Positions 1 through 42,010 of a stretch of DNA of 42,010 nt are shown piece by piece. Positions within the stretch are counted from its first letter, which is position 1; each line of letters begins with the position of its first letter. The notes beneath the pieces were generated by a model, which searched no databases, was not told the origin of the DNA, and saw nothing but the letters and a program-made list of their open reading frames with translations. Made by a program: the position numbers and the translations under genes. This DNA comes from Candidatus Omnitrophota bacterium (lineage in GTDB: Bacteria; Omnitrophota; Gorgyraeia; Duberdicusellales; 4484-171), in contig JAIPHS010000003.1 in the NCBI GenBank assembly GCA_021735105.1, positions 1 through 42,010 on the forward strand. The letters are read 5' to 3'.

Positions 1-1115
1 AAATTATTTGGTGTGGGTTTAGCTGGGCGAATTTAGGATATTCTCAATTTAACCATCCTTATTTAATTCAAATTGCTGATATCGGAGGTACAAAATTAAT
101 CAGTTTTACTATAGTTTTGGTTAATTTTTTAATTTGGGAAATAATAACTCTTCATAAAAGTAAAAATGCTAAACAAAAAAGAGCTTATAAAGAAATTCTA
201 AAAAGGTTATTTTTTCTTTTATTTATATTTGCAGTAATAATAACTTATTCATCTTTTCGGCTTAAAGAAAAAGAATCAAGAAAAAAAATAGGTGTTTCAT
301 TAATCCAGCCAAATATTTTAGATAAGCAGCTTCTTAGGCTAAAGGGTAAGGAAGCAATCTTAAAAAGTTTCTCTATTTTAATAGAAAGGACTCCGGAAGA
401 TAATCTTATTATACTTCCTGAAGCAGCTTGGCCTTATCTTTCAGATAAAGGGGATAGTAAGTTAATTGCTAACTTTGTCAAAGAGAACAAAAGGAATATT
501 CTTATTGGAGCAATTACTAGAGAAGGCGCCGCTTACTATAATTCTGCTTTATTTTTCAATAAAAGCGGCAATTTGGTTGAAACCTATAATAAAATTAAAC
601 TAGTTCCTTTTGGTGAGTACGTTCCTTTACGGAAATACCTAAAGTTTATTGAAGTTTTAAATAGTATCGGTGATATTACCCCCGGGGAAGAAAGAAAAAG
701 CTTCTCTTTTCAAGGTAAAACCTTTGCCGCTCTTATTTGTTTTGAAGATATCTTTCCTTACTATGTAGCTGAGGTAGCAAAGAATAAAGATTTTTTATTA
801 AATATTACCGATGATAGTTGGTTTTATGGGCAGCCGGAAGCAGGGCAGCATTTATCAATTATGGTTTTGCGGGCTATAGAAAATAGAATACCCATAGTAA
901 GAGCTGCAAATAGTGGAATTAGCGGATGGGTTTCCCCAGAAGGTTATGTAACTAAATTGAAAAAAGATAAAGATAATTTGTTTGTTAAGGCTCAAGCAAA
1001 TTTTCAAGTTCCGGTTGATAGAAAAAGAAGTTTTTATAATAAAAGAAAAGGATGGTTTGTGATTTTATCTTTTATCTTTTTAACAGTTATATTTTTTAAG
1101 AAGAAAGTTGATTAA
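1..1115 (+). CDS. lnt: Apolipoprotein N-acyltransferase, 5'-truncated by window
   Basis: Lnt transfers an acyl chain from phospholipid to the N-terminal Cys of lipoproteins at the outer face of the inner membrane. The ORF track starts at an internal TTG, but the frame is open to the first base. The extra residues (LGYSQFNHPYLIQIADIGG) match the periplasmic loop before the last transmembrane helices of Lnt, so the gene is cut by the window edge and does not start at 117. The nitrilase-type catalytic triad is visible: Glu in ILPEAAWP, Lys in KLVPFGEYVP and Cys in ALICFEDIFP. A final hydrophobic helix (WFVILSFIFLTVIFF) ends the protein. Supports a diderm with triacylated lipoproteins, consistent with the lipobox gene at 37309. 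Confidence 0.93.
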   Translation, partial: IIWCGFSWANLGYSQFNHPYLIQIADIGGTKLISFTIVLVNFLIWEIITLHKSKNAKQKRAYKEILKRLFFLLFIFAVIITYSSFRLKEKESRKKIGVSLIQPNILDKQLLRLKGKEAILKSFSILIERTPEDNLIILPEAAWPYLSDKGDSKLIANFVKENKRNILIGAITREGAAYYNSALFFNKSGNLVETYNKIKLVPFGEYVPLRKYLKFIEVLNSIGDITPGEERKSFSFQGKTFAALICFEDIFPYYVAEVAKNKDFLLNITDDSWFYGQPEAGQHLSIMVLRAIENRIPIVRAANSGISGWVSPEGYVTKLKKDKDNLFVKAQANFQVPVDRKRSFYNKRKGWFVILSFIFLTVIFFKKKVD

Positions 1116-1135
1116 ACCAAAAGCTTTGTTATAAT
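1108..1135 (+). promoter_or_regulatory. Promoter of the LpxL-like gene, nearly leaderless
   Basis: A -35 TTGATT (1108-1113) and a perfect -10 TATAAT (1130-1135) are separated by 16 bp. The predicted transcription start near 1142 is about 3 nt before ATG 1145. No Shine-Dalgarno sequence lies before that ATG. The -35 overlaps the lnt stop codon. Confidence 0.55.
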
Positions 1136-1144
1136 TTGTTTCCT

Positions 1145-2086
1145 ATGGATAAAAAAGAAAAAAAGAAATTATTAAGAAGAAAAGTTGGCCTCTGTTTTAT
1201 CAAAAGTTTTACCTTTTTGTCCGGAGTGGTACCTATTGGGGTAAATCTTTTTTTGGGTAAAATTTTAGGATCCTTAGCTTATTTAGTTTTGCCCCGGCAT
1301 CGAAAAATTGCCTTAGACAGCCTTTCGATAGCTTTTCCCAGCTATTCTTTAAGTAAGAGAAAAAAAATTGCTAAGCAATTTTTCGTTTTTATTGCAGAGG
1401 GCGGTTTTGAACTTATCTATTACCTTAATAATATCAAAAAAATACATCAACCGGTTAAGATTGAAGGCAAAGATAATTTAGATCAAGCTTTGGCCAAAGG
1501 CAGGGGTGTAATTTTAGTTACGGCTCACTATGGAAACTTTCCTTTGATGAGCCTGCGTCTTGCAGCAGAAGGATATCCGGTAAACCTGGTGACCAGGCCG
1601 ATGCGGGATAAATACGCAGAGGCCCATTTTCATAAATTAAGAACAGATGCCGGGGTGAAAAATATCTCTGTTTATCCGCGCCGAGCCTGTGTATCGGGAA
1701 TAATTAATGCTTTGGCTAGAAATGAAATAGTGATAATTTTAATGGATCAAAATTTTGGCACCGGTGGAGTTTGGGTAAAGTTTTTTAACAAATTAGCGGC
1801 AACTCCAATTGGGCCGATAATTTTATCTTTACGTACTAAAGCGGCTTTGGTCCCTTCCTATATATATAGGAAGGGAGAAAAAAGACATGGCCTTAAGATA
1901 TTTCCGGAAGAAGATTTAATTTCAGGAAAAGATAAAAATGAAACAATTCTGCTTAATGCAGCTAATTTTACAAAAATTATAGAAAAGTGGATTGAAAAAA
2001 GGCCGGGGCATTGGAGTTGGGTTCACCGGCGCTGGAAATCACGCCCGCCAAAAAATGTAGATGAAAATAAGGTATTTGATAGATAA
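1145..2086 (+). CDS. LpxL/HtrB-family lysophospholipid (lipid A-type) acyltransferase
   Basis: Family PF03279 member, likely adding a secondary acyl chain to lipid A or a related lipid at the inner membrane. About 313 aa, the usual family length. An N-terminal hydrophobic segment (VVPIGVNLFLGKILGSLAYLV) is followed by the acyltransferase core with TAHYGNFPLM near residue 130, NLVTRPM, and IILMDQNFGTGGVWVKFF. The C-terminus RPGHWSWVHRRWKSRP is the family hallmark. The catalytic box is normally H-x4-D/E, but here the position after HYGNF is Pro, so the acid is missing in the usual register. ATG 1145 is preferred to the tracked TTG 1136 because the promoter places +1 just before it. Directly after lnt, so both act in envelope lipid modification. 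The exact acceptor is not determinable. Confidence 0.85.
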   Translation: MDKKEKKKLLRRKVGLCFIKSFTFLSGVVPIGVNLFLGKILGSLAYLVLPRHRKIALDSLSIAFPSYSLSKRKKIAKQFFVFIAEGGFELIYYLNNIKKIHQPVKIEGKDNLDQALAKGRGVILVTAHYGNFPLMSLRLAAEGYPVNLVTRPMRDKYAEAHFHKLRTDAGVKNISVYPRRACVSGIINALARNEIVIILMDQNFGTGGVWVKFFNKLAATPIGPIILSLRTKAALVPSYIYRKGEKRHGLKIFPEEDLISGKDKNETILLNAANFTKIIEKWIEKRPGHWSWVHRRWKSRPPKNVDENKVFDR

Positions 2087-2104
2087 TATTCAGTCAAATA
2101 GCTA

Positions 2105-2132
2105 TTGTAAACGTTATTTTTTTTGATAAAAT
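2105..2132 (+). promoter_or_regulatory. Promoter of the outer-membrane protein gene, leaderless
   Basis: TTGTAA (2105-2110), a 16-bp spacer and extended -10 TGA-TAAAAT (2124-2132). Predicted +1 is near 2139, at the ATG of 2140. This argues against the tracked ATG at 2131, which lies inside the -10. Confidence 0.5.
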
Positions 2133-2139
2133 GATATCA

Positions 2140-4794
2140 ATGAAGAGATTTTTATCTTTTTTAATTATCTTTTTTTGCCTGCCTTCAGTTTTTGCTCTTT
2201 CCGGAGATGCTTATCTGGTTGAAACTGGAGAAAAATGCATTAATCAAGGGTGGTTCCAGCAAGCAAAAGTTGAGTTTGAAAAAGCCCTTCAAATTAATCC
2301 TGACAACAGTAAAGCTAAAGAATATTTAAATCAATTGCGTAAACAAGAAGTTGAAAAAGCTTTGGATAGATATTCAAAAGCAAAACCAGCATCTAAAAGA
2401 AAGACTAGCCAAAAAGTAGTAAAAGGCACAAAGCCGCCCTCTCCTCAAGAACCTATCGTTGAACAACCGGAAGAAAAAGAGTCTAAATTTTCTTTAAAAG
2501 GTGATTATCAATTAAGTTTTGGCGTTGAATCAGGTGAAACTATCTGGAAAAGAGCCAATGCTGATTTAAATGAGGAGAATTGGCGCATTCTTGATAGCAC
2601 TGCTTATAACCGGCGGGAAAACACTTTTGATCCGGCAATTTTTAGTCGTTTGTCATTCCAGCTAGACTATCCCCAAGACCAAGGTTGGGGTTTTCACAGT
2701 AACTTTGATATTAGCCCCTGGAGTTTTATCGGGAAGAGTAATAAAGTTACTATTGATGGTGCAGGAGGGGATAGTGCAGATATCCAATACTTATATTGGT
2801 CCAATAATCGTTATACTGTAAACCAGTCAGTAAATACTAACCTCAATGCAGATTCTTTTAATTTACCGGAGTTAAAAGTAGTTGATGGCAAAACTTCTCA
2901 GGTAAGCATTACAAGTATGAATGGCAATGTTTTTACGATTAAAGAGCAAGAAATTAATCGTGACTTTTGGCCGCTTCGAAAGTTAGAATTTAGCTATAAA
3001 GGCGATCCGCTTAGCTTAAAAATATTTCCGGCTGCCTTAGAAAATGCTGACTATATCTCAGATGACCCGCTTAAAATTACCGGAAACAGAACCTATTGGG
3101 AAGAGTCAGAGTGGATTGTGAATTGGAAACCGGGTAATCTTAATTCCGGGGCAGCTCCGGTAGGGTATTATAAGGGTAAATTTGATGATGCTTTAGCCTA
3201 TTTTACTCGTGATTCTTACGGGACTCGCCTTACTGCTTTGCGCGGTTTTGCATTAAACTACGATTTAGAAGGTATAAATATTGATTTTACCGCAGCTTCT
3301 CCTAAAGAGCTCTGGCAGGATTATGATAGTTTCAACACTTGGTCTTCTGCTTTACGGGCAAAATATTTAAATTTAGACAATATCGTTTTAGGTTTTACCT
3401 ACGGCGGAAAGTTTGGTTACAATAAGAGGTCTTTAGATGTTTTCAATAATGTATTTGGCCTCGATGCAAATATCGGCTTAGGAGATAATACAGAACTTTT
3501 ATTGGAAGGGCTTACCTCTTATACTGAAACTGATAGAACCTCAGACTATGAAACTGAAAAACGGGGCAACGCTTTTCATCTTAGTTTAGTTAACTCTTCC
3601 GGCGGAGTTTTTGGTAAAGATTATTTTGGGGTTAATCCTAAAGGGGATGAATCTTTTTATAAGCTGAGGTTATCTTTAACTCATATGGATCAAGGCTTTG
3701 AAAGCGCTTTAGCCAGTTACCGCCAAACCAGAGATGATGAGTATTGGTCAAGGCATATCACCTTCCGTAAGCCTTTTGAATCTTACCGTATGGGAGGCCT
3801 CTATGGGCCGTCCTTGAGGTGGGATGATATCAAGCCCTTTCGGATTGGAGATGGGATTGATTATGGCAGAGATGTAATTAGTTTAAGAGTTGAGTGGGAA
3901 AATCTTTTTGATAATCGGTTAGATGCTTTATTTGATGTTCGCAATGTCCATGATACCGACGGAAAGTTTCTTGAGAATATTGCCAGGTTAGAAGGTCAAT
4001 TTAGGCTAACCGATAAACTCACTACAAAGTTTTTAGGTATCTATCAAAAGATGCCTAAAACTGTTGCCGGTATTGATCCTTTTATTTTTGACCCTCAAAC
4101 TGATGATTACTATAATAATGATGAGATAGAAGATGGCAAAGACCCCTCTTTAAAGACGGTTGGTTTAGGTGCTAATTATAATTTTTTTAAGTGGCTGAAT
4201 TTAAATTTTAGCTGGGAACATTCTAATGACGTAACTTTAGCTTATGATAATTTTCCCCGTAGTATTTTAAATAGTGTAGATTGGTGGGCTACTACTGCTG
4301 AAGATAATAAAACTTTTTATCAAGAGGTTCATCAAGTTTACAACAACCAATATTTTCCACTACCGCCTTATCCCTATTTTGATATCTTTAAAGTGGGCAT
4401 AGGCTTTAGGCCTACTGACAAGATTAATTTATACCTTGACTATACCCGTAATGAATATTATTGGGCTCAAATTATCGATGAAAATATGAATCATGTTGGG
4501 CTTTCAGCTAGCTATCTTCCTACTGATAAAATTGGTTTTTACCTAAGATATGTATATTCTAAAGTCAATGATTTATCTGAACTAAACGATGATACACGTG
4601 TAGTTAAACGCACACACCATACGGTATTTTCAGAAGTAAGGTTTAGGTTAGAAGAGTCAAGTGAATTGATTGCTCAATACGGTGTTGGCAATACTGGAGG
4701 AATTTTAGAATCAACCTATACTCCTTTTGGAGGAGGAGTACCAACCTTAGACACCCAACATATTTTTAGGGTTTATTACCGGAAAAAGTTTTAA
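2140..4794 (+). CDS. TPR-containing outer-membrane beta-barrel protein, unnamed family
   Basis: About 884 aa. The start at 2140 gives a clean signal peptide (MKRFLSFLIIFFCLPSVFA). Residues about 25-70 form one TPR-like repeat (ECINQ..WFQQAKVEFEKALQINPDNSKAKEYL pattern). A Lys/Pro/Glu-rich linker (residues 80-115) follows. The rest is rich in alternating polar/aromatic strands (for example LSFQLDYPQDQGWGFHSNFD and LNLYLDYTRNEYYW-like stretches) and ends in VYYRKKF. A terminal Phe is the usual BAM recognition signal. I infer an outer-membrane barrel with a periplasmic TPR. I do not recognise a named family; cargo or ligand is unknown. Its neighbours, the lpxL-like gene and an anchored coiled-coil protein, are also envelope components. 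Confidence 0.75.
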   Translation: MKRFLSFLIIFFCLPSVFALSGDAYLVETGEKCINQGWFQQAKVEFEKALQINPDNSKAKEYLNQLRKQEVEKALDRYSKAKPASKRKTSQKVVKGTKPPSPQEPIVEQPEEKESKFSLKGDYQLSFGVESGETIWKRANADLNEENWRILDSTAYNRRENTFDPAIFSRLSFQLDYPQDQGWGFHSNFDISPWSFIGKSNKVTIDGAGGDSADIQYLYWSNNRYTVNQSVNTNLNADSFNLPELKVVDGKTSQVSITSMNGNVFTIKEQEINRDFWPLRKLEFSYKGDPLSLKIFPAALENADYISDDPLKITGNRTYWEESEWIVNWKPGNLNSGAAPVGYYKGKFDDALAYFTRDSYGTRLTALRGFALNYDLEGINIDFTAASPKELWQDYDSFNTWSSALRAKYLNLDNIVLGFTYGGKFGYNKRSLDVFNNVFGLDANIGLGDNTELLLEGLTSYTETDRTSDYETEKRGNAFHLSLVNSSGGVFGKDYFGVNPKGDESFYKLRLSLTHMDQGFESALASYRQTRDDEYWSRHITFRKPFESYRMGGLYGPSLRWDDIKPFRIGDGIDYGRDVISLRVEWENLFDNRLDALFDVRNVHDTDGKFLENIARLEGQFRLTDKLTTKFLGIYQKMPKTVAGIDPFIFDPQTDDYYNNDEIEDGKDPSLKTVGLGANYNFFKWLNLNFSWEHSNDVTLAYDNFPRSILNSVDWWATTAEDNKTFYQEVHQVYNNQYFPLPPYPYFDIFKVGIGFRPTDKINLYLDYTRNEYYWAQIIDENMNHVGLSASYLPTDKIGFYLRYVYSKVNDLSELNDDTRVVKRTHHTVFSEVRFRLEESSELIAQYGVGNTGGILESTYTPFGGGVPTLDTQHIFRVYYRKKF

Positions 4795-4822
4795 TATCTT
4801 ATAACTTATTGTAACAAACTTC

Positions 4823-4851
4823 TTTACACTAATTATCAGTAATGATATAAT
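4823..4851 (+). promoter_or_regulatory. Strong promoter of the coiled-coil gene
   Basis: TTTACA (4823-4828), a 17-bp spacer and TATAAT (4846-4851) with an extended TGA in front. A purine-rich Shine-Dalgarno (GGGGAGGG, about 4877-4884) sits 5 nt before ATG 4890. Confidence 0.65.
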
Positions 4852-4889
4852 TAAAAAAATAAAGAGAATATAAAAAAGGGGAGGGATTA

Positions 4890-6047
4890 ATGGATAAAAC
4901 AAAAGTTGTTTCTGTAATTTTATTAGTTATCATTTTAGGAGTGGGGTTTGTAGCCTATAATTTTTATGCGCAAAATACGCAATTACAAACAAACAATCAA
5001 GAATTAAAAAATATTAATAACTCTTTAGAGCAGGAAAAAAATAATTTAGAACAAAGATACCAAAAAGAAACTCGAAAAAATAGAGAATTAAACCAAAGGA
5101 TTAGTAGTATAAACCAGCAACTTTCCCAAATAGAAAAAGAAAGAAATGAATTAAAAGGTAAATATCAAGAAGCTGTCCGCCAAAGAGATCAATTAGCAAA
5201 AAAACTTAAAGAAAGGCCGCAAAGTGTTCGTGTGAAAGAAGCCAGTGCCGGTCCAGATAAAAGTGATGGCTATTGGGCGGATTTTATTCAGGAGAAGGCA
5301 GAGTTGGAAGCCCAAGTTGATAGGCTTAAAGATGAAATACTTGATGCTAGAAGTCAAGTTGCTCAATTTAAGAATAAGAATGAAGAGCTAAACCTGGATG
5401 TAAGTGAGGTTAAAAAAGAAAAAGAAAGATTGGAGCAGGAAATTAATACTAAACAAAGAGCTTTGAGAGTTATGAGTATGGATTTGGTAGCTGAGCGCCG
5501 GCAGAGAGGAGGAGCAGTTGATGAAGTTAAAAAGCTCAGGGATGAAACCATCAGCTTAAAAAGAAAGTTAATAATAGCTAACCGGCAAAAAGGTAAGCTT
5601 CAGGATAAGCTTAAAGAAACTTTAGATAAAAAAAATACATTAGAAGAAAAAATGGCCGATGCTGAAAGTGTTCTGCAAGAAAAATCTTTGGCCTTTAAAG
5701 AATTACAAACTGATTTAAGCCAAGCCATGGAAGAAGGCCGAAAGGTAACAGCCGGTGATTCTGGTTCGGTGGAGTTACCGCCTATTGTAGTGAAACCGGA
5801 AACTTCAACTCCAATGGATGTAAGAGGAAAGATTATTGCAGTTAACTCTGAAGAGCAGTTTGTAGTTTTTGATCTTGGTGAAGCTTCCGGAATAAGTCCA
5901 GGTGCTTTACTTAAGGTAATGAGGGGAAATCGGGAAGTTGCAACCTTAGAAGTAATTGAAACCCGAAAGAATATATCGGCAGCAGACATAAAAGATGTTT
6001 TAGGTGGCTTTGATATCCAAGAAGGTGATATCGTAATTAGTAGATAG
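4890..6047 (+). CDS. Membrane-anchored coiled-coil protein with C-terminal beta domain
   Basis: 385 aa. An N-terminal uncleaved-looking helix (VVSVILLVIILGVGFVAYNFY, residues 5-25) is followed by a very long heptad-rich coiled coil (about residues 30-285, many Q/E/K/L). The last 75 residues form a compact domain beginning MDVRGKIIAVNSEEQFVVFD and containing LGEASGISPGALLKVMRG and IQEGDIVISR. This resembles the small beta-rich C-terminal domains found at the end of envelope or flagellar-type assembly proteins; the assignment is by look only. It follows the outer-membrane barrel gene with its own promoter, and the LacI-type regulator starts 6 nt after it. A periplasm-spanning structural role is inference. 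Confidence 0.7.
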   Translation: MDKTKVVSVILLVIILGVGFVAYNFYAQNTQLQTNNQELKNINNSLEQEKNNLEQRYQKETRKNRELNQRISSINQQLSQIEKERNELKGKYQEAVRQRDQLAKKLKERPQSVRVKEASAGPDKSDGYWADFIQEKAELEAQVDRLKDEILDARSQVAQFKNKNEELNLDVSEVKKEKERLEQEINTKQRALRVMSMDLVAERRQRGGAVDEVKKLRDETISLKRKLIIANRQKGKLQDKLKETLDKKNTLEEKMADAESVLQEKSLAFKELQTDLSQAMEEGRKVTAGDSGSVELPPIVVKPETSTPMDVRGKIIAVNSEEQFVVFDLGEASGISPGALLKVMRGNREVATLEVIETRKNISAADIKDVLGGFDIQEGDIVISR

Positions 6048-6053
6048 GTTTTT

Positions 6054-7052
6054 GTGTCTTCATCCAAAGTTACTATTAAAGAAGTAGCAGCTAAAGCTGG
6101 TGTATCAATCGCCACTGTTTCACGTTATATTAATAAATCCATCCGTTTACGTGAACAAAACCGCCGTAAAATTGAAAAAGCCATAGAAGAGTTAAATTAC
6201 CATCCGTTAGTTTATGCCCGTCGGTTAGCCGGAGGAAAATTAAATACTTTTGGTTTAATTATTCCCGGTTATGAAGGTATATTTTATTCTTTTTATGCTT
6301 TAAAAATCATCAGAGAAGTAGCTGCGGCTTTGGATGAAAAAGAGATAGATATGCATCTTAATATATATCGGGATAAAGACATATTTAATTCATCTTTAGT
6401 AGACGGGGTTATTATGGCTGATGTAATTTCTAATAGAGATCAACTCTTAAGATTAAAAAAGGAAGAAGTTCCTCTGGTTGTAATAAACCGGAAAATGCCT
6501 GATCAAGATATAAGCTTTGTAGCTGTGGATAACTATAAAGGCGCTTATGAGGCAACTGAGTTTTTAATTAACCATGGGCATAAAAAAATTGTTCATTTTG
6601 CCGGTGATATCGAAGTTCAGTGTGCTCATCAAAGGGTAGATGGATTTAAAGCGGCCTTGAAAAAAAACGGGATAAAAGAAAAACCAAATTCTATTTGCCT
6701 AACAAATTTTTCTCGAGCTAAAGCCAGAGATGAACTTAATAAATTATTTTTATCTAAAAACATGCCTACTGCTATTTTTTGCTGTAGCGATGAGGTTGCA
6801 AGTGAAGTTTTAAATTTTGCTGATGAGAATTCAATCAAAGTTCCTCAAGATTTAAGTGTAATAGGTTTTGATGATAATCCCAATCTTTCCTACCAGGATC
6901 TTATGTTAACTACTGTACGTCAACCTCTAGATCAAATGGCTAGAGAAGCCGTTAAGGTATTGAGGCAAACTATTGATAAAAAAATACCTCCGCAAAGGGT
7001 GATCTTTAAGCCTAAACTTGTAATTAGAGATACTGTAGGATTCCTAAAATAG
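6054..7052 (+). CDS. LacI-family transcriptional regulator
   Basis: 332 aa, family-typical length. The N-terminal LacI helix-turn-helix is clear (VTIKEVAAKAGVSIATVSRY, residues 5-24), followed by the hinge helix region (NYHPLVYARRLAGG) and a periplasmic-binding-protein-like effector domain with VDGVIMAD, NRKMP, VAVDNYKGAYEAT, GFKAALKKNG, TAIFCCSDEVA and VIGFDDNPNLSYQDLMLTTVRQP. The start is GTG without a visible Shine-Dalgarno, 6 nt after the upstream gene, which suggests coupling. Such proteins normally respond to a sugar or nucleoside ligand, but no carbohydrate genes are nearby, so the regulon is unknown. Confidence 0.93.
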   Translation: MSSSKVTIKEVAAKAGVSIATVSRYINKSIRLREQNRRKIEKAIEELNYHPLVYARRLAGGKLNTFGLIIPGYEGIFYSFYALKIIREVAAALDEKEIDMHLNIYRDKDIFNSSLVDGVIMADVISNRDQLLRLKKEEVPLVVINRKMPDQDISFVAVDNYKGAYEATEFLINHGHKKIVHFAGDIEVQCAHQRVDGFKAALKKNGIKEKPNSICLTNFSRAKARDELNKLFLSKNMPTAIFCCSDEVASEVLNFADENSIKVPQDLSVIGFDDNPNLSYQDLMLTTVRQPLDQMAREAVKVLRQTIDKKIPPQRVIFKPKLVIRDTVGFLK

Positions 7053-7083
7053 TTAAAATCTGCTTTTTTAAAAAGAGTATATA

Positions 7084-7131
7084 TTCCTATATATTGTGTA
7101 GCTTTAGAAAAATATATACAATATTTAGTAT
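7084..7131 (+). promoter_or_regulatory. Tandem NrdR-box-like motifs upstream of nrdJ
   Basis: Two 16-bp motifs, TTCCTATATATTGTGT (7084-7099) and ATACAATATTTAGTAT (7116-7131), each match the published NrdR box consensus acaCwAtATaTwGtgt at about 13 of 16 positions. They start 32 bp apart, about three helical turns, the spacing typical of paired NrdR boxes. They lie just upstream of the -35 of the nrdJ promoter. NrdR is the ATP/dATP-sensing repressor of ribonucleotide reductase genes. AT-richness raises the chance of coincidence, but position and spacing support the call. No nrdR gene is in the window. Confidence 0.6.
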
Positions 7132-7136
7132 TTTTC

Positions 7137-7165
7137 TTGACATTGTTTTATTTCTGTGATATAAA
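7137..7165 (+). promoter_or_regulatory. Strong promoter of nrdJ
   Basis: Consensus TTGACA (7137-7142), a 17-bp spacer and TATAAA (7160-7165) with an extended TGA before it. Predicted +1 is near 7172, giving a leader of about 104 nt. The 7053-7275 gap holds, in order: the NrdR-like pair, this promoter, a 12-bp hairpin and the nrdJ Shine-Dalgarno. Confidence 0.7.
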
Positions 7166-7170
7166 GTTTT

Positions 7171-7202
7171 TACCCCGTTAGAAATAAAACTCTAACGGGG
7201 TA
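7171..7202 (+). other. Perfect 12-bp inverted repeat at the nrdJ mRNA 5' end
   Basis: TACCCCGTTAGA (7171-7182) and TCTAACGGGGTA (7191-7202) are exact reverse complements around an 8-nt loop. The repeat begins at the predicted +1. It has no T-tract, so it is not a convincing intrinsic terminator on either strand. It could be a 5' stabilising stem or an operator palindrome. Confidence 0.7.
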
Positions 7203-7275
7203 AACCATTCAGCAAGAAAAAATCTTTAGTTGCTTAACAATATTTTTAAATAAATCAAAGATAAAGGAGGCAGTC

Positions 7276-9564
7276 ATGAAGGAGAGGTTGGGCTTTTCTG
7301 AAAACGCTATTGTTGTCTTAAAAAGGAGGTATCTAAAAAAAGACGGCCAAGGCCGAATAATCGAAACTCCTGAGCGAATGCTTAGACGAGTGGCTAAGGC
7401 TATTGCCTCGGTTGAACAAAAATATGGAGCCAATCAACAAGAAATTAAAAATTTAGAAAATGTCTTTTTTCAAGTAATGAAAAATTTAGAATTTATGCCT
7501 AATTCGCCTACTCTTATGAATGCTGGAAAAGAGTTAGGGCAATTATCTGCCTGCTTTGTTGTTCCGGTAGAAGATTCAATGGGGTCTATCTTTGATGCGA
7601 TAAAGTCTACTGCACTTATCCATAAAACAGGAGGCGGGACAGGTTTTAGCTTTTCTCGTCTGAGGTCTCACAATAGTGTAGTAAAAACTACAGGTGGGGT
7701 GGCTTCAGGCCCGGTATCTTTTATGAAAGTTTTTGATGCAGCAACCCAGGCAGTTAAACAAGGCGGGACAAGGCGAGGCGCAAATATGGGAATTTTAAGA
7801 GTAGATCATCCCGATATTTTACAATTTATTGAGTGTAAGTCTAAGGACGGGGACATATCTAATTTTAATATTTCAGTTGCAATTACCGATGACTTTATAG
7901 AAAAAGTTTTAAGTAACCAAAAGTATGATCTTATTAATCCTAAAACTAAAAAAGTTGTAGGCAGCTTAGACGCGGTTGAAGTCTTTAATAGAATAGCCGA
8001 GTGTGCATATAACAATGGTGAACCGGGAATAGTATTTATAGATAAAATAAATAAAAGTAATCCTACTCTTAATCTTGGTAAAATCGAAAGTACCAACCCT
8101 TGCGGCGAGCAACCCCTGCTTCCTTATGAGAGCTGTAACTTAGGCTCTATAAATTTATATAAAATGCTTAAAAAAGAAGGTGAAGGGTTTAGCCTTGATT
8201 GGGAAAAACTTAAAAAAACTGTAAAAACCGGTATGCTTTTTTTAGATAATGTTATTGATGCTAATAAATTTCCTTTACCGGAAATTGATAAAAATACCAA
8301 AAAAACCAGAAAAGTAGGGTTAGGCATTATGGGATGGGCAACTATGCTTGGCTTTTTAGAAATTCCTTATGACAGCAAAGAAGCTATCAGTTTAGCTAAA
8401 GAGATAATGGATTTTATCCAAAAAGAAGCCCAAAAAGTTTCTCTGGAATTAGCTAAAAAGAAAGGCGCGTTTCCTGCTTGGGAAGGCAGCAATTGGCACA
8501 AACGGGGAATAAAAATTAGAAATGCTACCTTAACTACTATTGCTCCAACTGGAACCATAAGCATTATCAGCGGGCCTACTTCTTCAGGGATAGAGCCTAA
8601 CTTTTTCTTATCTTATTTTCGCAATGTTTTAGACGGGGAGAAGTTGTTAGAAATTGATCCAGCCTTTGAATATTATGCTAAAAAATCAGGATTTTATTCA
8701 AAAGAACTTATGGAAAAAATTGCATCTGGGGTAAGTATTCAAAGGATAGAGAAAGTCCCTGATAAGGCTAAAAGAATATTTAAGACGGCTATGGATATTT
8801 CTTCTTTTTGGCATATAAAAATGCAGGCTGCTTTTCAAGAATACACCGATAATGCTGTTTCTAAAACAATTAACCTTGCTTCTACCGCTGAATTGGATGA
8901 TGTTAAAGAGGCATATTTATTGGCTTATAAACTAAATTGTAAAGGGCTTACAGTATACCGGGATGGAAGCAGGAGTGGACAGGTTTTAACTATAAGTAAA
9001 GAAAAAGAAAAGAAAGAAAACGAAAAAGGGGCAGTTCCTTATCCTAAACCCAGGCCGGAGGTTATTTTAGGAACAACTACCAAGGTAACTACAGGTTGTG
9101 GTAATTTATATGTTACTTTAAACCAAGATGAAAATGGTAACTTTTTTGAAGTATTTACTCAAATGGGCAAAGCCGGTGGCTGTGCGGCTTCTCAGCTTGA
9201 AGCTGTAGGAAGATTAGTTTCACTTGCCTTGCGGGGAGGGATTGATATAAAAGTTATAGTTGAACAACTCAAAGGTATTAGATGCCCTTCTCCTTCTTGG
9301 GATAAAGGGAAAAAAATATTTTCGTGTTCGGATGCTATATCAAGAGTACTTGAAAAAAGAGGATTAGACCAAAAAGATAAGATTAAAACCAAGGCTGTTA
9401 CCTTATCAGAAGGACCTGATTCCCAGGTTCAAAAAGAAAAAGTAAAGGTTAAAAAAACTTCACATAATGTAAACGTAGTAGGGGTTTGTCCGGATTGCGG
9501 ATTTGCTTTGCGGCATCAAGAAGGTTGCCTTATTTGCGATGCATGCGGTTATTCGAAGTGTTAA
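7276..9564 (+). CDS. nrdJ: Adenosylcobalamin-dependent (class II) ribonucleotide reductase
   Basis: Reduces ribonucleotides to deoxyribonucleotides using AdoCbl to make a thiyl radical, with no oxygen requirement. 762 aa. The substrate-site motif NPCGE holds radical Cys276 (Asn274, Glu278). The redox pair is Cys93 (LSACFVVPVED) and Cys287 (YESCNLGS). GGGTGFSFSRLR, GGTRRGANMGILRVDHPDI and APTGTISIISGPTSSGIEP are family blocks. After residue about 590 comes a TSCPD-type domain (TTGCGNLYVTLNQDENG, GGCAASQLEAVGRLVSLALRGG), and the C-terminus carries a zinc-ribbon-like cluster (CPDCGFALRH..CLICDACGYSKC) that holds the shuttle cysteines. The start has an excellent AAAGGAGG site. Preceded by paired NrdR-like boxes; no cobalamin riboswitch was seen. 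Confidence 0.97.
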   Translation: MKERLGFSENAIVVLKRRYLKKDGQGRIIETPERMLRRVAKAIASVEQKYGANQQEIKNLENVFFQVMKNLEFMPNSPTLMNAGKELGQLSACFVVPVEDSMGSIFDAIKSTALIHKTGGGTGFSFSRLRSHNSVVKTTGGVASGPVSFMKVFDAATQAVKQGGTRRGANMGILRVDHPDILQFIECKSKDGDISNFNISVAITDDFIEKVLSNQKYDLINPKTKKVVGSLDAVEVFNRIAECAYNNGEPGIVFIDKINKSNPTLNLGKIESTNPCGEQPLLPYESCNLGSINLYKMLKKEGEGFSLDWEKLKKTVKTGMLFLDNVIDANKFPLPEIDKNTKKTRKVGLGIMGWATMLGFLEIPYDSKEAISLAKEIMDFIQKEAQKVSLELAKKKGAFPAWEGSNWHKRGIKIRNATLTTIAPTGTISIISGPTSSGIEPNFFLSYFRNVLDGEKLLEIDPAFEYYAKKSGFYSKELMEKIASGVSIQRIEKVPDKAKRIFKTAMDISSFWHIKMQAAFQEYTDNAVSKTINLASTAELDDVKEAYLLAYKLNCKGLTVYRDGSRSGQVLTISKEKEKKENEKGAVPYPKPRPEVILGTTTKVTTGCGNLYVTLNQDENGNFFEVFTQMGKAGGCAASQLEAVGRLVSLALRGGIDIKVIVEQLKGIRCPSPSWDKGKKIFSCSDAISRVLEKRGLDQKDKIKTKAVTLSEGPDSQVQKEKVKVKKTSHNVNVVGVCPDCGFALRHQEGCLICDACGYSKC

Positions 9565-9589
9565 TTAACCTATTTCCTACCTTTTTAAT

Positions 9590-10360
9590 ATGAAACCAGA
9601 AGAAAAAATTATTGATTATTTTACTGTTTTAAAGTCTAGGGAAATAATAGGCTCTTCTTATATTTTTATTGGTGGTCAGTTTTTGATTATTAACCGGTTA
9701 ATAAAGCTGATAAATTGTGCCGAGAATAGTCAATTTTGTAATCAATGTTGGAGTTGTAAAAGGGTTGATGACGGCCATCATCCGGACTTATTGGTTGTTG
9801 AGCCGGATCCAATCAATATAAAGTTTAATCAAATAAGAGAAGCAATCCGTTTTTTGTCACGGAGAAGTTTTTATTCACCAAAAAAAATTCTAATTATAAA
9901 AGATGCTCAAAAGTTGACTGATCAAGCTGCTAACTTATTTTTAAAAACTTTAGAAGAATCGCCAAAGAATTCTTTTATTGGCCTTGTTTGCTCTAAGCTG
10001 GAAGATATTTTACCAACGATTATCTCTCGTTGCCGAAAAATATACCTACCTTATTCTAAGGTTAAATTAGCAAAATCTAAAGAGAAAATAAAAAGCATAT
10101 TAAGAAGTGGTTACTTCGGCCCAGGCAAAAGAAAAGATTTTTCTTTATTTTTGGAAAGTCTTATTATATTATTACATAACCAATTAAAAAATGATGCAGG
10201 GTATAATAACAATCACGAAGCAGATAGTTTAACTTTAGATTTAAATTTCAAAGAAGCCGTTATTGCTTTAGAGGATTTATTTAAGGTCTATAATGCTGCT
10301 GGTACCGTTAATATAAATTTAGCTCTAAATCTAATTAAAATGAGGTTAAGATGCAATTAA
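9590..10360 (+). CDS. holB: DNA polymerase III delta' subunit (clamp loader)
   Basis: 256 aa AAA+ family protein of the sliding-clamp loader. Visible are the zinc-binding CNQCWSCKRVDDGHHPDLLVV (about residues 45-65), the delta'-type stretch IREAIRFLSRRSFYSPKKILIIKDAQKLTDQAANLFLKTLEE split across residues 80-125, and the sensor-1 SRC motif (TIISRCRKI). The Walker A loop is absent: the equivalent N-terminal strand reads YIFIGGQFLIINRL, without GKS/T. That fits the non-ATP-binding role of delta' in many bacteria. It overlaps ricT by 10 nt. The holB-ricT-metG-tatD order is a classic conserved bacterial arrangement, though tmk, which often precedes holB, is absent and nrdJ takes that place. Confidence 0.88.
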   Translation: MKPEEKIIDYFTVLKSREIIGSSYIFIGGQFLIINRLIKLINCAENSQFCNQCWSCKRVDDGHHPDLLVVEPDPINIKFNQIREAIRFLSRRSFYSPKKILIIKDAQKLTDQAANLFLKTLEESPKNSFIGLVCSKLEDILPTIISRCRKIYLPYSKVKLAKSKEKIKSILRSGYFGPGKRKDFSLFLESLIILLHNQLKNDAGYNNNHEADSLTLDLNFKEAVIALEDLFKVYNAAGTVNINLALNLIKMRLRCN

Positions 10361-11130
10361 TATTGGTAAGATTAAGAGAAGCAGGGCAGTTAACTACTTA
10401 TAAAACAGATCTATCTTTAAAGGTTCATGATTACGTTGTAGTGGAGGTTGACCGGGGTATTGACTATGGAGAGGCGCTGGAGATAAATGACGTACAGCAT
10501 TTTCTTCCTTCAAAAAAAGCTGGAAGCTATAAAAATATTATTAGGAAAATGTCAGGCCAGGATAAAAAATTGCTTAAAACCAATTGGAAAGAAGCAGAAG
10601 ATGCGATGAAGCTTTGTCAACGAAAAATAAAAGACTATAATTTAGCTATGAAACTGGTTGATACAGAATATTCATTTGATAAGAAAAAACTTATTTTTTA
10701 TTTTATTTCTGATAAAAGAGTTGATTTCCGCGAACTGGTTAAAGAGTTAGCAAAGGTCTTTAAAGTAAGGATTGAGATGCGTCAAATTGGAGCCCGGGAT
10801 GAAGCTAAATTGTTTGGAGGTTTTGGCCCTTGTGGACAAAAATTATGTTGTTGTCGATTCTTGAAAAATTTTGAACCAGTTACTATGAAAATGGCAAAGC
10901 TTCAAAAACTCCCTTTAGGTTCAGGTAAAATTTCTGGAATATGCGGAAGGCTTATGTGCTGTCTTTCTTATGAACACAAAATTTATAAAGATTTATCTAA
11001 AAATCTTCCCAGGGAAGGACAGAGAATTACTACCAAACAGGGTAAGGGCAAAGTAATTTCAGTTAATGTGTTAAAAAAAATTGTTTACCTGGAACTTGAA
11101 GATAATAGAGTAGAGAAAGTACAGTTTTAA
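10351..11130 (+). CDS. ricT: PSP1-domain protein, RicT (YaaT) family
   Basis: 259 aa. The PSP1 core is evident: GIDYGEALEI near residue 35, RVDFRELVKELAKVFKVRIEMRQIGARDEAKLFGG split about residues 125-160, and the Cys-rich CGQKLCCCRFL and CGRLMCCLSYE motifs. In Bacillus the RicT homologue is in the RicAFT complex, carries iron-sulphur clusters and affects RNase Y-dependent RNA processing and development. Here no RicA or RicF is adjacent, so the exact role in this organism is inference. Starts inside the 3' end of holB and is followed 2 nt later by metG, which indicates co-transcription. Confidence 0.92.
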   Translation: MQLILVRLREAGQLTTYKTDLSLKVHDYVVVEVDRGIDYGEALEINDVQHFLPSKKAGSYKNIIRKMSGQDKKLLKTNWKEAEDAMKLCQRKIKDYNLAMKLVDTEYSFDKKKLIFYFISDKRVDFRELVKELAKVFKVRIEMRQIGARDEAKLFGGFGPCGQKLCCCRFLKNFEPVTMKMAKLQKLPLGSGKISGICGRLMCCLSYEHKIYKDLSKNLPREGQRITTKQGKGKVISVNVLKKIVYLELEDNRVEKVQF

Positions 11131-11132
11131 AA

Positions 11133-12686
11133 ATGAAAAAATTTTATCTAACTTCACCTATTTATTATGTAAATGCCAGTCCTCATATTGGACATGCTTA
11201 CACGAATATTATTTGTGATTCTATGGCCAGGTTTAGGCGGATAAAAGGCGAAGATGTATTTTTTCTTACCGGTACTGATGAACATGGAGAAAAGATTCAA
11301 AAAGCAGCCAATAAAGAAGGGGTTGCTGTTAAAAATTTTATTGATAGTAAGGTGGATATTTTTAAGCAACTCTGGCCAAAACTGAATATATCTTATGACT
11401 TTTTTGTTCGCACTAGCTGGGAAAAACATATTAAGGTTGTAAGGGCCGTTATAGAAAAGCTTTATAAAAAGGGAGATATTTATAAATCAAAATATAACGC
11501 TTTTTATTGTATCGGTTGTGAAACTTTTTGGACTAAATTGCAGCTTAAAGATGGGGATATATGTCCTGAGTGCGGCCGTAAAACTGAAAAAATTCAGGAA
11601 GAAAATTATTTTTTTAAATTGTCTAAATATGAATCTTGGTTTAAGAAATATTTAAAAAATAATCCTAAATTAATTCAGCCCAAAATTCGTTATAATGAAG
11701 TAAAAAGTTTTCTGGATAACCATTCTTTAACAGATTTATGCATATCGCGTCCTAAAAAAAGAATTTCTTGGGGGATAGAGCTGCCTATAGACCAAGAATA
11801 TATTGTTTATGTTTGGTTTGATGCCTTAATTAACTATATCAGCGGGATAGGGTATGGGTTTGACCAAGAAAAGTTTAATCGTTTTTGGCCGGCAGATATC
11901 CATTTTATTGGCAAAGACATTTTAAGGCATCATGCAATTTTTTGGCCAATAATGTTAAAGGCCTTGGATCTTGAAATTCCCAAGTCTATTTTTGCTCACG
12001 GATGGTGGAAAATAAAAGAAGAAAAGATATCTAAATCAAAGGGAAATATCGTAAACCCCTTTGAATTGGTAAATCAATTAACTGATTTATTAGGCGGAAA
12101 TCAAGAGTTGGCTGCTGATGCTTTTCGTTATTTTTTGATGCGGGAGATACTTATAGGCGCAGATGGCAATTTTTCATTTAAAGCTTTAATAAACCGCATT
12201 AATTCCGACCTGGCTAATGATTTGGGAAATCTTGTTTACCGCAGCCTTAATATGGCTCAGAAATATAATGCGGGAAAAGTTAAATCTATTAAAAAAGATA
12301 TACCTTCTGAATTTAAAGAAAGCCTTGCTAAATTAGAAAAAGATTATGACAACTTTATGGTTGAAGGTGAATTTTGCAAGGCTCTAGATAATCTTTTTGA
12401 GTTAATTGGTGTTATTAACAAATACATTGAAGATACTAAGCCATGGAATTTAAAAAAAGAACAAAAAGAAAAAGAACTATTTTCTTTTCTTTATGCGATT
12501 TGTGAAGGGATAAGAGTTATTTCAATATATCTTTATCCAATCATGCCAAAGACTGCCCTTTCCATTCAAAAACAATTAGGTATAAAAGATATTTCATTTT
12601 CTACTCAAGAAGCTAAATGGGGTAATTCAGATAATTTTTTAATAAAAAAGGAAAAACCGCTTTTTCCCAGGATTGATGTTAGTTGA
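11133..12686 (+). CDS. metG: Methionyl-tRNA synthetase
   Basis: Charges tRNA-Met, including the initiator encoded at 35687. 517 aa, short type: it ends after the anticodon-binding domain and lacks the C-terminal EMAP-like tRNA-binding domain. Class I signatures are HIGH (ASPHIGHAYTN, residue about 18) and KMSKS as KISKSKGNIVNPFE. A zinc knuckle sits in the connective domain (YCIGCETFWTKLQL and ICPECGRKTEK). FLTGTDEHGEKIQKAA is a strong family block. ATG follows ricT by 2 nt. Its last bases overlap the tatD start. Confidence 0.97.
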   Translation: MKKFYLTSPIYYVNASPHIGHAYTNIICDSMARFRRIKGEDVFFLTGTDEHGEKIQKAANKEGVAVKNFIDSKVDIFKQLWPKLNISYDFFVRTSWEKHIKVVRAVIEKLYKKGDIYKSKYNAFYCIGCETFWTKLQLKDGDICPECGRKTEKIQEENYFFKLSKYESWFKKYLKNNPKLIQPKIRYNEVKSFLDNHSLTDLCISRPKKRISWGIELPIDQEYIVYVWFDALINYISGIGYGFDQEKFNRFWPADIHFIGKDILRHHAIFWPIMLKALDLEIPKSIFAHGWWKIKEEKISKSKGNIVNPFELVNQLTDLLGGNQELAADAFRYFLMREILIGADGNFSFKALINRINSDLANDLGNLVYRSLNMAQKYNAGKVKSIKKDIPSEFKESLAKLEKDYDNFMVEGEFCKALDNLFELIGVINKYIEDTKPWNLKKEQKEKELFSFLYAICEGIRVISIYLYPIMPKTALSIQKQLGIKDISFSTQEAKWGNSDNFLIKKEKPLFPRIDVS

Positions 12687-13461
12687 TTCGCATTGCCACC
12701 TAAATTCGTTAGCAGATAGTGCCAGCCTAAAGGTTGCCGATTGGTTTAAGGCTTTCGGGCATAAACTTATTGATTCAAGTATAGGCCTTAAGACTAGCCG
12801 GAAATCTATACAACTCTCAAGAAAGTATTCTTTTGTTTATAATTCATTAGGTTTTCATCCTTTTTTTTATAATGATTTTTCAAATGAAATTTATCAAAAA
12901 TATAAAGAATTTTTAAAAGTTAACGATAAAGTTGTTGCCTTGGGAGAAGTTGGCCTAGACTATAAATCAAAAATTTCACTTAACCAACAGGAAGAGATAT
13001 TTAAAAAGTGGGTGGAGCTGGCAAAAGAAAATAATATAAGCTTATTAATCCATCATCGCCTCAACAAAGAGAGCTGGTATAATGATAAATATCCAAATCG
13101 TCCCAGAATTTTAGCTATTTTAGATCAGTACTTTTCCAATTACCAAAGCATAGTTTTTCATTGCTTTTCTTATTCTCCTGAATTTTTACGGCAAATAATC
13201 GATAGGGGAGGTTTTGTTTCGTTTTCTCTTAATCTGTTGCGAAAAAATAAAAAAATTATTAATTCATTAAAAAAATGCCCCCTTGATAAGTTACTTCTAG
13301 AGACGGATTCTCCTTATATGAAAATTGGAGATAAAGAATCTACTCCTCTAGATATAAAATCCGTTTATTCGTATGCAGCAGAGTTAAAAAATATATCTAA
13401 AAATGAACTTAAGGGTAAAATTTTTTTAAATGTAAAAAAAGTTTTTAAAAAGATAAGGTAA
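12676..13461 (+). CDS. tatD: TatD-family metal-dependent hydrolase (putative DNase)
   Basis: TIM-barrel amidohydrolase-type nuclease, about 261 aa. The metal ligands are all visible: LVDSHCHLN at the N-terminus, LGEVGLDYK (Glu), LIHHR (His), VFHCFSYS (His) and LLETDSPYM (Asp). The family acts as a 3'-5' exonuclease or DNA-repair/quality-control enzyme; physiological substrate is unproven. The tracked start is TTG 12673, but ATG 12676 encodes the better MLVDSHCHL beginning. It overlaps metG by 11 nt, and metG-tatD adjacency is widespread in bacteria. Confidence 0.93.
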   Translation: MLVDSHCHLNSLADSASLKVADWFKAFGHKLIDSSIGLKTSRKSIQLSRKYSFVYNSLGFHPFFYNDFSNEIYQKYKEFLKVNDKVVALGEVGLDYKSKISLNQQEEIFKKWVELAKENNISLLIHHRLNKESWYNDKYPNRPRILAILDQYFSNYQSIVFHCFSYSPEFLRQIIDRGGFVSFSLNLLRKNKKIINSLKKCPLDKLLLETDSPYMKIGDKESTPLDIKSVYSYAAELKNISKNELKGKIFLNVKKVFKKIR

Positions 13462-13462
13462 A

Positions 13463-14494
13463 ATGCGTTCACTAAAGTTTAAAAATAATAAATTATTCTA
13501 TCTTGATCAAACAAAGCTTCCCGGAAAAGAGCTCTGGCGGAATTGCGCAACGATTAAATCTGGTTGGAAGGCTATAAAAAATCTTAAGGTAAGAGGTGCC
13601 CCATTAATTGGAGTTTTTGCTGCCTACTGCATTTGCATACATCTAGATAAACTTTCTAAAAAAAAGAATGTTTTCTTAAGGCAGCTAAAGCAATCTCTTA
13701 AATACCTTGAATCGGCCCGGCCTACTGCAGTAAATTTATTTTGGGCTTTAGATAGATTAGGTAAAGTTAGCCTACAAAGTAGGCAAAAAGAGGTTAAGCA
13801 GATCAAAAAGAATATAGTTAAAGAGGCTAAACTTATTCATCAACAAGACATAATAACATGCAAACATATTGCAGATTATGGTGTGAATTTAGTAAAAAAG
13901 AACGAAACTATTCTAACTCATTGTAATACAGGGTTTTTAGCTTCTTCCGGCCAAGGAACAGCTTTGGGAATAATTTTTAAAACCAAAAAACAGGGTAAAA
14001 ATCCTACGGTTTATATTGACGAAACTCGGCCTCTTTTACAAGGAGCACGCCTGACCGCTTGGGAGTTGAATAAAAAGAAAATAAAATCATTTTTGATTAC
14101 CGATAACAGTGCTGCATTTTTGATGCAAAATAAACAAATAGATAAAATTCTTGTGGGAGCTGACAGGATAACAGCTTCGGGAGATACAGCAAATAAGATT
14201 GGTACTTATAATTTAGCTATTTTAGCTAAATATCATAATATTCCTTTTTACGTTGCAGCCCCCTTGAGTACTTTTGACCTAAGCTTAAAAAAAGGAAGTG
14301 ATATAGTTATTGAAAAAAGAGGCCAGAAAGAAGTAAAAAAAGTATTAGGACAGGCCCTTATTTGCCCTAAAGAAACAAAAGCGGCTAATTTTGCCTTTGA
14401 TGTAACTCCTTCTAAACTAATTAAAGCAATAGTGACCGACAAGGGGGTAATTTATCCACCTTATGAAAAAAATATTAAAAAATTAATTAAATGA
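13463..14494 (+). CDS. mtnA: S-methyl-5-thioribose-1-phosphate isomerase (MtnA/eIF2B-like)
   Basis: 343 aa. Converts 5-methylthioribose-1-phosphate to the ribulose form in methionine salvage or related shunts. Family motifs: RGAPLIGVFAAY (about residue 48), LTHCNTGFLASSGQGTALG with the catalytic Cys, DETRPLLQGARLTAWEL, VGADRITASGDTANKIGTY with the catalytic Asp, and PFYVAAPLSTFD. The start is 1 nt after tatD, and it overlaps tsaE by 4 nt. No other salvage gene (mtnK, mtnB, mtnC, mtnD, mtnN) is in the window, so it might serve a dihydroxyacetone-phosphate-type shunt or a different sugar-phosphate isomerisation. Confidence 0.92.
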   Translation: MRSLKFKNNKLFYLDQTKLPGKELWRNCATIKSGWKAIKNLKVRGAPLIGVFAAYCICIHLDKLSKKKNVFLRQLKQSLKYLESARPTAVNLFWALDRLGKVSLQSRQKEVKQIKKNIVKEAKLIHQQDIITCKHIADYGVNLVKKNETILTHCNTGFLASSGQGTALGIIFKTKKQGKNPTVYIDETRPLLQGARLTAWELNKKKIKSFLITDNSAAFLMQNKQIDKILVGADRITASGDTANKIGTYNLAILAKYHNIPFYVAAPLSTFDLSLKKGSDIVIEKRGQKEVKKVLGQALICPKETKAANFAFDVTPSKLIKAIVTDKGVIYPPYEKNIKKLIK

Positions 14495-14934
14495 TAATAA
14501 CTTCAAAATCTACCTTTCAGACAAGGTCTTTAGGCAAGGATTTTTCTACTATATTAAAAAAACGAGATATTGTATTATTAGAGGGGCAATTAGGTGGCGG
14601 AAAAACTACCTTTGTAAAAGGCTTGGCTAAGGGCCTAGGTTATAAGGGAGAGGTCTTAAGCCCTTCTTATACTCTGGTGAGAAGATATAAAATTAATAAA
14701 ATAGTTATAAATCATATAGATTTATACCGGCTTGATAAAAAAAGTTTGAGTTCTATAGATATGGAAGAATATTTATATAATGAAAACAGTATATCCATTG
14801 TTGAATGGGGCCAAAAATTAAAGCCTTATTTAGATAAATATTTAATTATAAAATTTTCATTTTTGAATATGGAAAAAAGAAAATTAGTAATTTCTCAAAA
14901 AGGGCATAATAAGAACAAACTTAAGAACTTATGA
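14491..14934 (+). CDS. tsaE: tRNA t6A biosynthesis ATPase TsaE
   Basis: 147 aa, P-loop NTPase that works with TsaB and TsaD to make N6-threonylcarbamoyladenosine at A37 of ANN-decoding tRNAs. The Walker A is LEGQLGGGKTTFVKGLAKG, with SPSYTLVRRY and HIDLYRLDKKSLSSIDMEEY, and IVEWGQKLKPYL near the C-terminus, all diagnostic. ATG overlaps the mtnA stop (ATGA-type), and its own stop overlaps the tsaB start. The tsaE-tsaB pairing is a common operon arrangement. Confidence 0.95.
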   Translation: MIITSKSTFQTRSLGKDFSTILKKRDIVLLEGQLGGGKTTFVKGLAKGLGYKGEVLSPSYTLVRRYKINKIVINHIDLYRLDKKSLSSIDMEEYLYNENSISIVEWGQKLKPYLDKYLIIKFSFLNMEKRKLVISQKGHNKNKLKNL

Positions 14935-15596
14935 ACATATTATCTATAGATACATCTTCAAATTTTTTATCTTACAATATTACAAAAGATAATAATCTTA
15001 TCTATCAATATAATCGAGTTATTAATAGAGGCGCATCACTACTTGTTGGTAAGTTGGAGGAGACTTTTAAAAAGATGTCGATGCAAGTAGAAGATCTTGA
15101 TCTTTTTATAATTGGGTCGGGCCCAGGATCGTTTACAGGCTTACGTATTTCTTTTGCTGCAATTAAAGCTTTTGCTTTAGCTGTAAATAAACCTGTTTTT
15201 TGCCAAAATAGTTTTTTTGCTTGCGCTTATCCTTTCAGGAAAAAAGAAAAAAAAATTGTTGTTATTGGTGATGCTAAAAAAAATCTTGTCTATGCCGGGT
15301 TTTTTATATCAGACCAAAAAAGATTAAAACAAAAATCTAAAATTAAACTTATGAAGTTAAAAGATTGCCTGCAAAAGGCAGAAGGGTATCTATTTGTGGC
15401 CTATGACTCTCATTTGCGTAAAAAGGCTAAAAAAATAGAAAAAAATGTTAGATTTTACGAAAAAAATGTATATCCCCGAGCCGAATATTTGGTTAATGGC
15501 AATAATTTTGATAAAATAGATTATAAAGAATTAAAAAAAATAAAACCATTGTATCTACATTCGGTAGATTGCCAAGTAACAAAGAAAAACAGGTAA
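14931..15596 (+). CDS. tsaB: tRNA t6A biosynthesis protein TsaB
   Basis: 221 aa, ASKHA-fold partner of TsaD in t6A synthesis. It begins with ILSIDTSSNFLSYNITKDNN, has the family motif IGSGPGSFTGLRISFAAIKAFA (about residues 61-82), and a Lys-rich C-terminal half that is less conserved. The C-terminal lobe is short and degenerate, normal for TsaB, which does not bind ATP itself. Overlaps tsaE by 4 nt. The tsaD partner is not in the window. Confidence 0.92.
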   Translation: MNILSIDTSSNFLSYNITKDNNLIYQYNRVINRGASLLVGKLEETFKKMSMQVEDLDLFIIGSGPGSFTGLRISFAAIKAFALAVNKPVFCQNSFFACAYPFRKKEKKIVVIGDAKKNLVYAGFFISDQKRLKQKSKIKLMKLKDCLQKAEGYLFVAYDSHLRKKAKKIEKNVRFYEKNVYPRAEYLVNGNNFDKIDYKELKKIKPLYLHSVDCQVTKKNR

Positions 15597-15601
15597 AAAA
15601 T

Positions 15602-16711
15602 ATGTACCGGAAAATTTGGGTTGATATTAATTTAAGAGCATTTTCTGAAAATCTCAAAAAAATTAGAAAGTTTGTGGGTAATTCAGTAAAAATTGCTGCC
15701 GTCTTAAAACAATCTGCATATGGGCACGGGCTTATTCCCGTAGCACGCAAGCTTTATCAAGAAGGGGTAAACTATTTTGGGGTAGGCAGCATTAATGAAG
15801 CAATACAGCTTAGAGAAGATGGTTATAGAGGCAAAATTCTTCTTCTTAGCGTTGTTTCAAAAGAATTAGCTCCTTTTTTTATTCGTTTTGGCATAACTCC
15901 TACAGTTGTAGAAGAAGATTTTGCCCGGGAATTAAACCGTCAGGCAGAAAAAATAAAACAGGTTATCCCGGTTCATGTAAAAGTGGATACAGGAATGGGA
16001 CGCCTGGGTTTTTATCCCGATCAAATACATTCTTTTGTAGAAAAACTAAAAAATCTTAATTTTATTTCCCTAGAAGGTATTTACACACATTTTCCTGTAG
16101 CTGATACAAATTTTAGTTTTACTCAGCAGCAATTAAAAATTTTTCAAGATTTAATAAAAAAATTAAAAGAAAAACATATAGATTTTAAGTACTATCATAG
16201 TGCTAATAGTCTTGGTGTGGTTAATTATCCTAATTCATATCTTAATATGGTAAGGCCAGGTCTTATTCTTTATGGAGTAAAATCCCATCAAGATTTAAAA
16301 ATAGAATTAGAACCTGTATTAAGTTTTAAAGCAAAAATAATTTTTATTAAAGAAGTACCTCAAGGGAGAACTGTTGGCTATGGGGCTGATTTTGTTGCAA
16401 AATCTAACCGGAGAATTGCTACTGTATCTGTAGGTTATGCTGATGGTTATCCTTGGGCTTTGTCCAACAAGTCTAAAGTATTGATTAAGGGAAAATTATT
16501 CAATATAGCAGGAAGAGTATGCATGGATCATATAATGGTAGATTTAGGAAATGATAAAGAAATAAAAAAAGAAGATACAGTAACTTTAATCGGTAAAGAA
16601 AAAGATAAAAAAATAATGGCAGAAGATTTAGCCGCCTGGGCTCAAACTATTCCCTATGAAATAGTAACCTGCATATCCAAAAAGATACCCCGCCGCTATA
16701 TAAATACTTAA
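15602..16711 (+). CDS. alr: Alanine racemase
   Basis: About 369 aa, PLP-dependent, makes D-alanine for peptidoglycan. Fold-type III motif VLKQSAYGHG carries PLP Lys36; this replaces the common VVKADAYGHG/VVKANAYGHG. HVKVDTGMGRLGF, YTHFPVAD, MVRPGLILYG and the Tyr-containing VSVGYADGYPW are present, with AGRVCMDHIMVD near the C-terminus. The tracked start (15569, inside tsaB) adds an atypical head; ATG 15602, 5 nt after tsaB, gives the usual MYRKIWVDINLRAFSENL beginning. Last gene of the nrdJ-to-alr run; it converges on lptG with a 1-nt gap and no obvious terminator. Confidence 0.95.
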   Translation: MYRKIWVDINLRAFSENLKKIRKFVGNSVKIAAVLKQSAYGHGLIPVARKLYQEGVNYFGVGSINEAIQLREDGYRGKILLLSVVSKELAPFFIRFGITPTVVEEDFARELNRQAEKIKQVIPVHVKVDTGMGRLGFYPDQIHSFVEKLKNLNFISLEGIYTHFPVADTNFSFTQQQLKIFQDLIKKLKEKHIDFKYYHSANSLGVVNYPNSYLNMVRPGLILYGVKSHQDLKIELEPVLSFKAKIIFIKEVPQGRTVGYGADFVAKSNRRIATVSVGYADGYPWALSNKSKVLIKGKLFNIAGRVCMDHIMVDLGNDKEIKKEDTVTLIGKEKDKKIMAEDLAAWAQTIPYEIVTCISKKIPRRYINT

Positions 16712-16712
16712 T

Positions 16713-17798
16713 TTAACGGGTTAGAATTAAACCGGTTATCCCGATGCTTAAGAAAAAAAGTGGAGCCAGCCAGGCTGAAAAAAACGGGAGGATTAATCCG
16801 GATTTTCCTAAGGCTATGCTTATTGAATCAGTTAATGAATATACCAGCGAAAAAATAAGCCCAATTCCAACGGCTGCAAAAGTAGCTTTTCTTTTTCTGA
16901 TTTCAAGAGCAATCGGTAAAGAGCCTATAATTAAGAATAGATGAGAAAAGGGGAAGGCGACTTTTTTATAAAAATCAATTTTTAAATTTTTTAATAGTTT
17001 TCCTGCAGTAACCTTCTCTAGGTTATTAATTTGTTTTCCTAATTTTACAAGCGGGGTAAATTCAATAAACATGCTTTTTTCAAAAGCTAGTTCTTCTGGT
17101 TTTTTTGGTAAAAAAATTGGGCTCTCTTCTATAACAATAGGGGCATTTTTGAGCCGCGTGGTATTTTCTAGAGTAAATTCTATTAGATTATAGCCTATCC
17201 ATTTTCCATCTAAATATTTTGCTGACTTGCAATGGGTTTTTTTTAAAAGATCGCCCTCTGTATTTTGTTCAAAAATTATAATATTTTTCATTTTTTTTTC
17301 TTTTGGCAAAAAAGTTTCAATAAAAAAAATAGATCTTTGTGAAATAAAAGCTAGATTTCTTATTTCAGATTCCTTAGTTTCTTTTTCAATATATTGTTTT
17401 TTAATATTTTGTGCTTTAGATTGTGATTGTATAAGTATTTTTTCTTGGAGAAAAAACACAAAACAGGAGATAAAAATTGCCAAAAAGATAGCCGGATAAG
17501 CTATCTTTAAGCTGCTTATTCCTGAGGTGCGAATGGTTATTAGCTCATTATTTTTGCCAAAGCTGCTGTAGGTATATAACACACTCATCAAAAGAGCCAG
17601 TGGGCTTACTCGTAAAATTATAAGCGGGAGAAGATAGGTATAATATTTAACAATAATAAGCAGCGGAGGGGTATTTTTTAATATATCCGAAAGACTAGAG
17701 AAGATATCTATTAATAGGTGTAATCCAGTAAATAAAAGAAGTATAAACAGATAAGAAAGAATAATATTTTTTAAAATATACTTATCTAAAATACGCAT
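16713..17798 (-). CDS. lptG: LPS export permease LptG (YjgP/YjgQ family)
   Basis: 361 aa inner-membrane subunit of the LptB2FG transporter that extracts LPS. Topology matches the family: three N-terminal helices (SYLFILLLFTGLHLLIDIF, YYTYLLPLIILRVSPLALL, AIFLAIFISCFVFF), a periplasmic beta-jellyroll domain (residues about 125-255), and three C-terminal helices. The coupling helix region SFGKNNELITIRTSGIS after TM2 is conserved. Its start overlaps the 3' end of the upstream paralogue by 17 nt. Assigned LptG rather than LptF by gene order and by its LRVSPLALLMSVLYTYSSFG stretch; the two could be swapped. Confidence 0.87.
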   Translation of the reverse strand: MRILDKYILKNIILSYLFILLLFTGLHLLIDIFSSLSDILKNTPPLLIIVKYYTYLLPLIILRVSPLALLMSVLYTYSSFGKNNELITIRTSGISSLKIAYPAIFLAIFISCFVFFLQEKILIQSQSKAQNIKKQYIEKETKESEIRNLAFISQRSIFFIETFLPKEKKMKNIIIFEQNTEGDLLKKTHCKSAKYLDGKWIGYNLIEFTLENTTRLKNAPIVIEESPIFLPKKPEELAFEKSMFIEFTPLVKLGKQINNLEKVTAGKLLKNLKIDFYKKVAFPFSHLFLIIGSLPIALEIRKRKATFAAVGIGLIFSLVYSLTDSISIALGKSGLILPFFSAWLAPLFFLSIGITGLILTR

Positions 17799-18891
17799 AT
17801 TTATAGAAGAGGAAGATGCCGATTAAAATTATTATTATGTTAGGCAGCCACATGGCTAGAGGAGGAGGCAGCATATGATATTCAGTTAAAGTTTCACCAA
17901 GGAGAAAGAGAAGATAGTAAATACCTGCAGTTACAGCTGCAATTATGAAGTTTATTGATTTTTCCCTATGTTTTATAGTCATTGAAACTCCAAATCCTAA
18001 GATTACAAATGCGATTGGAGCAAAAGAAAAGCTTATTCTACGGTGGAATTCAGATAAAATTTCTGCTGGTATGTTTGATTTTACCTTTCTGTGAGTTTTT
18101 TTCTTAAAACTGTTTATCTTCTTCTGCAATTCTTCCAGGCGCATATCTTTAGGCTTTTTTTGAACTATCTCTCTTTTTTCTTTCTGTATTGGTAAATCCA
18201 TAAAAAATCGCCTGAAATTTAATCGATATGGGCCGGTTTCGCTATCAGGGTTGGATATGTCACGAAAACCTTGTTCCAGTTTTATTTTTAATATGTTTTT
18301 ATCAACAATAAATTTGCCTCTTTTTGCAAAAGTTATTTCAGTTATATCCTCCTTTTTATCTGTTTTATATATGTAGACATTTTTTAAATCTTGGTTATTT
18401 TTATCAGTTACATATAAGATGTGGTTTTCAAATTCATCTAAGAAAACCCCGGGTTCTATTAGGGCGGGTAAATTTTTAGAATAAGTGGTTTTTAATTGAG
18501 TGTGATAACGAAAATTAGTGTCTGGAATAACTTTACTTTTTAAAAAAAGTAAGAAAAGAGAAAAAATAAAAGCAATTAACAGAAATATTGAAAAAATCTT
18601 AATAGTTGATATTCCGGAACTTTGTATAGCTATCAATTCATTATCTACGACCAGTCTTCCTATGGTTAATAAAAGTGCAAATAAAAAAGCTAGGGGGATA
18701 GTGTATTCTGAAATTCTAGGGGCTATAAAGTAAAAAACATTTAATGCAGATAAAACCGGGATGCCTTTGTTGATTATCATATCTGTTATTTTGTAGAGGC
18801 TGCCTCCTAAGAAAAAGATATTTACTGTTAAAAATGAAAACAGAAAAACTGTTAAGAATTCTTTTAGGATATAGGTTCGTAATATTCGCAT
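17782..18891 (-). CDS. lptF: LPS export permease LptF (YjgP/YjgQ family)
   Basis: 369 aa paralogue of the next gene and its heterodimer partner in the LPS transporter. N-terminal helix YILKEFLTVFLFSFLTVNIFFLG, then PLAFLFALLLTIGRLVVDNELIAIQSSGIST, the LptF-like TLGRLxxDNE variant, and a periplasmic domain with EFENHILYVTDKN. The C-terminal helices (FAPIAFVILGFGVSMTI, PLAMWLPNIIIILIGIFLFY) complete the six-helix plan. An inserted charged stretch before TM4 (RLEELQKKINSFKKKTHRKVKSN) is longer than average. Starts 5 nt after comF. With lnt and the lpxL-like gene it shows an LPS-bearing outer membrane. Confidence 0.87.
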   Translation of the reverse strand: MRILRTYILKEFLTVFLFSFLTVNIFFLGGSLYKITDMIINKGIPVLSALNVFYFIAPRISEYTIPLAFLFALLLTIGRLVVDNELIAIQSSGISTIKIFSIFLLIAFIFSLFLLFLKSKVIPDTNFRYHTQLKTTYSKNLPALIEPGVFLDEFENHILYVTDKNNQDLKNVYIYKTDKKEDITEITFAKRGKFIVDKNILKIKLEQGFRDISNPDSETGPYRLNFRRFFMDLPIQKEKREIVQKKPKDMRLEELQKKINSFKKKTHRKVKSNIPAEILSEFHRRISFSFAPIAFVILGFGVSMTIKHREKSINFIIAAVTAGIYYLLFLLGETLTEYHMLPPPLAMWLPNIIIILIGIFLFYKYAYFR

Positions 18892-18896
18892 TTTTT

Positions 18897-19577
18897 TTAA
18901 TTTTTTAAAGCTTTAGCTAAAGTAATTATAAAGATTTTATCTACACCTTTTTCTTTTAAAGACTGCCAACATGTTGAAATTGTAGCTCCGGTTGTAAAGA
19001 CATCATCAATCAATAAAATATTTTTATCTGTAAAGTTTTCTTTTACTATAAATTTTCCTTTGACGTTTTCTTGCCGTTTTTTTGAGGAAAGCTTAGTCTG
19101 GGAATCTTTAACATATTTTGAAGTTATTATATCATTTTTTAGAGGTAATTGAAAATATTTTGCTATTTGTTTAGCTAATAGTTCTGCTTGGTTGTAACCT
19201 CGTATTTTCATTTTATACGGGTGTAGGGGCACCGGGACAATAAAATCATAATTTTGTGGTTTAAATTTAGTGATTTTGAGTTGTTTGACTATGAAACGAG
19301 ATAGAAAATCAGCCAAATAGTCGCAATGTTTATACTTAAAAGAATATATTAAATTTTTAATTGGATTTTTATAATTACAACTACTAAGTGCTGTTATTGG
19401 TTTTTCATAAATGTTATTATTTGTTTTTATTTGGCTATAACAAAAAGGAGGCCTAAGAACCTTTATTTGTTTTTTACAGGAAAGGCAGAGATAGTTTTTA
19501 GTTGTTTTTTTTCCGCAATTTAAACAGATTGGTGGAAAAAATGTGTTTTTTAGGGCATTGATTGGTTTTTTAAGCAT
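18897..19577 (-). CDS. comF: ComF-family phosphoribosyltransferase-like protein
   Basis: 226 aa. An N-terminal double CXXC zinc site (PICLNCGKKTTKNYLCLSCK) precedes a type I phosphoribosyltransferase fold with the PRPP-type loop LLIDDVFTTGATIS at residues about 185-200 and RGYNQAELLAKQIA. ComF homologues are linked to DNA uptake (ComFC) or, in the absence of competence genes, are of unknown function. No other com gene is near. First gene of the minus-strand comF-lptF-lptG operon, with lptF 5 nt downstream. Confidence 0.92.
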   Translation of the reverse strand: MLKKPINALKNTFFPPICLNCGKKTTKNYLCLSCKKQIKVLRPPFCYSQIKTNNNIYEKPITALSSCNYKNPIKNLIYSFKYKHCDYLADFLSRFIVKQLKITKFKPQNYDFIVPVPLHPYKMKIRGYNQAELLAKQIAKYFQLPLKNDIITSKYVKDSQTKLSSKKRQENVKGKFIVKENFTDKNILLIDDVFTTGATISTCWQSLKEKGVDKIFIITLAKALKN

Positions 19578-19740
19578 AAAATTATTGTATTTGCTTCTTT
19601 GTAATTATACAAGAGAAAATTAACAGAAAGCGGCCCTTAACCTTTTTTTATCTTCATTATATAGTATAATAACAACCACTAAAACATATAAGTGAAAGTC
19701 AATATGCTTTCAACTATTATTTTAATCTTACTTATTTCTT
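19578..19740. promoter_or_regulatory. Divergent promoter region between comF and the rluA-like gene
   Basis: 163 nt. On the minus strand a TATAAT (complement of 19604-19609) lies about 27 nt before comF. On the plus strand a TATAAT at 19665-19670 would start transcription near 19677, about 64 nt before ATG 19741. Neither has a convincing -35. A short imperfect stem (GAAAG/CTTTC, about 19694-19715) lies in the plus leader. Nothing else recognised. Confidence 0.35.
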
Positions 19741-20388
19741 ATGAATAACGTTTTTAATATCATATTTGATGATGAATATTTTTTGGTTATAAATAAAATA
19801 GCCAGGATAGTAGTACAGCCGAGCCCAAAAAAAGAAAAGCAAACTTTAACCTCTTTAGTTGAAAAACACCTAAAAGAAAAGTTATATATTTGCCATCGCC
19901 TTGATAAAGATACTCAGGGTTTGATAATTTATGCTAGATCTAAAAAAGTGTATAAAAATATTACCGATCAATTTCGAAAAAGAAAAATCATTAAAAAATA
20001 TTTTGCCTTAACAGAAGGAAACTTTAAAAGAGATAAAGGATTGTTTAAGGGTTCAGTCCTTGATACTGTAGGCAGAAAGTTTAATGAAAAACCAAAAAGC
20101 AGTGAAACTTCTTATAAGGTCATAAAAAAAGGTAGAGGCTTTGACTTGATTGAACTTTCTCCGAAAACTGGAAGGACCAATCAAATAAGAATTCATCTGG
20201 CTAAAGCCGGGCATCCAATTTTAGGGGAGAGAAAATATGCTTTTCGCCGCGATTTTGTGATAAAATTTAATAAATTAGCTCTTTATGCTTATTTTATTCA
20301 ACTTAGGCACCCGATAAGCAAAGAAAAGATTGTGGTAAAGATAGATAGGCCAGAATATATGAATGAATTTATAAAAAAAGTAAGCTAA
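19741..20388 (+). CDS. RluA-family pseudouridine synthase
   Basis: 215 aa, compact form without the N-terminal S4 domain. Family motifs: LVINKIARIVVQPSP (motif I), ICHRLDKDTQGLIIYARS with the catalytic Asp (residue about 59), LIELSPKTGRTNQIRIHLAKAGHPILGERKYA split across residues 138-165, and LALYAYFIQLRHPI. It isomerises uridine to pseudouridine in rRNA or tRNA; the short length resembles RluA/TruC-like members, but target position cannot be assigned. Followed 3 nt later by the DUF192 gene, which suggests co-transcription. Confidence 0.9.
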   Translation: MNNVFNIIFDDEYFLVINKIARIVVQPSPKKEKQTLTSLVEKHLKEKLYICHRLDKDTQGLIIYARSKKVYKNITDQFRKRKIIKKYFALTEGNFKRDKGLFKGSVLDTVGRKFNEKPKSSETSYKVIKKGRGFDLIELSPKTGRTNQIRIHLAKAGHPILGERKYAFRRDFVIKFNKLALYAYFIQLRHPISKEKIVVKIDRPEYMNEFIKKVS

Positions 20389-20391
20389 AAA

Positions 20392-20745
20392 ATGTTCTAT
20401 AAGATAGTAAACAAAACTAAAGATGTAGAAATAGTTTCTTCTGCTAAAGTTGCTTCCGGATTTTTTCAACGCTTATTTGGGTTAATGTTTCGAAATAATA
20501 TAAAGGATGATCAAGCTCTTATTTTTTATCAGGCCCCTTCAATACATACTTTTTTTATGCGTTTTCTTCTAGATATTGTTTTTTTAGATAAAAAGATGAA
20601 GGTTAAAAAGTTAGTTTATGGTTTAGGGCCTTGGCGGCTTGTTTTTTGTTGGGGGGCGCATATTACTATCGAGTTACCTTCAGAAAAGATTAGTCAAATC
20701 AAAGTTGAAATAGGTGACAAAATCGAAATAAGGTCTCAATCTTAA
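20392..20745 (+). CDS. DUF192 family protein
   Basis: 117 aa, all one DUF192 (COG1430) domain: SAKVASGFFQRLFGLMFRN, ALIFYQAPSIHTFFMRFLLDIVFLD, CWGAHITIELPSEKISQIKVEIGD. Function of the family is not established. Many members have a signal peptide or lipobox; this one has neither, so it looks cytoplasmic or is a truncated variant. Three nt after the pseudouridine synthase gene. Confidence 0.9.
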   Translation: MFYKIVNKTKDVEIVSSAKVASGFFQRLFGLMFRNNIKDDQALIFYQAPSIHTFFMRFLLDIVFLDKKMKVKKLVYGLGPWRLVFCWGAHITIELPSEKISQIKVEIGDKIEIRSQS

Positions 20746-20762
20746 CCTTAATCTAAATTGTA

Positions 20763-20791
20763 TTGACTGGATAAGGTTTTTCGTTTATTAT
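20763..20791 (+). promoter_or_regulatory. Promoter of the arg-dap supercluster, nearly leaderless
   Basis: TTGACT (20763-20768), a 17-bp spacer and TATTAT (20786-20791). Predicted +1 is near 20798, essentially at ATG 20799 of argC. No Shine-Dalgarno precedes argC. No ArgR-type palindrome (TGAAT-N4-ATTCA style) is seen. Confidence 0.55.
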
Positions 20792-20798
20792 AACTGGT

Positions 20799-21818
20799 AT
20801 GATTAAAGTAGGAATTTTAGGGGCTACAGGCTTTACCGGGGAAAAATTAGTTGAGATTTTATTATCACATCCAGAAGTCAAAGTTACCTACATTGCTTCT
20901 CGCACTAAAGAACCGGTATTATATTCTGAAATTTTTCCCAAGTTTTATAAAAAAACTTCAATAAAATGCCAGCCGCTTAATATAAAAGAGGCAATAGATT
21001 CTTGTGATCTTTTATTTTTATCATTACCGCATACTGTTTCAATGCAGTTTGTCCCTAAAATTTTAAAAAAAGGTAAAAAAGTAATAGATCTTTCGGCTGA
21101 TTATCGCTTCAAAAAAGCTGCGGCCTATAAAAGCCTTTATGAAAAGGAACATCAGGATAAAAAGAACCTAAAAAAATCAGTTTATGGTTTACCTGAGCTA
21201 TTTAAAGAAGAGATAAAAAAAGCGCAATTAATAGCAAATCCTGGATGTTACCCAACTTCAATAATTCTTGCTCTATATCCCTTATTATCTGAAAAGTTAG
21301 TTAAAGGTAAAATCGTAATTGATTCGAAATCGGCGATTACCGGGGCAGGCCGGAAAGCATCTATTGATTATCACTATTCTGATCTGGCTAATAATTTTTG
21401 GGCTTATAAACCCTTCGTTCATCAGCATCAGCCTGAAGTAGCAGAAATCTTAGGCCAAAATCTAATAAAATCTTTAACTTTTTCTTTTCTTCCTCAAGTA
21501 GCTAGTTTTGAAGCTGGTATTTATTCTACAATTCATCTTTCTTTTAAGAAAAAAATTAATAAAAATATATTGGACAAAATCTATAATAAGTACTACCAAA
21601 GTTATCCTTTTATCCGGCTTGGCACTAAAATTCCTAAATTAAAAGATGTGGTGGGAACAAATTTTTGTGATATAGGATTTGCTGTAGATAAAAAAGGCCA
21701 AAATGCGGTAGTAATTTCCGCTATTGATAATTTAGTTAAAGGAGCGGCTGGCCAAGCAATTCAAAATATGAATTTGATGTTTGGCTTTAAAGAAACAACC
21801 GGGTTTCTTTCTTTATAG
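20799..21818 (+). CDS. argC: N-acetyl-gamma-glutamyl-phosphate reductase
   Basis: 339 aa. NADPH-dependent third step of arginine synthesis, yielding N-acetylglutamate semialdehyde. Rossmann motif at the start (VGILGATGFTGEKLVEIL), active-site Cys in LIANPGCYPTSIILALYPL (about residues 145-163), KSAITGAGRKAS, and the C-terminal NLVKGAAGQAIQNMNLMFG signature. Full length. First gene of argCJBDFGH; its promoter predicts a leaderless mRNA. Confidence 0.97.
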   Translation: MIKVGILGATGFTGEKLVEILLSHPEVKVTYIASRTKEPVLYSEIFPKFYKKTSIKCQPLNIKEAIDSCDLLFLSLPHTVSMQFVPKILKKGKKVIDLSADYRFKKAAAYKSLYEKEHQDKKNLKKSVYGLPELFKEEIKKAQLIANPGCYPTSIILALYPLLSEKLVKGKIVIDSKSAITGAGRKASIDYHYSDLANNFWAYKPFVHQHQPEVAEILGQNLIKSLTFSFLPQVASFEAGIYSTIHLSFKKKINKNILDKIYNKYYQSYPFIRLGTKIPKLKDVVGTNFCDIGFAVDKKGQNAVVISAIDNLVKGAAGQAIQNMNLMFGFKETTGFLSL

Positions 21819-21835
21819 GTGAAAGAGTTAAAAAA

Positions 21836-22939
21836 ATGAAAAATAATAAATTGCCTCAAGGGTTTTTAGCCAGCGGCTTAAAGTGTGGAATCAAAAATAA
21901 TGATTACGACCTAGGTTTGATTCAATTTAAACAACCTTATCGGGTAGTGGGTTTTTTTACTAGCAATTTGAATGTTTCTTACTCTGTTTCTTTGTCACGG
22001 AAAAATATTAAAAATCCTATTTTTGCTATTTTAGTAAATAGCGGTAATGCTAATTGTTTTTCTCATAATAGAGGTTATCAAGACACAGAAGATATAGTAA
22101 AAGAACTTGCCAAAAAATTAGATATAGGCAAAGAAAATGTTTTGATTGCTTCGACTGGAATTATTGCAAAAAAGCTGCCAAAGTCTAAAATAACAAAGAA
22201 TATCCCTAAGCTTATAAAAGATCTAGAAAATAGCCCGAAGAAGTTTGCAAAAAGTATTTTAACTACAGACAGCTGTACTAAAGTTATTTCTAAAACTATT
22301 AGCTTTGGCAAAAAGAAGGTAAAAATTACAGGGATTGTTAAAGGCTCTGGTATGATAAAGCCGAATCTAGCTACTATGTTGGCTTTTGTTTTAATGGATG
22401 CTGATATCAACCTAGGTATTTTGCGAAAAAATGCAAAAGAGGCTGTAGAAAAAAGTTTTAATTCAATCAATATAGATGCAGCTGAGAGTACTAATGATTC
22501 ATTGTTTTTGGTATCAAGTAAAAAAGTACCTTTAACTAAAAAAGAAGAGAAGAGATTTTTTCTTGAATTTCAAAATATAATGGTTGATCTTGCTAAATTG
22601 ATCGTAAAAGATGCTGAAGGAGCGACGAAATTTGTTCAATTAGACCTAAAGGGAGCAAAAACCGTAAAAGAAGCTAAGCGGTTAGCTGAAAAAATAGCAG
22701 GTTATGTTTTATTTAAAGCCGCACTTTATGGTAGTAATCCTAATATCGGCAGGATTATTGCTGTTTTAGGCCAGGAAAAAATTAAATTAAACAAAAACGA
22801 CTTAAAGCTAAAGTTCAACTCTTTTGCTAAAAAAAATATTAATATTGCGATAAATCTAAAACGGGGTAGATATAGTTGGAGGGTTTATACTTGTGATTTA
22901 AGCCCAGAATATATTAAAATAAACGCCGAATATAATTAA
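21836..22939 (+). CDS. argJ: Glutamate N-acetyltransferase / ornithine acetyltransferase
   Basis: 367 aa. ArgJ moves the acetyl group from N-acetylornithine back to glutamate, giving the cyclic arginine pathway; bifunctional members also use acetyl-CoA. The self-cleavage site is KPNLATMLAFVLMD, where cleavage before the Thr makes alpha and beta chains and frees the nucleophile. VNSGNANCFS, GSGMIKPN, EGATKFVQLD and YGSNPNIGRI are conserved. No argA or argE is present in the window, consistent with the recycling route. Confidence 0.96.
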   Translation: MKNNKLPQGFLASGLKCGIKNNDYDLGLIQFKQPYRVVGFFTSNLNVSYSVSLSRKNIKNPIFAILVNSGNANCFSHNRGYQDTEDIVKELAKKLDIGKENVLIASTGIIAKKLPKSKITKNIPKLIKDLENSPKKFAKSILTTDSCTKVISKTISFGKKKVKITGIVKGSGMIKPNLATMLAFVLMDADINLGILRKNAKEAVEKSFNSINIDAAESTNDSLFLVSSKKVPLTKKEEKRFFLEFQNIMVDLAKLIVKDAEGATKFVQLDLKGAKTVKEAKRLAEKIAGYVLFKAALYGSNPNIGRIIAVLGQEKIKLNKNDLKLKFNSFAKKNINIAINLKRGRYSWRVYTCDLSPEYIKINAEYN

Positions 22940-22950
22940 TTTTGATAAAT

Positions 22951-23799
22951 ATGGAAGAAGCAATAAAAAAAGCAGATATTTTAATTGAAGCCTTACCTTA
23001 TATTAAAGAATTTCATAAAAAAATTTTTGTTATAAAATATGGTGGCTCTATTTTAGGAGAAAAAAGAATCCGTAAATCTGTGCTTGAAGATATAGCTTTT
23101 TTGAAATTTGCTGGAATTAGGCCGGTTATTATTCACGGTGGAGGGCCTAATATTACCGAAAAATTAAAGCAAAGCAGCATTGAGACAGATTTTTTTCAAG
23201 GCATGAGAGTCACTGACAAAAAGACATTAAAGGTAGTAGAAGAAGAATTAAATAAGTTAAACGGCCTAATAGCCAAAGAAATAGAATTACATTCAGTAAA
23301 GGCGAAAAAGTTTTTAAAAGAAGATAAACTGCTTAAAGTAAATAAAAAAGAGGCGGATATTGATTTAGGTTATGTAGGACGGGTGGTTGATTTTGATAAA
23401 AATATTCTCAAAAAAACTACAGTAGATAGTATTCCGGTGATTTGTCCGATGGGTGTTTCGGAAAACGGGAAAGCTTTTAATATCAATGCTGATGAAGTGG
23501 CTTGTTTTTTGGCTTCAAAGCTTTCTGCGGAAAAACTAGTCATATTAACAGATGTATTGGGAGTTATGCGGGATGCAAAAGATGAAAATTCTTTAATTTC
23601 AACGATTACTTTATCTCAAATTGAAAACCTTATTAAAGAAAAGATAGTGTCTAAAGGAATGATACCTAAAATTAGAGCAGCAGCTTCTGCTGTTAGGTCT
23701 GGAGTAAGAAAGGCTCATATTGTTGACGCAAAAATACCGCATGCGTTGTTACTTGAAATTTTTACCGACCGAGGTATATCTACAGAAATAGTCAAGTAG
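22951..23799 (+). CDS. argB: Acetylglutamate kinase
   Basis: About 282 aa, amino-acid kinase fold. Phosphorylates N-acetylglutamate. FVIKYGGSILGE (ATP site), VIIHGGGPNITEKL and ILTDVLGVMRD with VSKGMIPKIRAA are diagnostic. The N-terminal helix (EEAIKKADILIEALPYIKEFHKKI) resembles that of arginine-inhibited, hexameric acetylglutamate kinases, the normal control point in pathways with ArgJ; feedback inhibition is therefore likely but inferred. ATG 22951 is preferred to the tracked TTG 22942. Confidence 0.96.
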   Translation: MEEAIKKADILIEALPYIKEFHKKIFVIKYGGSILGEKRIRKSVLEDIAFLKFAGIRPVIIHGGGPNITEKLKQSSIETDFFQGMRVTDKKTLKVVEEELNKLNGLIAKEIELHSVKAKKFLKEDKLLKVNKKEADIDLGYVGRVVDFDKNILKKTTVDSIPVICPMGVSENGKAFNINADEVACFLASKLSAEKLVILTDVLGVMRDAKDENSLISTITLSQIENLIKEKIVSKGMIPKIRAAASAVRSGVRKAHIVDAKIPHALLLEIFTDRGISTEIVK

Positions 23800-23810
23800 G
23801 GCTAAAGAAT

Positions 23811-23865
23811 AAAGCGAAGCGAACGAAGTGAGCGGAGTCCTGAGCGACCGAAGGGAGTCGAAGGA
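23811..23865. repeat. GC-rich intergenic repeat element between argB and argD
   Basis: A 55-bp block made of short GAGCGA/GAGTC/CGAAG modules (for example GAGCGGAGTCCTGAGCGACC, then GGGAGTCGAAGGA), much richer in GC than its surroundings. It resembles the widespread environmental intergenic repeat type CCTGAGCGAAGTCGAAGG. The terminal AAGGA lies 8 nt before ATG 23874, so the element also supplies the Shine-Dalgarno of argD. Confidence 0.7.
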
Positions 23866-23873
23866 ATTAAAAA

Positions 23874-25076
23874 ATGGATATCAAAAGTTTATACAAAAAA
23901 TATAGCCTAAACATTTATAACCGATATGGGCCGGTTTTTGTAAAAGGTAGCGGTAGTTGGTTAGAAGATTCTAAGGGCAGGCGTTATTTGGATTTATTCC
24001 CTGGTTGGGGTGTATCTATTTTAGGCCATTGCCACCGGCGTTTGGTAAAAGTTATTAATGAGCAAGCTAGTAAGTTAATCCATTTACCTAATAATTTATT
24101 TTCTTGTCAACAGGCTTTATTGGCAAAAAAAATTAGCCAACTTAGCTTTAGTTCTAAGGTGTTTTTTGCTAATTCAGGAGCTGAAGCTGTTGAAGCGGCA
24201 ATTAAGTTTTCACGTCTTTGGCGGCCAGGTTGTAACCAAATAATAGTTATGAAAAATTCTTTCCACGGGAGAACTATGGGGGCGCTTTCAGCAACCGGGC
24301 AAAAAAAATATAAAAAATATTTTAGGCCATTGATTTCTGGTTTTAAACAAGTTAAATTTAATGATTTCGATCATTTTAAAAATAAAATTACTTCAAAAAC
24401 TTCAGCTGTAATCTTGGAATTAATTCAAGGCGAAGGCGGGGTCAATGTGGCAAATAAGGATTATGTGGAAAGAATAGCAAAATTTTGCCAGGCTAATAAG
24501 ATACTGTTGATTATCGATGAAGTCCAAACAGGTATGGGTAGAACCGGCAAAATGTTTTGTTATCAGCATTATAGTTTAAAGCCGGATATTTTAATTTTAT
24601 CTAAAGGGCTAGGGGCAGGAGTTCCGATTTCAGCTATAGTTGTTAAAAAAAGAATCGCTGATATAATAAAACCTGGCATGCATGCTTCAACTTTTGGCGG
24701 CTCTCCTTTTGTGACTAGAGTTGCCAGGGAAGTTTTTGATATTATAAAAGAAGAAAATATTTTAAATAATGTAGAAAAGCAGCAAAAATTTCTAAAAAAA
24801 TCATTATTAAAATTAAAAGAAAGATTCTCTATAATAAAAAAAGTAAGAGGTATGGGCCTTATGCAAGCCATTGAATGCAATAGGCCAACTGCGCCGGTTT
24901 TTAAAGCAGCATTGAAAAAAAAGCTAATTATAAATTCAACTCATGAAAATGTTGTAAGAATCATGCCGGCTTTAAATGTGAAAAAAACAGAGCTTAATCA
25001 AGGTATTGTTATATTAACAGATATTTTTAAATCTTTAGAAAAACGACAAAAAAATAATTATAAGCAATATGGCTAA
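23874..25076 (+). CDS. argD: Acetylornithine aminotransferase
   Basis: 400 aa, class III PLP aminotransferase converting N-acetylglutamate semialdehyde to N-acetylornithine. Motifs: LDLFPGWGVSILGHCH, FFANSGAEAVEAAIKFSR, NSFHGRTMGALSATGQ, LIIDEVQTGMGRTGKMF and the PLP Lys in ILSKGLGAGVPISA. Also could use succinyl-DAP in other organisms, but the DapL route here makes that unnecessary. Starts after the GC-rich repeat and overlaps argF by 8 nt. Confidence 0.95.
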   Translation: MDIKSLYKKYSLNIYNRYGPVFVKGSGSWLEDSKGRRYLDLFPGWGVSILGHCHRRLVKVINEQASKLIHLPNNLFSCQQALLAKKISQLSFSSKVFFANSGAEAVEAAIKFSRLWRPGCNQIIVMKNSFHGRTMGALSATGQKKYKKYFRPLISGFKQVKFNDFDHFKNKITSKTSAVILELIQGEGGVNVANKDYVERIAKFCQANKILLIIDEVQTGMGRTGKMFCYQHYSLKPDILILSKGLGAGVPISAIVVKKRIADIIKPGMHASTFGGSPFVTRVAREVFDIIKEENILNNVEKQQKFLKKSLLKLKERFSIIKKVRGMGLMQAIECNRPTAPVFKAALKKKLIINSTHENVVRIMPALNVKKTELNQGIVILTDIFKSLEKRQKNNYKQYG

Positions 25077-25989
25077 AAAAGATTTTCTTTCTTTAAAAAA
25101 CTTAACCAAACATCAGCTACTAGATATAATTAATATCGCCCAAGAGGTGAAAGCGCATCCTCAAGATTTTATCCAGTTTTTTTCTGGAAAACACGTAGGC
25201 TTATTATTTCAAAAGCCGTCCTTGCGGACTAAAACTTCATTTTATCTAGGTGCGCAGCAGTTGGGGGCTGCTTCTATTTATTACGGCCCGCAAGAAGTTC
25301 GTCTTGGCCAGAGAGAAGAAATTCGCGATGTTTCTCGCACTCTTTCTCAATATTTAGATATAGCGGTATTACGTACATTTTCACATCAAGATATTTTAGA
25401 ATTTGCGAAATTCTCTTCAATCCCAATAGTAAACGGCCTGACAGATTTATTTCATCCTTCTCAAATTATAGCTGATATACTTACGGTTACGGAACTAAAA
25501 AAAGATATAAAAAAAATTAAATTTACCTACATTGGAGAGATTAACAATGTTTGTAATTCTCTGATTAATGCTTTTTCATTATTGGGTGGTAATTTATCTA
25601 TAGCCACTCCCGAACAATTTTATCCCAGCCAAGAAACTATTAAAAAAATAAAAGCAAAATTTGCAGAAACTGGAGGAACTTTTAATATCAGCAGTTCTCC
25701 TGAGGATGCCGCTAGAGGGGCAGATGCCCTTTATACAGATGTCTGGTTTTCGATGGGTAAAGAAGGTCAAACAAAGCATAAAGAGAAAATATTTAAAAAT
25801 TTTCAAATTAATGATAAAATCCTAGAGAAAGCAAAAAATAATAGTATTGTTATGCATTGCCTTCCGGCTCATCGCGGCCAAGAGATTACCGATGCAGTTT
25901 TTGAAGGTGATAATTCCGTGGTATTTTTACAGGCAGCTAACCGCCTGCACGCGGCAAAAGCTATTCTTATTTTTATTTGGGAAAAATGA
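25069..25989 (+). CDS. argF: Ornithine carbamoyltransferase
   Basis: 306 aa. Makes citrulline from ornithine and carbamoyl phosphate. The carbamoyl-phosphate loop reads FQKPSLRTKTSF rather than SxRTR, a Lys for the second Arg. DVWFSMGKEGQ is the ornithine loop, and HCLPAHRGQEIT holds the catalytic Cys. GEINNVCNSL replaces GDGNNVANSL and HPSQIIAD replaces HPCQ, so this is a divergent member. The SMG ornithine loop argues against an acetyl- or succinylornithine-specific enzyme. Overlaps argD upstream and argG downstream (ATGA). Confidence 0.92.
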   Translation: MAKKDFLSLKNLTKHQLLDIINIAQEVKAHPQDFIQFFSGKHVGLLFQKPSLRTKTSFYLGAQQLGAASIYYGPQEVRLGQREEIRDVSRTLSQYLDIAVLRTFSHQDILEFAKFSSIPIVNGLTDLFHPSQIIADILTVTELKKDIKKIKFTYIGEINNVCNSLINAFSLLGGNLSIATPEQFYPSQETIKKIKAKFAETGGTFNISSSPEDAARGADALYTDVWFSMGKEGQTKHKEKIFKNFQINDKILEKAKNNSIVMHCLPAHRGQEITDAVFEGDNSVVFLQAANRLHAAKAILIFIWEK

Positions 25990-27167
25990 AAAAACAAAAA
26001 TTAATTTTAGCATATTCCGGCGGCCTAGATACCTCCTGTTGCCTTAAATGGTTACAAGATAAAGGTTTTGAAGTTATTTGTTTTTCAGCTAATTTAGGCA
26101 GCGAGTTTTTACCAGAAGAAATAAAAACTAAAGCTAAGCAAGGGGGAGCTTCTAAGGTTTATGTTAAAGATTTAAGAAAAGAATTTTCACAAGACTATAT
26201 TTTATCAGCGCTTAAAGCTGGTGCTTTATATCAAAATAAATATTTGCTTAGCACCGCTTTGGGCCGGCCTTTGATTGCAAAATATTTAGTTGAAATTGCA
26301 AAATCAGAAAATGCTAAATTTGTTGCCCACGGCTGCAGCGGCAAAGGCAATGATCAGATAAGGCTGGAATTAGCAGTTAAGTCTCTTGCTCCGGAGTTAG
26401 AGATCGTTGCTCCTTTGCGCAGTTGGGAGTTAAACTCTCGGGAAGAAGAGATTGATTATGCAAAAAAAAATAATATATCTGTTGAATCTACGAAAAATAA
26501 AATTTATAGTATTGATAAAAATATTTGGGGGGTAAGCATTGAAGCAGGTTTACTAGAAGATTTAGGTAACAGCGTCCCCGAAGAAGCCTTTATTTTAACT
26601 AGGTCAGCTCAAGAGGCCCCGGAAAACTCTGAAAAATTAGAAATTGAGTTTTTTAAAGGGAAGCCAGTAAAAGTAAATAAAAAATCCATTAGTTTAACTC
26701 ATTTAATAGAAAAATTAAATAAAATCGGCGGCAGGCATGCAATTGGGCGCACTGACTTAGTCGAAGATAGAGTAGTGGGGATAAAATCTAGAGAAATTTA
26801 TGAGGCTCCGGCAGCTTGGATCTTATATAAAGCTTTAGCGGAGATAAAAGAATTGGTTTTTACCAAAGAGATGCTGGAATTTAAAGAAATCATTGCAGAA
26901 CGTTATGCTGATCTTACCTACCGCGGGTTTTGGTTTTATGAATTAAAAAATTCTCTGGATGCTTTTTTAGAAGAATCCTCAAATAAATTAACAGGTAAAG
27001 TCCGGTTTAAGCTATATAAAGGAAATATTATTACTTTAAAACGAAGTTCAAAATATTCTCAATACAAAAAGAGTTTAGCTACCTATGGCAAAAAAGATTC
27101 ATTTTCTAGAGAATGGGCAGAAGGGTTTATAAATATATTAGCAAATCCTTTTAGGAGAGGTAAATAA
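25986..27167 (+). CDS. argG: Argininosuccinate synthase
   Basis: About 393 aa. ATP-dependent joining of citrulline and aspartate. The P-loop-like ILAYSGGLDTSCCLKWL starts the protein; VAHGCSGKGNDQIRLEL, APLRSWELNSREEEIDYA and GGRHAIGRTDLVEDRVVGIKSR are family blocks. ATG 25986 overlaps the argF stop by 4 nt; the tracked TTG 25977 adds three residues upstream. Followed by argH 2 nt later. Confidence 0.97.
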   Translation: MKKQKLILAYSGGLDTSCCLKWLQDKGFEVICFSANLGSEFLPEEIKTKAKQGGASKVYVKDLRKEFSQDYILSALKAGALYQNKYLLSTALGRPLIAKYLVEIAKSENAKFVAHGCSGKGNDQIRLELAVKSLAPELEIVAPLRSWELNSREEEIDYAKKNNISVESTKNKIYSIDKNIWGVSIEAGLLEDLGNSVPEEAFILTRSAQEAPENSEKLEIEFFKGKPVKVNKKSISLTHLIEKLNKIGGRHAIGRTDLVEDRVVGIKSREIYEAPAAWILYKALAEIKELVFTKEMLEFKEIIAERYADLTYRGFWFYELKNSLDAFLEESSNKLTGKVRFKLYKGNIITLKRSSKYSQYKKSLATYGKKDSFSREWAEGFINILANPFRRGK

Positions 27168-27169
27168 TA

Positions 27170-28552
27170 ATGAGTAAACAGATGTGGGGCGGTAGGTTTA
27201 AGAAGAAGATAAGCAAAGATTTTTTTCGTTTTCAAAAATCAATTGATTTTGATTGGAAGTTAGCTGAATATGATATTTATCATTCGATCATTCATGCTAC
27301 CGCTTTAAGAGAAGCAGGAATTTTAAGCAAAAGTGAGGCTAAAAAACTAACAGATGGATTAACTGATATTTTTAAAGAGGTCCAAAGGGGTGATTTTAAG
27401 CCGGATAGTAACTCAGAAGATATTCATACTGATATCCAAAATCGGATGGAAGAAAAACTAGGAGATTTGGCTCAAAAGCTGCATACTTTGCGTTCCCGCA
27501 ATGATCAAGTTGTTTTTGATCAAAAGTGGTATTGTTATAAAGAAGGGGTATATATATTGAGTCTTTTGAATGTAGTTTTATCGTCTTTAAATTATTTAGG
27601 CAATAAATACCGGGATGTCACTTTGCCCGGTTATACTCATACTCAAAGGGCGCAAATTGTATCTTTTCTAGATTATACCGGAGCGTTTTTTTGTATGTTT
27701 GAAAGAGATTTTCAAAGACTTGATAACTTTGTAAAAAAATCTTCAATCTATATTGGTTCAGGGGCCTTAGCCGGAAGCGCTATACCCAAATCTGCTTATT
27801 CTGAAGGAATAAAGAAATTTTTAAAAAATATTAAGCCGGGGATAAAGGAAGGAAGGTCTAAAACTGTTAAGAATTCCTTAGATAATGTTGCTAGCCGGGA
27901 TTTTGTTATTGAGTTTTTAAATATTTTATCTATTTTACAGATGCATTTATCCCGTTTGGCTGAAGATTTCATTCTTTATTCAACTAAAGAATTTAATTTT
28001 TTTGATTTACCGGAAGAATTTTGTACTGGATCTTCTCTGATGCCGCATAAGAAAAATCCTGACTTTTTAGAGTTAGTAAGGGGCAGTTGCGGAAAAATTT
28101 ATGGAAATTTAGTATCAATTTTAACTACGATGAAAGGTATTCCTTTGACTTATAACCGGGACATGCAGCTGGATAAAGAACCTCTATTTTCATCGACTGA
28201 GACAATTGAAGCTGAACTTGGTGTTTTGTCTGATTTCTTAAAAGGGATTAAAATAAAAAAAGGTCAAGTGGCTAAAGCATTAGAAGATCAAGAATTGTAT
28301 GCTACTGAACTTGTGGAGTTTTTGGTCAATAAAGACGTTGCTTTTAGGGTTGCTCATGATATAATAGGCAGATTAATACGATATTCGGAAGATAAAAATA
28401 TAAAAATTAAAGAGATGGATGATGTTGATTTAGCTAAATTTCATAAAAAGCTAACTGCTAAAGAAATAAAAAAGATAATGACACCCGAATATGCTATAGC
28501 ATCAAAAAAGTCTTTGCCTAAAAAAAAGCGCACTTCTTCCCATAAATCTTAA
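27170..28552 (+). CDS. argH: Argininosuccinate lyase
   Basis: 460 aa, fumarase/aspartase superfamily. Cleaves argininosuccinate to arginine and fumarate. MWGGRFKKK at the N-terminus, HTLRSRNDQVVFD, LPGYTHTQRAQIV and the signature GSSLMPHKKNPDFLELVRG are present; His replaces the more common Gln after MP, a known variant. Good Shine-Dalgarno (AGGAGAGG) 9 nt before ATG. Completes arginine synthesis; lysA follows 14 nt later, fusing the arginine and lysine gene sets. Confidence 0.97.
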   Translation: MSKQMWGGRFKKKISKDFFRFQKSIDFDWKLAEYDIYHSIIHATALREAGILSKSEAKKLTDGLTDIFKEVQRGDFKPDSNSEDIHTDIQNRMEEKLGDLAQKLHTLRSRNDQVVFDQKWYCYKEGVYILSLLNVVLSSLNYLGNKYRDVTLPGYTHTQRAQIVSFLDYTGAFFCMFERDFQRLDNFVKKSSIYIGSGALAGSAIPKSAYSEGIKKFLKNIKPGIKEGRSKTVKNSLDNVASRDFVIEFLNILSILQMHLSRLAEDFILYSTKEFNFFDLPEEFCTGSSLMPHKKNPDFLELVRGSCGKIYGNLVSILTTMKGIPLTYNRDMQLDKEPLFSSTETIEAELGVLSDFLKGIKIKKGQVAKALEDQELYATELVEFLVNKDVAFRVAHDIIGRLIRYSEDKNIKIKEMDDVDLAKFHKKLTAKEIKKIMTPEYAIASKKSLPKKKRTSSHKS

Positions 28553-28566
28553 AATTACCTAAATTT

Positions 28567-29811
28567 ATGGATTATTTTAAATACAGAAATAATACTTTGT
28601 ATTGTGAAGGAATTCCGGTCAAAAAAATAGTTAAAAAGTATAATACTCCTCTTTTTATCTATAGCCAAAAGACTATACTAGAGCATTTTTCTAAACTAAA
28701 AAATGCTTTTAGTCAAATAAAGCCTTTAATTTGTTATTCAGTAAAGGCAAATTCAAATCTTTCTATTTTAAAGCTTTTAGTTAAAGCCGGTGCCGGCCTA
28801 GATATAGTTTCGGGAGGAGAACTCTATCGGGCCAAAAAAGTAAAATGTAATCCTAAAAAAATTGTTTATGCGTCGGTAGGGAAAACCGAAGGAGAAATTA
28901 AGGAAGCAATCGTCCAAGGTATCTTTATGTTTAACGTCGAGTCAATAAATGAATTAAAGCGAATAGACAAAATTGCTAAAAAGTTAGGTAAAAAGGTGAA
29001 AGTTTCCCTAAGGCTTAATCCTGACGTAGAGTCAAAAACTCATAAATATATTACTACTGGAAAAAAGGAAACAAAGTTTGGTATTGATAAAAAGAGCGCA
29101 AGAGAGGTTTTGCTTGGTGCAGATAAATATAAAAATCTTATCATATCCGGAATTCATCTTCATATTGGTTCACAAATTATAGAAAGTTCGCCTTTTGTTT
29201 CTGCTCTTTCGAAGACAAAAAAATTTCTTAAGCAATTGCCTAAAATTAAAAATTTAGAGTTTTTAAATATTGGAGGCGGTTTGGGGATTATTTATGGCAA
29301 TGAAAAGCCTCAGACTGCTAAAGAATTTGCCAGAAATATATTGCCTTTGCTAAAAAATATCGGCTTGAAAGTAATACTTGAGCCGGGTAGGTTTATTATG
29401 GGAAATGCGGGGATATTGGTAACCAAAGTCTTATATAACAAAGAAAGTTATAACAAGAGATTTATCGTAGTTGATGCTGCAATGAATGATTTTATCAGGC
29501 CTTCTTTGTATAGCGCTTATCATAAGATAATTTCGATTAATAAAAAGAAATCTTTAAAGAAAAATAAAGCAGCTGATATAGTAGGGCCAGTTTGTGAAAG
29601 TGGGGATTTTTTAGGTAAAGGCCGTAAAATTTCAGTATCTGAAGATGACTATTTAGCTGTTTTTGGCGCAGGAGCTTATGGAACTTCAATGAGCTCTAAC
29701 TATAATTCTAGGTGCCGCGGCCCAGAAGTTTTAGTTAAAGGCAAAAGGTCCTACAAAATAAAAGAAAGAGAAAGTTATCAAGACTTAATTAAAAAAGAAA
29801 TAATTATTTAA
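28567..29811 (+). CDS. lysA: Diaminopimelate decarboxylase
   Basis: 414 aa, fold-type III PLP enzyme that decarboxylates meso-DAP to lysine. PLP-lysine motif ICYSVKANSNLSIL (about residues 55-68), GAGLDIVSGGELYRA, ISGIHLHIGSQI, NIGGGLGIIY, ILEPGRFIMGNAG, GPVCESGDFLGKGR with the substrate Cys/Glu, and GAYGTSMSSNYNSR at the C-terminus. Last enzyme of the lysine pathway but placed first in the dap subcluster, directly after argH. Confidence 0.96.
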   Translation: MDYFKYRNNTLYCEGIPVKKIVKKYNTPLFIYSQKTILEHFSKLKNAFSQIKPLICYSVKANSNLSILKLLVKAGAGLDIVSGGELYRAKKVKCNPKKIVYASVGKTEGEIKEAIVQGIFMFNVESINELKRIDKIAKKLGKKVKVSLRLNPDVESKTHKYITTGKKETKFGIDKKSAREVLLGADKYKNLIISGIHLHIGSQIIESSPFVSALSKTKKFLKQLPKIKNLEFLNIGGGLGIIYGNEKPQTAKEFARNILPLLKNIGLKVILEPGRFIMGNAGILVTKVLYNKESYNKRFIVVDAAMNDFIRPSLYSAYHKIISINKKKSLKKNKAADIVGPVCESGDFLGKGRKISVSEDDYLAVFGAGAYGTSMSSNYNSRCRGPEVLVKGKRSYKIKERESYQDLIKKEIII

Positions 29812-29824
29812 AATATTATAACTT

Positions 29825-30712
29825 ATGAGTAAGATAAAGTTTTATAAACTACAAGCTTCGGGTAATGATTTTATCTTAATTGATAAAAATAAGTTTTTAA
29901 AAGATAAAGGCAAAAAGTATCTTTCTGCTTTTGCTAAAAAGTATTGCATAAGAAAACAAGCAATAGGAGCTGACGGCTTGTTAGTTGTTGAACCTTCAAA
30001 GAAAGGTGATTTTAAAATGAGGATTTTTAATGCTGATGGCACAGAAGCACAAATGTGCGGTAACGGAGCCCGGTGTGTAGCCCTATGGAAGGCATGCTCG
30101 GCTAATTTAGGATGCAATAAAAAGATAAAGTTTGATACAAAGGCAGGAATTATTGAAGCTAGTTTGACAAGTAAAATAAAAAAAGAAAAAAATTTAATTT
30201 CTGCGAGAGTAAAAGCAAAAGTCACCAAACCCTTTGGTTTGCTTAAAAATATACCGCTTCATATTTTGGGCCGGAAAATTAAAGTTAATTTTATAAATAC
30301 CGGGGTTCCCCATGTGGTTATATTTGTAGATGGCCTAGATGATATAGAGGTAGAAAAAATTGCTCGGCCGATAAGATTTCATAAACAATTTTTTCCTCAA
30401 GGAACCAATGTTAATTTTGTTGAACCTCTAGACAGTGGAAAGATTAAAATCAGGACTTATGAACGAGGAGTTGAGGCAGAAACCTTAGCTTGCGGTACAG
30501 GCAGTATTGCCTCAGCCATTCTTTATTCTGTAAAAAGACAAACTAAAAATAAAAAAGTTAGGCAAGGGCAGAAAATTAGAATACAAACAAAAGGCGGAGA
30601 AATTCTAAAAGTTGCTTTTAAATTAAATAAAGATCAGGCGAAAGATGTATGGTTTGAAGGAAAGACTTATTGTGTTTATGAAGGCCAGCTTGAAAATAAA
30701 GGTATTCGCTAA
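29825..30712 (+). CDS. dapF: Diaminopimelate epimerase
   Basis: 295 aa. Interconverts LL- and meso-DAP with two cysteines. First Cys in NADGTEAQMCGNGARCVA (about residues 68-85) and second in ERGVEAETLACGTGSIASA; QASGNDFILID at the N-terminus and NTGVPHVVIFVD are also typical. The C-terminal third is Lys-rich, as in the neighbours. With DapL supplying LL-DAP, this enzyme makes the meso-DAP used for peptidoglycan and by LysA. The 31-nt leader shared with the OmpA-like gene begins at its stop codon. Confidence 0.96.
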   Translation: MSKIKFYKLQASGNDFILIDKNKFLKDKGKKYLSAFAKKYCIRKQAIGADGLLVVEPSKKGDFKMRIFNADGTEAQMCGNGARCVALWKACSANLGCNKKIKFDTKAGIIEASLTSKIKKEKNLISARVKAKVTKPFGLLKNIPLHILGRKIKVNFINTGVPHVVIFVDGLDDIEVEKIARPIRFHKQFFPQGTNVNFVEPLDSGKIKIRTYERGVEAETLACGTGSIASAILYSVKRQTKNKKVRQGQKIRIQTKGGEILKVAFKLNKDQAKDVWFEGKTYCVYEGQLENKGIR

Positions 30713-30739
30713 ATAATTACATTTTTAATGGGAGGATGT
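30709..30739 (+). repeat. 31-nt leader element, copy 1 (before dapA)
   Basis: Begins CTAAATAATTACATTTT, then TAATGGGAGGATGT. 29 of 31 positions are identical to 37278-37308 before the OmpA-like gene. Contains the GGGAGGA Shine-Dalgarno for ATG 30742. Overlaps the dapF stop codon. Confidence 0.75.
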
Positions 30740-30741
30740 TT

Positions 30742-31623
30742 ATGCTTAAGGGAAGTATGGTGGCTTTAGTTACCCCGTTTAAGAAGAATGGGTCAATAGA
30801 CGAAGATAAGCTTAGGTTTTTGATTAATTGGCATATAAAAAATAAGACAGATGGGATTTTAGTCTGCGGTACCACTGGTGAAAGTGCAACCTTGACTCAT
30901 CAAGAGCATAAAAAAATAATTGGTATTGCGGTGGATGAGGCAAAAAATAAGGTGCCAATCATTGCTGGAGCTGGATCTAATTCCACCGATGAAGCTTTGA
31001 ATTTAACTAAATATGCCAAAAAGGTTGGGGCTGACTATGCTTTGGTTATAACACCTTATTATAATAAGCCTACACAATCTGGACTTATTCAGCATTTTAA
31101 AAAAATATCTAAAGCAGTTAATATTCCGATTATTATCTATAATGTTCCCGGCCGGACCGGAATAAATATATTGCCTGAAACTGTAGTAGAGATTGCTAAC
31201 AGCTGCAAAAATATTATAGGGATAAAAGAAGCGTCGGGAAGCTTGTCTCAAGCTACAGAAATTATGTCTAAGGCACCAAAAGGCTTTTCTCTTTTATCAG
31301 GAAATGATCAAATAATTTTACCAATTATCTCAATAGGTGGTTCTGGAGTAGTGTCGGTTGTAGCTAATGTTGTACCGAAGGAAACCCATCAATTGACTGA
31401 AAGTTTTCTAAAGGGTGGTCTAAAGAAAGCAAAAAAAATACAATTAGAGCTTTATGATTTAATTAAGGCTTTATTTATCGAGACCAATCCTATCCCTGTT
31501 AAAACTGCTTTAAACCTTATGGGGCTTATTGAAGGTAATTTTAGGTTACCTCTCTGCAAGATGGATAAAAAGAATTTGACTAAACTTAAAAAAACCTTAA
31601 AAGAATATCGATTGATTAAATAG
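30742..31623 (+). CDS. dapA: 4-hydroxy-tetrahydrodipicolinate synthase
   Basis: About 293 aa, class I aldolase condensing pyruvate with aspartate semialdehyde. GSMVALVTPFKKNGSIDED, LVCGTTGESATLTHQEH, ITPYYNKPTQSGLIQHF with the proton-relay Tyr, IIYNVPGRTGI and the Schiff-base Lys in IIGIKEASGSL. The tracked ATG 30736 overlaps the Shine-Dalgarno itself; ATG 30742, 5 nt after GGGAGGA, is the sensible start. Downstream dapB has its own GGAGG site. Confidence 0.97.
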   Translation: MLKGSMVALVTPFKKNGSIDEDKLRFLINWHIKNKTDGILVCGTTGESATLTHQEHKKIIGIAVDEAKNKVPIIAGAGSNSTDEALNLTKYAKKVGADYALVITPYYNKPTQSGLIQHFKKISKAVNIPIIIYNVPGRTGINILPETVVEIANSCKNIIGIKEASGSLSQATEIMSKAPKGFSLLSGNDQIILPIISIGGSGVVSVVANVVPKETHQLTESFLKGGLKKAKKIQLELYDLIKALFIETNPIPVKTALNLMGLIEGNFRLPLCKMDKKNLTKLKKTLKEYRLIK

Positions 31624-31633
31624 TGGAGGATAC

Positions 31634-32425
31634 ATGGTTAATCTAGCGATAAATGGTATTTGCGGCAAGATGGGTAAGAGAATTCTTCGTTTATCTAAAC
31701 AAGATGAACAAATTAAAATAGTGGTTGGTTTTGAACAAAAAAATCATCCGAAAATAGGAGAAAAGATAGACGCGGTTGAAGTATTTGCTGATTACAACCG
31801 AATTCAACAATGTGATACTATTATTGATTTTAGCGCACCAGGGGCAACTTTGGCAATGTTAAAAAAGGCCAAAGATTCTAAAAAAAGTATAGTTATCGGA
31901 ACAACTAATCTTGACAAAAAACAAGAAGCAGAAATTAAAGAAATTTCAAAAGATATTCCGGTAGTCTATTCACCTAATATGAGTATAGGGGTAAACCTTT
32001 TTTTCAAGATATTAAAGACAGCTGCCTCTGTTTTGAAAGAATATCGGGTGGCTATAAAAGAAGCTCATCATATACATAAAAAAGATGCTCCTTCCGGTAC
32101 TGCAAAGAAATTAGCAGAGATTATAAATGAATTTGGTTTTGATTTAGGTTATGGCCAAATAAAGGCAAAAAGAAAAGGCGAAATTATTGGTGACCATCAA
32201 GTGACTTTTGAAAATGATTTTGATTCTTTTAAAATTGTTCATCATGCTAAAACCAGAGATATTTTTGCCCAAGGCGCGATAATTGCAGCTAAGTGGATTA
32301 AAGGTAAATCTGCCGGGCTGTATTCTATGGAAGATGTACTATTTAGTCCAAAGTCCAAAGTCCAAAGCCTTAACTACGATATGCAAAATACGGTATACAA
32401 AAATAAAAGGAGAGAAGATGTTTGA
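31634..32425 (+). CDS. dapB: 4-hydroxy-tetrahydrodipicolinate reductase
   Basis: 263 aa. NAD(P)H reduction to tetrahydrodipicolinate. N-terminal GICGKMGKRI (nucleotide site), IDFSAPGATL, VIGTTNLDKKQ, VYSPNMSIGVNLFF and the catalytic block KEAHHIHKKDAPSGTAKKL. Typical DapB proteins end just after the equivalent of YSMEDVLF; here about 26 further residues (SPKSKVQ...RREDV) follow, encoded partly by a GTCCAAA heptamer repeat, and reach into the dapL start. The tail looks like read-through of repeat DNA inserted at the gene end. Confidence 0.95.
   Translation: MVNLAINGICGKMGKRILRLSKQDEQIKIVVGFEQKNHPKIGEKIDAVEVFADYNRIQQCDTIIDFSAPGATLAMLKKAKDSKKSIVIGTTNLDKKQEAEIKEISKDIPVVYSPNMSIGVNLFFKILKTAASVLKEYRVAIKEAHHIHKKDAPSGTAKKLAEIINEFGFDLGYGQIKAKRKGEIIGDHQVTFENDFDSFKIVHHAKTRDIFAQGAIIAAKWIKGKSAGLYSMEDVLFSPKSKVQSLNYDMQNTVYKNKRREDV
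32346..32366. repeat. Heptanucleotide tandem repeat (GTCCAAA)x3 in the dapB 3' end
   Basis: Three perfect 7-bp copies. The period is not a codon multiple, so three copies (21 bp) keep the frame while one more or fewer would shift it. Rotated, the unit is AAGTCCA, similar to the units at 35931 (AAGTCYT) and 39894 (AAGWTAG). Confidence 0.85.
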
Positions 32426-33581
32426 TTTTTCAAAAAATTTAAGGAAATTGCCCCCCTATCTATTTGCAGCAATTGATGATAAAAAGGCAGATTTGCGAAA
32501 AAAAGGAGTAAAGTTCCTAGATCTTAGCGTAGGAGATCCGGATATACAAGCACCGGCGAATGTAGTGAAAGTTTTGTCTAAATCCGCTAAATTGAAAAGC
32601 AATCAAAAGTATGCTTCTAACAGAGGAAAGCTTCAATTACGCAAAAGTATAAAAAAATGGATGAAAAAAAGGTTTAAGGTTAACTTAGTTGATTCTCAAA
32701 TTTTACCTGTTTTAGGAACCAAGGAAGCCTTGGCTCATCTTCCAGTAGGCTTAATCAATAAGGGTGATTATATTATAACTCCTTCTCCCGGTTACCCTGG
32801 TTATAGGGCTGCGGGTGTTTTATCCGGGGCAAGAGTTTATCAATTGCCTCTTTTAGAGAAAAGTAATTTTTTACCTGATTTAGAAAAAATACCGAAATCA
32901 GTGAAAAAACGGGCTAAGATTATCTATCTCAACTATCCAAATAATCCTACAACTGTGTTTGCCCCGAAATCTTTTATGGAAAAAGTAGTAAAATTTTGCC
33001 TAAAAAATAAGATTTTACTTGTTTGGGATAATGCTTATTCTGAAATTTATTTTGATAAAAAACCTTTAAGTATATTACAGATAAAAGATGCAAAAAAAAT
33101 AGCTTTAGAGTTTCATTCTCTTTCTAAAACATTTTGTATGACAGGGTTTAGAGTTGGTTGGGTTTGTGGCAATCCTGATGCCGTAAATATTTTAGCAAAA
33201 GTTAAATCAAATGTTGATTCAGGAATTTTTGGAGTTGTTCAGGATGCAGCTATTACAGCTCTAGATAAAGATTCAGCTTATGTAACGAATTTAAGAAAAA
33301 TATTTAGCCGGAGAAGAAAATATTTACTAGAGGCTTTAAGGAAAGTAGGTTTTAAGAAGTTCTATGCTGATTCTACATTTTATGTTTGGGCGAAATTGCC
33401 AGCTTCATTTAAATCTTCTTTAGAATTTAGCAGGTATTTAATAGAAGAAGAAAAAATAGTTGCTACTCCGGGGGCAGGTTTTGGTAAATACGGAGAAGGC
33501 TTTATTCGTTTTGCCCTTACTGTAGATAAGAGTAAATTAAGGGATATTTTTAAGAAAAAAATACCAGGCTTAGATATCTAG
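32418..33581 (+). CDS. dapL: LL-diaminopimelate aminotransferase (DapL)
   Basis: About 387 aa, class I/II PLP aminotransferase. Converts tetrahydrodipicolinate directly to LL-DAP, bypassing succinylation or acetylation. LDLSVGDPDIQAP, LGTKEALAHLPVGLINKGD, PSPGYPGYRAAGVLSGA, LNYPNNPTTVFAP and the PLP Lys in FHSLSKTFCMTGFRVGW match the family. No dapC, dapD or dapE is present while dapF is, which supports the DapL route. The tracked start (32283) runs back over dapB; ATG 32418 gives MFDFSKNLRKLPPYLF with an AGGAGAGAAG site. Specificity from sequence alone cannot exclude another keto-acid substrate. Confidence 0.85.
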   Translation: MFDFSKNLRKLPPYLFAAIDDKKADLRKKGVKFLDLSVGDPDIQAPANVVKVLSKSAKLKSNQKYASNRGKLQLRKSIKKWMKKRFKVNLVDSQILPVLGTKEALAHLPVGLINKGDYIITPSPGYPGYRAAGVLSGARVYQLPLLEKSNFLPDLEKIPKSVKKRAKIIYLNYPNNPTTVFAPKSFMEKVVKFCLKNKILLVWDNAYSEIYFDKKPLSILQIKDAKKIALEFHSLSKTFCMTGFRVGWVCGNPDAVNILAKVKSNVDSGIFGVVQDAAITALDKDSAYVTNLRKIFSRRRKYLLEALRKVGFKKFYADSTFYVWAKLPASFKSSLEFSRYLIEEEKIVATPGAGFGKYGEGFIRFALTVDKSKLRDIFKKKIPGLDI

Positions 33582-33592
33582 GGGGGGGATTT

Positions 33593-34141
33593 GTGCGTTT
33601 TTTAATACTATTTATATTCTTAGTTTTTTGTTCAATTAATCTATTTGCTTTGGGCCTAAAGAGCTCTGTGTTTGAAAATGGCGGCTACATACCAGATCGT
33701 TATACTTGTGATGGAAAAAATTATTCACCGCCTTTGAGCTGGGACAATTTGCCAAAAGACACCAAGAGCATTGCCCTAGTTGTTGATGATTTAAATGCTC
33801 CGCTTGGTATTTGGGTCCATTGGCTTATCTATAATTTACCAATTGATAAAGAGGGCATTGAGGAAAATATTAGCAATGAAAAAATAGACTCTTTAGGGGC
33901 ACAGCAGGGCAAAAATGATTTTGGCCAGATAAGTTATGGTGGGCCATGCCCGCCTTCTGGGCCAGCTCATAAATATTCATTTAGACTATATGCCTTAGAT
34001 AAAAATATTACAACTGAGAATGAGATTGATAAATCTGAATTCATGAAGTTAATTCAGGGCCATATCATAGCGCAGACAAAATTGTCAGGATTTTATCAAC
34101 GCCGGCAGAACAAAAAAGGAGAAAAGGATGAAAAAAATTAA
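33593..34141 (+). CDS. Exported PEBP-like (YbhB/YbcL family) protein
   Basis: 182 aa. Signal peptide [21 protein letters not shown], then the phosphatidylethanolamine-binding-protein fold: [46 protein letters not shown] with the ligand-pocket Asp/His, and [20 protein letters not shown]. The function of bacterial members is unsettled. GTG start 33593 follows a run of eight G that overlaps the dapL stop and acts as an unusual Shine-Dalgarno. Overlaps eno by 14 nt. Likely periplasmic. Confidence 0.9.
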
Positions 34142-35402
34142 ATCTGTTAAAGCAAGAGAAATTATTGATTCACGGGGAAATCCTACAGTAGAAGTAGATG
34201 TTTTATTAAGTGAAGGAGTTTTAGCTAGAGCAGCTGTTCCCTCGGGTGCTTCAACTGGTGAATTTGAGGCCCTAGAATTACGGGATAAAAACAAAAAAAG
34301 ATTTTTAGGCAAAGGTGTCCAAAAAGCGGTTAAAAATGTTAATCAAAAAATAGCACCAAAAATTAAAGGTAAGGTTTCTGATTATAAGAAAATCGATAAG
34401 CTTCTTCTTGATTTAGATGGTACTCTGAATAAAAAAAAGTTAGGGGCTAATGCAATTTTAGGAGTATCTTTAGCTGTAGCTAAAGCAGCAGCTAAATCGG
34501 AAGGCAAACCTTTTTATAGATATTTAGGCAAAGCAAAAGCAAATATTTTGCCTCTGCCTTTGATGAATATTATAAACGGAGGAATGCATGCGGATAATAA
34601 TTTAGATATTCAAGAATTTATGATTATCCCGGCTGGTTTTAGTTCTTTTAAAAGGTCCTTACAGGCGGCTTGTGAAATATTCCATCAGCTCAAATCGATA
34701 TTGAAATCCAAAAAGCTTTCTACTTCCGTGGGGGATGAGGGCGGATTTGCCCCTAAATTAAAGAGTAATGAACAAGCTTTAAAACTTATCTTAAAAGCAA
34801 TAGATGAAGCCGGCTATATTCCCGGCCGTCATGTTTATTTGGCACTTGATTCAGCTGCTAGTTCATTCTATAAAAAAGGAAAGTACCTTTTTGAGGGAAA
34901 AATGAGAGATGTAAATTATATGGTTGATTTTTATGCTAAGATTTGCAGTAGGTATCCTATTGTATCTTTAGAAGACGGCCTATATGAAGAAGATTGGCAA
35001 GGTTGGCTTAAACTTAGCAAAAAATTGACTAGAAAAATACAGCTTGTCGGAGATGATTTATTTGTAACTAATACTGAGAGATTAAAGAGAGGTATTGATC
35101 AAAACATTGCCAATTCAATTTTGATTAAAGTTAACCAAATTGGTACCTTAACTGAAACTATAGAAGCAATTGATATGGCCCATGCGGCTGGTTATACTGC
35201 CGTTATATCACATCGTTCCGGTGAGACGGAAGACACTACTATAGCTCATTTAGCAGTGGGGGCATCAGCCGGCCAGATTAAAACTGGTTCTTTGTCTCGA
35301 ACCGATAGGGTTGCTAAATATAATGAACTTTTAAGAATCGAAGAGGAACTAGGTAAAAAAGCTGTCTATGGCGGAAAAACTTTTAAATATAAAGCGCGCT
35401 AA
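34128..35402 (+). CDS. eno: Enolase
   Basis: 424 aa. Dehydrates 2-phosphoglycerate to phosphoenolpyruvate. [72 protein letters not shown] and [18 protein letters not shown] (catalytic Lys region follows from KVNQIGT) are all present. Ends with [17 protein letters not shown]. Strong AAAAGGAGAAAAGG site. The PEBP-like gene ends inside it, and the ftsB-like gene starts inside its 3' end; eno-ftsB adjacency is a frequent bacterial arrangement. Confidence 0.98.
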
Positions 35403-35664
35403 ATTTTTAAAACTATTGTTGCTGGGAGTAGCAATTTTTATTTTAGCAATGATAGTCTATTTTCCTGATTATTCTAAATTAAAAAACTTAAAGGAAGAAA
35501 ACCAAAAATTAATCAAAAAAATCGATAATTTAAAGAAAGATATTATAAATTATGAGATTAAAAATAAAAAATTAGAAGAGAATTCTTATTTTTATGAAAA
35601 AATTGCTCGGGAAAAGCTAGGTGTTGCCCGGGAAGATGAGATATTAGTTGACATAGAAGAATAA
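35368..35664 (+). CDS. ftsB: FtsB/DivIC-family septum protein
   Basis: 98 aa. One transmembrane helix ([20 protein letters not shown], residues about 13-32), then a coiled coil ([22 protein letters not shown]) and the C-terminal [20 protein letters not shown], the classic FtsB/DivIC motif. Part of the divisome scaffold with FtsL and FtsQ. Overlaps eno by 35 nt. Its 3' end contains the promoter of the initiator tRNA gene. Whether it is FtsB or DivIC is a naming matter. Confidence 0.88.
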
Positions 35665-35675
35665 GATTGTACAAT
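35648..35675 (+). promoter_or_regulatory. Promoter of the initiator tRNA gene
   Basis: Perfect TTGACA (35648-35653), a 16-bp spacer and TACAAT (35670-35675). Predicted +1 near 35682, 5 nt before the tRNA. The -35 lies inside the ftsB-like coding sequence. Confidence 0.7.
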
Positions 35676-35686
35676 ACTAAAACAAT

Positions 35687-35763
<77 letters not shown>

Positions 35764-35772
35764 GAAAAACAC

Positions 35773-35808
35773 AATCCCAGCTTACATATCTGTAGGTTGG
35801 GGTTTTTT
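35773..35808 (+). terminator. Rho-independent terminator after tRNA-fMet
   Basis: AATCCCAGCTTACA (35773-35786) pairs with TGTAGGTTGGGGTT (35791-35804), 14 bp including three G-U wobbles, loop TATC, followed by T6. It probably ends the tRNA transcript and the eno-ftsB transcript. Confidence 0.85.
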
Positions 35809-35900
35809 ATTAATTATTATTTTTGTTAGTTAAATATGATTAAGAATTAATTTTTCAAGCTTAAATCTATTGGTGAACCGAGAACGTAAGTTTGATTTTT

Positions 35901-35928
35901 TTGCGTACTAACAAAAAAGTGATATAAT
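35901..35928 (+). promoter_or_regulatory. Promoter of the multi-helix membrane protein gene
   Basis: A weak -35 TTGCGT (35901-35906), 16 bp, then a perfect extended -10 TGA-TATAAT (35920-35928). A heptamer repeat starts 3 bp later, and AGGAGGT lies just before ATG 35990. The 35764-35989 gap otherwise contains only the terminator above. Confidence 0.55.
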
Positions 35929-35930
35929 TT

Positions 35931-35951
35931 AAGTCTTAAGTCCTAAGTTAA
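35931..35951. repeat. Heptanucleotide repeat AAGTCYT in the leader at 35931
   Basis: AAGTCTT, AAGTCCT and a diverged AAGTTAA in direct tandem, covering the predicted +1 of the gene at 35990. Short, so confidence is lower than for the arrays at 32346 and 39894. Confidence 0.5.
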
Positions 35952-35989
35952 TATTTTTAGACTTTGAACTGATTTAAACAGGAGGTAAA

Positions 35990-36580
35990 ATGGAAGGAAG
36001 TTTGAATATTGAAAGATGTTTCAAAGATGCATTAGAGGTATACAAACAACATTGGCAGATGTTGGTAGTTTTGAATATTATTTTAGGCCTTTTAATATTT
36101 GCAACTTTAGGTATTATGGCTGGCCCTTTGATTGCTGGGTATAATTTTGTATTAATAGAATTACTTCGTAAGAAGAAAGAAAGAGTTGAAATTTCTGATT
36201 TGTTCAAGTTCTTCGATAGATTTTGGCTATTGGCCGGTTTATTTTTTCTTCAATTGATAATAATATTGGGAGGGACTATATTGTTGATTATTCCGGGAAT
36301 TATTTTTTCGATAATGCTGCTATATGTTTTTTATCTTGCCGCAGATAAAAGCCTATCTCCTCAAGAAGCAATAAAGAGAAGTTGGAAGATTGTCTCGGAT
36401 AAAGGGTTTTGGCCTAACTTTGCTATTGTTGTCTTAAGCGTAATTATTATGATGTTTGTACAGATGGTGCCTTTTTTAGGTTATGTGTTAGGATTTTTTG
36501 TTTCACCATTTACGGTTTTATTGATTGCTTCTGCATATATTCAGCAAGTTGATGAAGGCCAGGGAGAACTAAATTTATAA
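35990..36580 (+). CDS. Multi-helix integral membrane protein, unknown function
   Basis: 196 aa. Hydrophobic segments at about residues 22-50 (MLVVLNIILGLLIFATLGIM), 78-100 (FWLLAGLFFLQLIIILGGTI), 98-118 (LLIIPGIIFSIMLLYVFYL) and 140-180 (FAIVVLSVIIMMFVQMVPFLG and FVSPFTVLLIASAYI). LLIIPGIIFSIMLLY followed by SPQEAIKRSWKIV resembles DUF975-type or glycerophosphodiesterase-membrane-domain proteins (helix pair plus amphipathic ALxxSWxLV helix). No catalytic residues evident. Has its own extended -10 promoter and an AGGAGGT site; stands alone before the small gene at 36609. Confidence 0.7.
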   Translation: MEGSLNIERCFKDALEVYKQHWQMLVVLNIILGLLIFATLGIMAGPLIAGYNFVLIELLRKKKERVEISDLFKFFDRFWLLAGLFFLQLIIILGGTILLIIPGIIFSIMLLYVFYLAADKSLSPQEAIKRSWKIVSDKGFWPNFAIVVLSVIIMMFVQMVPFLGYVLGFFVSPFTVLLIASAYIQQVDEGQGELNL

Positions 36581-36602
36581 ACTAGCAAAAGAGTGATATA
36601 AT
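36575..36602 (+). promoter_or_regulatory. Extended -10 promoter giving a leaderless GTG mRNA
   Basis: TGATATAAT (36594-36602) with a weak TTATAA at 36575-36580. Predicted +1 falls at 36609, the first base of the GTG start. Only T residues separate the -10 from the start codon, so no Shine-Dalgarno is possible. Confidence 0.55.
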
Positions 36603-36608
36603 TTTTTT

Positions 36609-36881
36609 GTGGCTAATAAATTTATTAAAATTATACTGGCTCTTTCAATCTTTATAGCTAGTATTTCTTTATTTTATAAATTTGTCTTAGAACCCTTTCA
36701 GCAAAAAAATAAATTAGATCAATGCATCCAAACGTTAGAAGAGCATCATAGCCAACGATGGAATAATTCTTGTAAAGCGTTGGGGCTTGAAGAAGGGTGT
36801 GGCCTAGATAAAGATGCCGCGACCATTCATCTTAGGGTTTATGAAAATGAAAAAGAAGATTGTTATAGAAAATATGAGTGA
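36609..36881 (+). CDS. Small membrane-anchored protein with four cysteines, unknown
   Basis: 90 aa. An N-terminal helix (FIKIILALSIFIASISLFYKFVL, residues 5-27) is an anchor or uncleaved signal. The remaining 60 residues are polar with Cys39, Cys55, Cys64 and Cys85, spaced in a way that could form two disulphides if the tail is periplasmic. No family recognised. The start is GTG 36609, exactly where the promoter predicts +1, so translation is probably leaderless. The gene stands alone between a membrane protein and the small zinc-type ORF. Confidence 0.65.
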   Translation: MANKFIKIILALSIFIASISLFYKFVLEPFQQKNKLDQCIQTLEEHHSQRWNNSCKALGLEEGCGLDKDAATIHLRVYENEKEDCYRKYE

Positions 36882-36899
36882 GATATTAAGCAAAAATAT

Positions 36900-36928
36900 T
36901 TGAAGTAAGACAGATAACATGGTAAAAT
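36900..36928 (+). promoter_or_regulatory. Promoter of the 33-aa Cys/His protein gene
   Basis: TTGAAG (36900-36905), a 17-bp spacer and TAAAAT (36923-36928) with an extended TGG. It precedes a strong GGAGGTGA site (36951-36958). Confidence 0.6.
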
Positions 36929-36962
36929 GAATATGTTAATGAAATATTAAGGAGGTGAGAAT

Positions 36963-37064
36963 ATGGCTAAGCAAAAAAGATGTGCTGCTAAGACAAAGGC
37001 AGGCAAAAAATGTAAAAATAAAGCATCTGGAAAATCAAAGTTTTGCGCTGTTCATAAGAAATAA
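36963..37064 (+). CDS. 33-aa basic Cys3His protein, putative zinc-binding (DUF5763-like)
   Basis: Too short for the ORF track. The 33-aa product is very Lys-rich, with Cys7, Cys17, Cys28 and His31: CAAKTKAGKKCKNK, then KFCAVH. This C-x9-C-x10-C-x2-H pattern with K-T-K-x-G-x-x-C-K resembles small DUF5763-type modules seen as stand-alone or fused domains. A strong GGAGGTGA site 4 nt before ATG, an upstream promoter and a terminator 28 nt after the stop make a complete single-gene unit. I infer a tiny zinc-binding, possibly nucleic-acid-binding protein; function unknown. Confidence 0.75.
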   Translation: MAKQKRCAAKTKAGKKCKNKASGKSKFCAVHKK

Positions 37065-37092
37065 TTTTCAATAGCTTCTTTTGTTTTTTATC

Positions 37093-37122
37093 AAAAAGGG
37101 AGAGGTCTTACTCTCTCTTTTT
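37093..37122 (+). terminator. Rho-independent terminator after the 33-aa gene
   Basis: AAAAAGGGAGAG (37093-37104) pairs with CTCTCTCTTTTT (37111-37122), 12 bp with one G-U, loop GTCTTA; the 3' arm ends in T5 and continues TTG. Works on both strands in principle. Confidence 0.8.
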
Positions 37123-37145
37123 GTATTCTAGAAAAATCAAACCTC

Positions 37146-37174
37146 TTGACTAAAAGTTTTGTTTATGATAATCT
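37146..37174 (+). promoter_or_regulatory. Promoter of the OmpA-like lipoprotein gene
   Basis: TTGACT (37146-37151), a 17-bp spacer and TAATCT (37169-37174) with an extended TGA. Predicted +1 near 37181 gives a leader of about 128 nt, which contains the hairpin and shared element below. Confidence 0.5.
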
Positions 37175-37258
37175 AAATTGCTTGATTTTTAAGGGATTTT
37201 AGAAGATTCTACCTGAAAATTTATTAAGTGTTAAGTAAAGAAGGTAAATCTATAAAAT

Positions 37259-37308
37259 TTATTAAGGGGGCATAACCCTAAATAATTACATTTTCAATGG
37301 GAGGAAGT
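37259..37308 (+). repeat. Hairpin plus 31-nt leader element, copy 2 (before OmpA-like gene)
   Basis: TTATTAAGGG (37259-37268) and CCCTAAATAA (37276-37285) form a 9/10-bp stem with loop GGCATAA. The right arm overlaps the 31-nt element 37278-37308, which matches the dapA leader at 29/31 positions and contains GGGAGGA before ATG 37309. The dapA copy lacks the left hairpin arm. Confidence 0.7.
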
Positions 37309-37944
37309 ATGAAGAACAAAATACTTTTGTTATTAGTTGTATCTGTTTTTATTCTAAATGGCTGTGCTGTGGTCTTTCAGAAAGGAAGGCGTTCTGATGT
37401 TGAAAAAATTGAAACTTTAAAAGAAGAGCTTGAAAGTTTAAAGCATGCAAGAAAAGTTTTAGAAAGACGTCTAGCCACAGAGTTGAAAAATCAAGATGTT
37501 CGTTTGGAGATGGCAGAAAAAGGACTAGTGATTACTTTTGTTGCGGAAGTTCTTTTTGACTCAGGTAAAGTAGATATAAAAAAAGACAGTGAAGCAATGT
37601 TAGATAAGGTAGCTAGGATTTTGAAAGAAGAGGTTCCCGATAATGAGATTGGCATAGAAGGCCATACTGATAATGTTCCGATTAAGCGTTCAGGTTGGGA
37701 TTCAAATTGGGAACTTTCAGCTCAACGTGCCTTAAGCGTCTTATATTACTTAGAAAAACAAGGAGTTAGTCCAAGAAGGCTTTCGGCAAGAGGGTATGGC
37801 CCTTATAAGCCAGTTGCTTCAAATGATACAAAAAAAGGGCGTCAATTAAATCGAAGAGTAGAAGTAGTAGTTTTACCTAAGGCAATGACTAAGATAGAAC
37901 CAAAAGATACTGAAGAAGTTTATTCAGAGGAGGAATTGAAATGA
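37309..37944 (+). CDS. OmpA-family peptidoglycan-associated lipoprotein
   Basis: About 211 aa. Lipobox VFILNGC puts the lipidated Cys at residue 19, with Ala next, compatible with outer-membrane sorting. Residues 28-60 form a short coiled coil (DVEKIETLKEELESLKHARKVLERRL). The OmpA/MotB-type peptidoglycan-binding domain follows: VLFDSGKVDIKKDSE, IGIEGHTDNVPIKRSGWDSNWELS, ARGYGPYKPV and GRQLNRRVEVVV. An acidic tail ends the protein. ATG 37309 (not the tracked 37297) fits both GGGAGGA and the signal peptide. Likely tethers the outer membrane to peptidoglycan. The stop overlaps the next start (ATGA). Confidence 0.9.
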   Translation: MKNKILLLLVVSVFILNGCAVVFQKGRRSDVEKIETLKEELESLKHARKVLERRLATELKNQDVRLEMAEKGLVITFVAEVLFDSGKVDIKKDSEAMLDKVARILKEEVPDNEIGIEGHTDNVPIKRSGWDSNWELSAQRALSVLYYLEKQGVSPRRLSARGYGPYKPVASNDTKKGRQLNRRVEVVVLPKAMTKIEPKDTEEVYSEEELK

Positions 37945-38321
37945 AGAATAATGTTTGGATAATAAGCTTACTTGTTGGGCTTATGGTGGTTCTGGTTATA
38001 GGAGGAGTTTCTCTTTTGGTTAAAGTTAATACTTTATCGAAAGAATATAAACAAGAAAGTGCAAAAAATATAAGTTTAGAAAAAACTATAGAGGATTTAA
38101 AAGAGAAAAATGAAGGCCTTCAAGAAAAGGTTAGGCAGTTAGATGTACAGAATGTTTCCTCCAGTGAGGCTATAAGTAATTTAAAGAAAGAGAATAAGCA
38201 GCTTCTTGTGGATGTTGAACAGCTTGAGTCAAAAATTAAAACATCAGAGAAAGACAATCAATCGTTAGAAGAAGATTCTAGAAAAGAAGAGTCAGAAGAC
38301 GAAAGCTCTAAAAAGCAATAA
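37941..38321 (+). CDS. Membrane-anchored coiled-coil protein
   Basis: 126 aa. N-terminal helix VWIISLLVGLMVVLVIGGVSLLV (residues 5-27), then a continuous heptad coiled coil (KVNTLSKEYK through VEQLESKIKTSEKD) and a Ser/Glu/Lys-rich tail. Translationally coupled to the OmpA-like gene by a 4-nt overlap. Its build resembles a short form of the protein at 4890 but lacks the C-terminal beta domain. A spacer or partner for the OmpA-like lipoprotein is inference. Confidence 0.75.
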   Translation: MKNNVWIISLLVGLMVVLVIGGVSLLVKVNTLSKEYKQESAKNISLEKTIEDLKEKNEGLQEKVRQLDVQNVSSSEAISNLKKENKQLLVDVEQLESKIKTSEKDNQSLEEDSRKEESEDESSKKQ

Positions 38322-38353
38322 CTTTTGGGGTTTTATAACTTCGTTTTATAAAA

Positions 38354-38373
38354 AAGGGGGCAGACGCCCCCTT
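38354..38373 (+). terminator. GC-rich hairpin after the coiled-coil gene
   Basis: AAGGGGGC (38354-38361) and GCCCCCTT (38366-38373), loop AGAC. On the plus strand the trailing sequence is TTAAATATT, a poor U-tract; on the minus strand it is followed by T6. An AT-rich inverted repeat (TTTTATAA/TTATAAAA) precedes it. Terminator activity on the plus strand is likely but not ideal. Confidence 0.55.
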
Positions 38374-38395
38374 AAATATTATATAGGCAGTTGAA

Positions 38396-39106
38396 ATGGG
38401 TTTAATGATTCCTTATCATGTTGCAATTATAATGGATGGTAATGGCCGGTGGGCCAAAGAAAAAGGGTTGTCTAGAACCGAAGGCCATAAACAAGGGGCT
38501 CAAAGGGTAAAAGAAGTAGCCAGAGAGGCAAAAAAGAAAGGAGTAAAAGTTTTAACTCTTTTTGCTTTTTCTACCGAAAATTGGAATAGGCCTAAGTCTG
38601 AGATAAAATATTTATTTAGTTATTTAAAAAAATTTCTAACTAATTACAAAGAAGAATTAATTAAAGAAGGTATAAAACTTAAAATAATCGGGCGTAGAGA
38701 TAAGCTTGGCAAGAAAATTCTTAATAAAATTAATGAAGTTGAAGAGGCTACCTCTGGTAATGCTGATTTTTTTCTAAATATCGCCATAGATTATGGCGGC
38801 CGGTGGGATATAGTTAATGCTGCCAAAGCAGTTATAAAAGCTGTAAATAATAATTCTTTAAAAGAAGAAAAAATAGATGAAAAAATATTTAACAATTATC
38901 TTTCTTTGTCGGAGTTTAGTGATCCGGATATTTTAGTAAGAACTTCTGGGGAAAAGAGAATTAGTAATTTTCTTGTTTGGCAAACTGCCTATACTGAGTT
39001 TTATTTCCCCAAAGTCTTATGGCCGGATTTTACTAAAGAATGGGTTGATAATATTATCGAAGAATATTCGGGGAGGGTAAGAAAGTTTGGACAAATCAAT
39101 GCTTAA
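38396..39106 (+). CDS. uppS: Undecaprenyl diphosphate synthase
   Basis: 236 aa, cis-prenyltransferase that builds the C55 carrier for peptidoglycan and LPS. HVAIIMDGNGRWAKEKGLSR holds the catalytic Asp; EGHKQGAQRVKEV, LTLFAFSTENWNRPKSEI, AIDYGGRWDIVNA and ILVRTSGEKRISNFLVWQTAYTEFYF complete the five conserved regions. The -10-like TATTAT at 38377-38382 would start transcription about 7 nt before ATG 38396; ATG 38405 is a possible alternative. First of uppS-cdsA-dxr-rseP. Confidence 0.97.
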   Translation: MGLMIPYHVAIIMDGNGRWAKEKGLSRTEGHKQGAQRVKEVAREAKKKGVKVLTLFAFSTENWNRPKSEIKYLFSYLKKFLTNYKEELIKEGIKLKIIGRRDKLGKKILNKINEVEEATSGNADFFLNIAIDYGGRWDIVNAAKAVIKAVNNNSLKEEKIDEKIFNNYLSLSEFSDPDILVRTSGEKRISNFLVWQTAYTEFYFPKVLWPDFTKEWVDNIIEEYSGRVRKFGQINA

Positions 39107-39890
39107 AAGATTAATATTTTCTATTGTTTTAGCTGTTGTAGCAGTTATGGGAATTGTTTCTTATCCACTTTGCGGTATATTTGTGACTCTTTTTATATTT
39201 ATTGCACTTTATGAGTTTTTTTATATGGTTGAAAAGAAAAAGGTAAGAATGTTTAAGCCGGTAGGGCTTGCCATAGGCCTTTTAATTCCGATAACAATTT
39301 ATTTTGGTTTTTCAATAAAAGAAGGCTGGCAATTTCTTTTTGTGGTTGTAGGCTTATTTCTTTTATTTCTTTTGGAGTTAACTAAAAAAAGAGCTCATCA
39401 ACCAATACTTTCGATTTCAGCTACTATTTTTGGTGTTTTATATATTTCTTGGTGTTTTAGTTTTGTAATTAGGATTCGTCAGTTGCCGGAAGGTGCATTG
39501 CTTTTAGGCTTTTTGGTTTTAGTTACTAAATCGTCGGATATTGGAGCATATCTTTGGGGTAAAAGTTTTGGCAAAACTTCCTTGATAAAGAAGATAAGCC
39601 CTAAGAAGACCCTTGAGGGGACTGCTGGTGGATTTTTCACAAGTTTAGGAGTAGGTTTAATCTATTCATTATTTATTGAAAGCATTGGTTTTTGGGAAAA
39701 GTTTTTTTTAATTGTAATTTTAGCTGTTGTTTCTCAACTGGGGGATCTTTTTGAATCTTTAATTAAAAGAGATTGCCAGGTCAAGGATTCGGGAAAAATG
39801 TTTTTAACTATGGGAGGAGTTTTGGATGTTATCGATAGTTTGATTTTCACAGCCCCCACCTTTTATGTCTATATTACAATGATGCGCTAG
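39099..39890 (+). CDS. cdsA: Phosphatidate cytidylyltransferase (CDP-DAG synthase)
   Basis: About 263 aa with seven or eight hydrophobic helices. Makes CDP-diacylglycerol for phospholipids. KSSDIGAYLWGKSFGKTSLI and ISPKKTLEGTAGG are conserved. The signature normally has a PGHGG-x-x-DR-x-D core; here it reads MFLTMGGVLDVIDS, with Met for His and Val for Arg. Gene order between uppS and dxr still fixes the assignment. The tracked TTG 39087 has GGGAGGG 10 nt upstream; ATG 39099 gives the usual MLKRLIF start. Either overlaps the uppS end. Confidence 0.93.
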   Translation: MLKRLIFSIVLAVVAVMGIVSYPLCGIFVTLFIFIALYEFFYMVEKKKVRMFKPVGLAIGLLIPITIYFGFSIKEGWQFLFVVVGLFLLFLLELTKKRAHQPILSISATIFGVLYISWCFSFVIRIRQLPEGALLLGFLVLVTKSSDIGAYLWGKSFGKTSLIKKISPKKTLEGTAGGFFTSLGVGLIYSLFIESIGFWEKFFLIVILAVVSQLGDLFESLIKRDCQVKDSGKMFLTMGGVLDVIDSLIFTAPTFYVYITMMR

Positions 39891-39893
39891 GGG

Positions 39894-39940
39894 AGAAGAT
39901 AGAAGTTAGAAGATAGAAGATAGAAGTTAGAAGTTAGAAA
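39894..39940. repeat. Heptanucleotide tandem array AGAAGWT between cdsA and dxr
   Basis: Six full 7-bp copies (AGAAGAT, AGAAGTT, AGAAGAT, AGAAGAT, AGAAGTT, AGAAGTT) and a partial seventh. Fills almost the whole cdsA-dxr gap; no Shine-Dalgarno is visible before ATG 39949 other than its AGAAG units. STRR-like. Confidence 0.9.
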
Positions 39941-39948
39941 TAAAGATT

Positions 39949-41109
39949 ATGCAAAAGAAAGTATTAGTTTTTGGTTCTACTGGTTCAGTTGGCAGAAATA
40001 GCCTAGAGGTTATAGAAAAAGCAGCAGATAAATTTGAGGTAGTAGGCCTTTGCGGCAATAGCAATATAAAAGAAATAGTTAAACAAATTAGGAAGTTTAG
40101 GCCAAAGTATTTATGCTTAAAAGATAAAGGTTCAGCTAATCAGCTAAAAAAAAGGACAAAGATAAAATTCAAGCTGTTTAGCGGTAAACAAGGATTAGAA
40201 AAGTTTTCTCGTATAAAATCTGATGTTTCAATTATGGCGATCTCGGGCATAGATTGCCTTAAGCCGCTGCTTATAAATATTGAATCCAGCAAGAGAATCG
40301 CCCTAGCTAATAAAGAAGCAGTAGTTACTGGAGCAAAATTTATTTTTCCTAAAGCAAAAAAATATAAAACAAAAATTATTCCTATAGATAGTGAGATAAA
40401 TGCAATATTTCAACTACTTAATTTAACTGAGTCAGGCAATAAGGAGATAGATAAAATTTATATTACAGCTTCAGGCGGTGCGCTTCTAAATTATGATAAA
40501 AAATCTTTGAAAAAAGTTACTGCTAAGCGTGTCTTAAAGCATCCAACTTGGGATATGGGAAAAAGAATTACTGTCGATAGCGCTACTTTAGTAAACAAAG
40601 GGTTTGAAGCAGTAGAAGCTCATAATTTTTTTAATATTGATTACAAAAATATTGAGATACTCCTGCATCGACAATCTTTGATGCATGCGATGATTCAGTT
40701 ATCCGATCAGAGTTGTTTTAGCTGCATCTATGCTCCAGATATGAAAAAACCTATATCTTATGCGCTTTTTTATCCAAAAAGGATGAAATTGCCAAAAATA
40801 GATTTAGATAAGGAAAAAAATAAATATAGCTTTTCGTATAGTCCTATACCTTATAAAAAATTTCCTTTATTAAAAATAATTTTAGAGGCTGGCAAACGTG
40901 ATGATAATTCTTTAGTTGTTTTGAATGCTTGCGATGAAGTAGTTGTTGATTTATTTTTAAATGGAAAAATTAAATTTACTCAAATTGAAGAAACTATTAA
41001 AAAAATATTTGAAAATTACCCATCTAAAAAAATAAAATCAATTGGTGATATATATAAATGGGATAATTGGGCTAGGAATAAAACAAAAGAAATATTAGGA
41101 GAGAAATGA
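39949..41109 (+). CDS. dxr: 1-deoxy-D-xylulose 5-phosphate reductoisomerase
   Basis: 386 aa. Second step of the MEP isoprenoid pathway, feeding UppS. VFGSTGSVGRNSLEVI (NADPH), ALANKEAVVTGA, IPIDSEINAIFQLL with metal ligands Asp and Glu, ITASGGALL, and the flexible loop/active-site HPTWDMGKRITVDSATLVNKGFEAVEAH. The usual PVDSEHNAIFQ has Ile in place of His here. Full length; the ATG lies after the heptamer array. The stop overlaps the rseP start (ATGA). Confidence 0.96.
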   Translation: MQKKVLVFGSTGSVGRNSLEVIEKAADKFEVVGLCGNSNIKEIVKQIRKFRPKYLCLKDKGSANQLKKRTKIKFKLFSGKQGLEKFSRIKSDVSIMAISGIDCLKPLLINIESSKRIALANKEAVVTGAKFIFPKAKKYKTKIIPIDSEINAIFQLLNLTESGNKEIDKIYITASGGALLNYDKKSLKKVTAKRVLKHPTWDMGKRITVDSATLVNKGFEAVEAHNFFNIDYKNIEILLHRQSLMHAMIQLSDQSCFSCIYAPDMKKPISYALFYPKRMKLPKIDLDKEKNKYSFSYSPIPYKKFPLLKIILEAGKRDDNSLVVLNACDEVVVDLFLNGKIKFTQIEETIKKIFENYPSKKIKSIGDIYKWDNWARNKTKEILGEK

Positions 41110-42010
41110 TATCATTTATTTTCAATTTTTTCATTATAGTTGTTGTTTTTAGTATTTTAATCATTGTGCATGAGTTCGGCCATTTTATTGCGGCAAGGTT
41201 GTCTGGGGTAAAAGTGACACATTTTTCAATTGGTTTTGGGCCGATCGTGTTTAAGAAAAAAATTAAACAAACAAATTTATTAATTTGCGCATTCCCTTTA
41301 GGTGGGTTTATAAAGATGGCTGGTGACAGCCGTTCTGAATCTCGAGGCTATCGTGATGAATTTTTTTCTAAATCTCCCGGAATACGGTCGATGATTGTTT
41401 TTGCCGGTCCATTATTTAACTACATTTTAGCTTTTTTTATGCTGGCAACTGTTGCAACTATCGGATATTCTGTTGAAGATAGTGTCGTCGGATCTGTAGA
41501 AAAAGGGTCTCCAGCTCAACAAGCTGGAATTCAACGAGGGGATAAAATAATTTCTCTTGGAAACAAAAAGGTTGAGTCTTGGCCGCAACTTCAAGATAAA
41601 ATTTATCAGACTAAAGAGCCAGTAAATTTAAGCCTAGAGAGAAATGGTGACAAGATAAATTTAGATGTTCCTGTAGCAGAAAAAAAGATTACTAATGAAT
41701 TGGGTAGAGAAGTTAAAGTTTCTTATATTGGGATTAACGCCTACGGGCCAATAATTGGAGAAGTTATCGAAAATTACCCGGCTCAACAAGCAGGGCTTAA
41801 AAAGGGTGATAAAATATTAGCGGTAAATAATAAAGATGTAGTAAGTTGGCAAGGCTTAGCTAAAGAAATACAGGATTCGAAGGACCCTGTCCACTTAAAG
41901 GTAGAAAGAAATAGTAAGGTTTTTTCTCTAAAAGTTCCAGTTAAAAAAGAAGAGTTTAAAAATTTTAAATCTGGAAAAAAATATATTTCAGTAATTGGCA
42001 TTAAACCGTT
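41106..42010 (+). CDS. rseP: Site-2 protease RseP, 3'-truncated by window
   Basis: Not in the ORF track because it runs off the window; at least 301 codons. M50 intramembrane zinc metalloprotease that cleaves anti-sigma factors or other membrane substrates. HEFGHFIAARL has the HExxH zinc motif at about residue 22; SIGFGPIVFKKK, FPLGGFIKMAGD and FAGPLFNYILAFFML follow. Two PDZ domains are visible: VVGSVEKGSPAQQAGIQRGD and VIENYPAQQAGLKKGDKI. The second LDG-type motif and the last helices should lie beyond the window. The uppS-cdsA-dxr-rseP order is widely conserved. Confidence 0.96.
   Translation, partial: MISFIFNFFIIVVVFSILIIVHEFGHFIAARLSGVKVTHFSIGFGPIVFKKKIKQTNLLICAFPLGGFIKMAGDSRSESRGYRDEFFSKSPGIRSMIVFAGPLFNYILAFFMLATVATIGYSVEDSVVGSVEKGSPAQQAGIQRGDKIISLGNKKVESWPQLQDKIYQTKEPVNLSLERNGDKINLDVPVAEKKITNELGREVKVSYIGINAYGPIIGEVIENYPAQQAGLKKGDKILAVNNKDVVSWQGLAKEIQDSKDPVHLKVERNSKVFSLKVPVKKEEFKNFKSGKKYISVIGIKP

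What the first reader, a model, noticed from the sequence alone, without database searches (positions are those of the whole stretch)
1108..2142. Leaderless or near-leaderless initiation at two consecutive envelope genes
For the LpxL-like gene (TATAAT at 1130-1135, ATG 1145) and the outer-membrane protein (TGATAAAAT at 2124-2132, ATG 2140) the -10 element lies 7-9 bp before the start codon, leaving 0-3 nt of leader and no Shine-Dalgarno site. The same layout recurs at argC (20799) and at GTG 36609. Other genes in the window have strong GGAGG sites, so the organism appears to mix two initiation modes.
Basis: partly seen in the sequence, partly recalled or inferred. Interest (0 to 1): 0.6.

Follow-up and report, generated by a model that had tools for sequence, protein, structure and literature searches.

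The report
Leaderless genes in an uncultured bacterium
In this uncultured Omnitrophota bacterium a minority of genes have their promoter butted against the start codon, so the messenger RNA very probably begins at or within a few bases of the start signal and carries no ribosome-binding site; this start mode is known from other bacteria, but I found no report of it for this phylum.

Summary
At lpxL (ATG 1145), the TPR/signal-peptide gene (ATG 2140), argC (ATG 20799) and GTG 36609, a sigma-70 promoter ends 9, 7, 7 and 6 nt before the start codon, with no Shine-Dalgarno (SD) site and no SD-preceded in-frame start downstream. The host is a Candidatus Omnitrophota MAG. SD genes and operon-internal genes lack the peak. 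Pooled over seven Omnitrophota samples it is 58/442, against 4/246 SD genes and 6/694 operonic genes; E. coli shows 1/54. The lpxL promoter is a phylogenetic footprint (-10 89% and -35 73% identical, spacer and leader 34%) and lysS keeps the layout across the class. argC switches between leaderless and SD-led within the genus. Anti-SD (CCUCC) is intact in relatives, so two initiation modes coexist. This is classic bacterial leaderless initiation (known from Actinobacteria and Deinococcus-Thermus); I found no report for Omnitrophota. Transcript starts remain inferred. The GTG 36609 case is weakest.

The parts
1108..1113 (+). -35 hexamer TTGATT of the lpxL promoter; overlaps the last codons and stop of the upstream lnt-like gene
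   Evidence: Read directly; conserved as TTGAnn/TTGnnn in orthologs
1127..1135 (+). Extended -10 element TGtTATAAT of the lpxL promoter
   Evidence: Read directly; pairwise identity of the -10 among 14 orthologs 89%
1142..1145 (+). Predicted transcript start of lpxL (inferred, 0-3 nt leader)
   Evidence: Inference from -10 position; no transcript data
1145..2086 (+). lpxL-like lipid A acyltransferase, leaderless or near-leaderless
   Evidence: PF03279 E 2.4e-42; N-terminus conserved in relatives from this ATG
2105..2110 (+). -35 hexamer TTGTAA of the TPR gene promoter
2124..2132 (+). Extended -10 element TGaTAAAAT; a spurious in-frame ATG (2131) overlaps it
   Evidence: same layout in G002 and G020
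2139..2140 (+). Predicted transcript start of the TPR gene (inferred)
   Evidence: Inference from -10 position
2140..4794 (+). 884-aa protein with apparent signal peptide and weak N-terminal TPR match, leaderless
   Evidence: PF07719 E 2e-4, below the curated cut-off; orthologs start at this ATG
20763..20768 (+). -35 hexamer TTGACT of the argC promoter
20786..20791 (+). -10 hexamer TATTAT of the argC promoter, 17-nt spacer, 7 nt before ATG
   Evidence: conserved in G002, similar in G010 and G025
20799..21818 (+). argC, leaderless in this species
   Evidence: TIGR01850 E 5e-121
36594..36602 (+). Extended -10 element TGaTATAAT, 6 nt before GTG; no good -35
36609..36881 (+). 90-aa ORF, GTG start, no family match; weakest candidate

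Best explanation
These genes are transcribed from ordinary sigma-70 (RpoD) promoters, often with an extended -10 (TGn), placed so that RNA synthesis starts at the A of the start codon or within about 6 nt before it. The mRNA therefore has no room for an SD site. As established for leaderless mRNAs in other bacteria, it would be bound by 70S ribosomes or by 30S carrying initiator tRNA and IF2, through the 5'-terminal AUG. The rest of the genome uses SD-led initiation with a normal anti-SD. Shown here: promoter position, genome-wide peak, exclusion with SD, restriction to first genes of units, ATG bias, phylogenetic footprint. Inferred: the exact 5' end and the ribosome pathway.
For: Positional peak in 48% of the MAG: 12/100 first no-SD genes at gap 5-10, against 0-2 per other bin and 0.83 +/- 0.94 in shuffles. 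Pooled over seven Omnitrophota samples 58/442, against 4/246 SD genes (Fisher 4e-8) and 6/694 operonic genes (8e-19), mode at gap 6; E. coli 1/54. lpxL: 14 of 29 orthologs keep the -35 / 16-17 nt / -10 / 7-12 nt / ATG layout, with -10 89% and -35 73% identical but spacer (without TGn) and leader only 34%. lysS keeps the layout across several families of the class. Gene-call-free test in 88 genomes (own, order, class): TTGACA-N16..18-TATAAT-N6..9-ATG 171 hits, the same with GTA 70, ATG at 16-19 nt 79. Start codons 56/58 ATG. RpoD with region 3.0 motif HMTET. Anti-SD CCTCC intact in eight relatives' 16S. No SD-preceded alternative start downstream in the four genes.
Against: No transcript ends were available. 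Gene starts come from a simple caller, not a curated annotation. The score threshold was set after seeing the profile, although thresholds 6-9 all give the peak. A -10 at this position physically occupies the SD site, so part of the SD exclusion is trivial. Read-through from the upstream gene (29 nt from lpxL, 53 nt from the TPR gene and argC) could also give leadered mRNAs. lpxL's family gap of 8-12 nt allows a 2-6 nt leader.
Confidence: 0.9

Rival explanations
1. The -10-like hexamers are chance matches in an AT-rich genome and the genes are expressed from unseen promoters farther upstream with weak or no SD.
For: GC is 34%; a plain promoter scan of the region finds no more sites than shuffles (15 against 16.7).
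Against: The excess is position-specific and absent from shuffles, other bins, SD genes and E. coli. The hexamers are conserved in lpxL orthologs while the flanking bases are not.
Confidence: 0.04
2. The true start codons lie downstream with an SD, and the promoters give normal leadered mRNAs.
For: Start mis-assignment is common in automatic annotation (general knowledge; no tool result supports it here).
Against: No SD-preceded in-frame start in the first 40 codons of the four genes. lpxL orthologs keep a similar lysine/glutamate-rich peptide immediately after this ATG. The TPR protein's apparent signal peptide begins at 2140. ArgC matches TIGR01850 from residue 2.
Confidence: 0.03
3. Very short leader rather than truly leaderless: transcription starts 2-6 nt before AUG and initiation is SD-independent but not 5'-terminal, possibly mixed with read-through or coupled initiation from the upstream gene.
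For: lpxL gap is 8-12 nt in the same family. The upstream gene is on the same strand 28-53 nt away in all four cases.
Against: The pooled mode is gap 6, where the A of ATG is the canonical +1. argC, the TPR gene and GTG 36609 have gaps of 6-7.
Confidence: 0.3

Closest known systems
Bacterial leaderless genes with TA-like (-10) signal about 12 bp upstream of the start (Zheng et al. 2011, PMC3160421)
   Same: TANNNT/TATAAT next to the start codon, no SD, coexistence with SD genes, TGn extension in low-GC genomes, switching of mode between orthologs
   Different: Omnitrophota is not among the groups listed there. The share with a strong promoter here is about 4-5% of genes, lower than the about 20% (Actinobacteria) and about 40% (Deinococcus-Thermus) reported, although the methods differ.
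-10 motif adjacent to ORFs in Deinococcus-Thermus (Zhong et al. 2025, PMC12340547)
   Same: -10 element a few bp from the ORF drives leaderless mRNA; tested there by mutation and reporter
   Different: In Omnitrophota many sites also have a good -35 and the mode is a minority.
Leaderless transcriptome of Mycobacterium tuberculosis (Cortes et al. 2013, PMC3898074)
   Same: Two initiation modes in one genome
   Different: There shown by mapped transcript starts; here inferred from sequence.

Membership tests
Bacterial leaderless mRNA genes | -10 element positioned so that +1 falls at or within a few nt of the start codon | tested here: met
   Gaps 9, 7, 7, 6 nt; genome-wide mode at 6-7
Bacterial leaderless mRNA genes | No SD upstream of the start codon | tested here: met
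   SD match <=3 nt for three genes; the 4-nt hit at 36609 lies in the -10 region
Bacterial leaderless mRNA genes | ATG strongly preferred as start codon | tested here: met
   56/58 ATG in pooled candidates against 325/384 in other SD-less first genes; GTG 36609 is an exception
Bacterial leaderless mRNA genes | First gene of a transcription unit | tested here: met
   58/442 first no-SD genes against 6/694 operonic genes
Bacterial leaderless mRNA genes | mRNA 5' end mapped to 0-5 nt before the start codon | not testable with these tools
   No RNA data available
Bacterial leaderless mRNA genes | Translation without SD by 70S or IF2-tRNA-30S | not testable with these tools
   Biochemistry needed
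Non-SD A/T-rich ribosome-binding-site type (Bacteroidetes-like) | General lack of SD genome-wide | tested here: not met
   49% of genes carry SD >=4 nt; anti-SD CCTCC intact in relatives

The most novel reading that the evidence does not exclude
Leaderless initiation is a regular, anciently retained mode across the Omnitrophota, fixed for core genes such as lysS and lpxL, with a C(-2)T(-1) context next to the start codon that acts as an initiator fixing transcription start on the A of AUG.
Probability: 0.4. Interest if true: 0.5.

Novelty: new member of a known kind. Interest (0 to 1): 0.36.

Why it matters
Omnitrophota are uncultured and known almost only from MAGs. A leaderless gene class means that SD-trained gene callers may misplace starts (for example ATG 2131 inside the -10 of the TPR gene). 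It also gives exact predicted promoter and start positions for core genes, and extends mixed SD/leaderless initiation to a phylum where I found no report of it. The within-genus switch at argC offers a natural case for studying how one mode turns into the other.

Tried and rejected
Raw counts of TATAAT with <=1 mismatch by distance gave no clear peak; the peak appeared once SD status, unit position and the -35 were included. First ortholog alignment was wrong because minus-strand loci are not reoriented; redone. 16S search in the window's own MAG found none, so anti-SD was read in relatives. A plain promoter scan of the first 5 kb was uninformative. Considered and rejected: chance AT-rich hexamers, mis-assigned starts, Bacteroidetes-like loss of SD. 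Literature searches for leaderless genes in Omnitrophota or related phyla gave nothing directly relevant; one GeneMarkS-2 paper was not held.

Full report
WHAT WAS CHECKED. lpxL: TTGATT-16-TGtTATAAT-9-ATG 1145. TPR gene: TTGTAA-16-TGaTAAAAT-7-ATG 2140. argC: TTGACT-17-TATTAT-7-ATG 20799. Fourth: TGaTATAAT-6-GTG 36609, without a good -35. With a -10 hexamer at -12 to -7, a gap of 6 nt puts +1 on the first base of the start codon, so the predicted leaders are 3, 1, 1 and 0 nt, or 0 if the start shifts to the A. No SD of 4 nt or more precedes the first three. The 4-nt hit at 36609 is GTGA inside the -10 region. No in-frame start with SD occurs in the first 40 codons.

HOST AND GENES. The closest relatives of the lpxL gene are in Candidatus Omnitrophota MAGs, and the window is one whole contig of a 905-kb, 77-contig MAG. 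The upstream gene is Lnt-like (TIGR00546), then lpxL (PF03279), then an 884-aa protein with an apparent signal peptide and a weak TPR match; argC is TIGR01850. The name 'outer-membrane protein' for the third is not demonstrated.

GENOME-WIDE TEST. Genes were called in 437,627 bp of the MAG (48%) with a dicodon model and starts chosen without using upstream signals. Promoters were scored with -35, spacer, extended -10 and -10. Among 100 first-in-unit genes without SD, 12 had a score of 8 or more at gap 5-10, against 2, 0, 0, 1, 1, 2 in the following 6-nt bins and 0.83 +/- 0.94 in shuffles (maximum 5 of 200). Thresholds 6, 7 and 9 give the same picture. SD genes (>=5 nt) have promoters instead mostly at gaps of 18-43. 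Counting first genes at contig edges, the number is 17 of 121, and 18 of 397 genes overall qualify.

RELATIVES AND CONTROLS. The same pipeline on about 200 kb each of six more Omnitrophota genomes gives an excess over shuffles in each, and none in 200 kb of E. coli K-12 (1/54). Pooled: 58/442 first no-SD, 4/246 first SD, 6/694 operonic, with a sharp mode at gap 6-8. A test free of gene calling, in 88 genomes (own, order, class), gives 171 hits for TTGACA-N16..18-TATAAT-N6..9-ATG, 70 for the permuted codon GTA and 79 for ATG at 16-19 nt (summed). Several of the 79 re-find the same leaderless promoters through a later ATG. The 57 genomes of other classes give 36 hits; no control sum was made for them, so the signal outside this class is less certain.

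CONSERVATION. For lpxL, 14 of 29 orthologs carry the layout. Mean pairwise identity is 89% in the -10 and 73% in the -35, but 34% in the spacer (without TGn) and 34% in the leader, the mark of a selected promoter next to a short unconstrained leader. In the window the -35 overlaps the end of the upstream gene. The N-terminal peptide directly after the ATG is conserved. The TPR gene keeps the layout in G002 and G020 but not in G003 and G004. argC keeps it in G002 (same genus), and G010 and G025 have it too, while G003 and G004 of the same genus have an SD (AGAGGT): mode switching, as described for other bacteria by Zheng et al. 2011. Reciprocal-best-hit pairs share the leaderless call more often than independence predicts (4 against 0.5), including IHF/HU-like, NAD synthetase, UgpC-like and lysS. 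lysS has the same promoter-ATG layout in several further families of the class.

MACHINERY. The MAG has an RpoD with the region 3.0 motif RIPVHMTETINK, fitting extended -10 recognition. 16S 3' ends of eight relatives end GGATCACCTCCTTTC, so SD initiation is intact. The window's own MAG lacks 16S.

HOW IT WORKS. The DNA-level part is shown: an RpoD-type promoter abutting the start codon, under selection, used instead of an SD. The RNA-level part is inferred: a 0-6 nt leader and initiation by 70S or initiator-tRNA/IF2-loaded 30S on the 5' AUG, as established elsewhere (background).

CAVEATS. No transcript ends; a simple gene caller; the threshold was chosen after viewing the profile; part of the SD exclusion is steric because the -10 occupies the SD site; read-through from upstream genes could add leadered mRNAs. 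GTG 36609 is a 90-aa ORF without family match or ortholog test, and is the least secure.

NOVELTY. The kind is well known. I found no paper in the held library reporting it for Omnitrophota, so this is a new member of a known kind, useful mainly for annotation and for the evolution of initiation modes.

Noticed in passing
window 2131-2140: A longest-ORF caller starts the TPR gene at ATG 2131, which overlaps its own -10 element; the true start is very probably ATG 2140.
   Followed up: yes
window 1108-1115: The -35 of the lpxL promoter overlaps the last codons and stop of the upstream lnt-like gene; the TTGAnn is conserved in relatives.
   Followed up: partly
L023, L024, L025, L026 (argC loci): Within one genus argC is leaderless in two species and SD-led (AGAGGT) in two others.
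   Followed up: partly
L198-L204 and L061:1459-1499: lysS carries a TTGACA-TATAAT promoter 9 nt before its ATG in many families of the class, one of the most widely kept leaderless genes seen.
   Followed up: partly
pooled leaderless candidates: C at -2 (43% against 17%) and T at -1 (59% against 45%) before the start codon, compared with other SD-less first genes; possibly an initiator context for transcription start on the A of ATG.
   Followed up: no
G000 sample: About 89 first-in-unit genes have neither an SD nor a promoter near the start; mis-called starts, weak promoters or a third mode are not separated.
   Followed up: no
window 117-1115: The Lnt-like ORF matches only positions 126-393 of the lnt profile and lies at the contig edge; its N-terminal part is absent or cut off.
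   Followed up: no
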